Shown: piece by piece, positions 1-64,000 of the stretch
Position numbering within the stretch: the first letter of the stretch is position 1
How the letters are laid out: every line of letters starts with the position of its first letter
Origin: Nocardiopsis ganjiahuensis DSM 45031
GTDB taxonomy: Bacteria; Actinomycetota; Actinomycetes; Streptosporangiales; Streptosporangiaceae
Direction of reading: 5' to 3'
NCBI RefSeq assembly: GCF_000341085.1
Contig: NZ_ANBA01000009.1
Location: 1-64,000 of the forward strand
Length of the DNA: 64,000 bases
The notes under the pieces: model-generated
What the model was told of the DNA's origin: nothing
What the model saw: only the letters and a program-made list of their open reading frames with translations
Database searches by the model: none
Made by a program: the position numbers and the translations under genes

Positions 1-414
1 GTCAGGGGCGCCAGGGCTCGCTTCACCCACGGGCATGACCGGATGCGGCCCCGACAACAGTTGCTATGCGGCAACAACCCCAAGCCATCAGTACGACACG
101 GACAGCAATAGGGGTGGAGCGCCGACCTGTCGACTGCCTCGCCCTCCCATCGGGCGCTCACACGGGCGTGCGTGCTCCGTTCGTGCTCCGCAGTTCTGGA
201 TCAGAGCGGCACCGGGCGGCACCCCTTGACACAAGACGACAGCAGCATTCGGGTGGATCAGGACGGAACGGCACCCCGTGGCACGTACGGGAACGAAAAA
301 TCGGACTTCTCCTCCGACGGCCGAATGCCCTGCGTGTTGAGGTCGAGCACGACCGCGCCGCGGAAGCCCCACCCACATCAGGACCGCCGAGGCGACCGAC
401 CTCTTCCCTTCCTC
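1..414. other. Intergenic or truncated region, no gene recognised
   Basis: No open reading frame here has a recognisable domain, a good ribosome binding site or a convincing start. The stretch lies downstream of the minus-strand NRDE gene and may hold the end of whatever lies left of the window. I see no tRNA, repeat or clear terminator in it. Confidence 0.4.
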
Positions 415-1197
415 CTAGGTCTCGATCATCTGCCAGGCCTCGGGATCGCCCGGGCTGTCGGTGAAGGCGTACCGGACGACCTCCCGGTCCAAGGCGATCA
501 AGGTGACCGAGCCCGTGGCCCAGACCTCACCGTTCCCCAGGTCGGCGTGGGCGATCAGGCCCGTGGGGTCCCCGCCCGGGGTCGTTCCCGCGGAACGGGG
601 CTCGGCGTGGGCGGCCCTGGTGATCAGGCCGGGCCACTCGCCCCAGATCTCCTTCACCGACTCGGCCTGTGTCAGGTCCGGGTCGGGGCGGGTGCGGGTG
701 AACTCCGGGGTGTGGCGGGCGGTACGGGGATCGGTGGGGTTCAGGCCCGTGTTGACCAGGGTGGTCACGCCTCGGGGCAGGGCTCGGGTGTCCAGGCACC
801 GCCCGTCCCAGCTGTACAGGGTGGCGCTGTGCGCGTCGGCGTCCAGGAGGTGGAACGGCGCGTACCGGGTGGGGTCCTCGCCGGCGAGGACATCACGGTT
901 CTGGGTGGCCAGGGTCTTCAGGGGCAGGTCTCCCCGGCTGGCGGGATACGTCCCCTCCCAGGGCATGGTGCCGTCCCAGGGCCACCCGTTGAGCAGGGCG
1001 GCCATCCGCTCACGGCTGGTGTCCACGGCGAGCCAGGTGCCTCCGGCGAGGCGGTCGCGGCCTCCGACGAGGTTCGGGCGCTGCGGCCAGTGCCGGGCGG
1101 GCCGGTCCCAGGGACGCGAGCGCATCTCGTCCCGGAGCGCGGCGACGACCAGCGGTGTCCTGGCCTCCGGATCGAAACCGACGATGACCGTGCACAT
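415..1197 (-). CDS. NRDE (TANGO2-like) family protein
   Basis: A 260-residue protein starting MCTVIVGFDP. The family is named for an Asn-Arg-Asp-Glu motif and carries a conserved Cys at position 2, as in N-terminal-nucleophile hydrolases. Here the Cys2 start, an RDRLAGGTWLAVD segment and a TQNRDVLAG segment match the family. Eukaryotic TANGO2 is linked to haem and lipid handling, but the bacterial role is not settled, so no reaction is assigned. I chose the ATG at 1197 because it gives the Cys2 start; the frame stays open further upstream but that extension is low-complexity. The gene is divergent from the P-type ATPase, with about 260 bp between them. Confidence 0.7.
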   Translation of the reverse strand: MCTVIVGFDPEARTPLVVAALRDEMRSRPWDRPARHWPQRPNLVGGRDRLAGGTWLAVDTSRERMAALLNGWPWDGTMPWEGTYPASRGDLPLKTLATQNRDVLAGEDPTRYAPFHLLDADAHSATLYSWDGRCLDTRALPRGVTTLVNTGLNPTDPRTARHTPEFTRTRPDPDLTQAESVKEIWGEWPGLITRAAHAEPRSAGTTPGGDPTGLIAHADLGNGEVWATGSVTLIALDREVVRYAFTDSPGDPEAWQMIET

Positions 1198-1461
1198 CCT
1201 GTTGACTCCCACGTGGTCGAATCCCTTGGCAAGGACTCTACGACGCGAGACCCCGAAAATACCCGCCTGGGACGCAATCCCAGGTCGCGGTAGTGCAGGC
1301 CCCACGGTGAAGAGACCGCCGAACCCCCGCGCGCGGACCGGTCGGGCTCTTCTACTCTGGTGGCTCCCTACTCTTGTGAGCATTGACGCCGGGGCCCGGC
1401 TGAGCGGGGTTCTCGCCGCTCCGGCCCCGCTTCGCCTTCCCCGCCCGACCAGGAGTCATTC

Positions 1462-4083
1462 GTGCCCGAAGAAGCCGACCGGACCGAACGAGGTCCGACA
1501 GCGACCGAACCGTCACCGGTTCGTCCCGCTCTCATGGGACCGCCCCCGGAACCAGGGCTGTCCCGGGAGGAGGTCGCGGAGCGTGTCGCGGGCGGCCGCA
1601 CCAACGACGTCCCCGTCCGGGCGAGCCGCAGCGTCGGGCAGATCATCCGCGGCAACGTCTTCACCCGTATCAACGCGATGATCGCCGTGCTGTTCTCGAT
1701 CATCGCGGTGATCGGACCGGTCCAGGACGGGCTCTTCGCGCTGGTCATCGTGATCAACACGCTGATCGGCATCACCCAGGAGCTGCGCGCCAAGCGCACC
1801 CTGGACAAGCTCGCGATCGTGAACGCTGCCCGCCCGCGGGTGGTGCGCGACGGCGAGACGGTGCGGGTGGCCACCCAGGAGATCGTCCTGGACGAGGTCC
1901 TGGAGATCGGAGTCGGCGACCAGATCGTCGTGGACGGCACCGTCACCTGGGCCGGGGGCCTGGAGGTCGACGAGTCGCTGCTGACCGGCGAGGCCGACCC
2001 GGTGTTCAAGCAGCCCGGGGACACGGTGATGTCGGGCAGCTTCGTGGTGGCCGGGTCCGGGCGCTTCCGGGCGACCAAGGTGGGCCGGCACGCGTACGCG
2101 GCGCGGCTGGCCGAGGAGGCGAGCCGGTTCTCGCTGGTCTCCTCGGAGCTGCGGTCGGGGATCAACAGCATCCTGCGCTGGATCACGTTCGCGCTGTTCC
2201 CCATCGGCGCCCTGCTCGTCTACAGCCAGCTGTTCATGAACGGGCAGGTCGCGCTGGACGAGCCCGTCTCCGGTGGTGTCTCGGGGCCGCTGGCCGACGC
2301 GCTGCGCGGCATGGTGGCGGCGCTGGTGTCGATGATCCCCGAGGGGCTCATCCTGTTGACGAGCATCGCGTTCGCGGTCGGGGTGATCCGGCTGGGCCGC
2401 CACAAGTGCCTGGTGCAGGAGCTGCCCGCCATCGAGGGCCTGGCCCGGGTGGACGTGGTGTGCACGGACAAGACCGGCACGCTGACCGAGGTCGGCATGA
2501 AGCTGGCCGAGATCCGCGACCTGGGCGGTGGCCGGCCGTACGAGGAGGTGCGCGCCGACGAGGGCGCGCGTGCCAACGGCAACGGTGTCCGCAACGGAAA
2601 CGGCAGCGGCGCCGCGAAGCGAATTCCGGCGCCGGTGTCCCCGACCCGGGTGCTGGCAGCGCTGGCCGCCTGCGACCCGGATCCGAACCCGAGCATGGTC
2701 GCGATCGCCGAGGGGTGTGCGGCCAGTGGGCAGCAGACCCCCGACTGGAGCGTGAGCGCCCTCGCCCCGTTCTCCTCCGCGCGCAAGTGGAGCGGGGCGA
2801 GCCTGGTGACCCCCGCGGGTGAGCAGCACTGGGTGCTCGGCGCCGCCGACGTCCTCGTCGATCCGCGCTCCCCCGCCGCCGCCGAGGCCGCCCGCCTGGG
2901 CGCGCAGGGCCTGCGGGTCCTGCTGTTGGCCCGGGCCGCGGCCCGGGTGGACGAGGAGTCCGCCCCGGGAACCGTGGAGCCGGTGTCCCTGGTGGTGCTG
3001 GACCAGCGGGTGCGCGAGGACGCCGGACCGACCCTGGACTACTTCGCCGACCAGGGCGTGGACGTCAAGATCGTCTCGGGCGACCACGCCGCCTCGGTCG
3101 GCGCGGTCGGCCGTGAGCTGCGTCTGGAGGGCGCCGACCGGCCGGTGGACGCCCGCGAGCTGCCCGAGGACCCCGAGAAACTGTCCCGGCTGGTGGAGGA
3201 GGGCTCCGCCTTCGGCCGGGTGACGCCCGAGCGCAAGCGCGACATGGTGCGCGGCCTGCGCGAGCGCGGGCACACCGTGGCGATGACCGGTGACGGCGTC
3301 AACGACGTGCTGGCGCTGAAGGAGGCCGACATCGGGGTGGCGATGGGGTCGGGCAGCCCGGCCTCGCGCTCGGTGGCCCAGCTGGTGCTGTTGGACAACC
3401 GGTTCGCGGTCCTGCCGCGGGTGGTGGCCGAGGGCCGCCGGGTGATCGGCAACATCGAACGGGTGGCCAGCCTGTTCCTGACCAAGACCGTGTACACGAT
3501 GACGCTGGCGATCATCGTGGGCCTGCTGGCCGTGGCCTACCCGTTCTTCCCCCGGCACGCCACCCTGATCAACGCGGTGACCTTCGGGATCCCGTCGTTC
3601 TTCCTGGCGCTGGCGCCCAACACCGACATCGCGCGGCCGGGGTTCGTGCTGCGCACGCTGCGGCTGGCGGTCCCGTCGGGGATGGTGGCCGGGTTGGCGG
3701 CGGTGACGACCTACCTGCTGGTGCTCGGCGGGCGGACGGTGCCCGACCCCTCGGACCGCACGGCGGTGGTGATCACGCTGTGCGCGACCACGCTGTGGGT
3801 CCTGCTGCTGGTCGCCAAACCGTACGTGTGGTGGAAGGTGCTGCTGGTCGGCTCCATGGTGGGGCTCCTGACCCTGGCCATGGTGACGCCGTTGGGGCAG
3901 TGGTTCTTCGAACTCGACGTGAGCGACCCGACGAAGGTCCTCACGGGGCTCGCGGTGGCCGGGGCGGCGATCGCGGTGATCACGGTGATCCGGGTGGTGG
4001 ACGACCGGATGCTGAGCCGATCGCAGGCCGAGGCCGACGCAAAGGCGGCACAGGAGCGGGAGACCGCCGAGACACCGTCCTGA
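1462..4083 (+). CDS. Cation-translocating P-type ATPase, CtpE-like
   Basis: An 873-residue integral membrane pump. The actuator domain carries LLTGEAD, a membrane helix carries SMIPEGL, the phosphorylation motif DKTGTLT has Asp336, and the hinge motif TGDGVND lies near residues 609-615. Six or more membrane helices follow or flank these, with four in the C-terminal third. The sequence around IPEGL and the phosphorylation site resembles mycobacterial CtpE, reported as a calcium-uptake ATPase; that assignment is by remembered similarity. There is no heavy-metal-binding domain. An Asn/Gly-rich linker (about residues 372-386) interrupts the start of the nucleotide-binding domain. The GTG start has AGGAG 7 nt upstream. 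Monocistronic, ending in a strong terminator. Confidence 0.8.
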   Translation: MPEEADRTERGPTATEPSPVRPALMGPPPEPGLSREEVAERVAGGRTNDVPVRASRSVGQIIRGNVFTRINAMIAVLFSIIAVIGPVQDGLFALVIVINTLIGITQELRAKRTLDKLAIVNAARPRVVRDGETVRVATQEIVLDEVLEIGVGDQIVVDGTVTWAGGLEVDESLLTGEADPVFKQPGDTVMSGSFVVAGSGRFRATKVGRHAYAARLAEEASRFSLVSSELRSGINSILRWITFALFPIGALLVYSQLFMNGQVALDEPVSGGVSGPLADALRGMVAALVSMIPEGLILLTSIAFAVGVIRLGRHKCLVQELPAIEGLARVDVVCTDKTGTLTEVGMKLAEIRDLGGGRPYEEVRADEGARANGNGVRNGNGSGAAKRIPAPVSPTRVLAALAACDPDPNPSMVAIAEGCAASGQQTPDWSVSALAPFSSARKWSGASLVTPAGEQHWVLGAADVLVDPRSPAAAEAARLGAQGLRVLLLARAAARVDEESAPGTVEPVSLVVLDQRVREDAGPTLDYFADQGVDVKIVSGDHAASVGAVGRELRLEGADRPVDARELPEDPEKLSRLVEEGSAFGRVTPERKRDMVRGLRERGHTVAMTGDGVNDVLALKEADIGVAMGSGSPASRSVAQLVLLDNRFAVLPRVVAEGRRVIGNIERVASLFLTKTVYTMTLAIIVGLLAVAYPFFPRHATLINAVTFGIPSFFLALAPNTDIARPGFVLRTLRLAVPSGMVAGLAAVTTYLLVLGGRTVPDPSDRTAVVITLCATTLWVLLLVAKPYVWWKVLLVGSMVGLLTLAMVTPLGQWFFELDVSDPTKVLTGLAVAGAAIAVITVIRVVDDRMLSRSQAEADAKAAQERETAETPS

Positions 4084-4095
4084 CCTGGACAAAAG

Positions 4096-4123
4096 GGGCC
4101 CGCCACGCAACCGTGGCGGGCCC
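4096..4123 (+). terminator. Rho-independent terminator after ctpE-like gene
   Basis: A perfect 12-bp stem (4096-4107 with 4112-4123) around the 4-nt loop CAAC, 12 nt after the stop codon and followed by TCTTCC. Typical of actinobacterial terminators, which often lack a long U-tract. Confidence 0.85.
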
Positions 4124-4241
4124 TCTTCCATGAGGTACCTGTTCGGGAACCACCTCGCGGCCGCCCAGCGTGGGAACTGTTCACGGCCGGTGCCGAGCGC
4201 GATCCTGGGTGCGCCACGTGTCTGGATCGACAGGAGCCACA

Positions 4242-4838
4242 TTGAGCATCCCCAACACGCACATCCGCGCCGTGCTGGACGGTTATCTGGAACGCTTCCC
4301 CAAGGAAGCCGACGCGACCGGCCCCCTGGTGCGAGCCCTGGACGGTGAGCACGAGCTCTCCTCGCCCAAGGAGTTCCGTGTCGGGCACGTGACCGCCGGG
4401 GCCGTGGTGCTCGACCCGTGTTGGCGGGTGCTGATGGTCCGGGAGGGGGACCGGGGGCCCTGGCTCCTGCCGGGCGGTCACCTGATCGATGAGGACGGCG
4501 CGCTGGACGAGGCGTCGCTGAGCCGCCTGACGCAGGCCACCGGCCTGGAACCCGCGCAGGTCGAACCCGCCGCGGACCCGGTCCCGCTGGACCTGGACAT
4601 CCACCGGGTCCCCGAGGACGCCGGCCGGGGCGAGCCCGAGCACGAGCACTTCGCCTTCCTGTACCTGTACCGGGCGACCGCGGCGACCGTTCCGGCGGGC
4701 GGCGGGGCCTCGGGCGCCCTCGCCTGGCGGCCGCACACCGACGTCCCCTCGGCCCGGTTGGCGGCGAAGATCTCCCAGACGCTGGCGACCAGCCGCGCGG
4801 CGGCCACCCGGGAGGCCGGTGAGGTGAGCGGGGTCTGA
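4242..4838 (+). CDS. Nudix-fold protein with a degenerate Nudix box
   Basis: About 198 residues. Nudix hydrolases cleave nucleoside-diphosphate-linked compounds using the box G-x5-E-x7-REUxEExGU. The fold is suggested by the GAVVLDPCWRVLMVRE strand, WLLPGGHLIDED and the later HFAFLYLYRA strand. The box is poor: after GGHLIDED the helix reads LSRLTQATGL, so the Arg-Glu pair and the metal-binding Glu-Glu pair are missing. It may be a non-hydrolytic sensor or effector-binding relative. I prefer the TTG at 4242, with CAGGAG 5 nt upstream; the frame is open back to 4170. It sits alone between the ATPase terminator and the metal-sensor operon. Confidence 0.6.
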   Translation: MSIPNTHIRAVLDGYLERFPKEADATGPLVRALDGEHELSSPKEFRVGHVTAGAVVLDPCWRVLMVREGDRGPWLLPGGHLIDEDGALDEASLSRLTQATGLEPAQVEPAADPVPLDLDIHRVPEDAGRGEPEHEHFAFLYLYRATAATVPAGGGASGALAWRPHTDVPSARLAAKISQTLATSRAAATREAGEVSGV

Positions 4839-4892
4839 GCCCTCCCCTGTATCGGGTTCGGGGTCTCGCCGGGTGCCGGGGGTGACCCCCGC

Positions 4893-4927
4893 TTTGATTC
4901 ATCGCCATATGTGAATATGATCGCCCC
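4893..4927 (+). promoter_or_regulatory. Promoter with overlapping palindromic operator for metal-sensor operon
   Basis: A -35-like TTTGAT (4893-4898) and a -10 TATGAT (4916-4921) are 17 bp apart. Transcription would start about 7 nt after the -10, at or very near the ATG at 4928, so the mRNA is probably leaderless. Two inverted repeats overlie the promoter: CATAT-GTGA-ATATG (4906-4919) and ATTCA-N10-TGAAT (4897-4916). This placement fits repression by the ArsR-type product of the first gene. Confidence 0.65.
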
Positions 4928-5356
4928 ATGACGATGAATGATGACGGTGGTGTGGAGGGGGCCTGCGAGGGCTCCGGGCTGGACGCGGCCGAGGCCCTCT
5001 TCCACAGCCTCTCCGACAGCACCCGGCTGGCGATCGTGCAGCGCCTGGCCCGCGGCGAGGCCCGCGTGACCGACCTCGTGGAACAGCTGGGCCTGGCTCA
5101 GTCCACGGTCTCCAAGCACGTCTCCTGCCTGCGCGACTGCGGGCTGGTGGACGGGCGCCCGCAGGGGCGGCAGGTGTTCTACTCGCTCAGCCGTCCCGAG
5201 CTGATGGACCTGCTCTCCGCGGCGGAGACCCTGCTGGCCTCGACCGGCAACGCGGTGGCCCTGTGCCCCACCTACGGAACCGACAGCGCGGCCGCGGCGG
5301 AGCCGGCAGGGGCGGCTCCAGTGGCGGGATCCGGTGCGGCGGTGCGTGATGAGTGA
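4928..5356 (+). CDS. ArsR/SmtB-family metal sensor, CmtR-like
   Basis: A 142-residue winged-helix repressor. Helix-turn-helix residues about 46-75 include LGLAQSTVSKHVSCLRDCGL. In Mycobacterium CmtR (Cd/Pb sensor), metal binds two Cys four residues apart in the recognition helix plus one Cys near the C-terminus (57, 61, 102). Here Cys67, Cys71 and Cys113 have nearly the same spacing, so a thiophilic metal such as Cd(II) or Pb(II) is the likely inducer. The gene has no SD sequence and appears leaderless. Its end overlaps the start of the metal ATPase by 8 nt, so the two are translationally coupled: metal would relieve repression of its own exporter. Confidence 0.85.
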   Translation: MTMNDDGGVEGACEGSGLDAAEALFHSLSDSTRLAIVQRLARGEARVTDLVEQLGLAQSTVSKHVSCLRDCGLVDGRPQGRQVFYSLSRPELMDLLSAAETLLASTGNAVALCPTYGTDSAAAAEPAGAAPVAGSGAAVRDE

Positions 5357-7400
5357 CGCCTGCTGCGGCGGCGACTCCCCCGCTCAGTCTGACTCCGCCA
5401 CCGAACCCGAAGGCCCCACCCGGCTCTGGCAGGTCGGTGAGATGCGGTTCGCCGCCGTCGCCGCGCCCCTGCTGCTGGCCGGGTACGCGGCGGGCTGGTT
5501 CGGCGCCCCCGAGGCCGCCGGCCTCGTCCTCAAGAGCGCCGCGCTGCTGGTCGCCGCGTGGACGTTCGTCCCCTCGACCCTGCGCCGCCTGTTCCGGCCG
5601 GGTCCGCTGCGGAACCGGATCGGGGTCGGCACCCTGATGACCCTGGCCGCCGTCGGCGCCGTCGCCCTGGGCGAGGTCGGCGAGGCCGCGATGCTGGCCG
5701 TGCTGTTCACCATCGCCGAGGGCCTGGAGGAGTACGCCGTCGCCCGGACCCGGCGCGGCCTGCGCGCGCTGCTGGACCTGGTCCCGGCCCGGGCGACCAT
5801 CCTGCGCGACGGGGGCGAGCACACCGTCTCCCCGGACCAGCTCGGCCCCGGCCAGACCCTGGTGCTGCGCCCCGGCGAGCGGCTGGCCACCGACGGCGTG
5901 GTCGCCTCCGGGCACACCAGCCTGGACACCTCGGCCATCACCGGGGAGTCGGTGCCGGTGGAGACGGGTCCCGGAGACGAGGTGTACGCCGGTTCGGTCA
6001 ACGGCACCGGCCCGCTGGAGATCACCGTGACCGCCGGCGCCGAGGACAACTCCCTGGCGCGCATCGTGCGGATCGTGGAGGCCGAGCAGGCCCGCAAGGG
6101 CCGGGGCCAGCGGCTGGCCGACCGCGTCGCCCGCCCCCTGGTTCCCGGAGTGATGATCGCCGCCGCGCTGGTGGCGGGGGTCGGTTCGCTCCTCGGCGAC
6201 CCGCTGACCTGGATCGAACGGGCGCTGGTCGTGCTGGTCGCGGCCTCGCCCTGCGCCCTGGCGATCTCCGTCCCGGTCACCGTGGTCGCGGCGATCGGCG
6301 CCGCGTCCCGCCAGGGCGCCCTGGTCAAGGGCGGCGCGGCGCTGGAGGCGATGGGCCGGGTCCGGGTCGTGGCCCTGGACAAGACCGGCACCCTCACTCG
6401 CAACGATCCCGCCGTCGTCGAGACGGCCCCCGCCCCCGGGTACACCCGTGAGCGGGTCCTGGACCTGGCCGCGGCCCTGGAGGCGCGCAGCGAGCACCCG
6501 CTGGCCCGTGCCGTCCTGACCGCCCACGCCCTTCGGTCCCCCGGCCGGGGCCCCGCTCCGGCCGAGGACGTCCGGGCGGTTCCCGGGTCCGGGCTGGTCG
6601 GACGGGTGGACGGCACGGAGGTGCGGCTGGGCCGTCCCGGCTGGGTCGACCCCGGACCCCTCGAAGCGACCGTGGAACGGCTGCTGGGCCTGGGGGCGAC
6701 CGTGGTCCTGGTGGAGGAGGGGGGTTCGGTCGCGGGCGCCCTCGCCGTCCGGGACGAACTGCGCCCCGAGGCCGCCGAGGTCGTCGCCGAGCTGCGCCGC
6801 TCCGGTTACCGGGTGGCGATGCTGACCGGGGACCACCGCGCCACGGCCGAGGCCCTGGCCGCGGAGGCCGGGATCGACCCGGAGGAGGTCCGTGCCGGGC
6901 TGCTCCCCGAGGACAAGGCCCGGGTGGTGGGTGAACTCCGCTCCGGCGGCCAGGTGGTGATGGTCGGCGACGGGGTCAACGACGCCCCGGCCCTGGCCGG
7001 CGCCGACCTGGGTGTGGCCATGGGCGCCATGGGCACCGACGTGGCCGTGGAGACCGCCGACGTCGCCCTGATGGGCGAGGACCTGCGCAACCTGCCCCGG
7101 GTACTGGCACACGCCCGCCGCTCCCGGGTGATCATGTGGCAGAGCATCGGGCTGTCGCTGGCCATCATCGTCGGCCTGATGCCGCTGGCCCTGTTCGGTG
7201 TGCTGGGGTTGGCCGCTGTGGTCCTGGTGCACGAGGTGGCGGAGGTCGTGGTCATCGCCAACGGCATGCGCGCCGGACGCCGCCGCCCGGTGAGGGGTCC
7301 GGGGGCCGGGGCTCCGCGCGTCTCAGCCGCCCACGAGGTGGAGGCCCGCGACCCCGACCACGATCGCGGCGAGGCCGAGCAGCCGACCGGGAGAGGCTGA
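5349..7400 (+). CDS. Heavy-metal P1B-type ATPase (SPC class)
   Basis: About 683 residues. Metal efflux pump with actuator motif TGES, intramembrane metal site Ser300-Pro301-Cys302, phosphorylated Asp344 in DKTGTLT, hinge [10 protein letters not shown], and His628-Glu629 in the last helix. SPC with a C-terminal HE motif is typical of P1B-4 pumps (CtpD, CoaT, CzcP: Co, Fe(II), Zn), whereas Cd/Pb pumps usually carry CPC. There is no N-terminal ferredoxin-like metal domain, only a short CCGG segment. The ATG at 5349 overlaps the sensor gene. The last 25 or so codons run antisense into the SMR remnant and look like read-through tail rather than conserved protein. Confidence 0.88.
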
Positions 7401-7544
7401 CTCCCCCAGGAAGAGCATCCCGGCCCCGGCGGTGCCGACCGCCCCGACGCCCACCCACACGGCGTAGGCGCCGCCGACCGGGAGCTCCCGGAGCGCGAAC
7501 GACAGCATCGCCGGACTCACCAGCGCCACCGCGGTCCCGGACAC
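7323..7544 (-). pseudogene. SMR-family (SugE/Gdx-like) transporter, N-terminus missing
   Basis: A 73-residue reading frame matching the last three helices of a small multidrug resistance protein: [31 protein letters not shown] is the signature of SugE/Gdx relatives. Complete members have about 105 residues and four helices, and the first helix carries the essential Glu (position 13/14). That helix is absent: the frame opens with a GTG only 18 nt after the stop of the upstream GNAT gene. Its 3' end overlaps the convergent metal ATPase by 78 nt. Most likely a deletion remnant; an unannotated upstream start cannot supply the lost helix because the GNAT stop is in the way. Confidence 0.7.
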
Positions 7545-7562
7545 CCGTCGGCAGAAACGGGC

Positions 7563-8042
7563 TCAGAGGGCCTTGAAGTAGTTGACCGCCGGCATCGCGG
7601 TGTAACCGGCGCTCTCGTAGGCGACGCGGGCCGGGGCGTGGCCGGGGTCGCCGCCGGTGCTGACGAGGGCGACCCTCATGCCCTCCTCGCGCATGAACCC
7701 CTCAGCGGCCTCGATGAGCGCCGAACCCACGCCCCGCTCCTGCTGGTCGGGATCGACCGCGAGCATGTGCAGTTCCCCCACCCGCTCCCCGTGGTCGAGT
7801 CGCACCGTGGCGAACCCGGCGATGCGGTCGGTGACCGCCACCCACGCCCGGACCTCCTCCGCGTCCAGGTCGGCGCGCACGTCCCGGGCCTGGGTCAGGC
7901 GCCAGTCCCCCACCGTCAGCGCGTAGATCTCGGCGCCCATCACCTTCGCCATCGAGGCGTGCACGGGTTCCCAGGCGCGTAGAGCCAGGGCGACCACGGC
8001 CTCGTGGTCCTGCGGGGCACAGGCGCGAATACTGATGTCCAT
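7563..8042 (-). CDS. GNAT-family N-acetyltransferase
   Basis: A 159-residue acetyl-CoA-dependent acyltransferase. Motif A is visible as LHMLAVDPDQQERGVGSALIEAAEGFMR, where the QERGVG segment binds the CoA pyrophosphate. The N-terminal strand ISIRACAPQDHEAVVALALRAW and the late A-Y-xx-AGY element are also typical. The substrate cannot be read from sequence. The ATG at 8042 gives a normal GNAT N-terminus; the frame stays open to 8105. It lies immediately upstream of the SMR remnant. Confidence 0.8.
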   Translation of the reverse strand: MDISIRACAPQDHEAVVALALRAWEPVHASMAKVMGAEIYALTVGDWRLTQARDVRADLDAEEVRAWVAVTDRIAGFATVRLDHGERVGELHMLAVDPDQQERGVGSALIEAAEGFMREEGMRVALVSTGGDPGHAPARVAYESAGYTAMPAVNYFKAL

Positions 8043-8163
8043 GGCCGGAGCGTAACCACACCCGGCCCGGACCGACCACGGGTTTTCCGGGGGCACGGCG
8101 GTCACGGCACCGGGCCGGTCGCGCGATACGGTGGCGCCGAACTCGGAGCGAAGGAGTCAGGCG

Positions 8164-8652
8164 ATGGTGAGCGAGACCGATCTTCGGCACCTGCGGCGCG
8201 CGGTGGACCTGGCGGCGGAGGCGCTGGACAAGGGTGACGAGCCCTTCGGGTCGGTGCTGGTGGGCGCGGACGGGACCGTGCTGTTCGAGGACCACAACCA
8301 CGTGGCCGGGGGCGACTCCACCCAGCACCCGGAGTTCGCGATCGCCCGATGGGCCGCGCAGCACCTCTCCCCCGCCGACCGCGCGGAAGCGACCGTGTAC
8401 ACCTCGGGCGAGCACTGCCCGATGTGCTCGGCCGCGCACGCCTGGGTGGGGCTGGGCCGGATCGTGTACGCCGCCTCCTCCCGGCAGCTGGGCTCCTGGC
8501 TGGCGGAGTGGGGTGTCCCGGCCGGTCCCGTGCGGACCCTGGCGATCACCGAGGTCGCCCCGGGCCTGCGGGTGGAGGGCCCCGTGGACTCCTTCACCGA
8601 GGAGGTCCGCGCCCTGCACGCCCGCCTCCACGGCCGCGGGCCCCGGCCCTGA
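8164..8652 (+). CDS. Cytidine/deoxycytidylate-type nucleoside deaminase
   Basis: A 162-residue zinc hydrolase of the CDA/guanine deaminase/TadA-like superfamily. The catalytic Glu sits in QHPEFAI (HxE, with Pro where HAE is common), and zinc is bound by that His and the two Cys of EHCPMCSAAH. The EPFGSVLV strand near residue 28 is typical of the guanine/nucleoside deaminase branch. tRNA adenosine deaminase is less likely because the HPE variant and C-terminal region differ. AAGGAG stands about 7 nt before the ATG. Monocistronic. Confidence 0.82.
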   Translation: MVSETDLRHLRRAVDLAAEALDKGDEPFGSVLVGADGTVLFEDHNHVAGGDSTQHPEFAIARWAAQHLSPADRAEATVYTSGEHCPMCSAAHAWVGLGRIVYAASSRQLGSWLAEWGVPAGPVRTLAITEVAPGLRVEGPVDSFTEEVRALHARLHGRGPRP

Positions 8653-8692
8653 ACCGGGGGCGCGCGGCGAGGGCCGTGCGTCCGCCCTCACC

Positions 8693-9121
8693 GTGCTGAT
8701 CGAAAACGATCGAATCGATCATGACCGGTTGGCCAGGGATTTCGTCGACCGATACGCCCCCGGTCGAGGTTACGGCCCGTCCATGAACCGGCTTCTGCGC
8801 CGGATCGGGGACGGTGAGGCCTGGCGCGAGGTGGCGCCGGGGACCCTGCCCCAGCACGCGGCGGCGGTCCTGGGGAACGGCACCGGGCTGTCGGCGCAGG
8901 ACACCGTGCCGTTCGCGCTGTGGTGCGCGGCGGGGCACCCGGACGACCTGGTCGGGGCGCTGTGGACCACCGTCGCGGGCCTGGGCGACCGCGACACCAC
9001 GTGTGCCATCGCGGGTGGTGTGGTCGCCGCCCGCACCGGTGATGCGGGCGTTCCCAGAACCTGTGTGGAGGGCCGAGAGCCCCTCCCCGCCTTGGTCACA
9101 GCCACGGGTTCGGCCTGTTAG
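8693..9121 (+). pseudogene. ADP-ribosylglycohydrolase-family remnant
   Basis: The readable protein contains DTVPFALWCAAGHPDDLVGALW followed by GLGDRDTTCAIAGGVVAA, the C-terminal metal-binding and helix region of the ADP-ribosylglycohydrolase (DraG/ARH) family. Those enzymes remove ADP-ribose from proteins or nucleotides and are about 300 residues. The first half with the WTDDT metal motif is absent. Inside the fragment the usual GNGxAMRxAP segment also appears lost, since the GRGYGPSMNRLLRRIG part joins almost directly to the DTVPFAL part. I read this as a doubly deleted pseudogene. The GTG at 8693 is only the first possible start. Confidence 0.7.
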
Positions 9122-9188
9122 CACTCCTCACGCACACCGCGCCCGCGGCCGCACTTCCATGGCATGAGGATCGGAGCCGGTTCCGGTG

Positions 9189-9557
9189 TCAGGCGGCGGA
9201 GGAACGGCCCCCGGTCCCGGTTTCCTCCGGTTGAGGGCCCTCGGGGGTGACGAATCGAAAGACCGAGGTGTCACCGTCGAGATCGATGGTCATCGCCGCG
9301 TCCAGAGCCCGCACCAGACGGTTGAGCAACGGGATCGTGGGCACCGAGTCACCACCCTCGATGTTGGAGATCTGGGGTTGGGTCATCCCCGCCCGTCGAG
9401 CCACCTCGGCCTGTGACAGGCCGAGCTCGACCCGTCGGTCATACACCGCCTGGCCAAGGGCGAAGGCGTGACCGGCTTCCACGTAGGCGGCGGATTCCTC
9501 GACTTGTTCGTTCACCAGGCGCCTGGTCCTACGAGTGCGCCACTGGGAGTGGTTCAC
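9189..9557 (-). CDS. XRE-family HTH antitoxin (HigA-like)
   Basis: A 122-residue DNA-binding antitoxin. The helix-turn-helix (about residues 40-75) reads RRVELGLSQAEVARRAGMTQPQISNIEGG, close to the consensus of HigA/RelB-like XRE antitoxins. In such systems it neutralises the RelE-fold toxin encoded in front of it and represses the shared promoter. The GTG at 9557 has GGAGGAG 5 nt upstream and overlaps the toxin stop codon by 4 nt (GTGA), the standard coupling of higBA operons. The partner toxin gene carries a premature stop, so the antitoxin may now be an orphan. Confidence 0.8.
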   Translation of the reverse strand: MNHSQWRTRRTRRLVNEQVEESAAYVEAGHAFALGQAVYDRRVELGLSQAEVARRAGMTQPQISNIEGGDSVPTIPLLNRLVRALDAAMTIDLDGDTSVFRFVTPEGPQPEETGTGGRSSAA

Positions 9558-9928
9558 GGGTTCTCCTCCCTGGTCCGCTCGTACCGGTGCTCGGCCCGGC
9601 CATGGAGTGCCTCGCACTCCTTCTGTGCTTGCAAGGCCCGATCGACTTCGCTTCTCTCCCGTTGACGTGTCTTACGGAAGACTGTCAACAGGACGATCCG
9701 CCGTTCCGAAGCGAGCCAATAGGTGATGCGCACTGAGCTGCCATCCATGATGAAGCGCAGCTCTCGTAGCTTGCCTCCCAGGTGGCGGGAGTACGGCTCA
9801 CCCAACGTTGTCGGTCGGGTCGCCAGCATGTCAGCGGCTCGTTCAACCTTGTCCTAGTGCGCGCCTGAAAGCAGCTCCAGCCACTGTCGGACCTCCGGTT
9901 CGATCTCGATCTTCCAGGGTTCGTCCAC
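9554..9928 (-). pseudogene. RelE/HigB-type toxin gene with in-frame amber codon
   Basis: Reading from the GTG at 9928, the frame gives 24 codons (WKIEIEPEVRQWLELLSGAH at its end), then TAG at 9856-9854, then DKVERAADMLATRPTTLGEPYSRHLGGKLRELRF and the rest of a Gp49/HigB-like mRNA interferase. Both halves are in the same frame and join across one codon; family members often have an aromatic residue there, so a TAC/TAT to TAG change would explain it. A restart at the ATG at 9829 would give 91 residues lacking the first strand and helix. The gene precedes and overlaps its antitoxin, as in higBA. Inactivation or a sequencing error are both possible. Confidence 0.72.
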
Positions 9929-9933
9929 CGCTC

Positions 9934-9949
9934 GAATATATAAATATTC
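9934..9949. promoter_or_regulatory. AT-rich palindrome, putative toxin-antitoxin operator
   Basis: A perfect inverted repeat GAATAT-ATAA-ATATTC in an AT-rich island just upstream of the toxin start at 9928, in otherwise very GC-rich DNA. The minus strand has TATATT as a possible -10. It fits an autoregulatory operator for the HigA-like antitoxin. Confidence 0.5.
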
Positions 9950-10069
9950 ATATAATGATACCTGTGAAATCGAGGAAGAGACAGAAGTTGGCGATTGTGC
10001 TGGTTCTTGAGTGATCCGCAGCGGCTCGCCGGGACCCGCCGGGAGCTCCTCAGCCCCGCCCGGCCCGGC

Positions 10070-10396
10070 TCAGCCCTCGCGGATGGTCATGCGGGTGATC
10101 TTGTTCCCCTGCACGGCGAACGCGAACGAACTCAGCCCGTTGGCGTGCTCGGACCGCCAGTCACCGACCACGGTGACCCCGCCCCCGTCGGCCTCGGCCG
10201 ACCGGACGCTGAGGACGCCCCGGGCCCCGATGAACTCCTTGTCGCTCCACCGCTTGATGGCGTCGTACCCCTGGAACTCGCGTCCCCAGTCGTCCACCAC
10301 CCCGTCGGGGGCGAAGGCGTCCAGGAAGCCCTGTTCGTCGTGCTCGTTGACCTTGTCGATGAAGGACGCCACCGGCTCGGGGATGCTCGTGCTCAT
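10070..10396 (-). CDS. SnoaL/NTF2-like protein
   Basis: A 108-residue single-domain protein of the NTF2-like cone fold. The start (VASFIDKVNEHDEQGFLDAFAPDGVVDDWGREFQG) and the ending strand FAFAVQGNKITRMTIREG follow the family pattern of an N-terminal helix pair and a curved sheet with a pocket. Members range from polyketide cyclases to uncharacterised small-molecule binders, so no substrate is assigned. A GAGAG-like RBS precedes the ATG. Divergent from the ion-channel gene. Confidence 0.75.
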   Translation of the reverse strand: MSTSIPEPVASFIDKVNEHDEQGFLDAFAPDGVVDDWGREFQGYDAIKRWSDKEFIGARGVLSVRSAEADGGGVTVVGDWRSEHANGLSSFAFAVQGNKITRMTIREG

Positions 10397-10587
10397 GCTC
10401 TCTCCGTGGTTCGGGAACGGACGTTGCCCTGCTCATCGAGGATGCTTCCGGACGGGAGTGCTGCCGCGTACCGACACGGCTCCAAGGTCGGGCAAACAAC
10501 TCCCGTGCCTCGCACTGCCCCCCGCGGCCGCCGGGCTAACCTCCCCGGGAACGGTGGCGTCGTCGCGGAGGATGCGGGGGAACGGGT

Positions 10588-11325
10588 ATGCGCGGTCGGC
10601 CCGGGCTGTCGAGGTCCCTGGTGGTGTTCCTGGCCGCCGCGGTGCTGCTGCACTTCGCGTATCCGCTGACCCTGCACGGGCTGCTGGGGCCGGTGCTGTA
10701 CACGCTGCTGTACCCGACCGTGGTCTTCCTGGGTGTGCGCGTGGTCCAGCCCGCCGGCCGGCGACTGGTCCCCGTGGCGGTGTTCTCGGCGGTGTTCCTG
10801 GCCACCGGCTTCTGGGCGACCCTCCACCCGGGTGAGCCCCTCGCCCGCCTCGGGCTCTTCACCTCCATCGTGCTGTTCCAGGGCTACCTGATCCTGGAGC
10901 TGCTGATGTTCGTCTTCAGGTACCGGCGCCGGCGCAGCCCGCCGCACGGCCCGCAGCTGATCCTGGCGGCCGTCTGCGCCTACCTGCTGCTGGGCGGGGT
11001 GTTCGCCGCGCTGTTCGGCATGGTGGAGGCCCTCTGGCCGGGCAGTTTCGAGGACTCCCTCGCCCCGCACACACCGGTGGACTGGCAGGACCTGACCTAC
11101 CTGAGCTTCGTCACCCTGGTCACGCTGGGATACGGGGACATCGTGCCGCTCACCCCCTGGGCGCGTTCGCTGGCCACGGGCGAGGCGGCGACGGGGACCC
11201 TGTTCCTGGCCACGGTCATCGCCCGCATCGTGGGCGCCTACGTCTCTCCCGCCGCCCCGGACTCCCCCGGCCCGCCGGAGGCTCCCGGTCCCGCCGACGA
11301 GCGCGGCCGACCGGGCCACACGTGA
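10588..11325 (+). CDS. Two-pore-helix ion channel family protein (K+ channel-like)
   Basis: A 245-residue membrane protein. The selectivity filter is TLGYGDIVPLTPWAR near residues 185-200, preceded by the pore helix DLTYLSFVTLVTLGYG and followed by a last helix (TGTLFLATVIARIVGAYV), the ion_trans_2 pattern. Four hydrophobic segments come before it, so this looks like a six-segment channel without a cytosolic ligand domain; the C-terminal tail is Pro-rich and disordered. Potassium selectivity is inferred from GYGD. Ends in a strong hairpin immediately after the stop. Confidence 0.85.
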   Translation: MRGRPGLSRSLVVFLAAAVLLHFAYPLTLHGLLGPVLYTLLYPTVVFLGVRVVQPAGRRLVPVAVFSAVFLATGFWATLHPGEPLARLGLFTSIVLFQGYLILELLMFVFRYRRRRSPPHGPQLILAAVCAYLLLGGVFAALFGMVEALWPGSFEDSLAPHTPVDWQDLTYLSFVTLVTLGYGDIVPLTPWARSLATGEAATGTLFLATVIARIVGAYVSPAAPDSPGPPEAPGPADERGRPGHT

Positions 11326-11360
11326 GGAGGCCCGCCGGGTGCGATCCGCGGCGGGCCTCC
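11326..11360 (+). terminator. Terminator hairpin after ion-channel gene
   Basis: A 12-bp perfect stem, 11326-11337 with 11349-11360, beginning at the base after the stop codon. It may also stop transcription from the opposite strand. Confidence 0.8.
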
Positions 11361-11368
11361 ACTGCTCC

Positions 11369-11394
11369 TCACGGGGGCGTGTGCGCCCCCGTGA
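11369..11394 (-). terminator. Terminator hairpin after fxsA
   Basis: An 11-bp perfect stem (11369-11379 with 11384-11394) and TGTG loop, 9 nt past the end of the minus-strand FxsA gene. Confidence 0.8.
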
Positions 11395-11403
11395 GCCGGA
11401 AGA

Positions 11404-12000
11404 TCAGTTCCTGTCGTCCTCGTCGGGCTCGAACCGGCCCTGGATGACGCGGCCCCGGTTGGCGGCGGGACGGTCCTGGCCGGCGCCGGGGTTCGGGCCG
11501 CCCGGGGTCTGCCCGAAGGGGTTTCCGGGTGTGCCGGAACCCGCCGGACCGCCCGGGCCGAAGGGGCCCTGGTTCGGGACGGTGGCGCCGCGGGCGGCGA
11601 ACTCCTCGTTCACGCGCTCCTGCATCTTCTTCATCCGGCGGGCCGCCCAGCCCGCGAACACCCACCGCAGGGCGGGCCGGGTGACCGGGGTGGCCAGCAG
11701 GACGCCGACCGCCGCGGTGAGGAAGCCGGGGATGACCAGCAGGATGCCGCCGGCCATGAGCATCAGCGGGTCGAGCAGGCCCTTGCGGGGCTGGTCGCCG
11801 GTGCGCATCGCCTCGTCGGCCTCCTGGACGACCTCGCGGAAGGCCCGTCCCGTGTGCCTCAGCACCGCCACGCCCAGGATCATCAGCGAGACCAGGGCCG
11901 CCAGTGTCCAGGGCACACCGATCTGGCCGCCGACCCAGATCATCAGGCCCACCTCAAGGAAGGGCAGTGCCATCAGTGCCAGCACAATCAGCAGCGGCAT
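11404..12000 (-). CDS. fxsA: FxsA family membrane protein
   Basis: A 198-residue protein. Three or four hydrophobic segments occupy the first 125 residues (LLIVLALMALPFLEVGLMIWVGG, then WTLAALVSLMILGVAVLRHTG, then LLDPLMLMAGGILLVIPGFLTAAVGVLL), with the GGxLLxxPGFxTDxxG-like FxsA signature. E. coli FxsA modulates phage T7 exclusion by the F plasmid; its normal role is unknown. The Gly/Pro-rich C-terminal tail of about 60 residues is an extension common in actinobacteria. Located downstream of lnt on the same strand with about 190 bp between them. Confidence 0.85.
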   Translation of the reverse strand: MPLLIVLALMALPFLEVGLMIWVGGQIGVPWTLAALVSLMILGVAVLRHTGRAFREVVQEADEAMRTGDQPRKGLLDPLMLMAGGILLVIPGFLTAAVGVLLATPVTRPALRWVFAGWAARRMKKMQERVNEEFAARGATVPNQGPFGPGGPAGSGTPGNPFGQTPGGPNPGAGQDRPAANRGRVIQGRFEPDEDDRN

Positions 12001-12194
12001 CGCGAACCATCCTCAGTGTCGTGGGCCGAAACCGGGTCTTCCCCTGATGGGGAGAACGTCCCCGTGGTGTGAATGGTTCCCGGCACCGGGCCTCTCACGC
12101 ACACGGGACGCCCCTTCGCAGCACACCTTCGGCACAGGTGTCCCCCCGGACCCGGACGGCGCTCCAGCACCCGGCCGGCTCCCCGGGCGGCGCC

Positions 12195-13838
12195 TCAGGA
12201 GCGCGCGCGGCGGGCCACGATCACCGAGGCGATGACGGCGGCCAGGCCGATCGCCGCGATCAGGGCCTCGGGCACCGCTCCGAGCCGGGTGGCGACCGTG
12301 GGGCCGTCCATCGCGGTGAGCTCGGCGACGTGGATGTCGGGCTCGGCCTCGGGCGACTCGTAGACCACCGTGCCGTCGGGGTCGACCACGGCGCTGATCC
12401 CGCTGGTGGAGACCACCACGGCGGGGCGGCCGTGCTCGACGGCGCGCAGCTGGGTGATGGCCAGCTGCTGGTTGGACTGGCCGGTGAAGTTGTAGTTGGC
12501 GTTGTTGGTGGGGATCACGATGATCTGCCCGCCCGCGGCCACGGACTCGCGCACCGGCGGGTCGAAGGCGACGTCGAAGCAGATCCCCACGGCCAGGGTG
12601 GTGCCCGCGATGTCGAGGGCGCCGGGCTCGGTGCCGGGGACGGCGTCGGAGCTGACCTGCTCCAGCCGCGAGACGAACCGGGTGAAGAAGTCGCGGTAGG
12701 GGATGTACTCGCCGAACGGGACGAGGTAGCGCTTCTCGTAGGTCTCGCCCGGGCCGGTCTCGGGGTCCCAGACCACGCTCTGGACGTAGCGGGTGCCGTC
12801 GTCGTTGAAGCGGCTCATGCCCCACAGGAGGGGGACGCCGATGTCCGCGGCGGCCTCCTGGATGGTCTCCTCGGCGACGGGGTCGCGGAAGGGGTCGATG
12901 TCGCTGGCGTTCTCCGGCAGCAGCACGAGGTCGGGTTCGGGGTACTCGCCCGCGCGGACCGCGTCGGCGAGGTCGTGGACGCCGTCGGCGTGGTTGCGGA
13001 GCACCTGCATGCGCTCGCCGAGGACGGACATCTCGCCGACGTTGGGGACGTTGCCCTGGACCATGCCGACGGTGACGGTCTCCAGCGGGGCGGGACGGCC
13101 GATCGCGGGGGCCACGAGGCCGCCCAGGACGATCGCGGCGCTGGTGGCCAGGCCGACGGCCGGAACGAGCGCCCTGGCGCGGCCACGGGCCGGTACGGCG
13201 CGCAGGACGGTCCACAGCAGCATCGACCCGGTGAGGGCGACGGCGAAGGTGACCAGGGCCGAGGAGCCCAGGGCGGCGTAGCCCACGAAGGGGGTGTCCG
13301 GCTGGGCGTAGGCGAGTTTGCCCCACGGGAAGCCGCCGAGCGGCCAGCGGGCGCGCACGGCCTCCTGGGCGACCCACAGGGCGGCGGTCCACAGCGGCCA
13401 GTAGGGCAGGCGCGCGACCAGGGCCAGGCCCATGGCCATGGGAAGGAAGTAGACGGTCTCGGCGCCGGCGATGGCCAGCCACACGTCGATGCCGAAGATG
13501 TCCTGCCAGCTGACCAGCGGGACCATGAGGGTGGCGCCGGAGAGGGCGCCGAGCCAGGCGGCGCGGCGCGTCCGCGTCCCGCCGACGGCCAGGAGGAGCA
13601 GCGCTGCACTCAGCGGGCCGAGCCACCAGAAGCCGTACGGCGGGAGCGCGAAGAGCTGGGCCAGGCCCGCTCCGACCGCGGCCAGAGCCCGCCAGAGGAG
13701 ATCGAGACGTCCCCAGCGGTGCCCCGGGGCCAAGGGGGACCACACTGTGGCCCGCGCCTCGGACTCCGGCGCCGTGGTGTTCGGCGAGGGTCTGTCGGGG
13801 CTCGGAGCGGGCTCCGGCCCCTTCTGCTCGGCAACCAC
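12195..13838 (-). CDS. lnt: Apolipoprotein N-acyltransferase
   Basis: A 547-residue membrane enzyme that adds the third acyl chain to the N-terminal Cys of lipoproteins. Six to eight membrane segments (about residues 45-245) precede a nitrilase-fold periplasmic domain. The catalytic Glu-Lys-Cys set is visible in LLPENASD, YEKRYLVPFGEY and GICFDVAFD (Cys420). A last helix anchors the C-terminus. Actinobacterial homologues can be fused to polyprenol-phosphate mannose synthase; this one is not. A client in this window is the FKBP lipoprotein at 39-40 kb. Confidence 0.9.
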   Translation of the reverse strand: MVAEQKGPEPAPSPDRPSPNTTAPESEARATVWSPLAPGHRWGRLDLLWRALAAVGAGLAQLFALPPYGFWWLGPLSAALLLLAVGGTRTRRAAWLGALSGATLMVPLVSWQDIFGIDVWLAIAGAETVYFLPMAMGLALVARLPYWPLWTAALWVAQEAVRARWPLGGFPWGKLAYAQPDTPFVGYAALGSSALVTFAVALTGSMLLWTVLRAVPARGRARALVPAVGLATSAAIVLGGLVAPAIGRPAPLETVTVGMVQGNVPNVGEMSVLGERMQVLRNHADGVHDLADAVRAGEYPEPDLVLLPENASDIDPFRDPVAEETIQEAAADIGVPLLWGMSRFNDDGTRYVQSVVWDPETGPGETYEKRYLVPFGEYIPYRDFFTRFVSRLEQVSSDAVPGTEPGALDIAGTTLAVGICFDVAFDPPVRESVAAGGQIIVIPTNNANYNFTGQSNQQLAITQLRAVEHGRPAVVVSTSGISAVVDPDGTVVYESPEAEPDIHVAELTAMDGPTVATRLGAVPEALIAAIGLAAVIASVIVARRARS

Positions 13839-14471
13839 GTGGGGTGCTCGCTTTCCGCTGGGTTATGAGGGTCCTGGCGGTCAGCATATGGGGGGACGCG
13901 GAAAAGGCCCGAGCCACCCTTCGGACCGGCTCCGTCCCGTCGGCGGCGAGCTCGGAAGACCGTTGTCTACTGGATGTTCGGGCCTTTTCCGGGTCCAACC
14001 CCCCGCCCGGTCGCGGTACTCCGCCCCTCACCCGATCCCAACTGCACCTGGCGCGTGATGCAGCGTCCAATCGGACGAGTGGGGGCCGCACAACCGGTCC
14101 GTCCAGTGCTGGACTGGTCGTTAGGTTACCCAGACTCCCCGACCCCTTGTCTCAACCCGGGCGCCGTGTCGTGGCTACCGCGTCAAGTGATGGGAGGGAA
14201 GCAAGAGATGAACCGTCGGACAGGCTAACGCACCTGGGCTCAGCACGCCAGCTGACCCGGGGCGGTTTGCGCATGACCGCAATCGGATCGAAATCAAAGA
14301 TGCTATGGACATTTTGATCGCGATCATGTCTGATGTGATCAACAAACCAGCCCGTTTCGATCAACTTCGAACACTGAGCCGGGTTGGCAGGATCTGGTGG
14401 AAGAGTTCACCCACAGGATCCGCCCGCATTGAATACGCCACACCCACGACCCGAAGCAGGAGCTGACAGCC
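13839..14471. other. Long intergenic region upstream of the MsiK-type ATPase gene, GATC-rich palindrome
   Basis: No convincing gene in 633 bp. The right third is unusually AT-rich and has a run of GATC-containing sites, including the perfect 12-bp palindrome TGATCGCGATCA at 14315-14326, then TGATCAACA and TTTCGATCAACTTCGA. This position suggests a regulator-binding leader or promoter for the downstream ABC ATPase; no known consensus was recognised. Confidence 0.45.
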
Positions 14472-15692
<1,221 letters not shown>

Positions 15693-15756
15693 GCCCTGAC
15701 GTCTCAGCTCCTCTCCGACCGACCCCTCCCCACGGTCCTCCCCCGGACCGGCACGT

Positions 15757-15792
15757 GCGGGCGGCGCCCCGATCCCCCGGGGCGCCGCCCGC
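15757..15792 (+). terminator. Terminator after MsiK-type ATPase gene
   Basis: A perfect 14-bp stem (15757-15770 with 15779-15792) and 8-nt loop, followed by a pyrimidine-rich stretch (TCGTCTTCTCC). Confidence 0.85.
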
Positions 15793-15888
15793 ATCGTCTT
15801 CTCCGTGGTTCCGGTTCCCGGCCGGCCCGCTTCCTTCCCGCGGAGCGCCCGCTTCCCGGAGCCGGTCACCCGGGTTCCGGTGGGCGGG

Positions 15889-16383
15889 TCAGTTGGCCGC
15901 CCAGATCGCGGCGTTGAGCGCGGCGGCGAAGACCACCCAGGCCAGATAGGGGGCGAGCAGCAGGGCAGCCGCCCGGCTGTGCCGCAGGGCCAGGAGCAGG
16001 GTCACCGCCACCGCCGCGGCCAGGAGCACGATGTCCACGAGGGCGGCCCCGTAGAGCGCGGCCCCGAAGAACAGCGGCGTCCAGGCGGCGTTGAGCAGCA
16101 GCTGGAGCGCGTAGACGGCCAGGAAGGCGGCCACGCCCTCCTCCGCCGCGCGCCACACCAGCCAGCCCGCCACGGCGACGCACACGTACAGGGCGATCCA
16201 CACCGGGCTGAACAGCCAGGCGGGCGGAGCCCACGCGGGCAGGTCCAGCCGGGCGTAGACGCCACCCGAGCCCGCGGCCGCGACGCCCCCGACCAGCGCG
16301 GTGGCCAGGACCGCAGCCGCGAAACCCGCGGCTGCCGGCAGCGAACGGCTCGGGGCGGGTGTGGTTCGGACGGTCTTCTCCAT
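15889..16383 (-). CDS. TspO/MBR (tryptophan-rich sensory) membrane protein
   Basis: A 164-residue five-helix protein. Recognisable TspO elements are LDLPAWAPPAWLFSPVWIALYV and LNAAWTPLFFGA, and the end LAPYLAWVVFAAALNAAIWAAN. The family binds porphyrins and cholesterol-like ligands and is linked to stress and tetrapyrrole regulation. The ATG at 16383 with GGAGG 6 nt upstream gives the usual length. Divergent from the prolyl oligopeptidase. Confidence 0.88.
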   Translation of the reverse strand: MEKTVRTTPAPSRSLPAAAGFAAAVLATALVGGVAAAGSGGVYARLDLPAWAPPAWLFSPVWIALYVCVAVAGWLVWRAAEEGVAAFLAVYALQLLLNAAWTPLFFGAALYGAALVDIVLLAAAVAVTLLLALRHSRAAALLLAPYLAWVVFAAALNAAIWAAN

Positions 16384-16567
16384 CGGTCCCTCCTCGGACT
16401 CCGGCTCTCCTCGGACGCGGCCTCTCCCGGGACCTACCCGCTCCGCTCCCGGGTGACCCGGACCGTCCTGGCTGGCCCGGTACACAAACCTTTCCTTGTG
16501 GTGAGAGTCGTGTTCCGCTGGGCCAGGCATCTCTTCCTTGACCGTCGCGTCGGGACGCTTGAACCAT

Positions 16568-18859
16568 GTGAAAGTGCGCAACCGAGCCCCAGGAGTCGCC
16601 CCAGCCCTCGAACCCGTGTCGGTCGTCGACACGCTGCACGGCCGTCCCGTACCCGACCCCTACCGCTGGCTGGAGACGGCTGACTCGCCCGAGACCCTGC
16701 GCTGGCTGGAGGAACGCGGCCGGGAGTACGAGCGGGAGGCGGCCGCCTGGCCGCTGCGCGAGCACCTGGCAGAACGCATCCGCGCGCTCGTGGCCACCGA
16801 CCTGTGGACCCCGCCGGTCCACCGGGCCGGGACCCTGTTCGGCACCGTGCGCCCCGCGGGCAGCGAGCACCCCCGCCTCGTCATGTGGCCCGGCGGCCCC
16901 GGTTCCCCCACCGGCAACGGTTCCGCGCGTTCCACCCCGGTCCCCCCACCCTTCCCTGCCGCGCACACCGTGTACGACCCCTGCGCCGAGGACCCCACCG
17001 GGCGGACCACCCTGGACGCCTGGGAACCCAGCCCCGACGGCCTCCTGGTCGCCCTCCAGACCTCCTCCGGCGGGGTGGAGCGCGGCGGTCTGCGCGTGGT
17101 CCGCGCGGGCACCGGCGATCCGGTCGGCCCGACCGTGCCCGGGGTCCGCTACTCCCACGTGGCCTGGCTGCCGGGGACGGAACGGTCCTTCTACTACGTG
17201 CGCCGCGACGGCGAGCAGGGAGTTCGCGGCGTGTGGCTGCGCCGGGTCGCGGACGGCGCCGAGACCCTCGTGTACTCCTGTGCCGCGGGCACCGTCCCGG
17301 GTGTGCGGGTGCTGGGCGGGCGGTGGCTGCTGGTCACCGAGAGCCACGGCACCGGGCACCGCACCGACCTGTGGTTGGCCGACCTGTCCGCCGGCCCGCC
17401 GGAACGGCCCGGGTTCCACCCGGTCCAGGTGGGGCCCGAGGCCGAGACCGAGGCGCGGTTGGGCCCGGACGGCCTGCTGTACCTGCGCACCACCCTGGAC
17501 GCGCCCCGCCGCCGGATCTGCGCGGTCGACCCGGGCGCGCCCCCGGCCGAGCTCTCACCCGGGCACTGGCGCGAGGTCGTCGCCGAGGACCCGGGGGCGA
17601 CCCTGGACGCCTTCTGCCCGCACCCGGGCCCGGACGGCCCGGCCCTGCTGGTGCTCCGCACCCGGCTGGGGATCAGCGAGGCCGCCGTCCACGACGCCGT
17701 CACCGGGGCCCGCGCCCGCACGGTGGACCTGCCCGGCGAGGGCATGGCCTCCGAGCCCGTCACGACCCCCGACGGCACCCTGTACCTGGGCTACGCGGAC
17801 GTGGCCACCCAGCAGCGGGTGCTGAGGCTGGCTCCCGGCCGGTACGAACCCGTGTTCTGGCCGCCTCCGGGAACGGCGGCCGGCACCGACACCACGCACT
17901 CGGGCCCCGCCCGCCCCGTCTCCGTGTCCCCGCCTCAGGCACGCCCCGCGGATCCGGCTGCTCCGGGCCCGGCCGGCTCCGGTTCGGCCACCACCGGTTC
18001 CGGGCGCGTTCCCCCGGCCGCCCCCACGGCCTCCCCCGCCGTGGTGCGGACCGTGGTGTGGTGCCGCTCCCAGGACGGCACCCGCGTCCCGGTCACCGTC
18101 TTCGACGCCACCGGCGGCTCCGCTCCGGGGCCGACCCTCCTGCACGCCTACGGCGGTTTCGGGCGCCCGCGCCAGTTCGGGTTCAGCGCGACCGTCCTCG
18201 CCTGGCTGCTGTCCGGCGGCCGGTACGCCGTGGCCCACGTGCGCGGCGGCGGCGACGCCGGACGCCGCTGGCACCTGGAGGGTTCGGGCCGCCACAAGCC
18301 GCGCGCGGTGGAGGACCTGGTGGCCGCCGCCGACACCCTGGTCGGCGCCGGGTGGTGCACCCGCGGCCAACTGTGCCTGTCCGGCGGATCGGCCGGCGGG
18401 ATGCTCGTGCTGGCCGCAGCCACCGCCCGACCCGACCTGTGCGCGGCGGTGATCGCCTCGGCCCCGCTCGCGGACATGGCCCGCTTCGAGCGCATGGGGC
18501 TGGGCCGCATGTGGACACGGGAGTTCGGTACCGCGGCCGACCCCGACGACTTCGCCGCCCTGATGTCCTATTCGCCCTACCACCGGGCGTTGGACAGCGC
18601 CCTGCGCACACCGGGGCTGCACCATCCCAGCGTCCTGCTCACCGGGTTCGACGGCGATACCCGGACCGACGCCGCCCACCCGCGCAAGATGTGCGCGGCG
18701 CTGCTGGCGGCCGCGGGCGGGGAAGCCGACCGACCGGCGGCCCTGCTCCGCTACGAGCGCGACGTCGGGCACGGCCCGCGCTCGGTGAGCAGGGCCGTGG
18801 GACTGGCCGCCGACGCACACGCGTTCGCGGCCCACCGGACGGGGCTGACCGGGCGCTGA
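16568..18859 (+). CDS. Prolyl oligopeptidase family serine peptidase (S9A)
   Basis: About 763 residues. The N-terminus (VVDTLHGRPVPDPYRWLE) and the following beta-propeller repeats are typical of POP. The alpha/beta-hydrolase domain has the nucleophile in GGSAGG (Ser608), the Asp in GFDGDTRTD and His735 in DVGHG. POP cleaves short peptides after proline, and a related enzyme matures class III lanthipeptides in Kribbella (FlaP), so a role in maturing the peptide encoded 59 nt downstream is possible. A Pro/Ser/Thr-rich linker of about 40 residues (near 435-480) joins propeller and hydrolase. No signal peptide, so cytoplasmic. The start is uncertain: GTG 16568 or TTG 16538, neither with a good RBS. 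Confidence 0.82.
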   Translation: MKVRNRAPGVAPALEPVSVVDTLHGRPVPDPYRWLETADSPETLRWLEERGREYEREAAAWPLREHLAERIRALVATDLWTPPVHRAGTLFGTVRPAGSEHPRLVMWPGGPGSPTGNGSARSTPVPPPFPAAHTVYDPCAEDPTGRTTLDAWEPSPDGLLVALQTSSGGVERGGLRVVRAGTGDPVGPTVPGVRYSHVAWLPGTERSFYYVRRDGEQGVRGVWLRRVADGAETLVYSCAAGTVPGVRVLGGRWLLVTESHGTGHRTDLWLADLSAGPPERPGFHPVQVGPEAETEARLGPDGLLYLRTTLDAPRRRICAVDPGAPPAELSPGHWREVVAEDPGATLDAFCPHPGPDGPALLVLRTRLGISEAAVHDAVTGARARTVDLPGEGMASEPVTTPDGTLYLGYADVATQQRVLRLAPGRYEPVFWPPPGTAAGTDTTHSGPARPVSVSPPQARPADPAAPGPAGSGSATTGSGRVPPAAPTASPAVVRTVVWCRSQDGTRVPVTVFDATGGSAPGPTLLHAYGGFGRPRQFGFSATVLAWLLSGGRYAVAHVRGGGDAGRRWHLEGSGRHKPRAVEDLVAAADTLVGAGWCTRGQLCLSGGSAGGMLVLAAATARPDLCAAVIASAPLADMARFERMGLGRMWTREFGTAADPDDFAALMSYSPYHRALDSALRTPGLHHPSVLLTGFDGDTRTDAAHPRKMCAALLAAAGGEADRPAALLRYERDVGHGPRSVSRAVGLAADAHAFAAHRTGLTGR

Positions 18860-18918
18860 CGGCGCACGGGAGAGTCCTGGTCAAGAGGATCAACGCAACA
18901 CAGAAAGCGAGGTGCGGT

Positions 18919-19026
18919 ATGGACCCCATCGAGGTTGAGGTCGAGGACCTGGCGGAGGTGACCTCCCGCGACATCACCGCGGGCGGCGACAGCGACGGCA
19001 CCGACTCCAGCTCGGACTTCATCTGA
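18919..19026 (+). CDS. 35-residue acidic peptide, candidate RiPP precursor
   Basis: A small gene with a clear RBS (GCGAGG 6 nt before the ATG) and its own terminator 6 nt after the stop. The product starts MDPIEVEVEDLAEVTS and ends DGTDSSSDFI. It has 11 acidic residues, one Arg, no Cys, Lys or aromatic residue other than a penultimate Phe. The first half resembles an amphipathic, acidic leader; the second half after AGG is a Ser/Thr/Asp-rich core. This organisation, between a prolyl oligopeptidase and a JmjC oxygenase gene, is that expected of a ribosomally made, modified peptide. I do not recognise it as a member of any described RiPP family, and no dedicated cyclase, radical-SAM enzyme or transporter is adjacent. 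Confidence 0.55.
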   Translation: MDPIEVEVEDLAEVTSRDITAGGDSDGTDSSSDFI

Positions 19027-19032
19027 TCCGGT

Positions 19033-19070
19033 CCCGCCCGGCCCGGCTGCCACGTCCCGGGCCGGGCGGG
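19033..19070 (+). terminator. Strong hairpin directly after the small peptide gene
   Basis: A perfect 14-bp GC stem (19033-19046 with 19057-19070) followed by TCCTTC. It lies between the peptide gene and the oxygenase gene, so it would keep peptide transcript high relative to enzyme, as at many precursor-peptide genes. Confidence 0.85.
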
Positions 19071-19209
19071 TCCTTCACCCCCGCACCCTCCCGACGTGGC
19101 CCCGCCCCTGGCCCCGGGACCCCCGGCAGACCCCTGAGCCCACGTGCTCCCCGAGCAGTCCGCGCGCCCTCCCGAACCGTCCCGCCGTACCACCCCGGAA
19201 AGGACAGCC

Positions 19210-20424
19210 GTGACCGATCCCGGCAGCCTGTTCACCCGAACCCTGTGCGACGTCGTGGGCCGCGACGCCCTGACCACCCGGCTCTCCGAGGAGTTCGTCT
19301 TCGCCGACCTGGGCGCGGACGCCGTGCGCTCGCTCCTGACCTTCGACGACCTCAACTCGCTGCTGGCCACGTGCGCCCCGGAGCCGCCCCGCCTGCGGCT
19401 GCACCGGGACGGGTCTCCGGTGCCGCTGGACCGCTACACAGAGCAGGGCACCGCCTCGCGGACCGCGCGGCGGATCGTGCGCCCGGAGTCGCTGTACCGG
19501 GAACTGCGCGCCGGGGCGAGCCTGGTGCTGGACGGCATGGACCGGATGCACCCGCCGGTCGGCGCGGCCGCCGACGACCTCATGCGGCTGACCCGGGAGC
19601 GCACGCAGGCCAACCTGTACCTGATCTGGGGTGAGTCCCGGGGGTTCGACACCCACTGGGACGACCACGACACGGTGATCGTCCAGGTGGAGGGGACCAA
19701 GCACTGGCAGGTGCACGGGCCGGGTTCGCGCCCCTACCCGATGAAGAACGACACCGACCACGCCCACACCCCGCCCCGGGACGCCGACGGCGAGCTGCAC
19801 ATGGTGTGGCAGGGGGTGCTGCGGCCCGGCCAGGTGATCCACGTGCCGCGCGGCTGGTGGCACACGGTGACCGGGACCGGTGAGGTGAGCATGCACCTGA
19901 CCTTCGGTTTCACCCGGGCGACCGGGGTCGACTGGGCGGATACCCTGGTGCGTCGGCTGTTCGAGCAGGAGGTCTTCCGGCAGGACCTGCCCCGGTTCGC
20001 CGAACCGGACACGCGCCGCAAGCATCGGCACGAGCTGGTGGCCCGCATCACGGAGCTGGCCGAGAGCCTGGACCTGGACGCCTTCCTCGCCGAACGGGAC
20101 GCGCGCTTCCCCCGCCGGACCTCGTTCTCACTGCCCTGGGCGGTGGAGGACGGCGCGCCGCCCGCCGACGCCCTGGTGGAGTTCGTACCGATCCTGCCCC
20201 CGCCCCTGGAGCACGAGGGCGAGGGCGAGGAGGCCAGGGTGGCGCTCACCGTGGCCGGCAAGCGGTACCGGCTCCCCGTGGTGACGGAACCGGTCCTGGA
20301 GGCCATCGCCGAGCACCGGGAACTGTCGGTCGCGGAGCTGGCCGACCGCGCGGGCGTGGCGGTGGAGGTGTGCGCCCAGGTGGTGGCCGCGCTGAGCCGC
20401 CACCACCTGGTCCTGGTGCGCTGA
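19210..20424 (+). CDS. JmjC/cupin-4 family Fe(II)/2-oxoglutarate oxygenase
   Basis: A 404-residue protein related to ribosomal oxygenases (YcfD/ROXA, NO66, MINA53). The metal triad is visible as His149-x-Asp151 in DTHWDDHD and His218 in RGWWHTVTG, with IVQVEGTKHWQVHGPG between them. A central helical dimerisation segment follows, and the C-terminal 70 residues look like a winged helix (ITEP-like strand, then ELSVAELADRAGVAVEVCAQVVAAL). Relatives hydroxylate Arg, His or Asn/Asp side chains. The substrate here is unknown; the adjacent peptide is the obvious candidate, ribosomal protein the alternative. GTG start with AAAGGAC upstream. Confidence 0.78.
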   Translation: MTDPGSLFTRTLCDVVGRDALTTRLSEEFVFADLGADAVRSLLTFDDLNSLLATCAPEPPRLRLHRDGSPVPLDRYTEQGTASRTARRIVRPESLYRELRAGASLVLDGMDRMHPPVGAAADDLMRLTRERTQANLYLIWGESRGFDTHWDDHDTVIVQVEGTKHWQVHGPGSRPYPMKNDTDHAHTPPRDADGELHMVWQGVLRPGQVIHVPRGWWHTVTGTGEVSMHLTFGFTRATGVDWADTLVRRLFEQEVFRQDLPRFAEPDTRRKHRHELVARITELAESLDLDAFLAERDARFPRRTSFSLPWAVEDGAPPADALVEFVPILPPPLEHEGEGEEARVALTVAGKRYRLPVVTEPVLEAIAEHRELSVAELADRAGVAVEVCAQVVAALSRHHLVLVR

Positions 20425-20506
20425 GTGAGGGCCGGCCCGGGCCGGTCGGACTCCCGGCGGTGGCAGTCCGGGCAGGGGCCTCCGCTGTCGAAGACCCCTT
20501 CGCCTT

Positions 20507-20546
20507 CCCGGCGTGCGCCGTCCGGCCTACCTCGGCGCACGCCGGG
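20507..20546. terminator. Hairpin between convergent oxygenase and TetR genes
   Basis: A perfect 13-bp stem, 20507-20519 with 20534-20546, with a 14-nt loop. Located between two convergent genes and probably acts as a bidirectional terminator. Confidence 0.6.
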
Positions 20547-20570
20547 CACAGGCCCGGGACCGGCACGTGG

Positions 20571-21362
20571 TCAGCGCGGTCGGCCCGCCGACGGCGCCCC
20601 ACCGCGGGCGCGCACGTAGGCCTCCACACCGTCCAGGATGCGCTGGACGGGGAAGTGCAGGCCCTCCGGCAGGTCGGCGTCCGGCGGCCCCTCCTCGAAG
20701 GTGCCCGCGTCGATGGTTCCCGTGATCGTCGGGAACTCCTGCGGGTCGAGGACCCGGCGCAGGCCCGCCAACCACTCCCGCTCGGACTCCTCCAGGGGGA
20801 CACCGCTCTTCTGCGCGGCGAGCTTCCTGTCGTGGTCCATGCGGAGCACGTTGTGCAGGGTGGTGTTGAGCAGCAACAGGATCTGGAGCGACTCGGCCGG
20901 GGTGAGACCGGAGGCGTTGAGTTCGCGTAGGCCCGCCTCCATCCACCTGAGCCCGTTGGGCCCGGCGGGCGGGCCGAACTTCGAGATGTGGACGTACCAG
21001 GGGTGTTCCCGGTACTGGTCGACCACCCCCTGACACCACGCCTCGATTCCGGCCCGCCAGTCGCCGTCGGTGCGCGGCCCCGGCGGGTGTTCGGACATGG
21101 CGACGTCCCACATGAGGGTGACCAGGTCGTCCTTGCTGTCCACGTGCCGGTACAGGGACATGGTCGTGTACCCGAGCCGCTCGGCCACGCGCTGCATGGA
21201 GACGGCGTCCAGCCCCTCGGTGTCGGCCAGGGCGATGGCGGCGTCGACGATCGCCGCACGGCTGAGCTTGGGCTTGGGCCCGCGCCTGCCTCCCTCCCGC
21301 AGCCCCCACAGGAGTTCGACCTCGCGGGTGACCCCGGTCGTCGGCTGTTGTTCGCTCGTCAT
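20571..21362 (-). CDS. TetR/AcrR-family transcriptional regulator
   Basis: A 263-residue repressor. Residues about 35-80 form the HTH (SRAAIVDAAIALADTEGLDAVSMQRVAERLG, YTTMSLYRHVDSKDDLVTLM), and the C-terminal part matches the TetR_C_1 ligand-binding type, as in TetR itself and many actinobacterial relatives. The ATG at 21362 is chosen over upstream open frame because the upstream extension is the promoter region. It is divergent from the DUF2306 gene with 134 bp between them, which hold inverted repeats suited to be its operator. It probably represses the neighbouring membrane protein genes and itself. Confidence 0.85.
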   Translation of the reverse strand: MTSEQQPTTGVTREVELLWGLREGGRRGPKPKLSRAAIVDAAIALADTEGLDAVSMQRVAERLGYTTMSLYRHVDSKDDLVTLMWDVAMSEHPPGPRTDGDWRAGIEAWCQGVVDQYREHPWYVHISKFGPPAGPNGLRWMEAGLRELNASGLTPAESLQILLLLNTTLHNVLRMDHDRKLAAQKSGVPLEESEREWLAGLRRVLDPQEFPTITGTIDAGTFEEGPPDADLPEGLHFPVQRILDGVEAYVRARGGAPSAGRPR

Positions 21363-21421
21363 ACTCCACCAGTCGTCGGCGCGGCCCGTGCGCGAACCGC
21401 GGCTCCGGCCCGCTTTCTCGG

Positions 21422-21482
21422 TTGACACCCATCCTAGAACTGTGTATTGCTTAAACTGTAACGTGTAGGCGATACACAGTTT
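21422..21482 (+). promoter_or_regulatory. Promoter and inverted-repeat operator, first DUF2306 gene
   Basis: TTGACA (21422-21427) and TATTGC (21445-21450) are 17 bp apart. Overlapping and following it, AACTGTGTAT (21438-21447) and ATACACAGTT (21472-21481) are a perfect 10-bp inverted repeat, with a third half-site AAACTGT at 21453-21459. These sit between the divergent TetR and DUF2306 genes and are likely TetR sites. Confidence 0.6.
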
Positions 21483-21496
21483 GCGAGGTACGCGAT

Positions 21497-22252
21497 ATGA
21501 CTCGCCCCGCCACCGACTCATCCCGCCCCGCGGCGACCCCGCCCGCCGGCACCGCGCCGCGGCGCACGCCCGCGAAACCCCCGCCCGTCCGCTGGTGGGA
21601 GCGGCCCTGGATCCTGCCGCTGGCCCTGTTCAGCGCCGCGTTCCTGCTCTTCGCCGTCCCGCCCTACCTGAGCCTGGATCCGGCCGATTCACGCCTGCCG
21701 GTTCCGGAGAGCCCTTCCTGGTACTTTCCGGCACTCGTCGTCCACGTCTTCGGCGGAGCACTGATCACACTGCTGGTGATCCTCCAGGTGTGGCCGTGGC
21801 TGCGCACCCGCCACCCGGCCGTGCACCGCTGGAGCGGACGGGTGTACGTCCTGGCAGGGCTCCCCCTCGTCGGAGTTCCGGCCGTGCTCGTCGCACCCTT
21901 CGGCGAGGCCGGCGCGAGCGCTCAGATCAGCGGCCTCGTCTGGGCCGCACTGTGGTCGGCCTTCACGGTCCTCGGCTACGTGATGGCGCGCCGACGGCGG
22001 TTCGCCGCCCACCGCGAGTGGATGCTGCGCAGCTTCGCCCTGGTCTACGGCATCGCGTTCAACCGCGTACTGCACGTCCTCCTCCTGGTGATCACGGCAC
22101 CCCGGGTGGACACGGTCCACGGAGGCGACTTCGAGGCGATGTCGCTCGATCTCGGCGCCGCGTCGGGCTTCCTCTCGTGGATCCTGCCCCTGCTGTTCGT
22201 GGAGTGGTGGCTCCAGTACCGCAAGCCCCGCCGCCGCGCCCGTCAGCGCTGA
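21497..22252 (+). CDS. DUF2306 membrane protein, copy 1
   Basis: A 251-residue integral membrane protein. After a Pro-rich cytosolic N-terminus (TPAKPPPVRWWERPWILPLAL) there are seven or so hydrophobic segments. HVFGGALITLL, HRWSGRVYV and RRRRFAAHREWMLRSFAL carry the conserved His/Arg residues of the DUF2306 family, which resembles haem- or quinone-linked membrane proteins but has no assigned function. Expressed from the TetR-associated promoter; ends 135 bp before its paralogue. Confidence 0.75.
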   Translation: MTRPATDSSRPAATPPAGTAPRRTPAKPPPVRWWERPWILPLALFSAAFLLFAVPPYLSLDPADSRLPVPESPSWYFPALVVHVFGGALITLLVILQVWPWLRTRHPAVHRWSGRVYVLAGLPLVGVPAVLVAPFGEAGASAQISGLVWAALWSAFTVLGYVMARRRRFAAHREWMLRSFALVYGIAFNRVLHVLLLVITAPRVDTVHGGDFEAMSLDLGAASGFLSWILPLLFVEWWLQYRKPRRRARQR

Positions 22253-22308
22253 GCCACCGCCGAGAAGGCCGCCCCGCCCGCCGAACCGGCTCCGGCCCGC
22301 CTTCCCGG

Positions 22309-22378
22309 TTGACTCCCGACCCAACTTTGTATATCTCTTATAGTAATTGATTCGCGTAGCCGATACACAGTTTGCGAG
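22309..22378 (+). promoter_or_regulatory. Duplicated promoter, second DUF2306 gene
   Basis: TTGACT (22309-22314) with a TATATC-like -10 near 22330-22335, and downstream the same CGATACACAGTTTGCGAG block (22361-22378) seen before copy 1. The left arm of the inverted repeat is degenerate (AACTTTGTAT, 22323-22332), so control by the TetR protein may be weaker. Confidence 0.55.
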
Positions 22379-22387
22379 ATAAACGAT

Positions 22388-23200
22388 ATGACTCGACTGC
22401 CCTCCGGCTCGGGAGACCGCTCGGCATCCCCGCCCACCGTCGCCGCGCCGCAGCGCACACCCGCGAAACCCCCGCCCGTCCGCTGGTGGCAGCGGCCGTG
22501 GATCCTGCCGCTGGCCCTGCTCACCCTCGTCTTCCTGGCCTTCAGCGTCCCGCCCTACCTGAACCTGGACCCCGCCACCGCGCCGATCCCGATCCGGCCC
22601 GAACCCGCCTGGTACCACCCCCTGCTCCTGTCGCACATCTTCGGCGGAGCCGTGCTGATGGTGGTGGCGATCGGCCAGGTATGGCCGTGGCTGCGCCGTC
22701 GCCGCCCGGCCCTGCACCGCTGGAGCGGACGCGTCTACGTCTTCTTCGGCGTTCCGTTCGTGGGCGTCCCGGCGCTGCTGATCGCGCCGCTGAGCAACGG
22801 CCCCCTCGCCATCGGCGTGAACAACGTCGCCTGGGCCGTGGGATGGCTCGCCTTCGTCCTGCTCGGGTACGCCGCCGCCCGACGGCGCCGGTTCGACCGC
22901 CACCGGGAGTGGATGCTGCGCAGCGTGGTCCTGCTCTACGGCGTGGCCCTGGCCAGGTTCACCATCATCTTCCCGATCGCGATCCTCATGCCGTGGATCG
23001 ACACCCGCTACGAGGGCGGCGCCTGGGCGCTGGCCGCGGACCTGGGCCCGAACTCGCTCCTGATCAACACGGTCCTGCCGCTGCTGGCTCTCGAGTGGTG
23101 GTTCAAGTACCGCAAGCCCCGCCGCCGGAACCGACCGGCCCGGGCCACCGGCAAGGACACCGTCTCGCCCGCCACACCCGCCCCAACACACACGGCCTGA
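22388..23200 (+). CDS. DUF2306 membrane protein, copy 2
   Basis: A 270-residue paralogue of the preceding gene. The N-terminus (TPAKPPPVRWWQRPWILPLAL), HIFGGAVLMVV, HRWSGRVYV and RRRRFDRHREWMLRS segments align directly with copy 1, while the periplasmic loop and C-terminal tail differ. The tail is about 20 residues longer. Same family and unknown function. Retained His and Arg residues argue that both copies are under selection. Confidence 0.75.
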   Translation: MTRLPSGSGDRSASPPTVAAPQRTPAKPPPVRWWQRPWILPLALLTLVFLAFSVPPYLNLDPATAPIPIRPEPAWYHPLLLSHIFGGAVLMVVAIGQVWPWLRRRRPALHRWSGRVYVFFGVPFVGVPALLIAPLSNGPLAIGVNNVAWAVGWLAFVLLGYAAARRRRFDRHREWMLRSVVLLYGVALARFTIIFPIAILMPWIDTRYEGGAWALAADLGPNSLLINTVLPLLALEWWFKYRKPRRRNRPARATGKDTVSPATPAPTHTA

Positions 23201-23332
23201 CCACTGGGCACAACTTTCACAACTCGTTCGCGCCCGGGGCCGTGTTCCCGCCCTGACCAGGCCCTCATCCGGGCACGGGGCGTCCAGATTTCGGCAAACC
23301 GATCCCGGAACGCATTGCAACCGAAAGTATGG

Positions 23333-23351
23333 TTAGGGTAGCCTCACTTAA
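23333..23351 (+). promoter_or_regulatory. Iron box (DtxR/IdeR-type operator)
   Basis: TTAGGGTAGCCTCACTTAA is a close match to the actinobacterial iron-box consensus (TTAGGTTAGGCTAACCTAA). It stands about 90 bp before the ferric reductase gene, so that gene should be repressed by Fe(II)-bound DtxR/IdeR and induced by iron starvation. Confidence 0.85.
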
Positions 23352-23440
23352 GAGGCGCAGGTGAACCCGTCCCCCGGTGGTAGCTGCGACCACACCACCC
23401 CCGGCCTTGACGGTTCCGCTATGCGACGAAGGGTTGCCCG

Positions 23441-24301
23441 GTGACTCCAGATCCGCTCGACGCTCTCCACGGTGTCTGCGCGCGGCTGAAGTTCGCGCCC
23501 CTGCCCGAGACCACCGGCCCCGGCCGGCTGCGCAGTCGCCCCGCGGACGGCACCCAACGGCACACCGTCACCTCGATGACCGGCCACGGCTGGCTCCCGG
23601 TCCTGTTCGACAAGCTCCAGACCGAGCACGGCCCCGGCCACCGGCTCCCCGCCGCCACCAACTTCCTGCGGGTCACCCTGCGCGAACCCATCTTCATGGT
23701 GGCCGCCTCCCTGTACCTGACCGGCCGCGGCCCGCTGCTCACCCCGGACTCCCTCCACCTGCCCTGGGACACCGCCCGATCCAGGTTCGGCACCCCCGCC
23801 GTCACCGGCGTCCGCACCGTGGTGCTGCCCGACGACCCCGCGGCCGACCACCCGGACACCGTGGTCGCCCGCGACGAGGACGAGCAGCTGCGTCTGACCG
23901 CCGAAGGGCTGTTCGCCACCTTCGAGCCGCTCATCGACGCCCTGCACGCGCACTCGCGGGCCGGAAAGCGCACCCTGTGGGGCTGGGTGCTCGACACCCT
24001 GCACTTCTACATGCTCAACCCGGCCCGCTACCTGGGCCAGGACGCCGAGCAGGCCTGGGAGCTGGCCACCCGGCTCGGTGACGCGGTGGTCGCCGCGGGC
24101 GCCGTCACACGCAAACGCCCGCGCCTGTTCCCGTTCGCCCCGGAGGACCCCCGGGGCACGTGGGCGGTCCGGGGCACCTGCTGCTTCGACTACAAGGGCG
24201 ACCCGGAGCACGGCTACTGCACCACCTGCCCGCTCAAGTGCGACAGCGAACGCAAGGAGGCCCTGTCGGAGTGGCTGCGCGATCCCGCGCTGGCCCCCTG
24301 A
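23441..24301 (+). CDS. FhuF-like ferric siderophore reductase
   Basis: A 286-residue protein. The C-terminal cluster motif is Cys247-Cys248-x11-Cys260-x2-Cys263, the atypical CC...CxxC [2Fe-2S] ligand set of FhuF, which reduces Fe(III) in hydroxamate siderophores in the cytoplasm. The spacing has one residue more between the pairs than E. coli FhuF. TNFLRVTLREP and LDTLHFYMLNPARYLG are typical of the ferric reductase-like domain. GTG start with GAAGGG upstream. Under the iron box described above; no siderophore genes adjoin it. Confidence 0.85.
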   Translation: MTPDPLDALHGVCARLKFAPLPETTGPGRLRSRPADGTQRHTVTSMTGHGWLPVLFDKLQTEHGPGHRLPAATNFLRVTLREPIFMVAASLYLTGRGPLLTPDSLHLPWDTARSRFGTPAVTGVRTVVLPDDPAADHPDTVVARDEDEQLRLTAEGLFATFEPLIDALHAHSRAGKRTLWGWVLDTLHFYMLNPARYLGQDAEQAWELATRLGDAVVAAGAVTRKRPRLFPFAPEDPRGTWAVRGTCCFDYKGDPEHGYCTTCPLKCDSERKEALSEWLRDPALAP

Positions 24302-24349
24302 CAGAACCTCCGGGCCTTCCGGCCCCCGGTGTTCCGACCGCGTCCCGGG

Positions 24350-25576
24350 TCAGGACACCGGTGCCTCCACCGGACCGGTGAAGAACGGTTCGAAGAGCAC
24401 CCGTTCGGGCTCGACCTCCCCGGGGACCGTGACCACGCCGTCGGCGCTCTGCCCCGGGTCGACGGTCTGCACCCCGATCTCGTTGTCGTCCATCGCGACC
24501 GCCTCCTCCGGGCTGTGCGCGACCCCCTGGGTGTCCACCACGGTGAAGTAGAGCGGGTTGACGTCCAGGGCGTCCTCACCCGTGTTGGTCACGGACACCT
24601 CGACGCTGGTGTACTCACCCTCCACGTGGAGCGAACTGGGATCGAACTCGGCGCGGGAGGCCGTCAGCTCCGCCTCCGAGGGCACGGTCTCCTCCTGGCC
24701 CTCCGCCTCGGGCCGACCGGTCTCCGGCGGTCCGCCCGCGCTGGGCGCGTTGCCGCCCGCGAGGACCAGGAGCACAGCCGCGCAGCCGCCCAGGAGCAGG
24801 AGCAGGAGGAGCAGGAGACCGCAGCCGATCCCGACGATCTTGCCCCAGGGGGTCGGCTTGGTCGGCGGGGGCCCGTACCCGCCGTGCCCCGGCCCGCCGT
24901 AACCGCCGTAGCCTCCGTAGGCGCTGGGAGCCCCGTACCCGGACGGCTCGTTCGGGTAGCTGCCGTACCCGGGTGCGTAGCCCTGGTACTCGGCGCCCGC
25001 GTCCACCGGCCCGCTGGGACCCTCGGAGAGCTCTCCCGGGTCCACCGGCCCGGGTGCCGCCCCACCGGTGGGCTGACCTCCCGGCGGCTGCCCCGGGGGC
25101 GGGGCACCGTACGGGCGGTCCTCCGCCCCGGGAGGCCCGTAGGACGCCTGCTCTCCGACCGGGGCGCCGTACCGGTGGCCGTCACCCGGAAAGGGCTCCT
25201 GGGGTGGCGGCCCACCGGGCGGCCGGTCCCCGTAGGGCTGGTCGCCGGGCGGTCCGCCGTACGCGTGGGATCCGCTCGAAGGCGGCTCCGGGGGCGGCGG
25301 AGGCGGCTGGTCCGGTGACGGGTCGCCGTACTGGTGCGCGCCGCCGGGAGGGGGTTCGGAGGGCGGCTCCTGCCCCGACGGGGCGCCGTACCGGTGGACC
25401 TCGCCCAGGGGCCGACCGTAGTCGGGGAAACCGTGCTCCGGCTCCCCCGGCGGCTGCGGACCGCCCTCGATCGGATCACCGGGGTCCCCCGGACGCCACT
25501 CCTCCGGCGGATGGTGGTTCACCGGATCTCGCTCCGAGCGCTCACCGGCCCCTTCCTCGGGTTCCCGATCGCTCAC
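24350..25576 (-). CDS. Gly/Pro/Tyr-rich single-pass protein with DUF4352 domain
   Basis: About 408 residues. The first 240 residues are low-complexity and built on repeats such as YGAP, HRYGAP, SHAYGGPPGDQPYG, likely cytoplasmic and disordered. A single strong membrane segment follows (GIGCGLLLLLLLLLGGCAAV), then an extracytoplasmic beta domain (TSVEVSVTNTGEDALDVNPLYFTVVD) of the DUF4352/telokin-like type. Such proteins are common in actinobacteria and their role is unknown. I use the GTG at 25576 with GAAGGGG upstream, though GTG 25585 is also possible. Confidence 0.7.
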   Translation of the reverse strand: MSDREPEEGAGERSERDPVNHHPPEEWRPGDPGDPIEGGPQPPGEPEHGFPDYGRPLGEVHRYGAPSGQEPPSEPPPGGAHQYGDPSPDQPPPPPPEPPSSGSHAYGGPPGDQPYGDRPPGGPPPQEPFPGDGHRYGAPVGEQASYGPPGAEDRPYGAPPPGQPPGGQPTGGAAPGPVDPGELSEGPSGPVDAGAEYQGYAPGYGSYPNEPSGYGAPSAYGGYGGYGGPGHGGYGPPPTKPTPWGKIVGIGCGLLLLLLLLLGGCAAVLLVLAGGNAPSAGGPPETGRPEAEGQEETVPSEAELTASRAEFDPSSLHVEGEYTSVEVSVTNTGEDALDVNPLYFTVVDTQGVAHSPEEAVAMDDNEIGVQTVDPGQSADGVVTVPGEVEPERVLFEPFFTGPVEAPVS

Positions 25577-25793
25577 TGAGAACACCCCTTCGTCCAGCGG
25601 CACGGGCCCACCGAAACCGGTAGGCACCCAAAACTGCACCGTAACCGCGTAAAGCGGGGTCCGAGGGCAGCTCACGGGGCGTTTCCGGTAAAGGTCCGGC
25701 CGGGTTTGCGCCGTTCGGCCGAGGAAGCCGGGGCACCGGTGGACCGCGTGGCCGGGCAGGAGGGGGACGGGCAGGAGGGGGACGGCTCGCCGG

Positions 25794-27098
25794 TCAGGCG
25801 GTCGGAGCCGGTTCGGCCGTGTGCCGGGCCAGCAGGGCGCGGATCGCGAGCACGAACACCGGGACGGTGAACAGGGCCGCGAACAGGTTCAGGCCGCCGA
25901 ACCCCACCGCGGCCAGGACCAGGCCGGACAGGGCAGCGGCCGAGGCGGCGCCCAGGTTCATCGCCAGATCGCTGAACCCCTGCGCGCGGGGTCGCACGTC
26001 GGCGGAGAGCGACTCGGCCAGCAGGGCGCTGCCGGAGACCAGCCCGAAGGACCAGCCCAGGCCGAGCAGGACCAGCCCGGTGGTCACCATCGCCTCGTTG
26101 TGCCCGGCCGTGCCCGAGACCGCGGTGGCCGCCAGCAGGATCACCTGCCCGGACAGGAGCACGGGCACCCGCCCGAAGCGGTCCGCCAGCCAGCCCACGA
26201 TCGGGGAGAGCCCGTACATTCCGGCGATGTGCAGGGAGATCGTCAGTCCGATGACGGTGAGCGCGGCACCGTGGTGCGACAGGTGCACGGGGGTCATGGT
26301 CATGACCGCGACCATCACGGTGTGGCTGGCCACGATGCCCACCACCGCCAGCAGCGCGGCCGGGCTCCGCCCGATCGCCCGGAGCCCGTCGGCCAGGCCG
26401 GCCCTGGGCTTCGGTGCCTGCCCGCGGTCCCGATCGGCCCGGTCGGCCTCGGCGGTGGCGGTGAGCAGGGGGTCGGGGCGCAGCAGGGCTCCGATGAGCA
26501 CGGCCCCGCCCAGGAAGCCGGCCGTGGTGAGCAGGACCGGGCCCAGCAGGTCGGGCAGGCCCAGGGACTCGGCCAGTCCTCCGGTGGGGCCGATCATGTT
26601 GGGCCCGACCACCGAGCCCGCGGTGGTCGCCCACACCACGATCGACAGGTCGCGGCCGCGGGTGCGTTCGGTGGCCAGGTCGGCGGCGGCGTGCCGGGCC
26701 TGGAGGTTGGTGGCGGTCCCCGCGCCGATCAGCAGCATGCCGACCAGGAAGAGCACGAACAGCTCCGAGAGGGTGGCGGCGATGACGACGAGCCCGCCCA
26801 GGGCGCCCAGGAACCAGCCCAGGGCCAGGCCGGGGCGGCGGCCGCGCCGGGCGGCCAGGGAGGCCAGGGGCAGGGCGAAGGCGGCCGCGCCCAGGGTGAT
26901 CATGGTGGTGGCCATCCCGGACCAGGCGTCCGACCCGCTCAGGTCCAGGGCGATGAGCGCGCCGACGGCCAGCATGGCGCCCATGCCGATGCTGCCGACG
27001 ACCTGGGCGAGCATGAGGACCAGGACGGTGCGCCGTTGCAGGTGCGCCCTCGCCGTCTCGGTGAGGACGCCCCCGACCTGGGAGCTTTCTGTGGACAC
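25794..27098 (-). CDS. MFS transporter
   Basis: A 434-residue, 12-helix permease of the major facilitator superfamily. The loop 2-3 motif A is visible (SLAARRGRRPGLALG) and is repeated in the second half (GWLADRFGRVPVLLSG). The central loop is polar (LLTATAEADRADRDRGQ). A drug-efflux or metabolite-exporter role is likely but the substrate is not readable. The GTG at 27098 gives an N-terminus of about 30 residues before the first helix; there is no strong RBS. Confidence 0.82.
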   Translation of the reverse strand: MSTESSQVGGVLTETARAHLQRRTVLVLMLAQVVGSIGMGAMLAVGALIALDLSGSDAWSGMATTMITLGAAAFALPLASLAARRGRRPGLALGWFLGALGGLVVIAATLSELFVLFLVGMLLIGAGTATNLQARHAAADLATERTRGRDLSIVVWATTAGSVVGPNMIGPTGGLAESLGLPDLLGPVLLTTAGFLGGAVLIGALLRPDPLLTATAEADRADRDRGQAPKPRAGLADGLRAIGRSPAALLAVVGIVASHTVMVAVMTMTPVHLSHHGAALTVIGLTISLHIAGMYGLSPIVGWLADRFGRVPVLLSGQVILLAATAVSGTAGHNEAMVTTGLVLLGLGWSFGLVSGSALLAESLSADVRPRAQGFSDLAMNLGAASAAALSGLVLAAVGFGGLNLFAALFTVPVFVLAIRALLARHTAEPAPTA

Positions 27099-27198
27099 GA
27101 GGTGACATCTCCGATTCGTCCGGCCAACGGATGAATCGTAGCCCTCCGAGGTGCCCGGGGGCCATGCCGCCCGGACCCGTACCCTCCGGGGCCGCCGC

Positions 27199-27438
27199 TC
27201 AGCCCCGGCCGTAGCGCCACTGGAGGAAGTCGTGCTCGCGCTCGACGTAGCGCATCTCGGCGTACAGCAGGTCGGGGTCCTCGGCGTGGACGACCACACC
27301 GCCCTCGGGGATCACGGGCCAGCAGGCGAACGCCCAGAAGCACCGGGTGTAGGTCCCCCAGAGGACGACCCACGCACCCTGCTTCTGCCACTCGATGTGT
27401 TCGGCGACCTGGCGCCGCTCCTCGTCCCGTTCGTCCAT
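27199..27438 (-). CDS. Small hypothetical protein
   Basis: A 79-residue soluble protein starting MDERDEERRQVAEHIEWQ, rich in Trp, Tyr and Arg, with the central phrase WVVLWGTYTRCFWAFACW. AGGGGC precedes the ATG at 27438 by 4 nt; an ATG at 27453 is in frame. No family recognised. Similar short proteins of unknown function are frequent in actinomycete genomes. Confidence 0.5.
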   Translation of the reverse strand: MDERDEERRQVAEHIEWQKQGAWVVLWGTYTRCFWAFACWPVIPEGGVVVHAEDPDLLYAEMRYVEREHDFLQWRYGRG

Positions 27439-27557
27439 GCCGCCCCTGGGCATACCCTGCGCCCGGATGTCCGATCCGGCCGGAACCGGCCATCCTGCGG
27501 GGTTTTCGGCTCCCTCGCCCGTCCTCTCCGCGGAGCGGACGCACGGACCCCGACAGA

Positions 27558-27591
27558 CACGAACGCCCGTGCCGGAGCACGGGCGTTCGTG
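27558..27591 (-). terminator. Terminator after panD
   Basis: A perfect 14-bp stem (27558-27571 with 27578-27591) and 6-nt loop, 12 nt beyond the panD stop codon. Confidence 0.85.
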
Positions 27592-27603
27592 GGAGGGGCG
27601 GGT

Positions 27604-28008
27604 TCAGCGACCGGCGACCAGGTCGCTGCCGGGGACCGGCTCGGCCGGGTCGTTGCCCAGCGCGACGATCCGGTTGTCCCGGTCCACGTGCACGATGTGC
27701 TGGACGTGGTCGGGCCGCTCCTTCTCGTCCACCTGGGCGTAGCCGATGATGATGACCAGGTCGCCGGGGCTGACCAGGCGCGCGGCCGCGCCGTTGATCC
27801 CGATGACGCCGCTGCCCCGCTCACCGACCAGGGCGTAGGTGACCAGGCGGTTGCCGTTGTCGATGTCGACGATGTGGACCTGTTCGCCGTCGACGATGTC
27901 GGCGGCGTCCATCAGGTCGGCGTCGATGGTGACCGAGCCGACGTAGTGCAGGTCGGCCTGGGTCACCGTGGCACGGTGGATCTTGCCGTTCATGAGGGTG
28001 CGCAGCAC
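27604..28008 (-). CDS. panD: Aspartate 1-decarboxylase
   Basis: A 134-residue pro-enzyme that makes beta-alanine for pantothenate and CoA. Self-cleavage at Gly24-Ser25 (HYVGSVTID) produces the pyruvoyl cofactor at the new N-terminus. Other family residues visible are Lys9, His11 (MNGKIHRA), Tyr58 and the NGAAARL loop. Length matches the family. It stands apart from panB/panC, which are not in the window. ATG start at 28008. Confidence 0.93.
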
Positions 28009-28355
28009 TGCTGAAGCCTCGTTTCAGGATGTCTTGCGGACTACAGGCCCCTTCGGGGTCCCGTGCGTATCCCATGATGGCGCCCCCTGTGGCCTGCTTC
28101 GTCCACCGGGGCCCCACTATGCCCCGAACACCCGCCCCCACCCGGATGTTCCGCCCCCACCGCCCACCCGAAGGAGCCCCCGTGCCCGAGACCACCAGCA
28201 GAACCACCGACGGGACCGGACACGGCGCGGGGCCGACCCCCTGACGACGGCAGGGAGGCAGGCCGCCAGGCGGAGGAACGGCTCGGCTCGGACCGTCCTC
28301 CTTCCGCGACCGGTCCCGGCCGCGGAAGGAGGACGCCCGGGCGGGCGCGCCCGCG
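28009..28355. other. Intergenic region between panD and helY
   Basis: About 350 bp upstream of panD and downstream of helY. Apart from the helY terminator I see no gene; the possible 20-codon frame at 28182 has no support. Confidence 0.5.
28294..28335 (-). terminator. Terminator after helY
   Basis: A perfect 15-bp stem (28294-28308 with 28321-28335) and 12-nt loop, 20 nt after the helicase stop codon. Confidence 0.85.
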
Positions 28356-31208
28356 CTAGTTGAAGGAGGAGTAGGCGACCACGCCGCGGCGGACCAGGTC
28401 GGCGGCCTTGCGGGCGTTGCTCCGCACCTGCGGGTCGGCGGCCGCCCCTGCGATCTGGCTGAGCATGTCCACCAGCATCTTCGCGGTACGCACGAAGTCG
28501 CCGGCGGTCATGTCGGACTGGCGCAGGATCGCGTCGAGCCGGTCACCGCGCGCCCAGCGGTGCGCGGTCCACACGAACCCGAGGTCGGGCTGGCGCAGGA
28601 AGGAGACCCGGTGCCGGCTCTCCACCTCGTTGAGCTCGCCCCACAGCCGCACCATCTCGGTGAGCGCCTCCTCGACCCTGCCCTCGGGCAGCCTCGGGAA
28701 GGCGTCCTCGTTGCGGCGCGCCTCGTAGACCAGGGACGCGGCGCAGGCGGCCAGATCCACCGGATTGAGCTCCTCCCACACCCCCCGGCGCAGGCACTCG
28801 GCGACCAGCAGGTCCAGTTCGGAGTAGATCTTGGCGAGCTTGCCGCCGTCCTCGGAGACGTCGTCGCCGGACAGGTACTCCAGGTCCTCCAGGACGCCGC
28901 ACACCCGGTCGAAGGTGCGGGAGATGACGTGCGAGCGCCCCTCCACACGGCGGCGCAGCGCGTCCGTGTCCTTCTGGAGGCGGAAGTAGCGCTCGGCCCA
29001 GCGGGCGTGGTCCTCACGGTCGGAGCAGCCGTGGCAGGGGTGCTCCTTGAGTTCGGTGCGCAGCCGCTGGATCTCGGGATCCTCCTGGCCGCCGCGACGC
29101 CCGCCCCGCTCGTAGGAGGCCGAGGTGCCCTGCTCCTTGAGCTTGTTGCGCAGGGTCGAGGCCAGGTCCTGGCGCGAACGCGGGGAGCGCGCGGAGAAGG
29201 ACTTGGGGATGCGCATGCGCCCGGAAGCGTGCACCGGGACCGGGAAGTCACTGGAGTTGACCCGCTTGACCTGCTTGTCCACGGTCAGCACCAGCGGAGC
29301 GGGCAGGTCGTGCTTGAGTCCCGGGTCCAGCACCACGGCGTGCCCGGAGTAGCGGCCCGCGGGAATCCGGATGATGTCGCCGGTGCGCAGCCGCTCCAGG
29401 CTCTCCAGGGCCTCGTCCCGGCGCTGGGCCGAACGGTTCCTGGACAGCACGGCCTCGCGGTCGCTCAGCGCGCGGCGCAGCCCCGCGTACTCCATGAAGT
29501 CGCCCAGGTGGCACTCGGCCGCCTCGGCGTAGCCCTCCAGGGCCTCCTCGTGCTTGCGCAGCTGCTTGACCAGTCCGACCACGGCGCGGTCGGCCTGGAA
29601 CTGGGCGAAGGAGGCCTCCAGCATGTTGCGGCTGCGCTGGCGGCCGAACTGGCCGACCAGGTTCACCGCCATGTTGTAGGAGGGCTTGAAGCTGGAGTTG
29701 AGCGGATAGGTGCGGGTACCCGCCAGGCTGGCCACCGACTCGGGGTCGGTCCCGGCCTGCCAGACGACGACCGCGTGCCCCTCCACGTCGATGCCGCGCC
29801 GCCCGGCCCGCCCGGTGAGCTGGGTGTACTCACCGGGGGTGAGCGCGGCGTGGGTCTCGCCGTTCCACTTGTCGAGCTTCTCGATCACCGTGGTGCGCGC
29901 GGGCATGTTGATGCCCAGGGCCAGGGTCTCGGTGGCGAAGACCGCCCGGATCAGCCCCTTGGAGAACAGGTGCTCGACGATCTCCTTGAAGGTGGGCAGC
30001 ATGCCCGCGTGGTGCGCGGAGATGCCCGCCTCCAGGGCGCGCAGCCAGGAGTCGAAGCCGAGCACCGTCAGGTCCGCGCGCGGGATGTCCGCGCACCGCG
30101 TCTCCGCGTACTCGCGGATGTAGTCCGCCTCCTCCGGAGAGGTGAGCACCAGCCCGGAGGCCACGCACTGGCGGACGGCGTCGTCGCACCCGGCGCGGCT
30201 GAAGATGAACATGATCGCCGGGAGCAGCCCTTCGGCGTCGAGCTCCTCGATGATCATCGGCCGCGTGGGCGGGGCGAAGCGGGTGCGCGGGCGCACGTTG
30301 CCGCGGGCCCGGGTCTGCGGGTGGCGGCGACGGTCGGCCAGCTGGGTGGTGCGCGCGTCGTCCTCGGCGGTGCGGGTCAGGTAGGGGTTGATGAGCAGTT
30401 TGCGCCCGCCCACCTGGATCTCGCGGGGCCGCTGGTGCTGGGAGCGGCGGCGGTCACGCTTGCGTTTGGCCCGTCCGCCGCGCTGCTCGCCCTCGCCGTC
30501 CTCTTCGGAGGCGGTCTCCTCCGGCTGTTCGTCGACGAACAGGTCGTGGATGCGCTTGCCCACCATGACGTGCTGCCACAGCGGCACGGGGCGCTTCTCG
30601 TCGACGATGACGGTGGTGTCGCCGCGCACCTGCTGGAGCCACTCGCCGAACTCCTCGGCGTTGCTGACGGTCGCGGACAGGGCGACCATGCGCACCGACT
30701 CGGGCAGGTGGATGATCACCTCCTCCCAGACCGCGCCGCGGAAGCGGTCGGCGAGATAGTGCACCTCGTCCATGACCACGTAGGCCAGTCCGCCCAGGGT
30801 GGACGAGCCCTCGTAGAGCATGTTGCGCAGCACCTCGGTGGTCATGACGACCACGGGCGCCTCACCGTTGACGCTGTTGTCGCCGGTGAGCAGGCCGACC
30901 TGGTCGGCGCCGTAGCGCTTGACCAGGTCGTTGTACTTCTGGTTGGACAGGGCCTTGATCGGCGTGGTGTAGAAGCACTTGGTGCCCTCGGTCAGGGCCT
31001 GGTGCACGGCGAACTCGCCGACCACGGTCTTGCCGGAACCGGTGGGCGCGGCGACCAGCACCCCGTGTCCGCCTTCCAGAGCCTTGCAGGCCCTGATCTG
31101 GAAGGGGTCGAACTCGAACCCGTAGAGTCCCTGGAAGGCCTCGATCGCGGCGCTGGAGGCGCTCTGGCGCCGGCGGAAGGCGGCGTAACGCTCGGAGTGA
31201 CTACTCAT
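28356..31208 (-). CDS. helY: Ski2/Mtr4-like DEAD-box RNA helicase (HelY)
   Basis: A 950-residue superfamily 2 helicase. Walker A APTGSGKT (residues 54-61), Walker B DEVH (147-150), SAT motif (ALSATVSNAEEF) and motif VI TGRAGRRGID are intact. A lysine/arginine-rich insertion (about 240-310) follows the first RecA domain. The C-terminal DSHCT domain of Ski2/Mtr4 relatives covers roughly the last 180 residues. Predicted role: ATP-driven RNA unwinding in degradation or maturation. In Mycobacterium, helY follows tatC, as it does here with two genes between. It starts 12 nt after the lipid kinase stop, so the two are one operon. Confidence 0.88.
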   Translation of the reverse strand: MSSHSERYAAFRRRQSASSAAIEAFQGLYGFEFDPFQIRACKALEGGHGVLVAAPTGSGKTVVGEFAVHQALTEGTKCFYTTPIKALSNQKYNDLVKRYGADQVGLLTGDNSVNGEAPVVVMTTEVLRNMLYEGSSTLGGLAYVVMDEVHYLADRFRGAVWEEVIIHLPESVRMVALSATVSNAEEFGEWLQQVRGDTTVIVDEKRPVPLWQHVMVGKRIHDLFVDEQPEETASEEDGEGEQRGGRAKRKRDRRRSQHQRPREIQVGGRKLLINPYLTRTAEDDARTTQLADRRRHPQTRARGNVRPRTRFAPPTRPMIIEELDAEGLLPAIMFIFSRAGCDDAVRQCVASGLVLTSPEEADYIREYAETRCADIPRADLTVLGFDSWLRALEAGISAHHAGMLPTFKEIVEHLFSKGLIRAVFATETLALGINMPARTTVIEKLDKWNGETHAALTPGEYTQLTGRAGRRGIDVEGHAVVVWQAGTDPESVASLAGTRTYPLNSSFKPSYNMAVNLVGQFGRQRSRNMLEASFAQFQADRAVVGLVKQLRKHEEALEGYAEAAECHLGDFMEYAGLRRALSDREAVLSRNRSAQRRDEALESLERLRTGDIIRIPAGRYSGHAVVLDPGLKHDLPAPLVLTVDKQVKRVNSSDFPVPVHASGRMRIPKSFSARSPRSRQDLASTLRNKLKEQGTSASYERGGRRGGQEDPEIQRLRTELKEHPCHGCSDREDHARWAERYFRLQKDTDALRRRVEGRSHVISRTFDRVCGVLEDLEYLSGDDVSEDGGKLAKIYSELDLLVAECLRRGVWEELNPVDLAACAASLVYEARRNEDAFPRLPEGRVEEALTEMVRLWGELNEVESRHRVSFLRQPDLGFVWTAHRWARGDRLDAILRQSDMTAGDFVRTAKMLVDMLSQIAGAAADPQVRSNARKAADLVRRGVVAYSSFN

Positions 31209-31220
31209 AGGGCTACCAGC

Positions 31221-32117
31221 CTATGAGGTCAGCTCCAACATCTCGACCGCCTTGGGAACCACTTCGCACACCAGGGTCGGGGGACCCGTGCGTTCCCCGT
31301 CGGCGAAGGCCGTTCCCGCGTCACCGCGGACGGTGACGGCGCGCCCCCGTTCGAAGACCACCTCGTCCAGGCCCAGGTGGCTGCCGTTGAAGACCCTGGG
31401 GAACAGGCGCAGGAACCGGCCGCGCGGCGCCTCCTTGACGAAGACCACGTCCAGCAGCCCGTCGTCGGGGACGGCCTCGGCGCACACGCGCATGCCGCCG
31501 CCGTAGGAGCTGGTGTTGCCGACCGCCACGAGCATGCCGGGTTCGGCGATCCGGCGGTCGTCGATGTCGATCTCGAAGTCGATGGGCTGGAAGGAGCGCA
31601 GCTCGGCGAGGAGCCCGATCACGTAGCCGGCCCGGCCGACACCGAAGCGGAAGTTGTTGAACCGCTCGTTGACCCGGGCGTCGAAACCGCAGGCCAGCAC
31701 ACTCATGTAGTAGCGCTGGGCGCCGTCGGCCGTGGTCAGGCGGACCACGTCGCTGGGGCGGGTGCGCCCGGCCAGGATCGCCTCCGCCGTCCTGCGGGCC
31801 GAGCCGCGCGGGGCCCCGAAGGCACGGGCCACGTCGTTCCCGCTGCCCGCCGGGACCACGGCGAGGGGGACACCGCTGCCGACCACTCCCTGGAGCGCCT
31901 GGTGGACCAGTCCGTCACCGCCGACGGCGACCAGCGCGTCGGGGCGGTCGGAGGCGGCCAGGCGGGCCAGGCGCCGGCTGTCCGCGGCGGAGCGGCCGGT
32001 GTAGACGTGCACGCGGGCACCCGCGGCACGCAGGGCCTCCTTCAGGCGGACCGCGATGACGGCGGCGCGGCGCCGGCCGGAGGCCGGGTTGACCAGAAGG
32101 GCGATATGAGGGGGCAT
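31221..32117 (-). CDS. Diacylglycerol/lipid kinase family protein (YegS/LCB5-like)
   Basis: A 298-residue ATP-dependent lipid kinase fold. The N-terminal LLVNPASGRRRA and the VAVGGDGLVHQALQGVV loop (GGDGT-like, here GGDGL) bind nucleotide; PAGSGNDVARAFG follows. The C-terminal beta-sandwich ends with VRGDAGTAFADGERTGPPTLV. The Thr to Leu change in GGDGT is a deviation. Substrate could be diacylglycerol, sphingosine-like lipid or undecaprenol. The ATG at 32117 is the family start. Cotranscribed with helY. Confidence 0.82.
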   Translation of the reverse strand: MPPHIALLVNPASGRRRAAVIAVRLKEALRAAGARVHVYTGRSAADSRRLARLAASDRPDALVAVGGDGLVHQALQGVVGSGVPLAVVPAGSGNDVARAFGAPRGSARRTAEAILAGRTRPSDVVRLTTADGAQRYYMSVLACGFDARVNERFNNFRFGVGRAGYVIGLLAELRSFQPIDFEIDIDDRRIAEPGMLVAVGNTSSYGGGMRVCAEAVPDDGLLDVVFVKEAPRGRFLRLFPRVFNGSHLGLDEVVFERGRAVTVRGDAGTAFADGERTGPPTLVCEVVPKAVEMLELTS

Positions 32118-32216
32118 ATGCCGGTCCTTCGCTACCCAGGGCTGGGGTCGTCGAGGAGGTGTACGGGGGCTGGTGGGGTTCCCGTACACCCGCGCGCCCG
32201 GGTGCCGGTGACCGGT

Positions 32217-32642
32217 TCAGTCGTCCTCGGTCGTGGACTCCTGCCCGGCTTCCTCACGCTGGCGGCGATGGTACTCCTCCATCGCCTTGGGAGTGTTCAG
32301 CGGGGAGGGCACCCAGGTCGCCTCGACCTCGGTCTGACCGCGCTGGATCGCGATCTCCTCCTCGGTGAGGTACTCCTCGGGGATGTCGAACTCGCCGTCG
32401 CGGGCGCCCAGGACGAAGGCCTCCCACTCGGCGGGGGTGAAGAACAGGGTGCCCTTCTCCGGGGACTTGCCGTCGCGCACCGCACGGAACCCGTCGTCGA
32501 ACTCCGCGACCTCGACGACCGCCTCGGCGTCCGGTTTCGACAGGGAGGAACGCATCCACACCGCGTCGGTGGTGTCGTGCCACTTCTCGTTGCCCATGGC
32601 CTCGGGCGGCAGTTCCCTCTTGGTCTCGATCTGCTCGCTCAT
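32217..32642 (-). CDS. DUF397 domain-containing protein
   Basis: A 141-residue protein. The DUF397 domain (about residues 28-78) has VWMRSSLSKPDAEAVVEVAEF, then VRDGKSPEKGTLFFTPAEWEAFV, close to the family pattern W-x-SS...VEVA...RDSK...F-xx-EW. DUF397 proteins usually have 60-80 residues and sit beside XRE regulators controlling development or antibiotic production. This one has an acidic 60-residue C-terminal extension and no HTH partner. Between tatC and the lipid kinase. Good RBS not obvious. Confidence 0.78.
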   Translation of the reverse strand: MSEQIETKRELPPEAMGNEKWHDTTDAVWMRSSLSKPDAEAVVEVAEFDDGFRAVRDGKSPEKGTLFFTPAEWEAFVLGARDGEFDIPEEYLTEEEIAIQRGQTEVEATWVPSPLNTPKAMEEYHRRQREEAGQESTTEDD

Positions 32643-32722
32643 CCGGACTTCCTACTCAGGGAGCTCTTTGGCGGGAGGGCTCTGGCTCTCCCCTGCCGAA
32701 CCCTAGCGCGTCACGGGCGACC

Positions 32723-33613
32723 TCAGGAGCGCTTGGTCGATTCACCCTCGGAGTCGGGTTCGTCCAGGGAGGAGGGGGTGTAGTCGAGGTCGGAGGGCTG
32801 GTCGTCCAGCTCGGAGATCTGGTCGTCGTCCAGGTCGCTGGTGGGGTCCCTGCGCTTCTTGCGGCGGTCGTTGAGGAAGCAGAACAGCTCGGCGACCTCG
32901 AAGAGCGCCACGAGGGGAATGGCCAGGGCCAGCATCGAGACGGGCTCGGCCGGGGTGATGACCGCCGCGACCACGAAGACGCAGAAGAGGATGACCCGGC
33001 GCCACTTGGCGATGGCCTCGTGGCTGAGGATGCCGATGAGGTTGAGCAGGATCACCAGCAACGGCATGACGAAGCCGAGGCCGAACATGCCCATCATGAT
33101 GAGCATGTAGCTGAGGTACTCGCCGATGGTCAGGAACGGGTCCGCGTCCTCGGGCAGGAAACCGAAGAGCATCTGGAGGGCGAGCGAGGTGATCGTGTAC
33201 GCCAGAGCCGCACCGGAGATGAAGAGGAGCCCGGCCACCGGGGCGAAGATGTAGGCGTACTTCTTCTCGCTGCTGTGCAGCGCGGGGGCGACGAAGGCCC
33301 ACAGCTGGTAGAGCCAGAACGGGGCGGTGACCAGCGCTCCGACGAACAGCCAGACCTTGAAGGCGACGAAGAACGCGTCGAAGGGGCCGGTGACGATCAG
33401 CGAGCAGCCGCCGCCCTCGACCACCTGGGAGGCGGGCAGCGAGCAGTAGGGCTCGGTGAGGAAGTCCCAGATCTGGTCGTAGAAGACGAAACCGACCACG
33501 GCTCCCAGGCACAGGACGAGCATCGCCTTGGCCAGCCGGCTGCGCAGTTCGCGCAGGTGGTCCATGAGCGGCATCCGGGCATCCGGGTTGGCCGATCGGT
33601 TTCGGGACCTCAT
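32723..33613 (-). CDS. tatC: Sec-independent protein translocase TatC
   Basis: A 296-residue, six-helix membrane protein. The MPLMDHLRELRSRLAKAM N-terminus binds the twin-arginine signal, and the conserved FxxF-like region and helix 5 (MPLLVILLNLIGILSHEAIAKWRR) are recognisable. The C-terminal 50 residues are an acidic DL-repeat tail (DLDDDQISELDDQPSDLD) typical of actinobacterial TatC. Works with TatA encoded 111 bp upstream. Twin-arginine export is used by redox proteins and some secreted hydrolases of this genus. Confidence 0.93.
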   Translation of the reverse strand: MRSRNRSANPDARMPLMDHLRELRSRLAKAMLVLCLGAVVGFVFYDQIWDFLTEPYCSLPASQVVEGGGCSLIVTGPFDAFFVAFKVWLFVGALVTAPFWLYQLWAFVAPALHSSEKKYAYIFAPVAGLLFISGAALAYTITSLALQMLFGFLPEDADPFLTIGEYLSYMLIMMGMFGLGFVMPLLVILLNLIGILSHEAIAKWRRVILFCVFVVAAVITPAEPVSMLALAIPLVALFEVAELFCFLNDRRKKRRDPTSDLDDDQISELDDQPSDLDYTPSSLDEPDSEGESTKRS

Positions 33614-33724
33614 CGTGCGGTCACTCTCTTCTCGTTCGGGCCCGCGCTGACGGCGCGGACTCCCCGCTGACAGCAGCCGTCCGGCGCGGCGCCCGTCGGC
33701 ACCGCGCCAGCCCGCCCGGCAGAA

Positions 33725-34063
33725 CTAGTTGTTGTAGGTCTGGTTGGTGGGCTCACCGGACTCGTTGACGACGCGCTGGCCGGGGGGCAGCTGCGGGTAG
33801 CCCTGCTGCGCCTGCTGGTGGCCGGGCTGGGGCGCGTTCGGCTGCGCGGCCTGCGGCTGGGTCTGCTGGGGCTGGGCCTGCGGCTCCGGGGTCTCCCCCT
33901 CGCCCTTGGTCTCCTCGTCGTCGACCAGGCCCTTGCTCTCGGCCTTGAGGATGCGGGCGCTCCGGCCCAGGGAACGGGCCAGGTCCGGGAGCTTCTTGGC
34001 TCCGAACAGCAGAATGGCCAGGATCACCAGGATGGCGATGGTAGGTCCGTTGAACGGTCCCAT
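33725..34063 (-). CDS. tatA: Twin-arginine translocase TatA
   Basis: A 112-residue single-helix pore protein. The helix TIAILVILAILLFGAKKLP, the amphipathic helix DLARSLGRSARILKAESKG and the acidic hinge are the family pattern. The last 60 residues are Gln/Pro-rich and disordered. First gene of the tatA-tatC pair after pafBC and a small membrane protein, in the conserved order pafC-tatA-tatC. Confidence 0.92.
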   Translation of the reverse strand: MGPFNGPTIAILVILAILLFGAKKLPDLARSLGRSARILKAESKGLVDDEETKGEGETPEPQAQPQQTQPQAAQPNAPQPGHQQAQQGYPQLPPGQRVVNESGEPTNQTYNN

Positions 34064-34129
34064 GGTTCTACCTCTCTACTGGGCGCGACCAAGCGCCTCT
34101 GATGGTACGCGCATCCCTCCACGGGGCCG

Positions 34130-34315
34130 TCATGTCCCAGCACCGCCCCGGCGGATGCGCTCACGCAGGTCAGCGCTGCTCGCCTGGTACCCGCCCGCCG
34201 CCCGTGTCACCTCTTCGGACAGCACGGAGGCCTGGCGGCGCGCTCTCAGAACGAGCGTGCCGACGACGTACGCTCCGATGCAAAGCGTGCCGAAAAGGAC
34301 AGCGAGGGCGATCAC
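34130..34315 (-). CDS. Small one-helix membrane protein
   Basis: A 61-residue protein. One membrane helix (IALAVLFGTLCIGAYVVGTLVL) at the N-terminus is followed by a charged amphipathic helix with LSEEVTRAAGGYQASSADLRERIR. No family is recognised. It lies between pafBC and tatA on the same strand, about 60 bp from each, so it is probably part of that operon; many actinomycetes have a short membrane protein at this point. Confidence 0.55.
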   Translation of the reverse strand: MIALAVLFGTLCIGAYVVGTLVLRARRQASVLSEEVTRAAGGYQASSADLRERIRRGGAGT

Positions 34316-34375
34316 GCTTTCACCATATCCCTTTCGGGATGACCTACACCCCTCCCCCCGGTGAACAGGTGAGCT

Positions 34376-36427
34376 TCACTCCGGAGACGAAGTGGTCTCG
34401 ACCAATTTCCCGGAGGTTTGGCCCCTGTCGTAGTGCCGAAGGGCCCTTTCCGCCTCGGCCCGGACGTCCTCGGCCAGGCCCCGCGGAGACACCAGGCGCC
34501 CCTCCCGCCCCAGGGACAGGGCCAGCCGGGCCACCCACGCGGGCGCGGGGGTGCGCAGGGTCGCCCGCACCCCTCCGCCCGGGAGCTCGGTCACCGACTC
34601 GCACACGTAGTCCTCGGTGACCCAGCGCGCGGAGGGCTCCAGCACCAGGGTCACCAGGGCGTCGCGTTCGGAGCGCTGGAGCACCCCGGCGGACAGGTCG
34701 CGCCGGGCCACGCCCTCGGGCACCTCCGCGGCGAAGGGCAGCACGGTCAGCTCCAGCACCCGGTCCAGCCGGAACAGCCGCACGTCCTCGCGCAGGTGGC
34801 AGTACCCCTCGAGGAAGGTCTGGCCGTCCTGGACGACCAGGCCCATGGGGTCCACGTCGCGTTCGGTCACCTGGTCCAGGTACCCCGACAGGTAGCGCAG
34901 GTGCAGGCGCTGCCCGGCGCTCAGGGCGTCGGCGCAGCGCCGCCGGGTCTGGGCGACCTGTTCGTCCACCTCGACCCGCACCTGCACCGCGTCGGCCAGG
35001 TCGCCCACGGCCGTGCCCGCGGCGGTGCGCAGCTTCTCCCCCACCCGCTTGAGGGCACCGCCCTCGACCCCCTGCGCCTCGGGCAGCGCCTCCAGCAGGG
35101 ACAGGCCCACGACCAGGCTGGCCGCCTCGTCGGCGGTCAGCCGCAGCGGCTGGGCCAGGGTGTCGGCGTTGCCGATGATGATCTCACCGGTCTCCTTGGC
35201 CGCGTCCAGGTCCACGTCGATCAGGTCACCGGGCGTGTAGCCCGGCAGGCCGCACATCCACAGCAGGCTCAGGTCGGAGACCACCTGCTTCTCGCTGAGG
35301 CCGAAGTGCCGGGCCACCTCGGGGACCCGCACGTCGCGGCCGAGCGCGTAGGGCACCAGCATGAGGAGCCGGCGCAGCTGGTCGGCGGAGCGGGGGCCGC
35401 GCGCGGGAGCGTCCTCGCCCCCGTGCTCCCCCACGGCCTCCGTGTTCTCGGCCGCGTCGGTGCCCTCGACCACCCCGGCCAGGTGCTCGGCCATCGCGGC
35501 CCGGGCCTGCTCGGGCTCCACCACCACCGCACGCGAACCGTGCTCCGCCACCTGGCGCACCAGCCCGCTCGTGCTCGTGTAGGGCAGCGTGAGGGTGTCC
35601 CAACCGCTGCCGCCGCTGTCCCGTTCCCCCGGGACCACGCGCAGCGCACGGCGGCGCAGGGCGTGCGCGGCGTCGGTCCGCACCCGCAGGGTCGCGGTCC
35701 GCTCCGGCACGGCGGTCTGCTGGGAGACCACCGAGCGCAGGTCCACCCCCTCGGGCACCACCACGTCCGGCCCGGTGCGCTCCACCGTCACCCCGCCCCG
35801 GATCCGGCCGAGGCGGAACACCCGCCGGGCGTCGCGCAGCCGGTCGTGGCCGACCACGTACCAGTGGCCGCGCAGGTTGACGATGCCCCACGGTTCGACC
35901 TCGCGCCGCTGCGCCGAGCTCTCCCCGGGCTTGCGGTAGTCGAAGGAGATCGGGCGGCGGTCGCGGACCGCCTGCCAGACGGGGCCGAAGGCGGGTTCGT
36001 CGGTGCGCATCGCCGGGGTCAGCCCGGGCGCGGCCTCGGTGTCCACGGGGACGCCGGCCGAGCGGAGCTTGAACAGGGCGTTGGCGGCGGCCTCGCCCAG
36101 GGAGGCGTGGCGCCAGGCGCGGGCGGCCAGGCCCAGCACGACCGCCTCGTCGGGCAGGAGCTCGATCTCGGGCAGCTCGTAGTCCGAGCGGGAGATCCGG
36201 TACCCCTCCTCGCCGCTGAAGGCGTCCCCGGTGCCGACCTGGATGGGGATGCCGCTGTCCCGCAGCTCGCGCTTGTCCCGTTCGAACATGCGCTTGAAGG
36301 CCGACTCCGTGTCCGCCTCGGCGTACCCCTGGACCGTAGCGCGGATCTCCTGCGCGGTCAGGTGCCGCCGCGTGGACAACAGGCAGATGACCAGGTTCAG
36401 CTGCCGTTCGGTCTTCCTGCGCGACAT
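34376..36427 (-). CDS. pafBC: PafB-PafC fusion, WYL-domain DNA-damage regulator
   Basis: A 683-residue fusion of two paralogous WYL regulators. The first half has a winged helix (NLVICLLSTRRHLTAQEIR) and a WYL domain (EVEPWGIVNLRGHWYVVGHDR); the second repeats the layout (MLVPYALGRDVRVPEVARHFGLSEKQVV, then WYL-like VDPMGLVVQDGQTFLEGYC). In Mycobacterium, PafB and PafC are separate proteins forming an activator of LexA-independent SOS genes; natural fusions are known, for example in Arthrobacter. Not needed for pupylation itself. An acidic linker joins the halves near residues 325-345. The start at 36427 is 109 bp from the divergent DUF3866 gene. Confidence 0.88.
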   Translation of the reverse strand: MSRRKTERQLNLVICLLSTRRHLTAQEIRATVQGYAEADTESAFKRMFERDKRELRDSGIPIQVGTGDAFSGEEGYRISRSDYELPEIELLPDEAVVLGLAARAWRHASLGEAAANALFKLRSAGVPVDTEAAPGLTPAMRTDEPAFGPVWQAVRDRRPISFDYRKPGESSAQRREVEPWGIVNLRGHWYVVGHDRLRDARRVFRLGRIRGGVTVERTGPDVVVPEGVDLRSVVSQQTAVPERTATLRVRTDAAHALRRRALRVVPGERDSGGSGWDTLTLPYTSTSGLVRQVAEHGSRAVVVEPEQARAAMAEHLAGVVEGTDAAENTEAVGEHGGEDAPARGPRSADQLRRLLMLVPYALGRDVRVPEVARHFGLSEKQVVSDLSLLWMCGLPGYTPGDLIDVDLDAAKETGEIIIGNADTLAQPLRLTADEAASLVVGLSLLEALPEAQGVEGGALKRVGEKLRTAAGTAVGDLADAVQVRVEVDEQVAQTRRRCADALSAGQRLHLRYLSGYLDQVTERDVDPMGLVVQDGQTFLEGYCHLREDVRLFRLDRVLELTVLPFAAEVPEGVARRDLSAGVLQRSERDALVTLVLEPSARWVTEDYVCESVTELPGGGVRATLRTPAPAWVARLALSLGREGRLVSPRGLAEDVRAEAERALRHYDRGQTSGKLVETTSSPE

Positions 36428-36535
36428 CGTCCGCACTCCTCTTGCCCGCTGTGTTGCCCGCTGTGGTGGACCGGGCGGGGCCGCCAGGGCGCGTCCTCCC
36501 ACCTTCGGTTCAGCTCCGACGGTACCGTGCCCAGC

Positions 36536-37642
36536 ATGATCCGGTGGCGCCGTGGTGAAGTCCTTCAGGTCCTGCCCTCGTGGCCCGGGGTCCGCCTGTG
36601 CGCGGTCTCGGTGCCCGCCGGCGGCGGGAGAGCGGACCGGGCCCCGGCTCCGCCGACGACCTGCCGGGCGCTGGCCTACACCGACCTGGTCGGCGCCCCC
36701 GAGGTCGGCGACACCGTCCTGCTCAACACCGGAGCCCTGGACATGGGCCTGGGCACCGGCGGATACGCGCTGGTCGTGGCGGTGCCCGACCGGCTTCCCG
36801 AGGACCGCGAGGACCCCGGACACCTGGTCAAGGCCCGCTACACCCCGCTCCAGGCCACCGTCCTGGGCGCGGACGAGCAGGGCTCGCCCCACCACGAGAC
36901 GCTGCGCTCGGCCGAGGGCATCGACGGGATGCCCGTGGTCGTGGCCGACCTGCACTCCGCCCTGCCCGCCGTCCTGGCCGGGGTGCGCGCCGAACGCCCC
37001 GGCACCCGGGTGGTCCACGTGATGCTCGACGGCGGTGCGCTGCCCGCTGCGTTCTCCCGGATCCTGGGGGAACTGCGCGCGGACGGCCTGCTCAGCGGGT
37101 GCGTGACCACGGGACAGGCGTTCGGCGGCGACCTGGAGGCGGTCACCGTGCACTCGGGGCTGCTCGCCGCCCGGCACGTGCTGCGGGCGGAGATCGCGGT
37201 GGTCTGCCAGGGGCCGGGCAACCTGGGGACGGGCACTCCGTGGGGTTTCTCCGGGGTGGCCTGCGGCGAGGCGGTCAACGCGGCCGCCGTCCTGGGCGGG
37301 CGCCCGGTGGCCGGCCTGCGGGTCAGCGAGGCCGATCCGCGCCAACGGCACCGCGGGGTCTCGCACCACAGCCTGACCGCCTACGGGCGGGTGGCGCTGG
37401 CCCCCGCGGAGGTGGTGGTCCCCAACCTGCCCGGTTTCTTCGGTGAGCGCGTGCGCGACCAGGCCTGGAGCCTGGGCGACCGCCACACGCTCGTGGAGGT
37501 GTCGGTGGCCGGTCTGGAGGACGAGCTGCGCGCACTGCCGGTGAAGGTGTCCACCATGGGACGCGGGCTGGAGGAGGACCGGGCGGCCTTCCTGAGCGCG
37601 GCCGCGGCCGGACGCCACGCCGCCACCCTCGTCGACGCCTGA
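36536..37642 (+). CDS. DUF3866 family protein
   Basis: A 368-residue protein of a family restricted mainly to actinobacteria and some Firmicutes, with unknown function. Recognisable features are DTVLLNTGALDMGLGTGGYALVVAV, GMPVVVADLHSALPAVLAGVRAERPG, and CQGPGNLGTGTPWGFSGVACGE. The fold looks like an alpha/beta enzyme with a glycine-rich loop. It interrupts the minus-strand locus and is the only gene between tRNA-formyltransferase-like and pafBC on this strand. ATG at 36536. Confidence 0.75.
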   Translation: MIRWRRGEVLQVLPSWPGVRLCAVSVPAGGGRADRAPAPPTTCRALAYTDLVGAPEVGDTVLLNTGALDMGLGTGGYALVVAVPDRLPEDREDPGHLVKARYTPLQATVLGADEQGSPHHETLRSAEGIDGMPVVVADLHSALPAVLAGVRAERPGTRVVHVMLDGGALPAAFSRILGELRADGLLSGCVTTGQAFGGDLEAVTVHSGLLAARHVLRAEIAVVCQGPGNLGTGTPWGFSGVACGEAVNAAAVLGGRPVAGLRVSEADPRQRHRGVSHHSLTAYGRVALAPAEVVVPNLPGFFGERVRDQAWSLGDRHTLVEVSVAGLEDELRALPVKVSTMGRGLEEDRAAFLSAAAAGRHAATLVDA

Positions 37643-37677
37643 ACGGGCGCTGGAAGCGGTTCGTCGCGCTCTTCCGG

Positions 37678-38754
37678 TCAGCTGCGGTTGTCCGCGGCCG
37701 AGGTGGCCCGGGTACCGACCTGGCCGTCGAGCGGGCCCTGGAACTCGGCGGGGCGGCGGTGTTCGGCGTCGCCGTTGCCCGGGACCGGGGTGCGCCGGGT
37801 CGCGGCCAGCATGTGCTCGGAGGGCGCGTCGAAGTAACGCCCCGGCCGGAACATGGCCAGGGAGGTCGGGTCCGCGCGCACACCCTCGTCCACCCGTACC
37901 ACCTCGGGTACGAACACGCTGCCGTCCCCGCAGGTGACACCCCACTCGCGCCCGGGGCCGGCGGAGACGATCTGGCCCGGGTCACCGCCCACCACCTCGT
38001 CGGAGAGCGTCCCGCCGCACAGGGTGATCCGGGCCCCGCCGAACATCGCGAAGGCGCCGGGGTAGGGGTCGGCCAGGGCGCGCACCATCCGGTCCACGTC
38101 CCGCCCGGCCGCGGTCAGGTCGAGTCGGCCGTCACTGGGACGGCGCCGCGGCCACACCGAGACGTGACCGCTCTGGGGGCGGCGGGGCGCGCGTTCCTCC
38201 AGGAGCGCCTCCAGGTTGCGCACGAGCAGCTCGGACTGGAGGCGGCCGGCCCTCTCGTACAGGCCCGTGGCGGTGACGTCGGGGGCCACGTCGAACCAGA
38301 TCCGGTCCACGATGTCGCCCGTGTCGGCCTCGCGGGCCAGGTGGAAGAGGGTGACGGCGGTGGAGCGCATGTCCCTCAGGATCGTCCAGGGGATGGGTGC
38401 GCGGCCGCGGCCGACCGGCAGGGGTGAGGGGTGCAGGCCCACCCCGCCCAGCGGCAGCGCGGCCAGGACCTCCTCGTGGACCAGCTGGGACCAGCCCGCG
38501 ACCACCATGAGGTCGATCCGGTGCGCGAGCAGGGCGTCACGGACCTCGTCGGTGTTGATGTCGGCCGCCCGCACGTGCGGGAGGTCGTGACGGCGGGTGA
38601 TCTCCTCGAAGTCGACGTAGCCGGAGCGGTGCGCCAGCTCGGCCGGGTAGGACACCACCAGGCTCGGCGGCCGGCCCTGGGCACAGAGCTCCTCCAGCGC
38701 CGGAACCCCCAGACGCAGACCGGAAACGTAGCAGTACCGCCGCTGGCCTGGCAT
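37678..38754 (-). CDS. Formyltransferase-family protein (Fmt/ArnA-like)
   Basis: A 358-residue protein with the formyl_transferase N domain (about 1-175) and a C-terminal Fmt_C-like OB region. GLHPSPLPVGRGRAPIPW and EADTGDIVDR correspond to the active-site His and Asp. The catalytic Asn of the N-xHPS motif is Gly here. It is therefore unlikely to be the housekeeping methionyl-tRNA formyltransferase, which normally lies next to def; a sugar-amine or natural-product formyltransferase, or a catalytically altered relative, is possible. ATG at 38754 with GAGGAGG 4 nt upstream. Converges with the DUF3866 gene. Confidence 0.7.
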   Translation of the reverse strand: MPGQRRYCYVSGLRLGVPALEELCAQGRPPSLVVSYPAELAHRSGYVDFEEITRRHDLPHVRAADINTDEVRDALLAHRIDLMVVAGWSQLVHEEVLAALPLGGVGLHPSPLPVGRGRAPIPWTILRDMRSTAVTLFHLAREADTGDIVDRIWFDVAPDVTATGLYERAGRLQSELLVRNLEALLEERAPRRPQSGHVSVWPRRRPSDGRLDLTAAGRDVDRMVRALADPYPGAFAMFGGARITLCGGTLSDEVVGGDPGQIVSAGPGREWGVTCGDGSVFVPEVVRVDEGVRADPTSLAMFRPGRYFDAPSEHMLAATRRTPVPGNGDAEHRRPAEFQGPLDGQVGTRATSAADNRS

Positions 38755-38929
38755 GGTTCCTCCTCGCCCCATACTCACCCTGAGTGATCGACTCTACGCA
38801 TCCGGCTCCGCTCCCCCGTGCAGGAGCGCCACCGTCTGCGTGTCAGATCCGGGCGCCGGGCGGTTCCGCGCGGCGCGCGAGGCCCCGCAGCCTCCGGCCG
38901 GGGAGGCGCACAGGGCAGCCGACACGAAA

Positions 38930-38967
38930 ATCGCCCCCGTCGCGCACTCTGGCGCGGCGGGGGCGAT
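38930..38967 (-). terminator. Terminator after FKBP lipoprotein gene
   Basis: A 16-bp stem (38930-38945 with 38952-38967) with one G-U pair and a 6-nt loop, 24 nt past the stop codon. Confidence 0.85.
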
Positions 38968-38991
38968 CAGCAGCGGTTCCGCGGGCGGACG

Positions 38992-40116
38992 CTACTCCGA
39001 GTCCTCCTCGGACTCGCCGGCTTCCTCGTCGCCCTCGGAGGCCTCTTCGTCGCCCCCGGCGTCCTCGGCGCCCTCGGCGCCCTCCTCGGGCTCGGGCGGC
39101 GGCGGGTTGTCGTAGGCACCCAGCACGTCGACCACGAAGACCAGCGTGCCCGCGGGGGCGCCCATGGCCTCCTCCTCGGACTCGCCGTAGGCCATGTCAC
39201 CGGGCACGACCAGCAGGAGACGGCTGCCGACCTGCTGGCCGACGATGCCCTCGTCCCAGCCCTCGATCACCGATCCGGCACCGATGGTGGTGTCGAAGGG
39301 GACACCGCCCTGGTTCCAGGAGGAGTCGAAGACCTCGTGGTTGCCCTTGTCGTCGGCCTCCCAGCGCACGCCCGTGTACTGGACGATGACCTGCTGGCCC
39401 TCCTCGACCTCGGCACCGCTGCCCTCGATGAGGGGAACGACCTCGAGCTCCTCGGGAGCCTCCTCGTCGGGGACCTCGATGACGGGCTGGCTGTGGCCGT
39501 CCTGCGTCACCGTGGGCAGCTCTCCGCCGCCGTCGGTGCTCTGCTCACCGGGCACGACGGCGCCCTGGCTGAAGCGGTCGACCATGTCGATGACCAGGAC
39601 GCTGGCGCCCTCGGGGGCCGGCTGGCCCATGGCCTCGGCCTGGTCCATCTCCTCCTGGGTCAACGGCGGGAAGACGTAGACCGCACGGCTGCCGAGGGGC
39701 TGGCTGACCAGGGTGTCGGTGATGTACTCCGGCATCTGGTCCATACGGATCAGGTCCGGGGCGCCGTTCTCGTAGCTGGACTGGCCCTCGACCGGTTCGC
39801 CCTCACCGGGGGCCGTCCACTGGTACTGGACGACGTTGGCGATGACCAGGTCGTCCGCCCCCACCAGGACGTCCTCCCCCGAGCCCTTGCTGACGACACC
39901 GGAGATCTCCTCGTCCGGGGGCTCGATGTCGGGGAAGGTGATCTCGGGTTCCTCGCCGACTTCACCGGTGACCTCGGGCAACCGGGAGTCGAGTGCGTCG
40001 TCGTTCATGCGGAGGAAGGCGGGGGTACGCCACTCCTCCGGGATCGATGAGCAACTGGAGACCACCAAGGCGATGGCGGTCAGTGGCACCGCGAGGGCGG
40101 CAGCACGTCGGTGCAT
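38992..40116 (-). CDS. FKBP-type peptidyl-prolyl isomerase lipoprotein
   Basis: A 374-residue lipoprotein. The signal peptide ends in the lipobox VSSC (lipidated Cys22). Two FKBP domains follow: a degenerate first one (about 65-180) and a canonical second one (about 225-340) with YTGVRWEADD, FDSSWNQGGVPFDTTIGAGSVIEGWDEGIVG and LVVPGDMAYG. The C-terminal 35 residues are almost entirely Glu/Asp/Gly/Ala. It would fold exported proteins at the outer face of the membrane. The gene follows pafA in many actinomycetes. Confidence 0.88.
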   Translation of the reverse strand: MHRRAAALAVPLTAIALVVSSCSSIPEEWRTPAFLRMNDDALDSRLPEVTGEVGEEPEITFPDIEPPDEEISGVVSKGSGEDVLVGADDLVIANVVQYQWTAPGEGEPVEGQSSYENGAPDLIRMDQMPEYITDTLVSQPLGSRAVYVFPPLTQEEMDQAEAMGQPAPEGASVLVIDMVDRFSQGAVVPGEQSTDGGGELPTVTQDGHSQPVIEVPDEEAPEELEVVPLIEGSGAEVEEGQQVIVQYTGVRWEADDKGNHEVFDSSWNQGGVPFDTTIGAGSVIEGWDEGIVGQQVGSRLLLVVPGDMAYGESEEEAMGAPAGTLVFVVDVLGAYDNPPPPEPEEGAEGAEDAGGDEEASEGDEEAGESEEDSE

Positions 40117-40272
40117 GGGTCACAACCTCTGATTTCCGGCTCAGGACAGGGTCACACTACCGAACAGTCGGGGCGCGGCCAGCCCCTGGGAGCTCCGGAT
40201 TTCGGTTTTCGGCTGCCGGGAACCCGGCTCACGAGGATTCCGAAAGCGAAAACCCCGCCCGAACGAGGAGAA

Positions 40273-40312
40273 GGCCCCGCGGGAGGCGCTCTCCGGCGCT
40301 CCCACGGGGCCC
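40273..40312 (-). terminator. Imperfect terminator hairpin after pafA
   Basis: Stem arms at 40273-40289 and 40297-40312 pair with one bulge and one mismatch, about 20 nt after the pafA stop codon. Confidence 0.6.
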
Positions 40313-40331
40313 TCCCCCGGGTTCGGAACCG

Positions 40332-41690
40332 TCACATCCCGGCGATCAGCTTCTCCACCCGTTCGTCCACGGACTTGAAGGGGTCCTTGCACAGCACGGT
40401 GCGCTGCGCCTGGTCGTTGAGCTTGAGGTGGACCCAGTCGACGGTGAAGTCCCGCCGCTGCTCCTGCGCACGGCGGATGAACTCCCCGCGCAGCCGGGCC
40501 CGGGTGGTCTGCGGGGGCACCGACTTGGACTCGAAGATCTTCAGGTCCCCGACCACCCGGTCCATCTGCCCGCGCTTCTGCATCAGGTAGAACAGACCGC
40601 GCTCGCGGTGGATGTCGTGGTAGGTGAGGTCGAGCTGGGCCACCCGCGGCGAGGACAGGGTCAGGTCGTGCTTGTCCCGGTAGCGCTCCAGCAGCATGTA
40701 CTTGGCCACCCAGTCGATCTCGCGCTGGACCGTCTCCAGGTTCTGGGTCTCCACCGCCTCCAGGGTGCGCTGCCACAGGTCCAGGACGCGCTTGCCCACG
40801 GCGTCGGTCCCGTGCCGGTCCACGTAGGTCTGCACCTTCTCCAGGTACTCGCGCTGGATCTCCAGCGCGCTGGCCTCGCGGCCGTTGGCCAGGCGCACCT
40901 TGCGACGGCCGGTCATGTCGTGGCTGACCTCGCGGATCGCCCGGATGGGGTTCTCCAGGGTGTAGTCGCGCATGACCACCCCGGCCTCGATCATCCGCAG
41001 CACGAGGTCGGTCGAGCCCAGTTTGAGGAGGGTGGTGGTCTCGCTCATGTTGGAGTCGCCCACGATGACGTGCAGGCGGCGGAACCGCTCGGCGTCGGCG
41101 TGGGGTTCGTCGCGGGTGTTGATGATGGGGCGGGAGCGGGTGGTGGCGGAGGAGACGCCCTCCCAGATGTGCTCGGCGCGCTGGCTGACGCAGAACAGCG
41201 CGCCCCGGGGGGTCTGCAGCACCTTTCCGGCGCCGCAGACGATCTGACGGGTCACCAGGAAGGGGATGAGTACGTCGGCGAGACGGCCGAACTCCCCGTG
41301 CCGGCCGACGAGGTAGTTCTCGTGGCAGCCGTAGGAGTTGCCCGCCGAGTCGGTGTTGTTCTTGAACAGGTAGATGTCCCCGGCGATGCCCTCCTCGTGC
41401 AGGCGCTGCTCGGCGTCGACCTGCAGCCCCTCCAGGATGCGCTCACCGGCCTTGTCGTGGGCCACCAGGTCCACGAGGCTGTCGCACTCGGGGGTGGCGT
41501 ACTCGGGGTGGCTGCCCACGTCCAGGTACAGGCGGGCGCCGTTGCGCAGGAACACGTTGCTGCTGCGCCCCCAGGAGACCACCCTCCGGAACAGGTACCG
41601 GGCGACCTCGTCCGGCGACAGGCGGCGCTGCCCCCGGAATGTGCACGTGACCCCGTACTCGTTCTCCAGCCCGAAGATCCGTCGTTCCAC
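40332..41690 (-). CDS. pafA: Pup-protein ligase PafA
   Basis: A 452-residue ligase of the glutamine-synthetase/carboxylate-amine ligase fold. It phosphorylates the C-terminal Glu of Pup and joins it to substrate lysines. Family elements seen: [14 protein letters not shown] with the conserved Glu, [45 protein letters not shown], and the C-terminal [21 protein letters not shown] domain. The long loop inserted in Dop after the first strand is absent, which separates PafA from Dop. Downstream of prcA by about 110 bp. Confidence 0.95.
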
Positions 41691-41799
41691 GCGGCCTCAC
41701 CAACTTCCCGTCACCGTGGTGTGCGCGACGGGGCCGCGTCGCCCACACCAGCCCGGCCGGTGCGGCGCCCGTGTGACGCCGCACCGTTGTGCTCTCAGA

Positions 41800-42576
41800 T
41801 CACTCGTCGGCCTCGTCCCCGGTGCCGGTCCCGGCACCGGTTCCGCTGTCCCCGCTCACCGAGGCGCCCCCGGTCGTGCCCCGCTGGCCCTCCTCGATGA
41901 GGGAGGCCAGGCGGCTGCCGTGGATACGGCGGAACTTGCGGTGCTGCCGGGACCGCTCCAGGATGGCGACCTCCAGGTTGGCGGCCTCCAGTTCGCGTTC
42001 CTCCCCGTTCTCGTGGGCGAGGGCGTGAGTGGCGGCGTTCAGCGCCGCGCTGAGCGGGGCGTCGGCGGCGAACCGGTCCTTGAGCTGGGTGGAGACGTGC
42101 TCCGAGGAGCCGCCCACCGCGACGAAGCCCTGTTCGTCGACGATGGAGCCGTCGAAGGTGATGCGGTAGATCTCGTCCTCGGCAGCCGTGTCGCCGACCT
42201 CGGCGACGACGATCTCGACCTCCCAGGGCTTGAGGCTCTCACTGAAGACGGTGCCCAGGGTCTGGGCGTAGATGTTGGCGAGCTGACGGCCGCTGACGTC
42301 GCGGCGGTCGAACTGGTACCCGCGTACGTCGGCGAAACGGACGCCCATGAGGCGTAGGTTCTCGAACTCGGGGTAGCGGCCGACCGCCGCGAAGCCGATG
42401 CGGTCGTAGAGCTCGCTGATCTTGTGCAGTGTGCGGGACATGTTGTCCGCCACCATCAGGATTCCGCCCTCGTACTGCAGGACGACGGCGCTGCGGCCGC
42501 GCGCGATGCCCTTGCGCGCGTAGTCCGCCTTGTCCTTCATCTGCTGTTCGGGGGCGACGTAGAACGGCATCGACAC
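41800..42576 (-). CDS. prcA: 20S proteasome alpha subunit
   Basis: A 258-residue non-catalytic ring subunit. MPFYVAPEQQMKDKADYARKGIARGRS is the gating N-terminus, and GILMVADNMSRTLHKISELYDRIGFAAVGRYPEFENLR matches mycobacterial PrcA. The disordered Ser/Gly/Thr-rich C-terminus is longer than in Mycobacterium. The Mpa C-terminal tail docks between alpha subunits. The start could be Met1 or Met3; the usual protein starts MSMPFYV, so 42576 is kept. 70 bp downstream of prcB. Confidence 0.95.
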   Translation of the reverse strand: MSMPFYVAPEQQMKDKADYARKGIARGRSAVVLQYEGGILMVADNMSRTLHKISELYDRIGFAAVGRYPEFENLRLMGVRFADVRGYQFDRRDVSGRQLANIYAQTLGTVFSESLKPWEVEIVVAEVGDTAAEDEIYRITFDGSIVDEQGFVAVGGSSEHVSTQLKDRFAADAPLSAALNAATHALAHENGEERELEAANLEVAILERSRQHRKFRRIHGSRLASLIEEGQRGTTGGASVSGDSGTGAGTGTGDEADE

Positions 42577-42646
42577 CGCGGATCGTTCCTTACCTAGTAG
42601 GGAGATGTCTGGTGTGGGGCGGTGGCCGCCTCAGCTCGGCGGTGTC

Positions 42647-43498
42647 CTAGCCCAGTCGGGCCCTGGGTCCGTCGGGGTTGACGGCGCGCCCCTCGACGAC
42701 CTCCGTCGCGAGCCGGGCGACCTCGTCGGTGGAGATCCTCCGGTGGCCGTCCTCGGTGATGACGTCGACCAGGGGGAAGATCTTGCGGTGCAGGTCGGGG
42801 CCGCCGGTGGCGGAGTCGTCGTCGGCGGCGTCGTAGAGCGCCTCCAGCGCGACCTTGATCGCCGTGGTCTCGTCCAGGTCGTCGCGGTAGAGCTTCTTGA
42901 TGGAGCCCCTGGCGTAGACCGAGCCGGACCCGACGGAGTAGTAGCGGTGCTCCTCGTAGCGGCCGCCCACGGCGTCGTAGCTGAACACCCGTCCCTTTTC
43001 GGTGTTCTCGTCGAAACCGACCAGCAGGGGGATCACGACGAAGCCCTGCATGGCCATGCCGAGGTTGCCGCGCACCATCTGGGCGAGCTTGTTCGACTTG
43101 CCCTCGAGGGACAGCGAGCGCCCCTCCAGCTTCTCGTAGTGCTCCAGCTCGACCTGGTAGAGCTTGGCCAGCTCGATACCGATCCCGGCCGAACCGGCGA
43201 TGGCCACCGCGGAGAACTCGTCCGTCCGGTAGAGCTTGTCCATGTCGCGGTTGGCGATGACGTTGCCCTGGGTGGCACGCCGGTCACCGGCCAGCAGGAC
43301 ACCGCCGGGGAAGGTCAGCGCGACGATGGTCGTCGCGTCCGGGGTGAGGTGCTCGGCGCTGGTGGCGGCACCGCCCGATCCCAGGTGCTGGCCGGGCAGC
43401 AGGTCGGGTTTGACCTCCCGAAGAAACTCGGTGAAGGACGAGGTCCCCGCACTCATGAAAGCGGCCGACATCCGTCCGCCCTCGAAGCCTTCGAACAC
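42647..43498 (-). CDS. prcB: 20S proteasome beta subunit
   Basis: A 283-residue precursor of the proteolytic ring subunit. A propeptide of about 55 residues is removed to expose the N-terminal nucleophile Thr56 ([13 protein letters not shown]). Lys and Asp of the active site fall in [23 protein letters not shown], and Ser/Asp in [13 protein letters not shown]. Codes for the same N-terminal nucleophile fold as PrcA. Preceded by pup with a 173-bp gap. Confidence 0.95.
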
Positions 43499-43671
43499 GC
43501 GACTCCCTCCGCTCGCGCCCCACCCCGTCTCGGGGGCGGGTGGGGCGCCTGTCGTCCGTCTGTCTGTTGTCCGTGTGACGGCCGGTGTGGCATCCGGCCG
43601 ATGAGCTCGACCCTAACCCTGCCCGCCCCGGGGCCGGCGGCACCCGGGTGCGCTGTCAGCGAACCCGGCGG

Positions 43672-43872
43672 TCACTGGCCGCCCTTCTGCACGAACTGGC
43701 GCACGAAGTCCTCGGCGTTGCTCTCCAGCACGTCGTCGATCTCGTCCAGGATGTCGTCGACGTCCTCGTCCAGCTGCTCGTTGCGTTCCTGGGCCTCGGC
43801 AGACGCCTCGGTCTCCTCGACCTCCTCGTCACGCCGTGACGAGTGCTTCTGGCCGCCGTTGTCCTTCGCCAT
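43672..43872 (-). CDS. pup: Prokaryotic ubiquitin-like protein Pup
   Basis: A 66-residue intrinsically disordered modifier. It ends VQKGGQ, and the C-terminal Gln must be deamidated to Glu by Dop before PafA can ligate it. The central acidic coiled-coil helix (EDVDDILDEIDDVLESNAEDFVRQF) binds the Mpa coiled coil. The ATG at 43872 gives the usual length; an upstream in-frame Met at 43932 would add 20 residues that no known Pup has. First gene of the pup-prcB-prcA run. Confidence 0.95.
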   Translation of the reverse strand: MAKDNGGQKHSSRRDEEVEETEASAEAQERNEQLDEDVDDILDEIDDVLESNAEDFVRQFVQKGGQ

Positions 43873-44550
43873 CGGTACTACCTCCCGTTCGGGGCTCTCG
43901 CCCTTATCTTGGCCCAACGGCACCCGGCTCAACCCCCTTCACGGGGCCCGATACCCGCTAGTTACCTCGAATCGTCCCGTGTGCGCGCACACGGGGCGGC
44001 ACGGGTGCGCGAACACACCCCGGGCGTGTCCTCCCACGGGACCCGAAGACACCTCGACCCGGTTTTGTGACACTGCGTCGTGTCCCGACTCGCGCCCATG
44101 TTCTCAATACGAATACCCGTACACATAACGAACATGATCTTCACCCAAAGCACATCCCTGACCACGCGGGTTACTTCTACGTGGCCGGTTCGTCACAGAT
44201 GGTACGAAGTACCGCTGTCCGCATCCGGCCATTTTCCTCCCCTTGTTCTACTGGCGGGTTTGTGATCCGTGTACACCCAGTCATCGAAACGGGAGGTCAG
44301 ACACCCTGTCACCCAGAGTGAGAACCGCAATGAATCCTTTGATCCGATGATCCCATTGTCACTTGAGTGAATTATCAGCTCCACGGGCTTTCGTTGTCCA
44401 AGTTGTGTACTTATGGTTGGGGATCGTTTACTGAGTGTCTTAGTAGACAAAGGAGTTCCCGGCCCAGCCGGGTCCTCCCCCGGGCCCGTTCTTTCTCTCC
44501 GGAGAGCCGGGCCCGACCCCCACCCATTCCCCAAAGGAGAGTAGGGATCA
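43873..44550. other. Pup/protease divergent intergenic region
   Basis: A 678-bp region with no gene. It holds the pup promoter side and, from about 44080, the regulatory DNA of the first protease, which is less GC-rich (TTACTTC, TGAATCCTTTGATCC) than its surroundings. The part from 44161 to 44550 is homologous to the region before the second protease. Confidence 0.6.
44201..44224 (+). promoter_or_regulatory. Conserved inverted repeat upstream of protease 1
   Basis: GGTAC-GAA-GTACC (44201-44213) is a perfect palindrome, followed by GCTGTCCGCAT (44214-44224). The same element, with GCG in the middle, stands before the second protease. It lies 338 bp before the start codon. Confidence 0.6.
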
Positions 44551-45702
44551 ATGCGACCCTCCCCCGTTGTCTCCGCCATCGGCACGGGAGCGCTGGCCTT
44601 CGGGCTCGCGCTCTCGGTCGCGCCCGGCGCATCCGCCGTGACCGCGCCCGCCGAGCCCTCACCCCAGGGCGAAGCGGCGACCATGCAGGAAGCGCTTGAG
44701 AGGGACTTCGGCCTCACCCCGTTCGAGGCCGAAGACCTGCTCGACGCCCAGCAGGAGGCCTTCGGGCTCGACACGGCAGCCGCCGAGGCCGCCGGAGACG
44801 CCTACGGCGGCTCCCTCTTCGACACCGACACCCTGGAACTGACCGTCCTGGTGACGGACAGCGCCGCGGTGTCCGACGTCGAGGCCGCCGGTGCCGAGGC
44901 CGAACTGGTCTCCCACGGCACCGAGGGCCTGGCGGCGATCGTGGACGAGCTCGACGCGGCCGGCAGCCAGCCGGGCGTCGTCGGCTGGTACCCCGACATC
45001 GCCGGCGACACCGTCGTCATCGAGGCCACCGACCCCGCCGGCGCCGAGAGCCTCATCGAGGCCGCGGGCGTGGACGCCTCCGCCGTCCAGGTGGAGACGA
45101 CCGACGAGGCGCCCCGGCTGTACGCCGACATCGTCGGCGGGGACGCGTACTACATGGGCGGCGGACGCTGCTCCGTCGGGTTCGCGGCCACCGACAGCGC
45201 GGGCAACGACGGATTCGTGACGGCCGGCCACTGCGGCACGGTCGGCACCTCCGCCGAGAGCGCGGACGGCAGCGGCTCGGGCACCTTCGCGGAGTCCGTC
45301 TTCCCGGGCAACGACGCCGCCTTCGTCCGGTCCACGTCCAACTGGACCGTCACCAACCTGGTCAACATGTACAGCTCCGGCGGCACCCAGTCCGTCGGCG
45401 GCTCCAGCCAGGCGCCGGTCGGCTCGGCCGTGTGCCGTTCGGGTTCCACCACCGGGTGGCACTGCGGGACCATCGAGGCCCGCGGCCAGTCGGTGAGCTA
45501 CCCCGAGGGCACCGTCAACGACATGACCCGGACCGACGTGTGCGCCGAGCCCGGCGACTCCGGCGGTTCGTTCATCTCCGGCGACCAGGCCCAGGGCATG
45601 ACCTCGGGCGGCTCCGGCAACTGCACCTTCGGTGGTACGACGTACTACCAGGAGGTCGGCCCGGCGCTGAGCACCTGGGGCCTCAGCCTCGTCACGGGCT
45701 AG
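44551..45702 (+). CDS. Secreted S1E serine protease (streptogrisin/alpha-lytic type), copy 1
   Basis: A 383-residue preproprotease. A signal peptide (about 1-30, SVAPGASA) precedes an alpha-lytic protease prodomain (about 40-190) and a chymotrypsin-fold domain starting near DIVGGDAYYMGG. Catalytic triad: His in TAGHCG, Asp in GNDAAF, Ser in PGDSGGSF. Pairs of Cys fit the three disulfides of streptogrisins. Exported, self-activating, broad proteolysis. AAAGGAGAG precedes the ATG. Its sequence and that of the next gene are paralogous throughout, including the leader. Confidence 0.9.
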   Translation: MRPSPVVSAIGTGALAFGLALSVAPGASAVTAPAEPSPQGEAATMQEALERDFGLTPFEAEDLLDAQQEAFGLDTAAAEAAGDAYGGSLFDTDTLELTVLVTDSAAVSDVEAAGAEAELVSHGTEGLAAIVDELDAAGSQPGVVGWYPDIAGDTVVIEATDPAGAESLIEAAGVDASAVQVETTDEAPRLYADIVGGDAYYMGGGRCSVGFAATDSAGNDGFVTAGHCGTVGTSAESADGSGSGTFAESVFPGNDAAFVRSTSNWTVTNLVNMYSSGGTQSVGGSSQAPVGSAVCRSGSTTGWHCGTIEARGQSVSYPEGTVNDMTRTDVCAEPGDSGGSFISGDQAQGMTSGGSGNCTFGGTTYYQEVGPALSTWGLSLVTG

Positions 45703-45726
45703 CAATCGAGCGGTACCGCAGCACCG

Positions 45727-45758
45727 CGCCCCCGTCCGCCGCAAGGCGGGCGGGGGCG
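45727..45758 (+). terminator. Terminator after protease 1
   Basis: A 14-bp stem (45727-45740 with 45745-45758, one G-U pair) with a GCAA loop, followed by TTTTCC. Confidence 0.9.
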
Positions 45759-45884
45759 TTTTCCGTGTACGGGGAACCGGGGCCTTTCGCATTCCGGCGA
45801 CCGGTGCGCTTCCCGCACTCCGGGGCGCCGATTCCGAGCCCGTGACCACAGGTGTTACGCGTGCGTGTCCGACCGGACACGTTT

Positions 45885-45908
45885 GGTACGCGGTACCGCT
45901 GTCCGCAT
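45885..45908 (+). promoter_or_regulatory. Conserved inverted repeat upstream of protease 2
   Basis: GGTAC-GCG-GTACC (45885-45897) and GCTGTCCGCAT (45898-45908), 298 bp before the start codon. Identical to the copy-1 element except at three central bases, so it looks like a retained binding site. Confidence 0.6.
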
Positions 45909-46194
45909 GTGGCCAGAAAGCCCCCCTTGCGGGGCCGGATCGAATTCAGTCGGTAGTGAATCGAATCCGAAAGCGCAAGGTGGCCGTTCACGTCACCACG
46001 TTCAGCGACCAACATCGGACCCATCATCGGTTGACCCCATCCCGGCTTGAATGCTTCACCGTTCTGACGGTCTTTCCCTCACCAAAACGTGCACTTATGG
46101 TTAGGCGTTGTTTACCGAATGTCTTGGTGAACAGCAGGGGCCGGCGAACATCCGGCCCCGATCCCCCGTCAATCCCCCAGGAGAGTAGGGACCA

Positions 46195-47346
46195 ATGCGA
46201 CCCTCCCCCGTTGCCTCCGCCATCGGTACCGGAGCCCTTGCCTTCGGGCTGGCTCTGGCCGCCGCCCCGGGAGCCCTCGCGGCCTCCGGACCGCTTCCCC
46301 AGGCACCCACCCCCGAGGCCGAAGCCGTCTCCATGAAGGAAGCGCTCCAGCGCGACCTCGACCTGACCCCGTCCGAGGCCGAGAGCCTGCTCACCGCCCA
46401 GGACACGGCCTTCGAGATCGACGAGGCCGCCGCCGAGGCAGCCGGAGACGCCTACGGCGGCTCCGTCTTCGACACCGAGACCCTGGACCTGACCGTCCTG
46501 GTCACCGACGCCGCCGCGGTCGAGGCCGTGGAGGCCGCGGGCGCCGAGGCCGAGGTGGTCGACTTCGGCATCGAGGGCCTCGACGAGATCGTCGAGGACC
46601 TCAACGACGCGGGGACCGTCCCCGGCGTGGTCGGCTGGTACCCCGACGTCGAGGGCGACACTGTCGTCCTGGAGGTCCTGGAGGGTTCCGGGGCCGACGT
46701 GGACGGCCTGCTCGCCGAGGCCGGTGTGGACGCCTCGGCCGTCGAGGTGGCCACCACCGACGAACAGCCCCAGGTCTACGCCGACATCATCGGCGGCCTC
46801 GCCTACACCATGGGCGGCCGCTGCTCGGTCGGCTTCGCCGCCACCAACTCCGCCGGCCAGCCCGGCTTCGTCACCGCCGGACACTGCGGAACCGTCGGCA
46901 CCCAGGTCAGCATCGGCAACGGCCGGGGCGTCTTCGAGCGCTCCGTCTTCCCGGGCAACGACGCCGCCTTCGTCCGCGGCACGTCCAACTTCACCCTCAC
47001 CAACCTGGTGAGCCGCTACAACAGCGGTGGCTACGCCACCGTGAGCGGCTCCAGCGCGGCGCCCATCGGCTCCTCCGTGTGCCGCTCCGGCTCCACCACC
47101 GGGTGGCACTGCGGCACCATCCAGGCCCGCGGCCAGTCGGTGAGCTACCCGCAGGGCACCGTCACCAACATGACCCGGACCTCCGTGTGCGCCGAGCCCG
47201 GCGACTCCGGCGGCTCCTTCATCTCCGGCACCCAGGCCCAGGGCGTGACCTCGGGCGGCTCCGGCAACTGCCGCACCGGCGGCACGACGTACTACCAGGA
47301 GGTCAACCCGATGATCAACTCCTGGGGTGTGCGGCTCCGGACCTGA
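46195..47346 (+). CDS. Secreted S1E serine protease (streptogrisin/alpha-lytic type), copy 2
   Basis: A 383-residue paralogue of the preceding protease with the same layout: signal peptide, prodomain (about 40-190), and a mature domain starting near DIIGGLAYTMGG. Triad residues His in TAGHCG, Asp in GNDAAF and Ser in PGDSGGSF are conserved. The prodomain differs more than the catalytic domain. The N-terminal sequence MRPSPV and the RBS AGGAGAGTAGGGA are the same as in copy 1, consistent with recent tandem duplication. Confidence 0.9.
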   Translation: MRPSPVASAIGTGALAFGLALAAAPGALAASGPLPQAPTPEAEAVSMKEALQRDLDLTPSEAESLLTAQDTAFEIDEAAAEAAGDAYGGSVFDTETLDLTVLVTDAAAVEAVEAAGAEAEVVDFGIEGLDEIVEDLNDAGTVPGVVGWYPDVEGDTVVLEVLEGSGADVDGLLAEAGVDASAVEVATTDEQPQVYADIIGGLAYTMGGRCSVGFAATNSAGQPGFVTAGHCGTVGTQVSIGNGRGVFERSVFPGNDAAFVRGTSNFTLTNLVSRYNSGGYATVSGSSAAPIGSSVCRSGSTTGWHCGTIQARGQSVSYPQGTVTNMTRTSVCAEPGDSGGSFISGTQAQGVTSGGSGNCRTGGTTYYQEVNPMINSWGVRLRT

Positions 47347-47397
47347 TCCGAACCGACCGCTCAACGGGGCGGCCCTGTAGCGCGTCCCTGCTTCCGG

Positions 47398-47427
47398 CGC
47401 CCCCGTCCGCATTCGCGGACGGGGGCG
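47398..47427 (+). terminator. Terminator after protease 2
   Basis: A perfect 13-bp stem (47398-47410 with 47415-47427) and ATTC loop. Its sequence resembles the terminator of copy 1, so the duplicated unit includes the terminator. Confidence 0.9.
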
Positions 47428-47579
47428 TTCGCGGTTTCCCCGTCCTTGTCCGGCCAGGGCCGCACCCCGCTCGAGCTGGGCCGACAGGCGTACTCTGAAG
47501 CGAACAGCGCGTAACGGCGCATGTAGGTCCCGACGGCTTCCGCCGTGACACGTCGCGCCGTGACACGTGGGGAGCGGAC

Positions 47580-48224
47580 ATGGACAAGAGCGTGTTGATC
47601 GCCGCCGCGTCGGCGGTGACCGTCGCCCTGGCGCTGGTCTTCGGTTTCGGGGCCGGGTGGTTCTCCCACCAGCTCTACCTCAGGGACGGCATCGAGTCCG
47701 CGATGGAGGACCTCGTCCCGGACGAACCGGCGGAGGAGCCCACCGAAGAGCCCGCCGAGGAGCCCGCGGAGCCGGCTGAAGAACCCGGCGCCCCCGGGGC
47801 CGCCGACCCGTGGCCCGACGCGGCACCCATGGGTGAGAGCGCCTCGGACGGCACATGGGACATCACCCTGACCGGGGTGGAGCGCACGAGCCAGGTCTCG
47901 GGTTCCTACTCGAGCGCGACAGCCGCCGAAGGGCGGGAGTACCTGGTGCTGGAGGCGGAGATGACCAACGCCTCCAACGGCCCCCAGTCCCCGGACGTGG
48001 AGGACTGCGTGGTCGTGGACGAGGACGGCAACCGTTACACCTACGACTTCGACGCCCTCCTGGCCCTGGACGACGAGGACGCGATGTACACCGAGGTCAA
48101 CCCGGGCGGATCCACGACCGTCGGCATCCCCTTCGAGCTGGCCGAGGGGACCGCGGTGGAGGTCGCCCTGCTGACCGGGGTCTGGGACGGGGCCGGGGTG
48201 GCCGAACTGGCGGTCGAGGAGTGA
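47580..48224 (+). CDS. Membrane-anchored DUF4352 protein
   Basis: A 214-residue protein. One N-terminal helix (VLIAAASAVTVALALVFGFGAGWF) anchors it, then a Glu/Pro repeat linker (EEPTEEPAEEPAEPAEEPG) leads to an extracytoplasmic beta domain (TWDITLTGVERTSQV, LEAEMTNASNGPQ, GNRYTYDF) of the DUF4352/telokin-like type. Function unknown. It shares its domain with the Gly/Pro/Tyr-rich protein at 24-25.6 kb. Converges with dop. Confidence 0.75.
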   Translation: MDKSVLIAAASAVTVALALVFGFGAGWFSHQLYLRDGIESAMEDLVPDEPAEEPTEEPAEEPAEPAEEPGAPGAADPWPDAAPMGESASDGTWDITLTGVERTSQVSGSYSSATAAEGREYLVLEAEMTNASNGPQSPDVEDCVVVDEDGNRYTYDFDALLALDDEDAMYTEVNPGGSTTVGIPFELAEGTAVEVALLTGVWDGAGVAELAVEE

Positions 48225-48266
48225 GCCGGGGTCGGCGCGCCCCGTGGGGCCCGCCGACCCGGCAGG

Positions 48267-49790
48267 TCAGCCCTTGCGCCCCCCGGCCAGGACCGCCACG
48301 AGTTCGGCGGCGGTGGCGGAGGCGTCCAGCAGGCTTCCCACGTGCTCCTTGGTGCCGCGGCGCGGTTCCAGGGTGGGCACCCGCTGGAGGGAGTCGTAGC
48401 CCGGCAGGTCGAAGATGACCGAGTCCCAGGACGCGGCGGCCACCTCGTCGGCGTACTTGGCCAGACAGCGGCCGCGGAAGTAGGCGCGGGTGTCCTCCGG
48501 CGGTTCGGTGACGGCGCGGGCGACCTCGGACTCCTCCACCAGGCGCTGGACCCGGCCGCGGGCGGCCAGCCGGTTGTACAGGCCCTTGTCCGCGCGCACG
48601 TCGGAGTACTGCAGGTCCACCAGCTGCAGTCTGGGGTGGGACCACTCCAGCCCGTCCCTGGAGCGGTAGCCCTCCAACAGCTTGAGCTTGGCGATCCAGT
48701 CCAGTTCACCGGCCAGGCTCATCGGGTCCGAGGCCAGGCGCGACAGGACCGACTCCCAGCGGTCGAGCACGTCCGCGGTGTCGGGGTCGACGTCGGTGCC
48801 GTAGCGGTCCTCGACGTACTTGCGGGCCTGGTCCAGGTACTCGCCCTGCAGTTCCAGCGCGGTCATCCGGCGCCCGTCGCGCAGGCGGACCCGGTGGGTG
48901 AGCCCCGGGTCGTGGGAGATCTCCCGCAGGTCGGCCACGGGCGTCTCCAGGGACAGGTCCGTGCTGAGGAAGCCGTCCTCGATCATCGACAGCACCAGCG
49001 CGGTGGTCCCCAGCTTGAGGTAGGTGGAGACCTCGCTCATGTTGGCGTCACCGATGATGACGTGCAGGCGCCGGTACTGTTCGGGATCGGCGTGCGGCTC
49101 GTCCCGTGTGTTGATGATGGGACGCTTCAGGGTGGTCTCCAGGCCGACCTCGACCTCGAAGAAGTCGGCTCGCTGGGAGATCTGGAAGCCGCTGCCCTGG
49201 CCGTCCGAGCCGATCCCGACCTTGCCCGCGCCGGACACCACCTGTCGGGAGACGAAGAACGGGATCAGGTGCCGGACGATGTCGCCGAAGGGCGTCGACC
49301 GGCTCATCAGGTAGTTCTCGTGGCACCCGTACGAGGCGCCCTTGTTGTCGGTGTTGTTCTTGTACAGCTGGATCGGTTCGATGCCAGGTGTGGCTCCGGC
49401 GCGGGCCGCCGCGTCGGCCATCACCCGCTCCCCCGCCTTGTCCCACAGCACCGCGTCGCGCGGGTTGGTGACCTCGGGGGCCGAGTACTCGGGATGGGCG
49501 TGGTCCACGTACAGTCGCGCGCCGTTGGTGAGGATGACGTTGGCCAACCCCAGGTCCTCGTCGGTCAACTGGGTGGGATCGGCGACCTCGCGCGCCAGGT
49601 CGAACCCGCGGGCGTCGCGCAGCGGGTTCTCCTCCTCGAAGTCCCAGCGGGCCCTCCTGGCCCGGGCCGCCGAGGCGGCCAGGTAGGCGTTGACCACCTG
49701 GGTGGAGGTGACCATCGCGTTGGCCCCGGGGTTTCCCGGCACGGAGATCCCGTATTCGGTCTCGATACCCATAATCCGCCGCACACTCAT
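48267..49790 (-). CDS. dop: Deamidase/depupylase Dop
   Basis: A 507-residue homologue of PafA that deamidates the C-terminal Gln of Pup and also removes Pup from substrates. [20 protein letters not shown] starts as in known Dop, and a long inserted loop (about residues 35-80) after the first strand marks the Dop branch. [27 protein letters not shown] and [18 protein letters not shown] are shared with PafA. Separated from pup by the protease pair; in most actinobacteria dop is next to pup. Confidence 0.95.
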
Positions 49791-50040
49791 GGTGAGAGGT
49801 TATCCGCCAGGGACCGCTCTTGAACGCTTCCACGCCAATTGTGGCCTAAGCGCCGTCTTCCCGGGCGTTTCCAAAGGCCTTCAGCGAGCGTGTCCTCGCA
49901 CTTCGCAGCGGGTGGCAATGGCTCCGAAAACGAACGGAGCGGATTCGGGTCCCCGGCCTCGCGGAGTTCGTCCCCGATATCCGCCGCCGCCCCTTCGGCC
50001 CTCTCGGCAGACAGAGCGGTGCGTTCACCCGCCGCCGCTG

Positions 50041-51057
50041 TCAAGGGGCGGCGGGCGGCGGCCCGGGGAAACGTTCCGCGGCGGCCAGGGAGTGCGAGCC
50101 GACCGGTGAGGCGGCCCGGACGGCGGAGTGGCGTTCGAGTTCGTCCAGGCCGAGGCGGGCACGGCGAACCCGCTCGCGGGTCGCGGCCAGGACCTCGGCC
50201 GCCAGGTGTTCGCCCGCCGGGTACACACCCCGTGCGTTGCGCAGCCCGAACTTGACGTACACCGGGGCGCTCACGCGGACGACCTCCGCGATCTCGTGGT
50301 GCCGCACGAACCCGCCCACGTTGTCGGGGGACTCGACGTAGAAGTCGATCGCCGCCGGGCCGGCCGCGCGCAGTTCGGCGAGCTGGTGGATGGTCAGGTC
50401 AGAGGGGACGTTGACGGTGTCCGCGCCCAGGAGCCCTTGCACGCGGAAGGCCGCCGGGTTGGCGGGCGCCGCCATGACCGACACCTTGAACCGGGTCCGG
50501 GCGGGCAGGTCGCCCCGTTCCCGCAACCGGTGCAGGGACCACAGCAGCCCTTCGTCCGAGACGAGCAGACTGCGCACCCCCAGGGCGGCCGCCCGCCGGG
50601 CCTGAGCGATCCCCGCCTGGAGCTGGGCGCTCCCCCGGCTGCGGGCCGAGACCGACCCCGTGGTCCCGGCCGACGCCCCGGTGTCCCAGTCCGCCCCCGG
50701 CCGGACGAAGAGGCACAGGTCGATGCCGTTCTCCTCGGCGGCCTGCACCATGTCCCCGATCTCCACGTCCCTGAGCATGCCGACCCCGGATCCCTGCGAG
50801 ACCCGGTGCACGGGGACCTCGAGCCGCCCGGCCGTGCGGATCACCTCCGCGAGCGCCTCCGGTCCCTCGACACTGGGGATCTCCAGCCGCCAGGCACCTC
50901 CGTCGGGAAAGGCCAGGGGTGAGGTCGGCGGGGCGGCGGGGCCGGGCAGGCCCAGGCTCTCCAGCTCCGAACGGCCGGGCGGGAAGGGACGGTCCTCCGG
51001 GGGCGCGGTCACGGGTTCGCGGTCCTCTCGGTGCGCTGTCGGGGCCACCATGAACAA
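50041..51057 (-). CDS. U32-peptidase-like TIM-barrel protein
   Basis: A 338-residue protein related to the U32 'collagenase-like' family. EVPVHRVSQGSGVGMLRDVEIGDMV, GVRSLLVSDEGLLWSLHRL, VNVPSDLTIHQLAEL and VYVKFGLRNARGVYP are the recognisable stretches. The U32 name is historical: several members hydroxylate RNA or have other roles, and no protease active site is evident. It is under the same palindromic operator as the GntP permease, so a sugar-acid-related role is more likely than proteolysis. The start is ATG 51057, very close to that operator. Confidence 0.6.
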   Translation of the reverse strand: MFMVAPTAHREDREPVTAPPEDRPFPPGRSELESLGLPGPAAPPTSPLAFPDGGAWRLEIPSVEGPEALAEVIRTAGRLEVPVHRVSQGSGVGMLRDVEIGDMVQAAEENGIDLCLFVRPGADWDTGASAGTTGSVSARSRGSAQLQAGIAQARRAAALGVRSLLVSDEGLLWSLHRLRERGDLPARTRFKVSVMAAPANPAAFRVQGLLGADTVNVPSDLTIHQLAELRAAGPAAIDFYVESPDNVGGFVRHHEIAEVVRVSAPVYVKFGLRNARGVYPAGEHLAAEVLAATRERVRRARLGLDELERHSAVRAASPVGSHSLAAAERFPGPPPAAP

Positions 51058-51060
51058 TGT

Positions 51061-51238
51061 GTTCGATATTTAGAACGCTATTCCTTATTTCGGCATCACT
51101 GTAGATCGCCCCCGCGAGCCGGTCAACGCCCGCATGCGCCGCGAGATGAAGGTGACCCCCGTCACTGTCTTGATGGATCCACGTCACATGATTACGCTTA
51201 CGGTTCCGAAATAGAAAACGCTGTTCGATATTTCGAAC
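51061..51238. promoter_or_regulatory. Divergent operator pair for the sugar-acid island
   Basis: GTTCGATATTTCGAAC at 51223-51238 is a palindrome with 6-bp arms around TATT, close upstream of the GntP gene. GTTCGATATTTAGAAC at 51061-51076 is a near copy by the U32-like gene. Each site is followed, pointing inwards, by similar sequence ending ATTTCGG, so the two form an inverted pair across the divergent promoter. The local IclR protein is the likely binder. Confidence 0.7.
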
Positions 51239-51290
51239 TGTGGATCGTGGTTCCCCAGCCCTGACACCCCCGACAGGCAGGCCCCCTCCC

Positions 51291-52676
51291 ATGACAGACA
51301 CAGCGAGCCTCTCCGTGGGCTGGCTCATGGCCATCGCCGCACTCGCCGTCCTCACCCTGCTGTTCCTCGTCATCAGGGTGCGCCTCAACCCGATCCTGGC
51401 GCTGATCCTGGTCAGCGCCGGTACCGCTCTGGCCACCGGCGTCCCCGTCGCCGAGCTGGTACCCACCCTCACCGAGGGCATGGGCCAGACCCTCGGCTCC
51501 GTCGTCCTCCTCATCGGCTTCGGCGCGATGCTCGGCCGCATGGTCGAGGTCTCCGGCGGCGCACAGGTTCTCGCGGACGGGCTGCTCCGGCTCTTCGGAG
51601 AGCACCGGGCCCCGCTGGCACTGAGCGTGGCCTCGCTCCTGTTCGGCTTCCCGATCTTCCTCGACGCCGCTTTCGTCGTGATGCTGCCGATCATCTTCTC
51701 GGTGGCACGCAGACTCGGCGGGTCGGTGCTCGTCTACGCGCTCCCCGCGACCGGCGCCTTCCTCGTGATGCACGCCCTGCTGCCCCCGCACCCGGGCCCG
51801 GTCGCCGCGACCGAGGTCATCGGTGCGGACATGGGGTTGGTGATCGTGCTCGGGCTCGCGGTCGGGATCCCCACCTGGTACGTGGCCGGGCACCTCCTCG
51901 GCCTCTGGCTCGGCCGCCGGTTCGACCTGCCCGTCCCCGAGATCCTCGGCGGCGGCGCCACGAGCGACGAGGACCGGCTCGGCCCGCCTCCCCGCCTGGC
52001 CGTCCTGCTGTTCCTCCTGTTCCTGCCGCTGATCCTGATCTTCCTGAACACCGGCCTGGGCATGCTGACCGTGACGGGCCACGTGGACGAGGGCGACCTG
52101 TGGGTCCAGGCCCTCCGGGCGATCGGCACCACCCCCGCCGCCCTGTTCCTCACCGTCCTGACCGCCCTGTGGCTCCTCGGCCGGCGGCGCGGACACGGCG
52201 GCGACGTCCTGAACCGGCTCGTCGACAAGGCGCTGGCGCCCGTGTGCAGCATCATCGTGCTGACCGGGGCGGGCGGGATGTTCGGATCCGTGCTGAGCCG
52301 GAGCGGTATCGGCGACGCCATGACCCAGAGCCTGGACCGCCTGGGCATCCCGGTCCTGCTGGCCGCGTTCCTCATCGCCGCGGTGATGCGCGTGGCCCAG
52401 GGGTCGGCGACCGTGGCCGCCACCACCGCGGCCGGGCTGATCGCGCCCGTGGTCCTGGCGGGCGGGGACTTCTCCGGCTTCCAGCTCGCGCTGATCGTCA
52501 TCGCCGTGGCGGCCGGGTCCATCGTGCTCTCCCACGTGAACGACTCGGGCTTCTGGCTCGTGCGGGGCTTCCTGGAGATGGACACCGCGACCACGCTCAA
52601 GACGTGGACCGTGCAGTCGACCGCGGTGGGGCTCATGTCCTTCGCGCTCGTCAGCCTGCTCTACCTGATCTTCTGA
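51291..52676 (+). CDS. GntP-family gluconate/sugar-acid permease
   Basis: A 461-residue membrane protein with about 12 hydrophobic segments. LVLLFLVIRVRLNPILALI-type start, FPIFLDAAFVVMLPIIFSVAR, HALLPPHPGPVAATEVIGADMG and RVAQGSATVAATTAAGLIAPVV are diagnostic of GntP proton symporters, which import gluconate, other aldonates or hydroxy acids. The ATG at 51291 is the first in frame after the operator. 18 bp separate it from the convergent iclR gene. Confidence 0.88.
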   Translation: MTDTASLSVGWLMAIAALAVLTLLFLVIRVRLNPILALILVSAGTALATGVPVAELVPTLTEGMGQTLGSVVLLIGFGAMLGRMVEVSGGAQVLADGLLRLFGEHRAPLALSVASLLFGFPIFLDAAFVVMLPIIFSVARRLGGSVLVYALPATGAFLVMHALLPPHPGPVAATEVIGADMGLVIVLGLAVGIPTWYVAGHLLGLWLGRRFDLPVPEILGGGATSDEDRLGPPPRLAVLLFLLFLPLILIFLNTGLGMLTVTGHVDEGDLWVQALRAIGTTPAALFLTVLTALWLLGRRRGHGGDVLNRLVDKALAPVCSIIVLTGAGGMFGSVLSRSGIGDAMTQSLDRLGIPVLLAAFLIAAVMRVAQGSATVAATTAAGLIAPVVLAGGDFSGFQLALIVIAVAAGSIVLSHVNDSGFWLVRGFLEMDTATTLKTWTVQSTAVGLMSFALVSLLYLIF

Positions 52677-52694
52677 GGGAGCGGGCCAGGGGCG

Positions 52695-53453
52695 CTACCC
52701 GCCCAGTTCGGCGGAGTACTTCAGCGCCCCCTCGGTGACGAGCGCCCGCAGCTCCTCCGCGCGCTCCTCGGACCAGCGGTGCAGCGGCACCGAGATGCTC
52801 AGGGCCGCGACCACCTGCCGGGTGCGGTCGCGCACGGGGGCCGCCACACAGCACACGTCGGGGTTGGCCTCGCAGACCTCGACCGCCGAACCGGACCGGC
52901 GCACCTGCGCCAGCTCCTCGAGGAGCCGGGGGACCTCGGTGATGCTGCGCTCGCTCAGGGACTCCAGCGGGGACTCCCCGAGCCTGCGCGCCAGCACCTC
53001 CTCCGGCAGGTGGGCCAGGAGCACCTTGCCCAGGGCCGTGCAGTGGGCGGGCAGCCGCCGCCCCAGGCTGGACACCATGCGCACCGCGTGCGAGCTGTCG
53101 ACCTTGGCGATGTACACGATGTGCCGGTGGTCCAGGACCGCCACGTGCGTGGTCTCGTTGCACCGCTCCACGAGTTCCCGGGCGATGCGCTGCCCCGTCT
53201 TGGGCACGTCCAGCTGGTCCGCGTAGGCGCTGCCCAGCCGGAAGAGCTGGATCCCCAGCTGGTAGCGGCCGGGAATGTCGGGGTGGCGGTGCAGGTACCG
53301 GCGGCTCTCGAGGGTGTGCAGCAGCTCGTGCACCGACGTCCTGGGCAGGTCGAGCTCCTCAACGACCTCGGGAGCGCTCACGGACTCCCGCCCGTCGGTG
53401 AAGAGCTCCAGGATGTCCAGGCTCCGCTGCAGAGCCGGCGTACGGCGTGCCAT
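52695..53453 (-). CDS. IclR-family transcriptional regulator
   Basis: A 252-residue regulator. N-terminal winged helix (LQRSLDILELFTDGRESVSAPEVVEELDLPRTSVHELLHTLESRRYLHR) and C-terminal effector domain (HCTALGKVLLAHL, CCVAAPVRD) are complete. IclR proteins respond to small organic acids and often repress catabolic genes. It is flanked by the permease and dehydratase genes and is the obvious ligand of the shared TTCGATATTTCGAA sites. ATG at 53453, with GGAGG 13 nt upstream. Confidence 0.87.
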   Translation of the reverse strand: MARRTPALQRSLDILELFTDGRESVSAPEVVEELDLPRTSVHELLHTLESRRYLHRHPDIPGRYQLGIQLFRLGSAYADQLDVPKTGQRIARELVERCNETTHVAVLDHRHIVYIAKVDSSHAVRMVSSLGRRLPAHCTALGKVLLAHLPEEVLARRLGESPLESLSERSITEVPRLLEELAQVRRSGSAVEVCEANPDVCCVAAPVRDRTRQVVAALSISVPLHRWSEERAEELRALVTEGALKYSAELGG

Positions 53454-53521
53454 ATCTACTGACCGTCCTCCTGGAGAGCACCACGTGATCCCGCACAGGC
53501 TATCGGCAGGCCGCCGCACGG

Positions 53522-55300
53522 TCAGTGGGACTCCCTGGGCACGTCGTGGCCGCTGGAGCCGACGAGGAAGTCCAGGTCCGCCCCCCGGTCGGCCTGGAGC
53601 ACCGTGTCGCAGTACAGGCGCACCCAGCCGCGGTCGGAGCGGGGCGCGGGCGCCGTCCACAGGGCGGCGCGCCGTTCCATCTCCTCGTCGCTGATCTCCA
53701 GGGTGAGCGAACGCTCGGGCACGTTCAGCGAGATCACGTCCCCGTCGCGCACCAGGGCGAGCGGGCCCCCGACCGCCGCCTCGGGGGCGGTGTGCAGCAC
53801 CACGGTCCCGTACGCGGTCCCGGACATGCGGCCGTCGCAGATCCGCACCATGTCCGTGACGCCCTGGGCCAGGAGCCTGGAGGGCAGGGCGACGTTGCTG
53901 ACCTCGGGCATACCGGGGTACCCGGCGGGCCCGCAGTTGCGCAGCACCAGCACCGTGTCGGCGTCCACGTCCAGGTCGGGGTCCTCGGCCACCGCGTAGT
54001 AGTCCTCGGGGGACTCGAACACCCTGGCCCGGCCCCGGTGCACCATCAGGTGCTCACTGGCCGCGGACTGCTTGACGACCGCGCCCGCCGGGGCCAGGTT
54101 CCCGCGCAGCACCGCGGTCCCGGTCCCGGCGGGTTGCAGCGGCGCGTCCAGGGGACGGATGACCTCGCGGTCGTGGCACTGGGCCGCCCCGGCCCGGGCG
54201 GGGGCGTCGAGGGGTTCACCGGTCACCGTCACGGCGTCGGTGTGCAGGAGGTCGCCGAGCTCGGCGACGACCGCGGGGAGCCCGCCCGCGTAACAGAAGT
54301 CCTCCATCAGGAAACGGCCGCTGGGCATCAGGTCGAGGAGGGTGGGGATGTCACGGACCAGGGTGTCGAAGTCGTCCAGGGTGAGGTCCACACCCAGGCG
54401 CCCGGCGATCGCCAGCAGGTGGATGACGGCGTTGGTGGAGCCGCCGATGGCCGCGTTGACGCGGATGGCGTTCTCGAAGGCCTCACGGGTCATGACGGAC
54501 GAGGGCCTGAGGTCCTCGTGGACCATCTCCACGATGCGCCGGCCCGACTTCTGGGCCAGGGCGTAGCGGCGGGCGTCCACGGCGGGCCAGGTCGCCCCGT
54601 AGGCGGGCTGCATCCCGAGGGCCTCGGCCATACAGGCCATGGTGGAGGCGGTGCCCATCGTCATGCAGTGCCCGTTGGAACGGGACATGCAGGCCTCGGC
54701 GAAGGAGCAGTCGGCCTCCGTCATCCGCCCGGCACGCACCTCCTCCTCGAACTTCCACACGTGGGTGCCCGACCCGATCTGCTCACCCCGGAACCTGCCG
54801 TTGAGCATGGGTCCGCCGGTCAGCATCAGGGAGGGCAGGTCCGTGCTGGCCGCTGCCATCAGCAGGCCCGGGGTGGTCTTGTCGCACCCGGACAGCAGCA
54901 CGACCCCGTCCAGGGGGTTGGCCCGGAACAGCTCCTCGGCCTCCATCGCCAGGAGGTTGCGGTAGAGCATCGCCGTGGGCCTGAGCACGGTCTCGCCCAG
55001 GGCCATGACGGGGAACTCCAACGGAAAGCCCCCGGCCTCCCAGACCCCCCGTTTGACCGACTCCGCCAGCCTGGACAGGTGCGCGTTGCAGGGGGCGAGC
55101 TCGGAGCCGGACACCGCGATCCCGACCACGGGCCGACCGTCGAAGACGTCGTCGGCGAAACCCTGGTTGCGCATCCAGGAGCGGTAGAGCATGCCGGAAC
55201 GGCCGTCCGCGCCGAACCACTCCCTGCTGCGGAGCCTGCGCCCGCCCCCGCCTTCGTTCGGTGCCGCGCCACCGGGTCGCCGCTGGGAGTGGTGAGTCAT
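53522..55300 (-). CDS. IlvD/Edd-family sugar-acid dehydratase
   Basis: A 592-residue Fe-S dehydratase. Cluster-ligand Cys positions are in APCNAH, LSGCDKTTPG and the EACMSRSNGHCMTMGTAST block; GGSTNAVIHLLAIAGR and VRICDGRMSGTAYGTVVLH are family marks. It dehydrates an aldonate to a 2-keto-3-deoxy acid. The GntP permease and a KDA-type second dehydratase beside it point to pentonates (arabinonate, xylonate) rather than to isoleucine/valine synthesis. Divergent from the FAH-family gene with an operator between. Confidence 0.85.
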   Translation of the reverse strand: MTHHSQRRPGGAAPNEGGGGRRLRSREWFGADGRSGMLYRSWMRNQGFADDVFDGRPVVGIAVSGSELAPCNAHLSRLAESVKRGVWEAGGFPLEFPVMALGETVLRPTAMLYRNLLAMEAEELFRANPLDGVVLLSGCDKTTPGLLMAAASTDLPSLMLTGGPMLNGRFRGEQIGSGTHVWKFEEEVRAGRMTEADCSFAEACMSRSNGHCMTMGTASTMACMAEALGMQPAYGATWPAVDARRYALAQKSGRRIVEMVHEDLRPSSVMTREAFENAIRVNAAIGGSTNAVIHLLAIAGRLGVDLTLDDFDTLVRDIPTLLDLMPSGRFLMEDFCYAGGLPAVVAELGDLLHTDAVTVTGEPLDAPARAGAAQCHDREVIRPLDAPLQPAGTGTAVLRGNLAPAGAVVKQSAASEHLMVHRGRARVFESPEDYYAVAEDPDLDVDADTVLVLRNCGPAGYPGMPEVSNVALPSRLLAQGVTDMVRICDGRMSGTAYGTVVLHTAPEAAVGGPLALVRDGDVISLNVPERSLTLEISDEEMERRAALWTAPAPRSDRGWVRLYCDTVLQADRGADLDFLVGSSGHDVPRESH

Positions 55301-55359
55301 CGAGGGCTCCTTCGGGGGGTGCGCGGATACTCCGCTCGGCTACTACGCCCGGCCAACGT

Positions 55360-55399
55360 GTTCGATATTTCGAAAGCTTGCCAATATATCGAATAAAAC
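55360..55399. promoter_or_regulatory. Operator between the two dehydratase genes
   Basis: GTTCGATATTTCGAAA (55360-55375), the same palindrome as at 51223, is followed by a second AT-rich half (ATATATCGAATAAAACGCT). It sits between the divergent dehydratase and FAH-family genes. Confidence 0.7.
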
Positions 55400-55468
55400 G
55401 CTAGACAAGGGGTGCACGAACGTCAACCCCTCCGTGCCCCGGGAACGCGGCACCGAAAGGCGGCAACC

Positions 55469-56389
55469 ATGGACGGATTCCTGCGCTACTACGACCGCCA
55501 CGACCAGCAGGGACTGGGCTGGCACGACGGCCAACGCAGGACCGTCCACGCCGTCCCCGGCGTACGGAGCATGGCGGAGCTGCTCCGACTCCCCCTGGAC
55601 GAGGCACGGACCCTGGCAGGCGAGGCAGCCGGTTCGCCGCCTCTCACGAACACCGACGCCATCACCCCGCTCCCCCCGGTCGACGGCGACACCGAGGTCT
55701 GGGCCGCCGGCGTGACCTACGAACGCTCGCGCCGGGCCCGGGGCGAGGAGAGCGACCACGCCGACATCTACGACCGGGTCTACACGGCCCGGCGTCCCGA
55801 GCTGTTCTTCAAGGCCCCCGCCTGGCGCGTGGTGACCGAGGCGGAGCCCGTCGCCGTCCGCTCGGACTCCTCCCTGAACGTCCCCGAACCGGAACTCGCG
55901 GTGGTCGCCAACGCCCACGGCCAGATCGTGGGCTACTGCGTCTGCGACGACGTCAGTTCACGCGCCATCGAGGGCGAGAACGCCCTCTACCTGCCCCAGG
56001 CGAAGGTGTACGCGGGCAGCTGCTCCCTGAGCCCGCTGGTCCGCCCCTCCTGGGAGCTCCCCGACCCCCTCGCGGGCGAGGTCACCATGCGGGTCCTCCG
56101 CCGCGGCCGAAGCGCCTTCGAGGGGCGCGTCCGCCTGCGCTCGCTCCGCCGGGACCCCGCCGACCTCGTGGAACACCTGTTCCGTTCCCAGCCCTTCCCC
56201 GACGGGGCCGTCCTCGCGACCGGCACCGGCATCGTCCCCGACATGGACTTCACCCTGGCCGCGGGCGACACGGTCGACATCGCCATCACCGGGGTGGGGA
56301 CCCTCACCAACCCTGTCGTCCGGGGCCGGGAAGCCATGGACTGGCTCGTCGCCGCGCGCGAGACCCCCGCCGCCCGCCGCCGGAACTGA
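55469..56389 (+). CDS. FAH-family 2-keto-3-deoxy-sugar-acid dehydratase-like protein
   Basis: A 306-residue fumarylacetoacetate hydrolase-fold protein. The metal ligands are in [12 protein letters not shown] and [16 protein letters not shown], and [17 protein letters not shown] is typical of the branch containing 2-keto-3-deoxy-D-arabinonate dehydratase (Sulfolobus KdaD). With the neighbouring dehydratase it would convert a pentonate to 2-oxoglutarate semialdehyde, a Weimberg-type route; the final dehydrogenase is not in the window. GAAAGG precedes the ATG. Confidence 0.8.
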
Positions 56390-56690
56390 CCCACGCAAGC
56401 GGGGCCCGCCGGTCACCGGTCGAAGCACCCGCGACTGCTGTGCTCCTGGCACCACGGCCGCACAACCCCGAGGGAAGCCGACGCAGCGGAGCCGCGTTTC
56501 TCATCGCGCCGCCGACCAGAAGCCCATCCAACCCTCCCGGTGACGAGTCGCTCTTGGCTTGCGGCAGTTCCAAAACCGGTCGACCGACACAAGAAGGCGA
56601 ATATGTCCAAGAGCAGACAGCTGAACGTATGAGCTCCCGCACGCAAACCTCGCGTTGGTGAGCGCGGCTGCAACAGGCTAGGTTCGCCCA
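56390..56690. other. Intergenic region before VanZ gene
   Basis: About 300 bp with lower GC on its right side. I see no gene or clear terminator. The VanZ promoter is probably here. Confidence 0.4.
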
Positions 56691-57479
56691 ATGGGTTTTT
56701 CATCCGCGACCAGCTTGGCAAGTGATGTTCTCGTTCTCTCTCCGATAGCTGTCCTTGTCGCCATCGGCCTTTTTCTGCTTCATCGACGGAATACACGAAA
56801 ATGGCCACAGGCTGTCTTCAACAGCACCGTGGACACGCTGGCTCTGGGAGTACTGACCCTGATCGCCGTCGTCACTCTGGTGAACCCCGGCGGGGGCGGC
56901 GGCGTGGAACTCGTACCCTTCGCCGACCTCACGGCTTCGGGGTGGAGCCGGACAGGGGCCTATCAGAACGGTGGCAACATCGCGATGTTCCTACCCCTGG
57001 GCGTGCTGCTCCCCTTCACCTTGGGAGGCAGGCTCGCCGGCTTCCCCAGAGTGCTCGCCGCCTCCGGAGCCGTCTCGGTCACGGTGGAGATCCTTCAGTA
57101 CGTCCTCGGCACCGGACGCATCACCTCTGTGGACGACGTCATCCTCAACTGCACCGGTGCCGTGCTCGGCTCACTCCTGACCTGGCCCTGGTGGCGCGCA
57201 CGAAGGCGCCGGCCCGAGCGGGAGAGCTCGGCCCCATCAGCGCTCTCGGCGACCGGCGGAAGAAGTCAGCAGTCGCTGCTCGAGTCGACCTCGACACGGT
57301 GCGTCCCGTTGCTGGGCGTGCTGTACTCACGCGGAAAACGCCCTTGTCGAATTCGGCCCCCAAGAGAACTGTCCGACCCCGCCCCTGATCGAGGAGAACG
57401 TGGCTCCGCCCTCCTAGGTCACTTTGTCGGTGCCGGTGACCGTTGTTCCTCCAAGGACTCGGCCGGTGGTTTCCTGTGA
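56691..57479 (+). CDS. VanZ-like family protein
   Basis: A 262-residue membrane protein. Conserved elements are VELVPFADL, NGGNIAMFLPLGVLLPFTLGGR, VEILQYVLGTGRITSVDDVILNCTGAVLGSLL. VanZ gives low-level teicoplanin resistance in enterococci; the actinobacterial homologues have no defined role. The N-terminal coding part is less GC-rich and uses rarer codons than neighbours. The last 75 or so residues are low-complexity and run antisense over a small secreted-peptide gene, so the biological C-terminus may be shorter. Confidence 0.75.
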   Translation: MGFSSATSLASDVLVLSPIAVLVAIGLFLLHRRNTRKWPQAVFNSTVDTLALGVLTLIAVVTLVNPGGGGGVELVPFADLTASGWSRTGAYQNGGNIAMFLPLGVLLPFTLGGRLAGFPRVLAASGAVSVTVEILQYVLGTGRITSVDDVILNCTGAVLGSLLTWPWWRARRRRPERESSAPSALSATGGRSQQSLLESTSTRCVPLLGVLYSRGKRPCRIRPPRELSDPAPDRGERGSALLGHFVGAGDRCSSKDSAGGFL

Positions 57480-57575
57480 GTCATCCTCGACCGGAGAATC
57501 CGTGGGCGACAGCGAATTGAAGGTGAGAGCCACGGCTCCGAGAACAGCAGCCGAGCGGGGGACAACTCTCAACAT
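57414..57575 (-). CDS. Small secreted peptide, unknown
   Basis: A 53-residue product. MLRVVPRSAAVLGAVALTFNSLSP is a signal-peptide-like N-terminus (Arg, hydrophobic core, then polar) and the remainder is Thr/Asp/Gly-rich. The ATG is preceded by GGAGAAAGGAAG. No family recognised. It is convergent with and overlaps the VanZ reading frame by 66 bp, so only one of the two 3' ends is likely to be fully functional. Confidence 0.5.
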   Translation of the reverse strand: MLRVVPRSAAVLGAVALTFNSLSPTDSPVEDDSQETTGRVLGGTTVTGTDKVT

Positions 57576-57775
57576 CTTCCTTTCTCCAATTGGGCGCCGG
57601 ATCGGTGGGCGAAGACTCTTGGAAACACCGGTCCGTTCATCGTTCGGGGCCGACTCCGGACACGGGTTCCGTTCCGAGGGCGGTTCCAGGGAGTCCTCCC
57701 GGTCCGGCACGGACCAGAACCTCAGAATTCTGCCATCGCCCTGCCGTCCCGGGACCCGGGAGCAGCCGACACGAG

Positions 57776-57808
57776 GAGGGGCCGACCGGAAGATCCGATC
57801 GGCCCCTC
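57776..57808 (-). terminator. Terminator after mpa
   Basis: Arms GAGGGGCCGA (57776-57785) and TCGGCCCCTC (57799-57808) form a 10-bp perfect stem, about 18 nt beyond the mpa stop codon. Confidence 0.75.
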
Positions 57809-57825
57809 AAAGCGCTCTCAGAGTG

Positions 57826-59586
57826 CTACAGGTACTGGCCGGTGTTGGCGACGGTGTCGATGGACCGACCGGAGTCGGCGCCCTTCTTGCCGGTCACCAG
57901 GGTCCGGATGTAGACGATGCGCTCGCCCTTCTTGCCCGAGATCCGGGCCCAGTCGTCCGGGTTGGTGGTGTTGGGCAGGTCCTCGTTCTCGCTGAACTCG
58001 TCGACGCAGGCCTGGAGCAGGTGCGAGACCCGCAGACCCTTGGACTGGTGGTCGATGAAGTCCTTGATCGCCATCTTCTTGGCACGCGAGACGATGTTCT
58101 CGATCATCGCGCCGGAGTTGAAGTCCTTGAAGTACAGGACCTCCTTGTCACCGTTGGCGTAGGTGACCTCCAGGAAGCGGTTCTCCTCACCCTCGGTGTA
58201 CATCCGCTCCACGACCCGCTGGATCATGGCGTCCACCGTGGCCCGGGCGGACCCGCCGTGCTCGGCCAGGTCCTCCTCGTGCAGCGGCAGGTCCTCGGTG
58301 ACGTACTTGCCGAAGATGTCCCGGGCGCCCTCGGCGTCGGGCCGCTCGACCTTGATCTTGACGTCCAGGCGGCCCGGCCGCAGGATCGCCGGGTCGATCA
58401 TGTCCTCACGGTTGGAGGCGCCGATGACGATGACGTTCTCCAGGCCCTCCACACCGTCGATCTCGCTGAGCATCTGCGGGACGATGGTGTTCTCCACGTC
58501 GGAGGACACACCCGAACCGCGGACACGGAAGATCGAGTCCATCTCGTCGAAGAACACGATGACCGGGGTGCCCTCGGAAGCCTTCTCCCGAGCACGCTGG
58601 AAGACCAGGCGGATGTGCCGCTCGGTCTCGCCCACGTACTTGTTCAGCAGCTCCGGGCCCTTGATGTTGAGGAAGAAGCTCTTGCCGACGTCCTTGCCGG
58701 TGCGCTCGGCGACCCGCTTGGCCAGCGAGTTGGCGACCGCCTTGGCGATGAGCGTCTTACCGCACCCGGGCGGGCCGTACAGCAGTACGCCCTTGGGCGG
58801 GGTGAGCTTGTGCTCGAGGAACAGTTCCTTGTGCAGGAAGGGCAGTTCGACCGCGTCGCGGATCATCTCGATCTGCCCCGACAGGCCACCGATGTCGGTG
58901 TAGGAGATGTCGGGGACCTCCTCGAGCACGAGTTCCTCGACCTCGGACTTGGGAATCCTCTCGTACACGTATCCCGAACGGGGCTCCAACAGCAGGGAGT
59001 CACCCGGACGGATCGGCTCGCCCAGCAGCGGTTCGGCCAACCGGACGATCTTCTCGTCGTCATGGTGCGAGATCACCAGCGCCCGCTCGCCGTCCTCGAG
59101 GAGCTCCTTGAGCAGGACGACCTCACCGACGGTCTCGAACGACTCCACCTCGACGACGTTGAACGCCTCGTTGAGCATGACCTCCTGGCCCGGACGCAGG
59201 TTGTCCATGTCCACGGAGGGACTGACGTTGACCCGCATCTTGCGGCCGTTGGTGAAGATCTCGACGGTCTCGTCCTCGCGGGACCCGAGGTAGACACCGA
59301 AGCCCGACGGCGGCTGCGCGAGCCGGTCGACCTCCTCCTTGAGTGCCACGATCTGCTCGCGCGCCTCCTTCAGCGTGGAGACGAGCCGTTCGTTCTGCCC
59401 GTTCGCGCCGGCGAGGTTGGCCTGGGCCTCCCGCAGTCGCTCCTCCAGCAGACGCACGTGTCGGGGTGAGTCGGCGAGCTTGCGCCGAACCACGCTGAGT
59501 TCCTTCTCCATGTAGGCCACCTGGGCCGTGAGCTCAGCGACTTCACGGTCCCGATCGCCCTGACGCTCGTCCTCGCGTTCGGCCAC
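57826..59586 (-). CDS. mpa: Proteasomal ATPase Mpa/ARC
   Basis: A 586-residue AAA+ unfoldase. A coiled coil (about 10-95) binds Pup; two OB-type domains follow (about 95-245); the AAA module has Walker A GPPGCGKT (271-278), Walker B FFDEMDS and the sensor/arginine finger region. It ends GQYL, the C-terminal tail that inserts into the PrcA ring. I place the start at the GTG at 59586 with GGGAGG 8 nt upstream; a longer in-frame extension exists but is not conserved. 373 bp from trmI, same strand. Confidence 0.94.
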
Positions 59587-59959
59587 GTCCGCCACCTCCC
59601 TGTAAGAACTACTCGGAAACCTACCTACCCATGCCCAATTCCTAACCTGTAACCGTGCACGAGTGTCGTAGACCTCATTTCTGGATCTTGCGTTCTCGCA
59701 GATCACAGTGGTAGCGAATGAGTCGACGTAATGAGAAAGTAACCTCCGTGGCGGGGGTCGGGCAAGCGCCACCCAGGTGTTTCGGCACGAACCGCCGACC
59801 GCGGGCGGTCCCTCCCCTGCACCTGCGGACAACCCCGGACGGCCCCGGCTGCTTCCCGGCACGCCCCCGGACGCACGGAAGGGGCCCGCCCGGACGCGGT
59901 GTCCGGACGGGCCCCTTCCCCATGACGGATCGCTCCGCCACGGCATATCGTCGAGGCGG
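59587..59959 (-). promoter_or_regulatory. mpa leader region with trmI terminator
   Basis: Upstream of the mpa RBS lies an AT-rich 150-bp stretch on the minus strand, a plausible promoter. At 59877-59919 a 19-bp hairpin (one mismatch, GCGGT loop) is the terminator of trmI. No other gene is visible. Confidence 0.65.
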
Positions 59960-60946
59960 CTACTCGTCGCTCTCGGGTCCCTTGGCCGCGGCGGGCTCCA
60001 CCGCGGCCTCAGCGGTGCTCTCCGTCGCCGGCGCGGCGGCGGGCGCGGCCGCCCTGGCTCCGGCGTCGGAGGCGGCCTTGGCGGCCTCGTAGTCCTTGCC
60101 GTAGGCGCCCTTGGCCGGACGGCGGCGCCGCTCGGGCGCCTCCACACCGTCGGCCAGACGGCGCGCGACCACCAGGAACCCGGTGTGGCCGATCATCCGG
60201 TGGTCGGGGCGCACCGCCAGACCCTCCACGTGCCAGGTGCGCAACATGGTCTCCCAGGAGCGCGGCTCGTAGAAGCGCTCGTCCCCGCGCAACTCCTCCA
60301 CCACACGGGACAGCTGCGTGGTGGTGGCCACGTAGCAGCACACCAGGCCGCCGGGGATCAGCGCCCCGGCGACCGCGTCCAGGCACTCCCAGGGCGCGAG
60401 CATGTCCAGGAAGACCCGGTCCACGTCGGTCTCGTCGAGCTCCTCGACCAGGTCGCCCACGGTGAGCTTCCAGGCCGGGTGCGGGCCGCCGTAGAAGGTC
60501 TCCACGTTCTTGCGGGCGATCTTCGCGAAGTCCTCGCGGCGCTCGTAGGAGTGGACCATGCCCTGTTCGCCGACCGCGCGCAGCAGCCAGTTGGACATCG
60601 CGCCCGATCCGGCGCCGGCCTCGACCACCCGGGCGCCCGGGAAGATGTCGGCCTCGACCATGACCTGGGCGGCGTCCTTGGGGTAGACGATGGTCGCACC
60701 ACGCTTCATGGAGAGCGTGTAGTCGATGAGCAGGGGGCGCAGCGCCACGTAGGCCGTGCCGGTGTTGGAACGCGCCACACTGCCTTCGGGCTCGCCGATG
60801 AGGTCGTCGTGTTCGACCTTGCCCTTGTGCGAGTGGAAGCTTCCACCCTCACGCAGTGTGATGGTGTGCATGCGACCCTTGGGGTCGGTCAACTGCACGG
60901 TGTCGCCGTCGGTGAAGGGGCCGCGGCGGCCATGGATACCGGTCAA
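59960..60946 (-). CDS. trmI: tRNA (adenine-58-N1) methyltransferase TrmI
   Basis: A 328-residue SAM-dependent enzyme. SAM-binding motif [20 protein letters not shown] (near 105) and the catalytic D-MLAPW region ([13 protein letters not shown]) match mycobacterial Rv2118c, which methylates A58 in the T-loop of tRNA. The last 55 residues are an Ala/Pro/Glu-rich tail not needed for the fold. Neighbour of mpa as in Mycobacterium. Divergent from ppgK. Confidence 0.9.
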
Positions 60947-61144
60947 CGTCGCTCTCGTCTTCCCACGTCGCGTTTGGTCAGGGCAGTCGCCCAGCGTATC
61001 GGCCTTCCGGGACCAGCACGAACCACCGCGCGCGGCGGACGGCGTCCGTCAGGCGTGCGAAACCCCCTCCCCTTGGGCAGTATCAGGCTTGTGGAACATC
61101 CACGACCCCCATTCGACGCACGAGGACCACAGGAGACACGACCG

Positions 61145-61900
61145 ATGTCACAGCTGACCACAGGCCTGGGAATCGATATCGGTGGCAGCGGGATCAAGGG
61201 CGCCCCGGTCGATCTGGTCTCCGGCGAGTTCCTCCGGGACCGGCTGAAGATCCTCACCCCCGAAAACGCCGATCCCGCCGCGATGGCCCGGATCGTCGGC
61301 GAGATCGCCGCCCACTTCCCCGAGACCGCGGGGACGCCCCTCGGCGTCACCTTCCCCGGAGTCGTCCAGGGCGGGGTGGTGCGCACCTCCGCGAACCTGC
61401 CCAAGAGCTGGGTCGGCACCGACGCCCGCGCCCTGTTCGCCGAGGCCACGGGCCGTCCGGTACGGGTGCTCAACGACGCCGACGCCGCCGCGCTGGCCGA
61501 GAACCGCTACGGGGCGGCCCGGGACGTGGGCGGCACAGTCCTGCTCACCACGCTGGGCACCGGGATCGGCACGGCGCTGGTCGTGGACGGCCGCCTGGTG
61601 CCCAACACCGAGTTCGGCCACCTGGAGATCGACGGGCACGACGCGGAGTCGCGCGCCTCCTCCGGGGCCAAGGAACGGGAGGGGCTGTCCTACCACGACT
61701 GGGCGAAGAAGCGGCTCCAGCGCTACTACCGGGTGATCGAGGACCTCGTGTGGCCGGACCTGATCGTGGTCGGCGGCGGGGTGAGCCGCAAGTCGGAGAA
61801 GTTCCTCCACCACCTGGACATCCGCACCCCGATCGTGCCCGCCGAGTTGCGCAACACCGCGGGGATCGTCGGCGCGGCCCTGTCCGCCGCGGAGGTCTAG
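61145..61900 (+). CDS. ppgK: Polyphosphate glucokinase
   Basis: A 251-residue ROK-family kinase. [18 protein letters not shown] at the N-terminus, [37 protein letters not shown] and the C-terminal [13 protein letters not shown] are typical of polyphosphate-dependent glucokinases of actinobacteria, which phosphorylate glucose with polyphosphate or ATP. The ATG at 61145 has AGGAGAC upstream. Likely the main route of glucose entry into glycolysis when ATP is limiting. Confidence 0.9.
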
Positions 61901-62169
61901 GGGTCCCCCGCGACGGACCCTCTGTGGGGGGTGAGGGGCCTCGGCTTCGAGGGAAGTCGCCGAGTGCCCCTCAGGGGGTGGACGCCGCCGCCCCTCGGAC
62001 CGGGCAGGAGGGACGGCCCCGCTTCGGGTGCCGAACGGGTCCGGGACCCGCGCAGAGGGAGACTGGGGCACGGGATCACCCCAGACACCGTTCCGACACC
62101 CGGGACCGTGCGCGTGCACAGCCCGTCCTGGTCCGGATGCGGCGGCCCCAGCACCCGGACATGTCTGGT

Positions 62170-62580
62170 TCAGCCGCCCTCCGCCGAGGTGGACAGGGCG
62201 CCCACGATCCTCCGGGCCGCGTCGGAGGTCCGGGTCACCGGGGACAGCGGCACGCCGGACAGTGACGAGGGAACACCGTCCTGGCGGGGCCACCGCATCC
62301 ACCACCACAGGTCGCCCCGGTGGGGGCGCAGCAGCGCGCTCTGCGGGCGGGCGGCCGGACCGGCGTCGACCAGACCCGACACGCCGTCCTCCCTGGCCTC
62401 GATTCCGTGGGCCCGCAGCTCCGCGGCCATCCCCCTCAGGGCGAGGGCGGCCGGGTCCGCGCGGTACCCGGACTCGGCAGGAGGGTTCACGCCGAACACG
62501 CCCAACGGCGGGACGCCACGATCCTCGCGTCCGCTCCCGGACAGGCTCCGGTTACCCGCCGGCGGCGTCCCAACGCTCAC
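62170..62580 (-). CDS. Hypothetical protein beside XRE regulator
   Basis: A 136-residue protein. The last 90 residues contain ALALRGMAAELRAHGIEARE, RPHRGDLWWWMRWPRQD and VTRTSDAARRIVGALS, the arrangement (helix, strand, Trp-rich strand, final helix) seen in small proteins next to XRE-type genes of actinomycetes. The N-terminal 40 residues are low-complexity and the real start may be the internal Met at about residue 51. No family known to me. Confidence 0.5.
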   Translation of the reverse strand: MSVGTPPAGNRSLSGSGREDRGVPPLGVFGVNPPAESGYRADPAALALRGMAAELRAHGIEAREDGVSGLVDAGPAARPQSALLRPHRGDLWWWMRWPRQDGVPSSLSGVPLSPVTRTSDAARRIVGALSTSAEGG

Positions 62581-62748
62581 GTGGCCCCCTCTTCACTCCC
62601 GGACCGGCGCACGCGCCCGTCCGGACCAACGACCCCTTCACTGTGCCGCACCGCGGGAAGGCGCACGTACCACTATGCGGATCACGCATTGCGCCTTCTT
62701 TTTCACACATAGCCACCAAGGGCGCCCGGAATCCCTAACCTAAGCTGC

Positions 62749-64000
62749 ATGCCCCAACCAGACGGCGTTCTTCCCAACGACCTGTGGACCCGACCGCGCA
62801 TGGCCGCCGCACTGGCCACCTGTGACATGCCGACGGTCATCGAAGGCGTGCGCGCCGCACGCGGATGGTCCCAGGGCGACCTGGCCCGGGCGCTCACCTA
62901 CTCGCAGAGCTGGGTCTCCCGGGTCGTCAACGGTCAGCAGTCCCTCACCGTCAGCCAGGTCCACGACCTCGCCCAACGACTGGACGTCCCGCTCCACCTG
63001 CTCCGCTTCGGCGGAGCGGGGGCCCAGGACCGCACAGGGCCGCAGGACGGCACCGGGCCGCAGAGCCTCGTCGGGACACCGAACGGCACGGGGACACGCG
63101 AGAGCCCCAGCCGGAAGGGGGTGGACCCCACACGGCGCCGCGACTTCGGCAAGGCCGCCACGGGCGCCTTCGTGGCCACGGCGCAGCCCTACCCGGGGGA
63201 GCACGAGGGACACCACAGCATCGACGAGACCACCGGCCCCGCCCTGCGCTCCATCACCGGCGGCCAGCGCCGCATGGACGCCACCTCCCCCGCCCGCCAC
63301 CTGCTGCCCGGCGCCGTGGCGCACGTGCACCTGTCCGAGCAGATGCTCGGCAACGCGCGCGGGACACCCTTCCACACCGAACTCAGCGCGGCAGCCAGCG
63401 AGGCCTCCGGCTTCGCCGCCTGGCTCAACGCCGACCTCGGCGACATGGGCTCGGCCCGCATGCACTACCGCACCGCGGTCGTCCGCGCCCGCCAGGCCGG
63501 GATGCGCCTGCTCGACGTCTACATGCTCGGCTCGCTGGCCGCCTTCGAGATCGACGTCGCCGAGGACCCCGAACTCGGCCTCGGCCTCGTCCAGGAGGCC
63601 GAACACGTCCTGGGGCCCACCGCCCACCCCACGGCCCGCGCCTGGCTGGCCTGCGTCGGAGCGCTGGCCCACGCCGGGATCGGTGACCGCGTCGCCGCCG
63701 CACGGGCCATCAGACGCGCCGAACGCGAGGTCGCCCGCCCGGACAACGCCCAACCGCCCTGGCCGTGGGTGTTCGCCTTCGACCAGGCGAAGGTCGCCGG
63801 GTACCGGGCCCTGGTGGGAGTGCGCCTGCGCAGCCCGCACGACGCCCGCGCCGCCTTCGCCGAGGCCGTGGCCCCCGCGCCCCGCAACGTCAAGCAGTCC
63901 GCCCTGCTCAAGGTCGAACTCGCCTCGGCCCACGCCGAGGCCGGAGACGTCGACGAGGCCTTCCGGCTCGCACAGGAGGCGCTCACCACCGGGGTGCGCT
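62749..64000 (+). CDS. XRE-family HTH regulator, partial at window end
   Basis: At least 417 codons, cut off by the window end. The N-terminal HTH is GVRAARGWSQGDLARALTYSQSWVSRVVNGQQ, followed by a polar linker, an RRRDFGKAATGAF segment and then helical repeats (SEAAGFAAWLNADLGDMGSARMHYRTAV, AGDVDEAFRLAQEAL) of the TPR type. This is the architecture of a large actinobacterial regulator family that often controls development or secondary metabolism. Divergent from the hypothetical protein gene. Confidence 0.8.
   Translation, partial: MPQPDGVLPNDLWTRPRMAAALATCDMPTVIEGVRAARGWSQGDLARALTYSQSWVSRVVNGQQSLTVSQVHDLAQRLDVPLHLLRFGGAGAQDRTGPQDGTGPQSLVGTPNGTGTRESPSRKGVDPTRRRDFGKAATGAFVATAQPYPGEHEGHHSIDETTGPALRSITGGQRRMDATSPARHLLPGAVAHVHLSEQMLGNARGTPFHTELSAAASEASGFAAWLNADLGDMGSARMHYRTAVVRARQAGMRLLDVYMLGSLAAFEIDVAEDPELGLGLVQEAEHVLGPTAHPTARAWLACVGALAHAGIGDRVAAARAIRRAEREVARPDNAQPPWPWVFAFDQAKVAGYRALVGVRLRSPHDARAAFAEAVAPAPRNVKQSALLKVELASAHAEAGDVDEAFRLAQEALTTGVR

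Follow-up and report, generated by a model that had tools for sequence, protein, structure and literature searches.

On the forward strand of the window, i.e., the whole stretch of 64,000 nucleotides that was analysed, a gene of the S9A prolyl-oligopeptidase family (POP, positions 16568–18859; Pfam Peptidase_S9_N, 1.3e-33, and Peptidase_S9, 1.2e-32) is followed by a short gene for a 35-aa peptide (MDPIEVEVEDLAEVTSRDITAGGDSDGTDSSSDFI, 18919–19026) and by the gene of a JmjC (ROX-fold) Fe(II)/2-oxoglutarate oxygenase (404 aa, 19210–20424, PF08007) that begins with a GTG codon. The small ORF runs from an ATG at 18919 to a TGA at 19026, and a GAGG ribosome-binding site (18909–18912, forward strand) lies 6 nt ahead of the ATG. 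Re-reading of the sequence has reproduced the coordinates, the good ribosome-binding site and the spacings of 59 nt to POP and 183 nt to the oxygenase as given in the initial annotation, and a GAGG or similar purine run also stands ahead of the peptide start in the listed relatives.

The peptide gene is not a chance ORF, because homologues occur in 42 of 200 family genomes at E ≤ 1e-10 (its own genome counted in) and at 72 loci, and because its pN/pS of 0.155 over 51 distinct alleles indicates purifying selection. This allele set comprises the last 29 codons at the 72 fetched loci, among which 51 sequences differ at the DNA level and 26 at the protein level; the identity of the peptide reaches 100% in another genus. 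The source of this near-invariant gene is a soil bacterium. Profile searches with the peptide against NCBIfam and Pfam have returned no match, and seven of eight other precursors have likewise remained without one in NCBIfam, the eighth giving a single sub-threshold match to MacP (E 0.08). Database searches with the precursors have yielded 163 relatives at E ≤ 1, and all named ones among the 120 listed are termed "hypothetical" or "uncharacterized".

Pairing of precursor and oxygenase in actinobacteria

Homologues of the peptide next to these enzymes, the search for which the initial annotation had proposed, have been found at 72 loci, mostly from Nocardiopsaceae, with POP upstream on the same strand in 72/72 and the JmjC gene downstream in 71/72. 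Related pairs of peptide and oxygenase extend across Actinobacteriota, often with a gene for an aldo/keto reductase or for a sucrase/ferredoxin-like protein next in line. At 80 JmjC loci outside the triad of POP, peptide and oxygenase, an Asp/Gly-rich small ORF has been detected upstream in 38 by a strict and in 58 or 64 by looser criteria, all of them set after inspection of examples, while the same three criteria have been satisfied by only 1, 1 and 3 of 80 antisense controls and by 2, 6 and 10 of 190 other genes. The 16 loci that fail the loosest criterion divide by eye into nine with a repeat-type ORF and seven with none. Neither by criteria nor by eye has an upstream precursor been seen at L078 and L079 (a YcaO cluster), at L084/L116, L113 and L173, at L081/L111, where a tail GKGDGND is present and a start codon has not been seen, and at L103, which has a different acidic ORF. 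In a JmjC tree of 83 rows the precursor labels take 10 changes, which is the minimum, compared with 53.4 in shuffles, and JmjC paralogues that share a genome group according to the type of their precursor; one paralogue pair, L110, comes from the window's own genome. The nearest neighbours that were clustered have shown neither an exporter nor an immunity gene.

An alignment of 26 precursors reveals an invariant Arg and a common hydrophobic/acidic leader pattern, followed by a tail rich in Asp, Gly, Ser and Thr. We infer a boundary after residue 17, which would assign residues 1–17, ending at the invariant Arg, to the leader (18919–18969, forward strand) and residues 18–35, with the motif DSDGTD and the DFI end, to the core (18970–19023, forward strand). 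Within the core, D24, D26, G27, D29, S31, S32, D33, F34 and I35 are invariant in 51 alleles, and two Pseudonocardia precursors share the tail motif as DNDGSD..SDF[IV], with a JmjC gene next to them and POP absent. The variable core that the initial annotation looked for is not seen within the triad family; the core varies between JmjC clades.

Predicted leader recognition and oxidation of the core

The oxygenase combines the HxD...H iron triad with the domain order of JmjC/ROX enzymes, and H149, D151, H218 and K164 are invariant in a 25-row alignment, so that the triad had been rightly described as intact. The whole enzyme resembles NO66, MINA53 and YcfD in its fold and in the order of its domains, including the C-terminal winged helix (20221–20421, forward strand), which is a candidate RRE-like module for leader binding and has weak ROXA-like_wH and HTH Pfam matches. 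In an AF2 model of the fused peptide and enzyme, leader residues 1–10 have been placed with a pLDDT of 88, a strand is formed at residues 7–10, and residues 1–14 appear docked, whereas deletion of the winged helix has lowered the leader pLDDT to 29 and abolished the strand. The two runs have used alignments of 68 and 44 rows with the same 11 fused rows in both, and docking has been judged without coordinates, the contact between leader and winged helix itself not being seen. The core has not been placed, with residues 15–57 below pLDDT 50. The topology and the strand at 7–10 in the model may be compared with a beta3-alpha3 RRE to which the leader would add as an extra strand, which is a prediction only. 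Pfam searches with 44 winged-helix domains have matched 49 families, and PqqD is not among the 25 commonest of these; a VIA-align search with the fusion model has returned no RRE structure among the matches listed, although the JmjC fold fills this list and the comparison therefore tests the point little. We treat the winged helix as a predicted RRE-like module.

Regarded together, the short gene under coding selection and the adjoining enzyme, whose action on the peptide is predicted, probably form a RiPP-type pair, in which a 35-aa precursor is bound by the RRE-like winged helix of the JmjC enzyme and its Asp-rich core is oxidised. The proposal of a precursor with its modifying oxygenase is supported since relatives co-occur beyond the genus, the JmjC clade tracks the precursor type, and the modelled docking of the leader needs the winged helix. 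In the mechanism that we propose, the leader, a hydrophobic/acidic strand that ends at the invariant Arg, would add as a beta strand to the winged helix, and the tethered Asp/Gly/Ser-rich tail would then reach the Fe(II)/2-oxoglutarate centre to be oxidised. Asp or Ser/Thr may serve as the hydroxylation target, and the most likely chemistry would be a beta-hydroxylation at Asp residues of the motif D-x-D-G-[S/T/N]-D. In Nocardiopsaceae the S9A peptidase would have been added, perhaps for trimming or clearing the modified peptide.

If this pairing proves true, it would define a widespread RiPP family by a single JmjC enzyme, suggest a role for many PF08007 proteins of actinobacteria whose fold resembles that of ribosomal oxygenases, and connect RiPP recognition elements with the winged helix of ROX enzymes. 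As the pairs consist of two small genes, they are open to direct co-expression tests.

Alternative roles of the neighbouring elements

A different reading of the small ORF is suggested by a perfect 14-bp hairpin between the precursor and oxygenase genes (19033–19070, forward strand), which had initially been described as a terminator. The hairpin itself is conserved, as 36 of the 54 distinct sequences behind the peptide gene contain a perfect stem of ≥ 9 bp (the mean stem being 10.6 bp, compared with 5.6 bp in shuffles); its function as a terminator is unproven because a U-tract is absent and a terminator scan has given 0 sites, and the classical-terminator reading has been dropped for want of the U-tract. 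In the preferred reading, the hairpin may hold the peptide transcript above that of the enzyme. A conserved hairpin behind a short ORF would also suit a leader-peptide attenuator that switches the JmjC gene by way of this hairpin, but the freely changing synonymous sites (pN/pS 0.155) rule against an attenuator ORF, related peptides occur in other contexts with different spacing, and the missing U-tract adds to making this reading very improbable. The fold, in turn, would suit a ribosomal oxygenase akin to NO66, MINA53 and YcfD, with the peptide as a separate small protein that is regulating or co-regulated, since the match extends over the whole enzyme and ROX relatives are known hydroxylases of ribosomal proteins. 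Such an enzyme would need no adjacent peptide gene, however, and each paralogue in one genome has its own matching peptide type, the clade predicting the peptide, which renders this explanation quite improbable; the enzyme could also act on both a ribosomal protein and the peptide. That POP matures the peptide, as a peptidase or as a macrocyclase, appears possible though doubtful; the initial annotation had inferred the former. Enzymes of the POP family are known to take part in RiPP processing or cyclisation, among them peptide cyclase 1 and OphP, both of which are PDB relatives of this POP, and the gene is co-located in 72/72 loci. Its beta-propeller and Ser-Asp-His triad are those of S9A peptidases, with S608, D697 (which we take to be the catalytic Asp) and H735 by alignment to the closest PDB relative, the prolyl endopeptidase 2bkl (E 4.5e-73). 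None of the 72 peptides has a Pro in its last 18 residues, and thus at the leader/core junction, and three lack Pro altogether, so that a post-proline cut cannot part leader from core and such leader removal, being poorly supported, has been rejected. When POP is aligned to 2bkl, the Trp at what is presumably the S1 position proves to be conserved, and it points to post-Pro specificity rather than a cut at the conserved Arg; an oligopeptidase-B-like cut after this Arg has been rejected as well (NCBIfam match of 88 bits against a cut-off of 1313, prolyl endopeptidases ranking first in the PDB). As POP is found at 0 of 80 non-triad JmjC loci, many of which were fetched with only 1.5–2.5 kb of flank, it does not belong to the peptide/JmjC system in general.

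Apart from the preferred pair of precursor and oxygenase, the product may be imagined as a metal chelator, in which beta-hydroxylated Asp, a known Fe(III) ligand, acts as a ribosomal siderophore or metal buffer that is reduced or recycled by an FhuF-type protein; we regard this as unlikely. A gene for an FhuF-type 2Fe-2S protein (23441–24301, forward strand; PF11575 at 1e-6, above cut-off, and PF06276 below it) lies in the window, and 38 of the 43 triad-type loci contain an FhuF-like gene, which in L056, L060, L061, L062, L066 and L069 follows the JmjC gene on the same strand at a distance of ∼150–290 bp. In L077, a distant MAG locus, peptide and oxygenase also have an FhuF-like gene (36% identical) beside them, albeit with a match under the Pfam cut-off, a siderophore-type binding protein stands directly behind JmjC in L074, and Suc_Fer-like neighbours occur in other clades. 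An iron-box-like site (TTAAGTGAGGCTACCCTAA, 23333–23351, reverse strand) with 3 mismatches to the DmdR/IdeR consensus has no equal in 100 shuffles; 26 of 38 relatives have a site with ≤ 3 mismatches 79–124 bp ahead of their FhuF-like gene, and a closer one with 2 mismatches is found in L077. In the remaining 12 of 38 no such site has been found, however, and the iron box lies ahead of the FhuF gene, none with ≤ 3 mismatches preceding POP, peptide or JmjC at the loci with FhuF; this gene itself may be a synteny remnant or an iron supply for any Fe enzyme; no exporter or receptor has been seen among the neighbours. The metallophore is the boldest reading, drawn from the frequency of the FhuF-type neighbour. 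In its widest form, which seems improbable, ROX-fold JmjC enzymes with a built-in RRE would turn DxDG[S/T/N]D tails of phylum-wide ribosomal peptides into beta-hydroxy-aspartyl metal ligands, siderophore- or calcium-antibiotic-like and coupled to FhuF-type reduction, the Nocardiopsaceae peptide being a conserved physiological metallophore or cofactor and not an antibiotic.

Relation to known peptide-modifying systems

The initial statement that no described family matches has stood, as neither the profile databases nor the literature searched for the peptide/JmjC family contain a description of it. Two studies from 2025, by Xia et al. (JACS 147:26693) and by Kim et al., known to us by citation only, reportedly concern 2OG-dioxygenase macrocyclisation in RiPPs and the conversion of Asp to aminomalonate, respectively, and could bear on the novelty of the family, that of Xia et al. 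most. The pairs found across actinobacteria point to a widespread family of chemically modified ribosomal peptides that appears to be undescribed. PqqA and MftA are cofactor-type RiPPs with invariant precursors, and a short, almost invariant precursor kept across genera is found here as well; unlike those systems, matches to radical SAM and PqqD are absent among the scanned neighbour proteins, and we know of no cofactor for this peptide/JmjC system.

According to the parts of the reports available to us, JmjC/cupin-like 2OG enzymes hydroxylate a RiPP ornithine (BipG, PbsQ; BpmG is a predicted hydroxylase) in biphenomycin-type clusters, where MNIO, B12-radical SAM and arginase stand alongside (PMC12707348, PMC12257519). 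As in those clusters, a JmjC or cupin-like 2OG enzyme would act here on a residue of a RiPP precursor, whereas the JmjC protein is the sole modifying enzyme seen, the core is Asp-rich with F34 as its only aromatic residue and no FRF-type motif, and MNIO and B12-radical SAM are absent among the Pfam-scanned neighbour genes, which do not include every ORF. Nitrilobacillins, as far as the accessible text goes, owe the beta-hydroxylation of their RiPP Asp to an MNIO and its partner protein (PMC13060819), a task that the JmjC enzyme would perform here. Fusions of PF08007 JmjC domains with RRE-like beta3-alpha3 folds have been described, with bacterial homologues "in RiPP-like genomic contexts" (PMC12710340, 2025); the passage available is without precursors, an Asp-rich core or the Nocardiopsaceae triad. 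Finally, fold, catalytic residues and winged helix are common to this JmjC enzyme and NO66, MINA53 and YcfD, for which PDB titles give His or Arg of ribosomal proteins as substrates, whereas each enzyme here has a peptide of its own next to it.

The conserved triad

On contig C9 of the Nocardiopsis ganjiahuensis genome (7.35 Mb in 54 contigs), the genes of a POP (S9A prolyl-oligopeptidase family; 16568-18859, +; Pfam Peptidase_S9_N and Peptidase_S9), a 35-residue peptide (18919-19026, +; no match in Pfam or NCBIfam) and a JmjC oxygenase (19210-20424, +; Pfam PF08007) are co-directional with gaps of 59 nt and then 183 nt, and the coordinates and spacings of the initial annotation have been borne out by the sequence. 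At E ≤ 1e-10 the peptide is present in 42 of 200 genomes of the family, own genome counted; any match has been obtained in 90 genomes, and as the best E exceeds 0.2 in the remaining 48, peptide matches there are at chance level. Homologues of the small ORF beside POP/JmjC pairs have been sought, as the initial annotation suggested. In the 72 loci obtained, the peptide is preceded by a co-directional POP gene in 72/72 and followed by JmjC in 70/72 by strict count, JmjC being also present in L046 via an overlapping match, while L004 stops right after the peptide.

Over the last 29 codons, these 72 loci (from two sources, species possibly counted twice, all fitting the pattern used) comprise 51 different sequences at the DNA level and 26 at the protein level, with pS of 0.286, pN of 0.044 and pN/pS of 0.155. 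Nineteen peptide positions are invariant, including R17, D18, D24, D26, G27, D29 and S31-I35. Across the loci compared, identity is 78-100% for the peptide, 45-79% for the best POP pieces and 54-91% for the best JmjC pieces. The triad is retained in distant genera, where the ABC and TspO genes flanking it in Nocardiopsis have not been seen and TetR and DUF2306 occur in some only. One locus with typical Nocardiopsis organization (JmjC 80% identical, flanking genes alike) stands in a record titled Glycomyces fuscus (L039), a genome that is probably mislabelled.

By alignment, S608, D697 and H735 of POP occupy catalytic positions, D697 being the presumed catalytic Asp, and the closest relatives of POP are prolyl endopeptidases. 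In all 72 peptides the last 18 residues are free of Pro, and 3 contain no Pro at all. Most relatives have a hairpin behind the peptide gene, the stem reaching 9 bp or more in 36 of 54 distinct downstream sequences.

Putative precursors beyond the triad

The JmjC-precursor family extends wider than the triad. In two Pseudonocardia genomes with JmjC 49-50% identical, no POP has been found within the fetched 5-kb flanks, and directly upstream of JmjC lies MADQDTLLLGIEVDSVVARRETNGDNDGSDLHSDFI in one and a similar peptide in the other, the tail motif being unchanged and the leader altered relative to the window peptide. In a distant metagenome-derived genome ...LLVSVEEIDSAHDRATGSLTDNDGND precedes JmjC. 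Contig C11 of the window's own genome carries another such pair (L110, G000:C11:66298-67425), in which MDSTTQYADDDLVLAVEDIAAVRSRAEQPSDGGSTGRGDTNDNGLY stands before JmjC; an aldo/keto reductase comes after it. A JmjC profile built from 25 proteins has matched 48 of 396 phylum genomes (E ≤ 1e-30) and 67 of 394 class genomes (E ≤ 1e-50), own genome and triad holders counted in both.

Among 80 non-triad JmjC loci, no POP has been matched at E ≤ 1e-10 in the fetched DNA (many with just 1.5-2.5 kb per side). An Asp/Gly-rich small ORF lies upstream of JmjC in 38, 58 or 64 of these 80 by three criteria, fixed only after examples had been looked at, against 1, 1 and 3 of 80 antisense and 2, 6 and 10 of 190 upstream of other genes; of the 16 failing all three, nine have by eye a repeat-type ORF and seven none. 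A profile of 26 precursors, in whose alignment the Arg corresponding to R17 is invariant, has retrieved 163 database proteins at E ≤ 1 from 2214 candidates; among the 120 listed, all named ones are 'hypothetical' or 'uncharacterized'.

A second large precursor type is built of repeats, for example GEGTADGGSNPEGHDGGADGTA; it precedes JmjC, which in many cases is followed by a Suc_Fer-like gene (L086-L090, L094, L101, L102, L106, L176-L191; families f4, f9, f99 and others). L078 (4797-7285 and beyond) and L079 (5010-8843) combine a more distant JmjC relative (~37% identical), a YcaO protein (PF02624, 3e-54 in L079), by appearance a putative MFS transporter and a peptide in which two repeats contain Cys (..DEQFVLNNCVSAYL..EEFVVDNCVAAYLS); judged from sequence, this is a separate YcaO-type RiPP cluster.

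Oxygenase clades, precursor types and neighbouring genes

On a quick maximum-likelihood JmjC tree of 83 rows, precursor types labelled by eye require 10 changes, the fewest possible with 11 groups. Shuffled labels require 53.4 on average (0/200 as few as 10), a contrast inflated by kinship among rows; some inner branches are weak (SH-aLRT 68 for the triad group, 33 for the SDSDGSDG group) and several long-branch rows unsure. More telling for the pairing than this count is that same-genome paralogues sort into separate clades, each with the fitting precursor: G000 (L001, L110), G884 (L155, L175), G608 (L165, L166), G718 (L163, L172) and G551 (L111, L112), the L111 label resting on the tail, its start codon not being seen.

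A 2Fe-2S protein gene of FhuF type (23441-24301, + in the window) occurs in 38/43 triad-type loci, four of the five misses ending early, and an FhuF-like gene, 36% identical and under the Pfam cut-off, adjoins the distant pair in L077. An iron-box-like site (≤3 mismatches) precedes the FhuF-type gene by 79-124 bp in 26/38 triad-type loci; none has been found before the triad genes themselves, and one extra site lies elsewhere in L069. An aldo/keto reductase (Pfam-checked in L110, L157, L163 and L172) follows JmjC in four other clades (8/8, 5/6, 6/9 and 5/8 loci, similarity weak in the last two), and a Suc_Fer-like protein does so in the repeat clades (17/24 and 4/5). In Pseudonocardia acaciae (L074, 6282-7295), a Peripla_BP_2 (siderophore-type binding) protein is immediately 3' of JmjC. 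Between JmjC and the FhuF-like gene of the window, two DUF2306 membrane-protein genes stand side by side (21497-22252, 22388-23200), likely by tandem duplication, the first adjoined by a TetR regulator (20571-21521, -).

Relation to published systems

BipG and PbsQ are already known as RiPP-hydroxylating JmjC enzymes (PMC12707348, PMC12257519), and a 2025 paper mentions PF08007-RRE fusions in RiPP-like contexts (PMC12710340). The literature searched, with most subscription papers outside its scope, has yielded no description of the Asp-rich precursor family.
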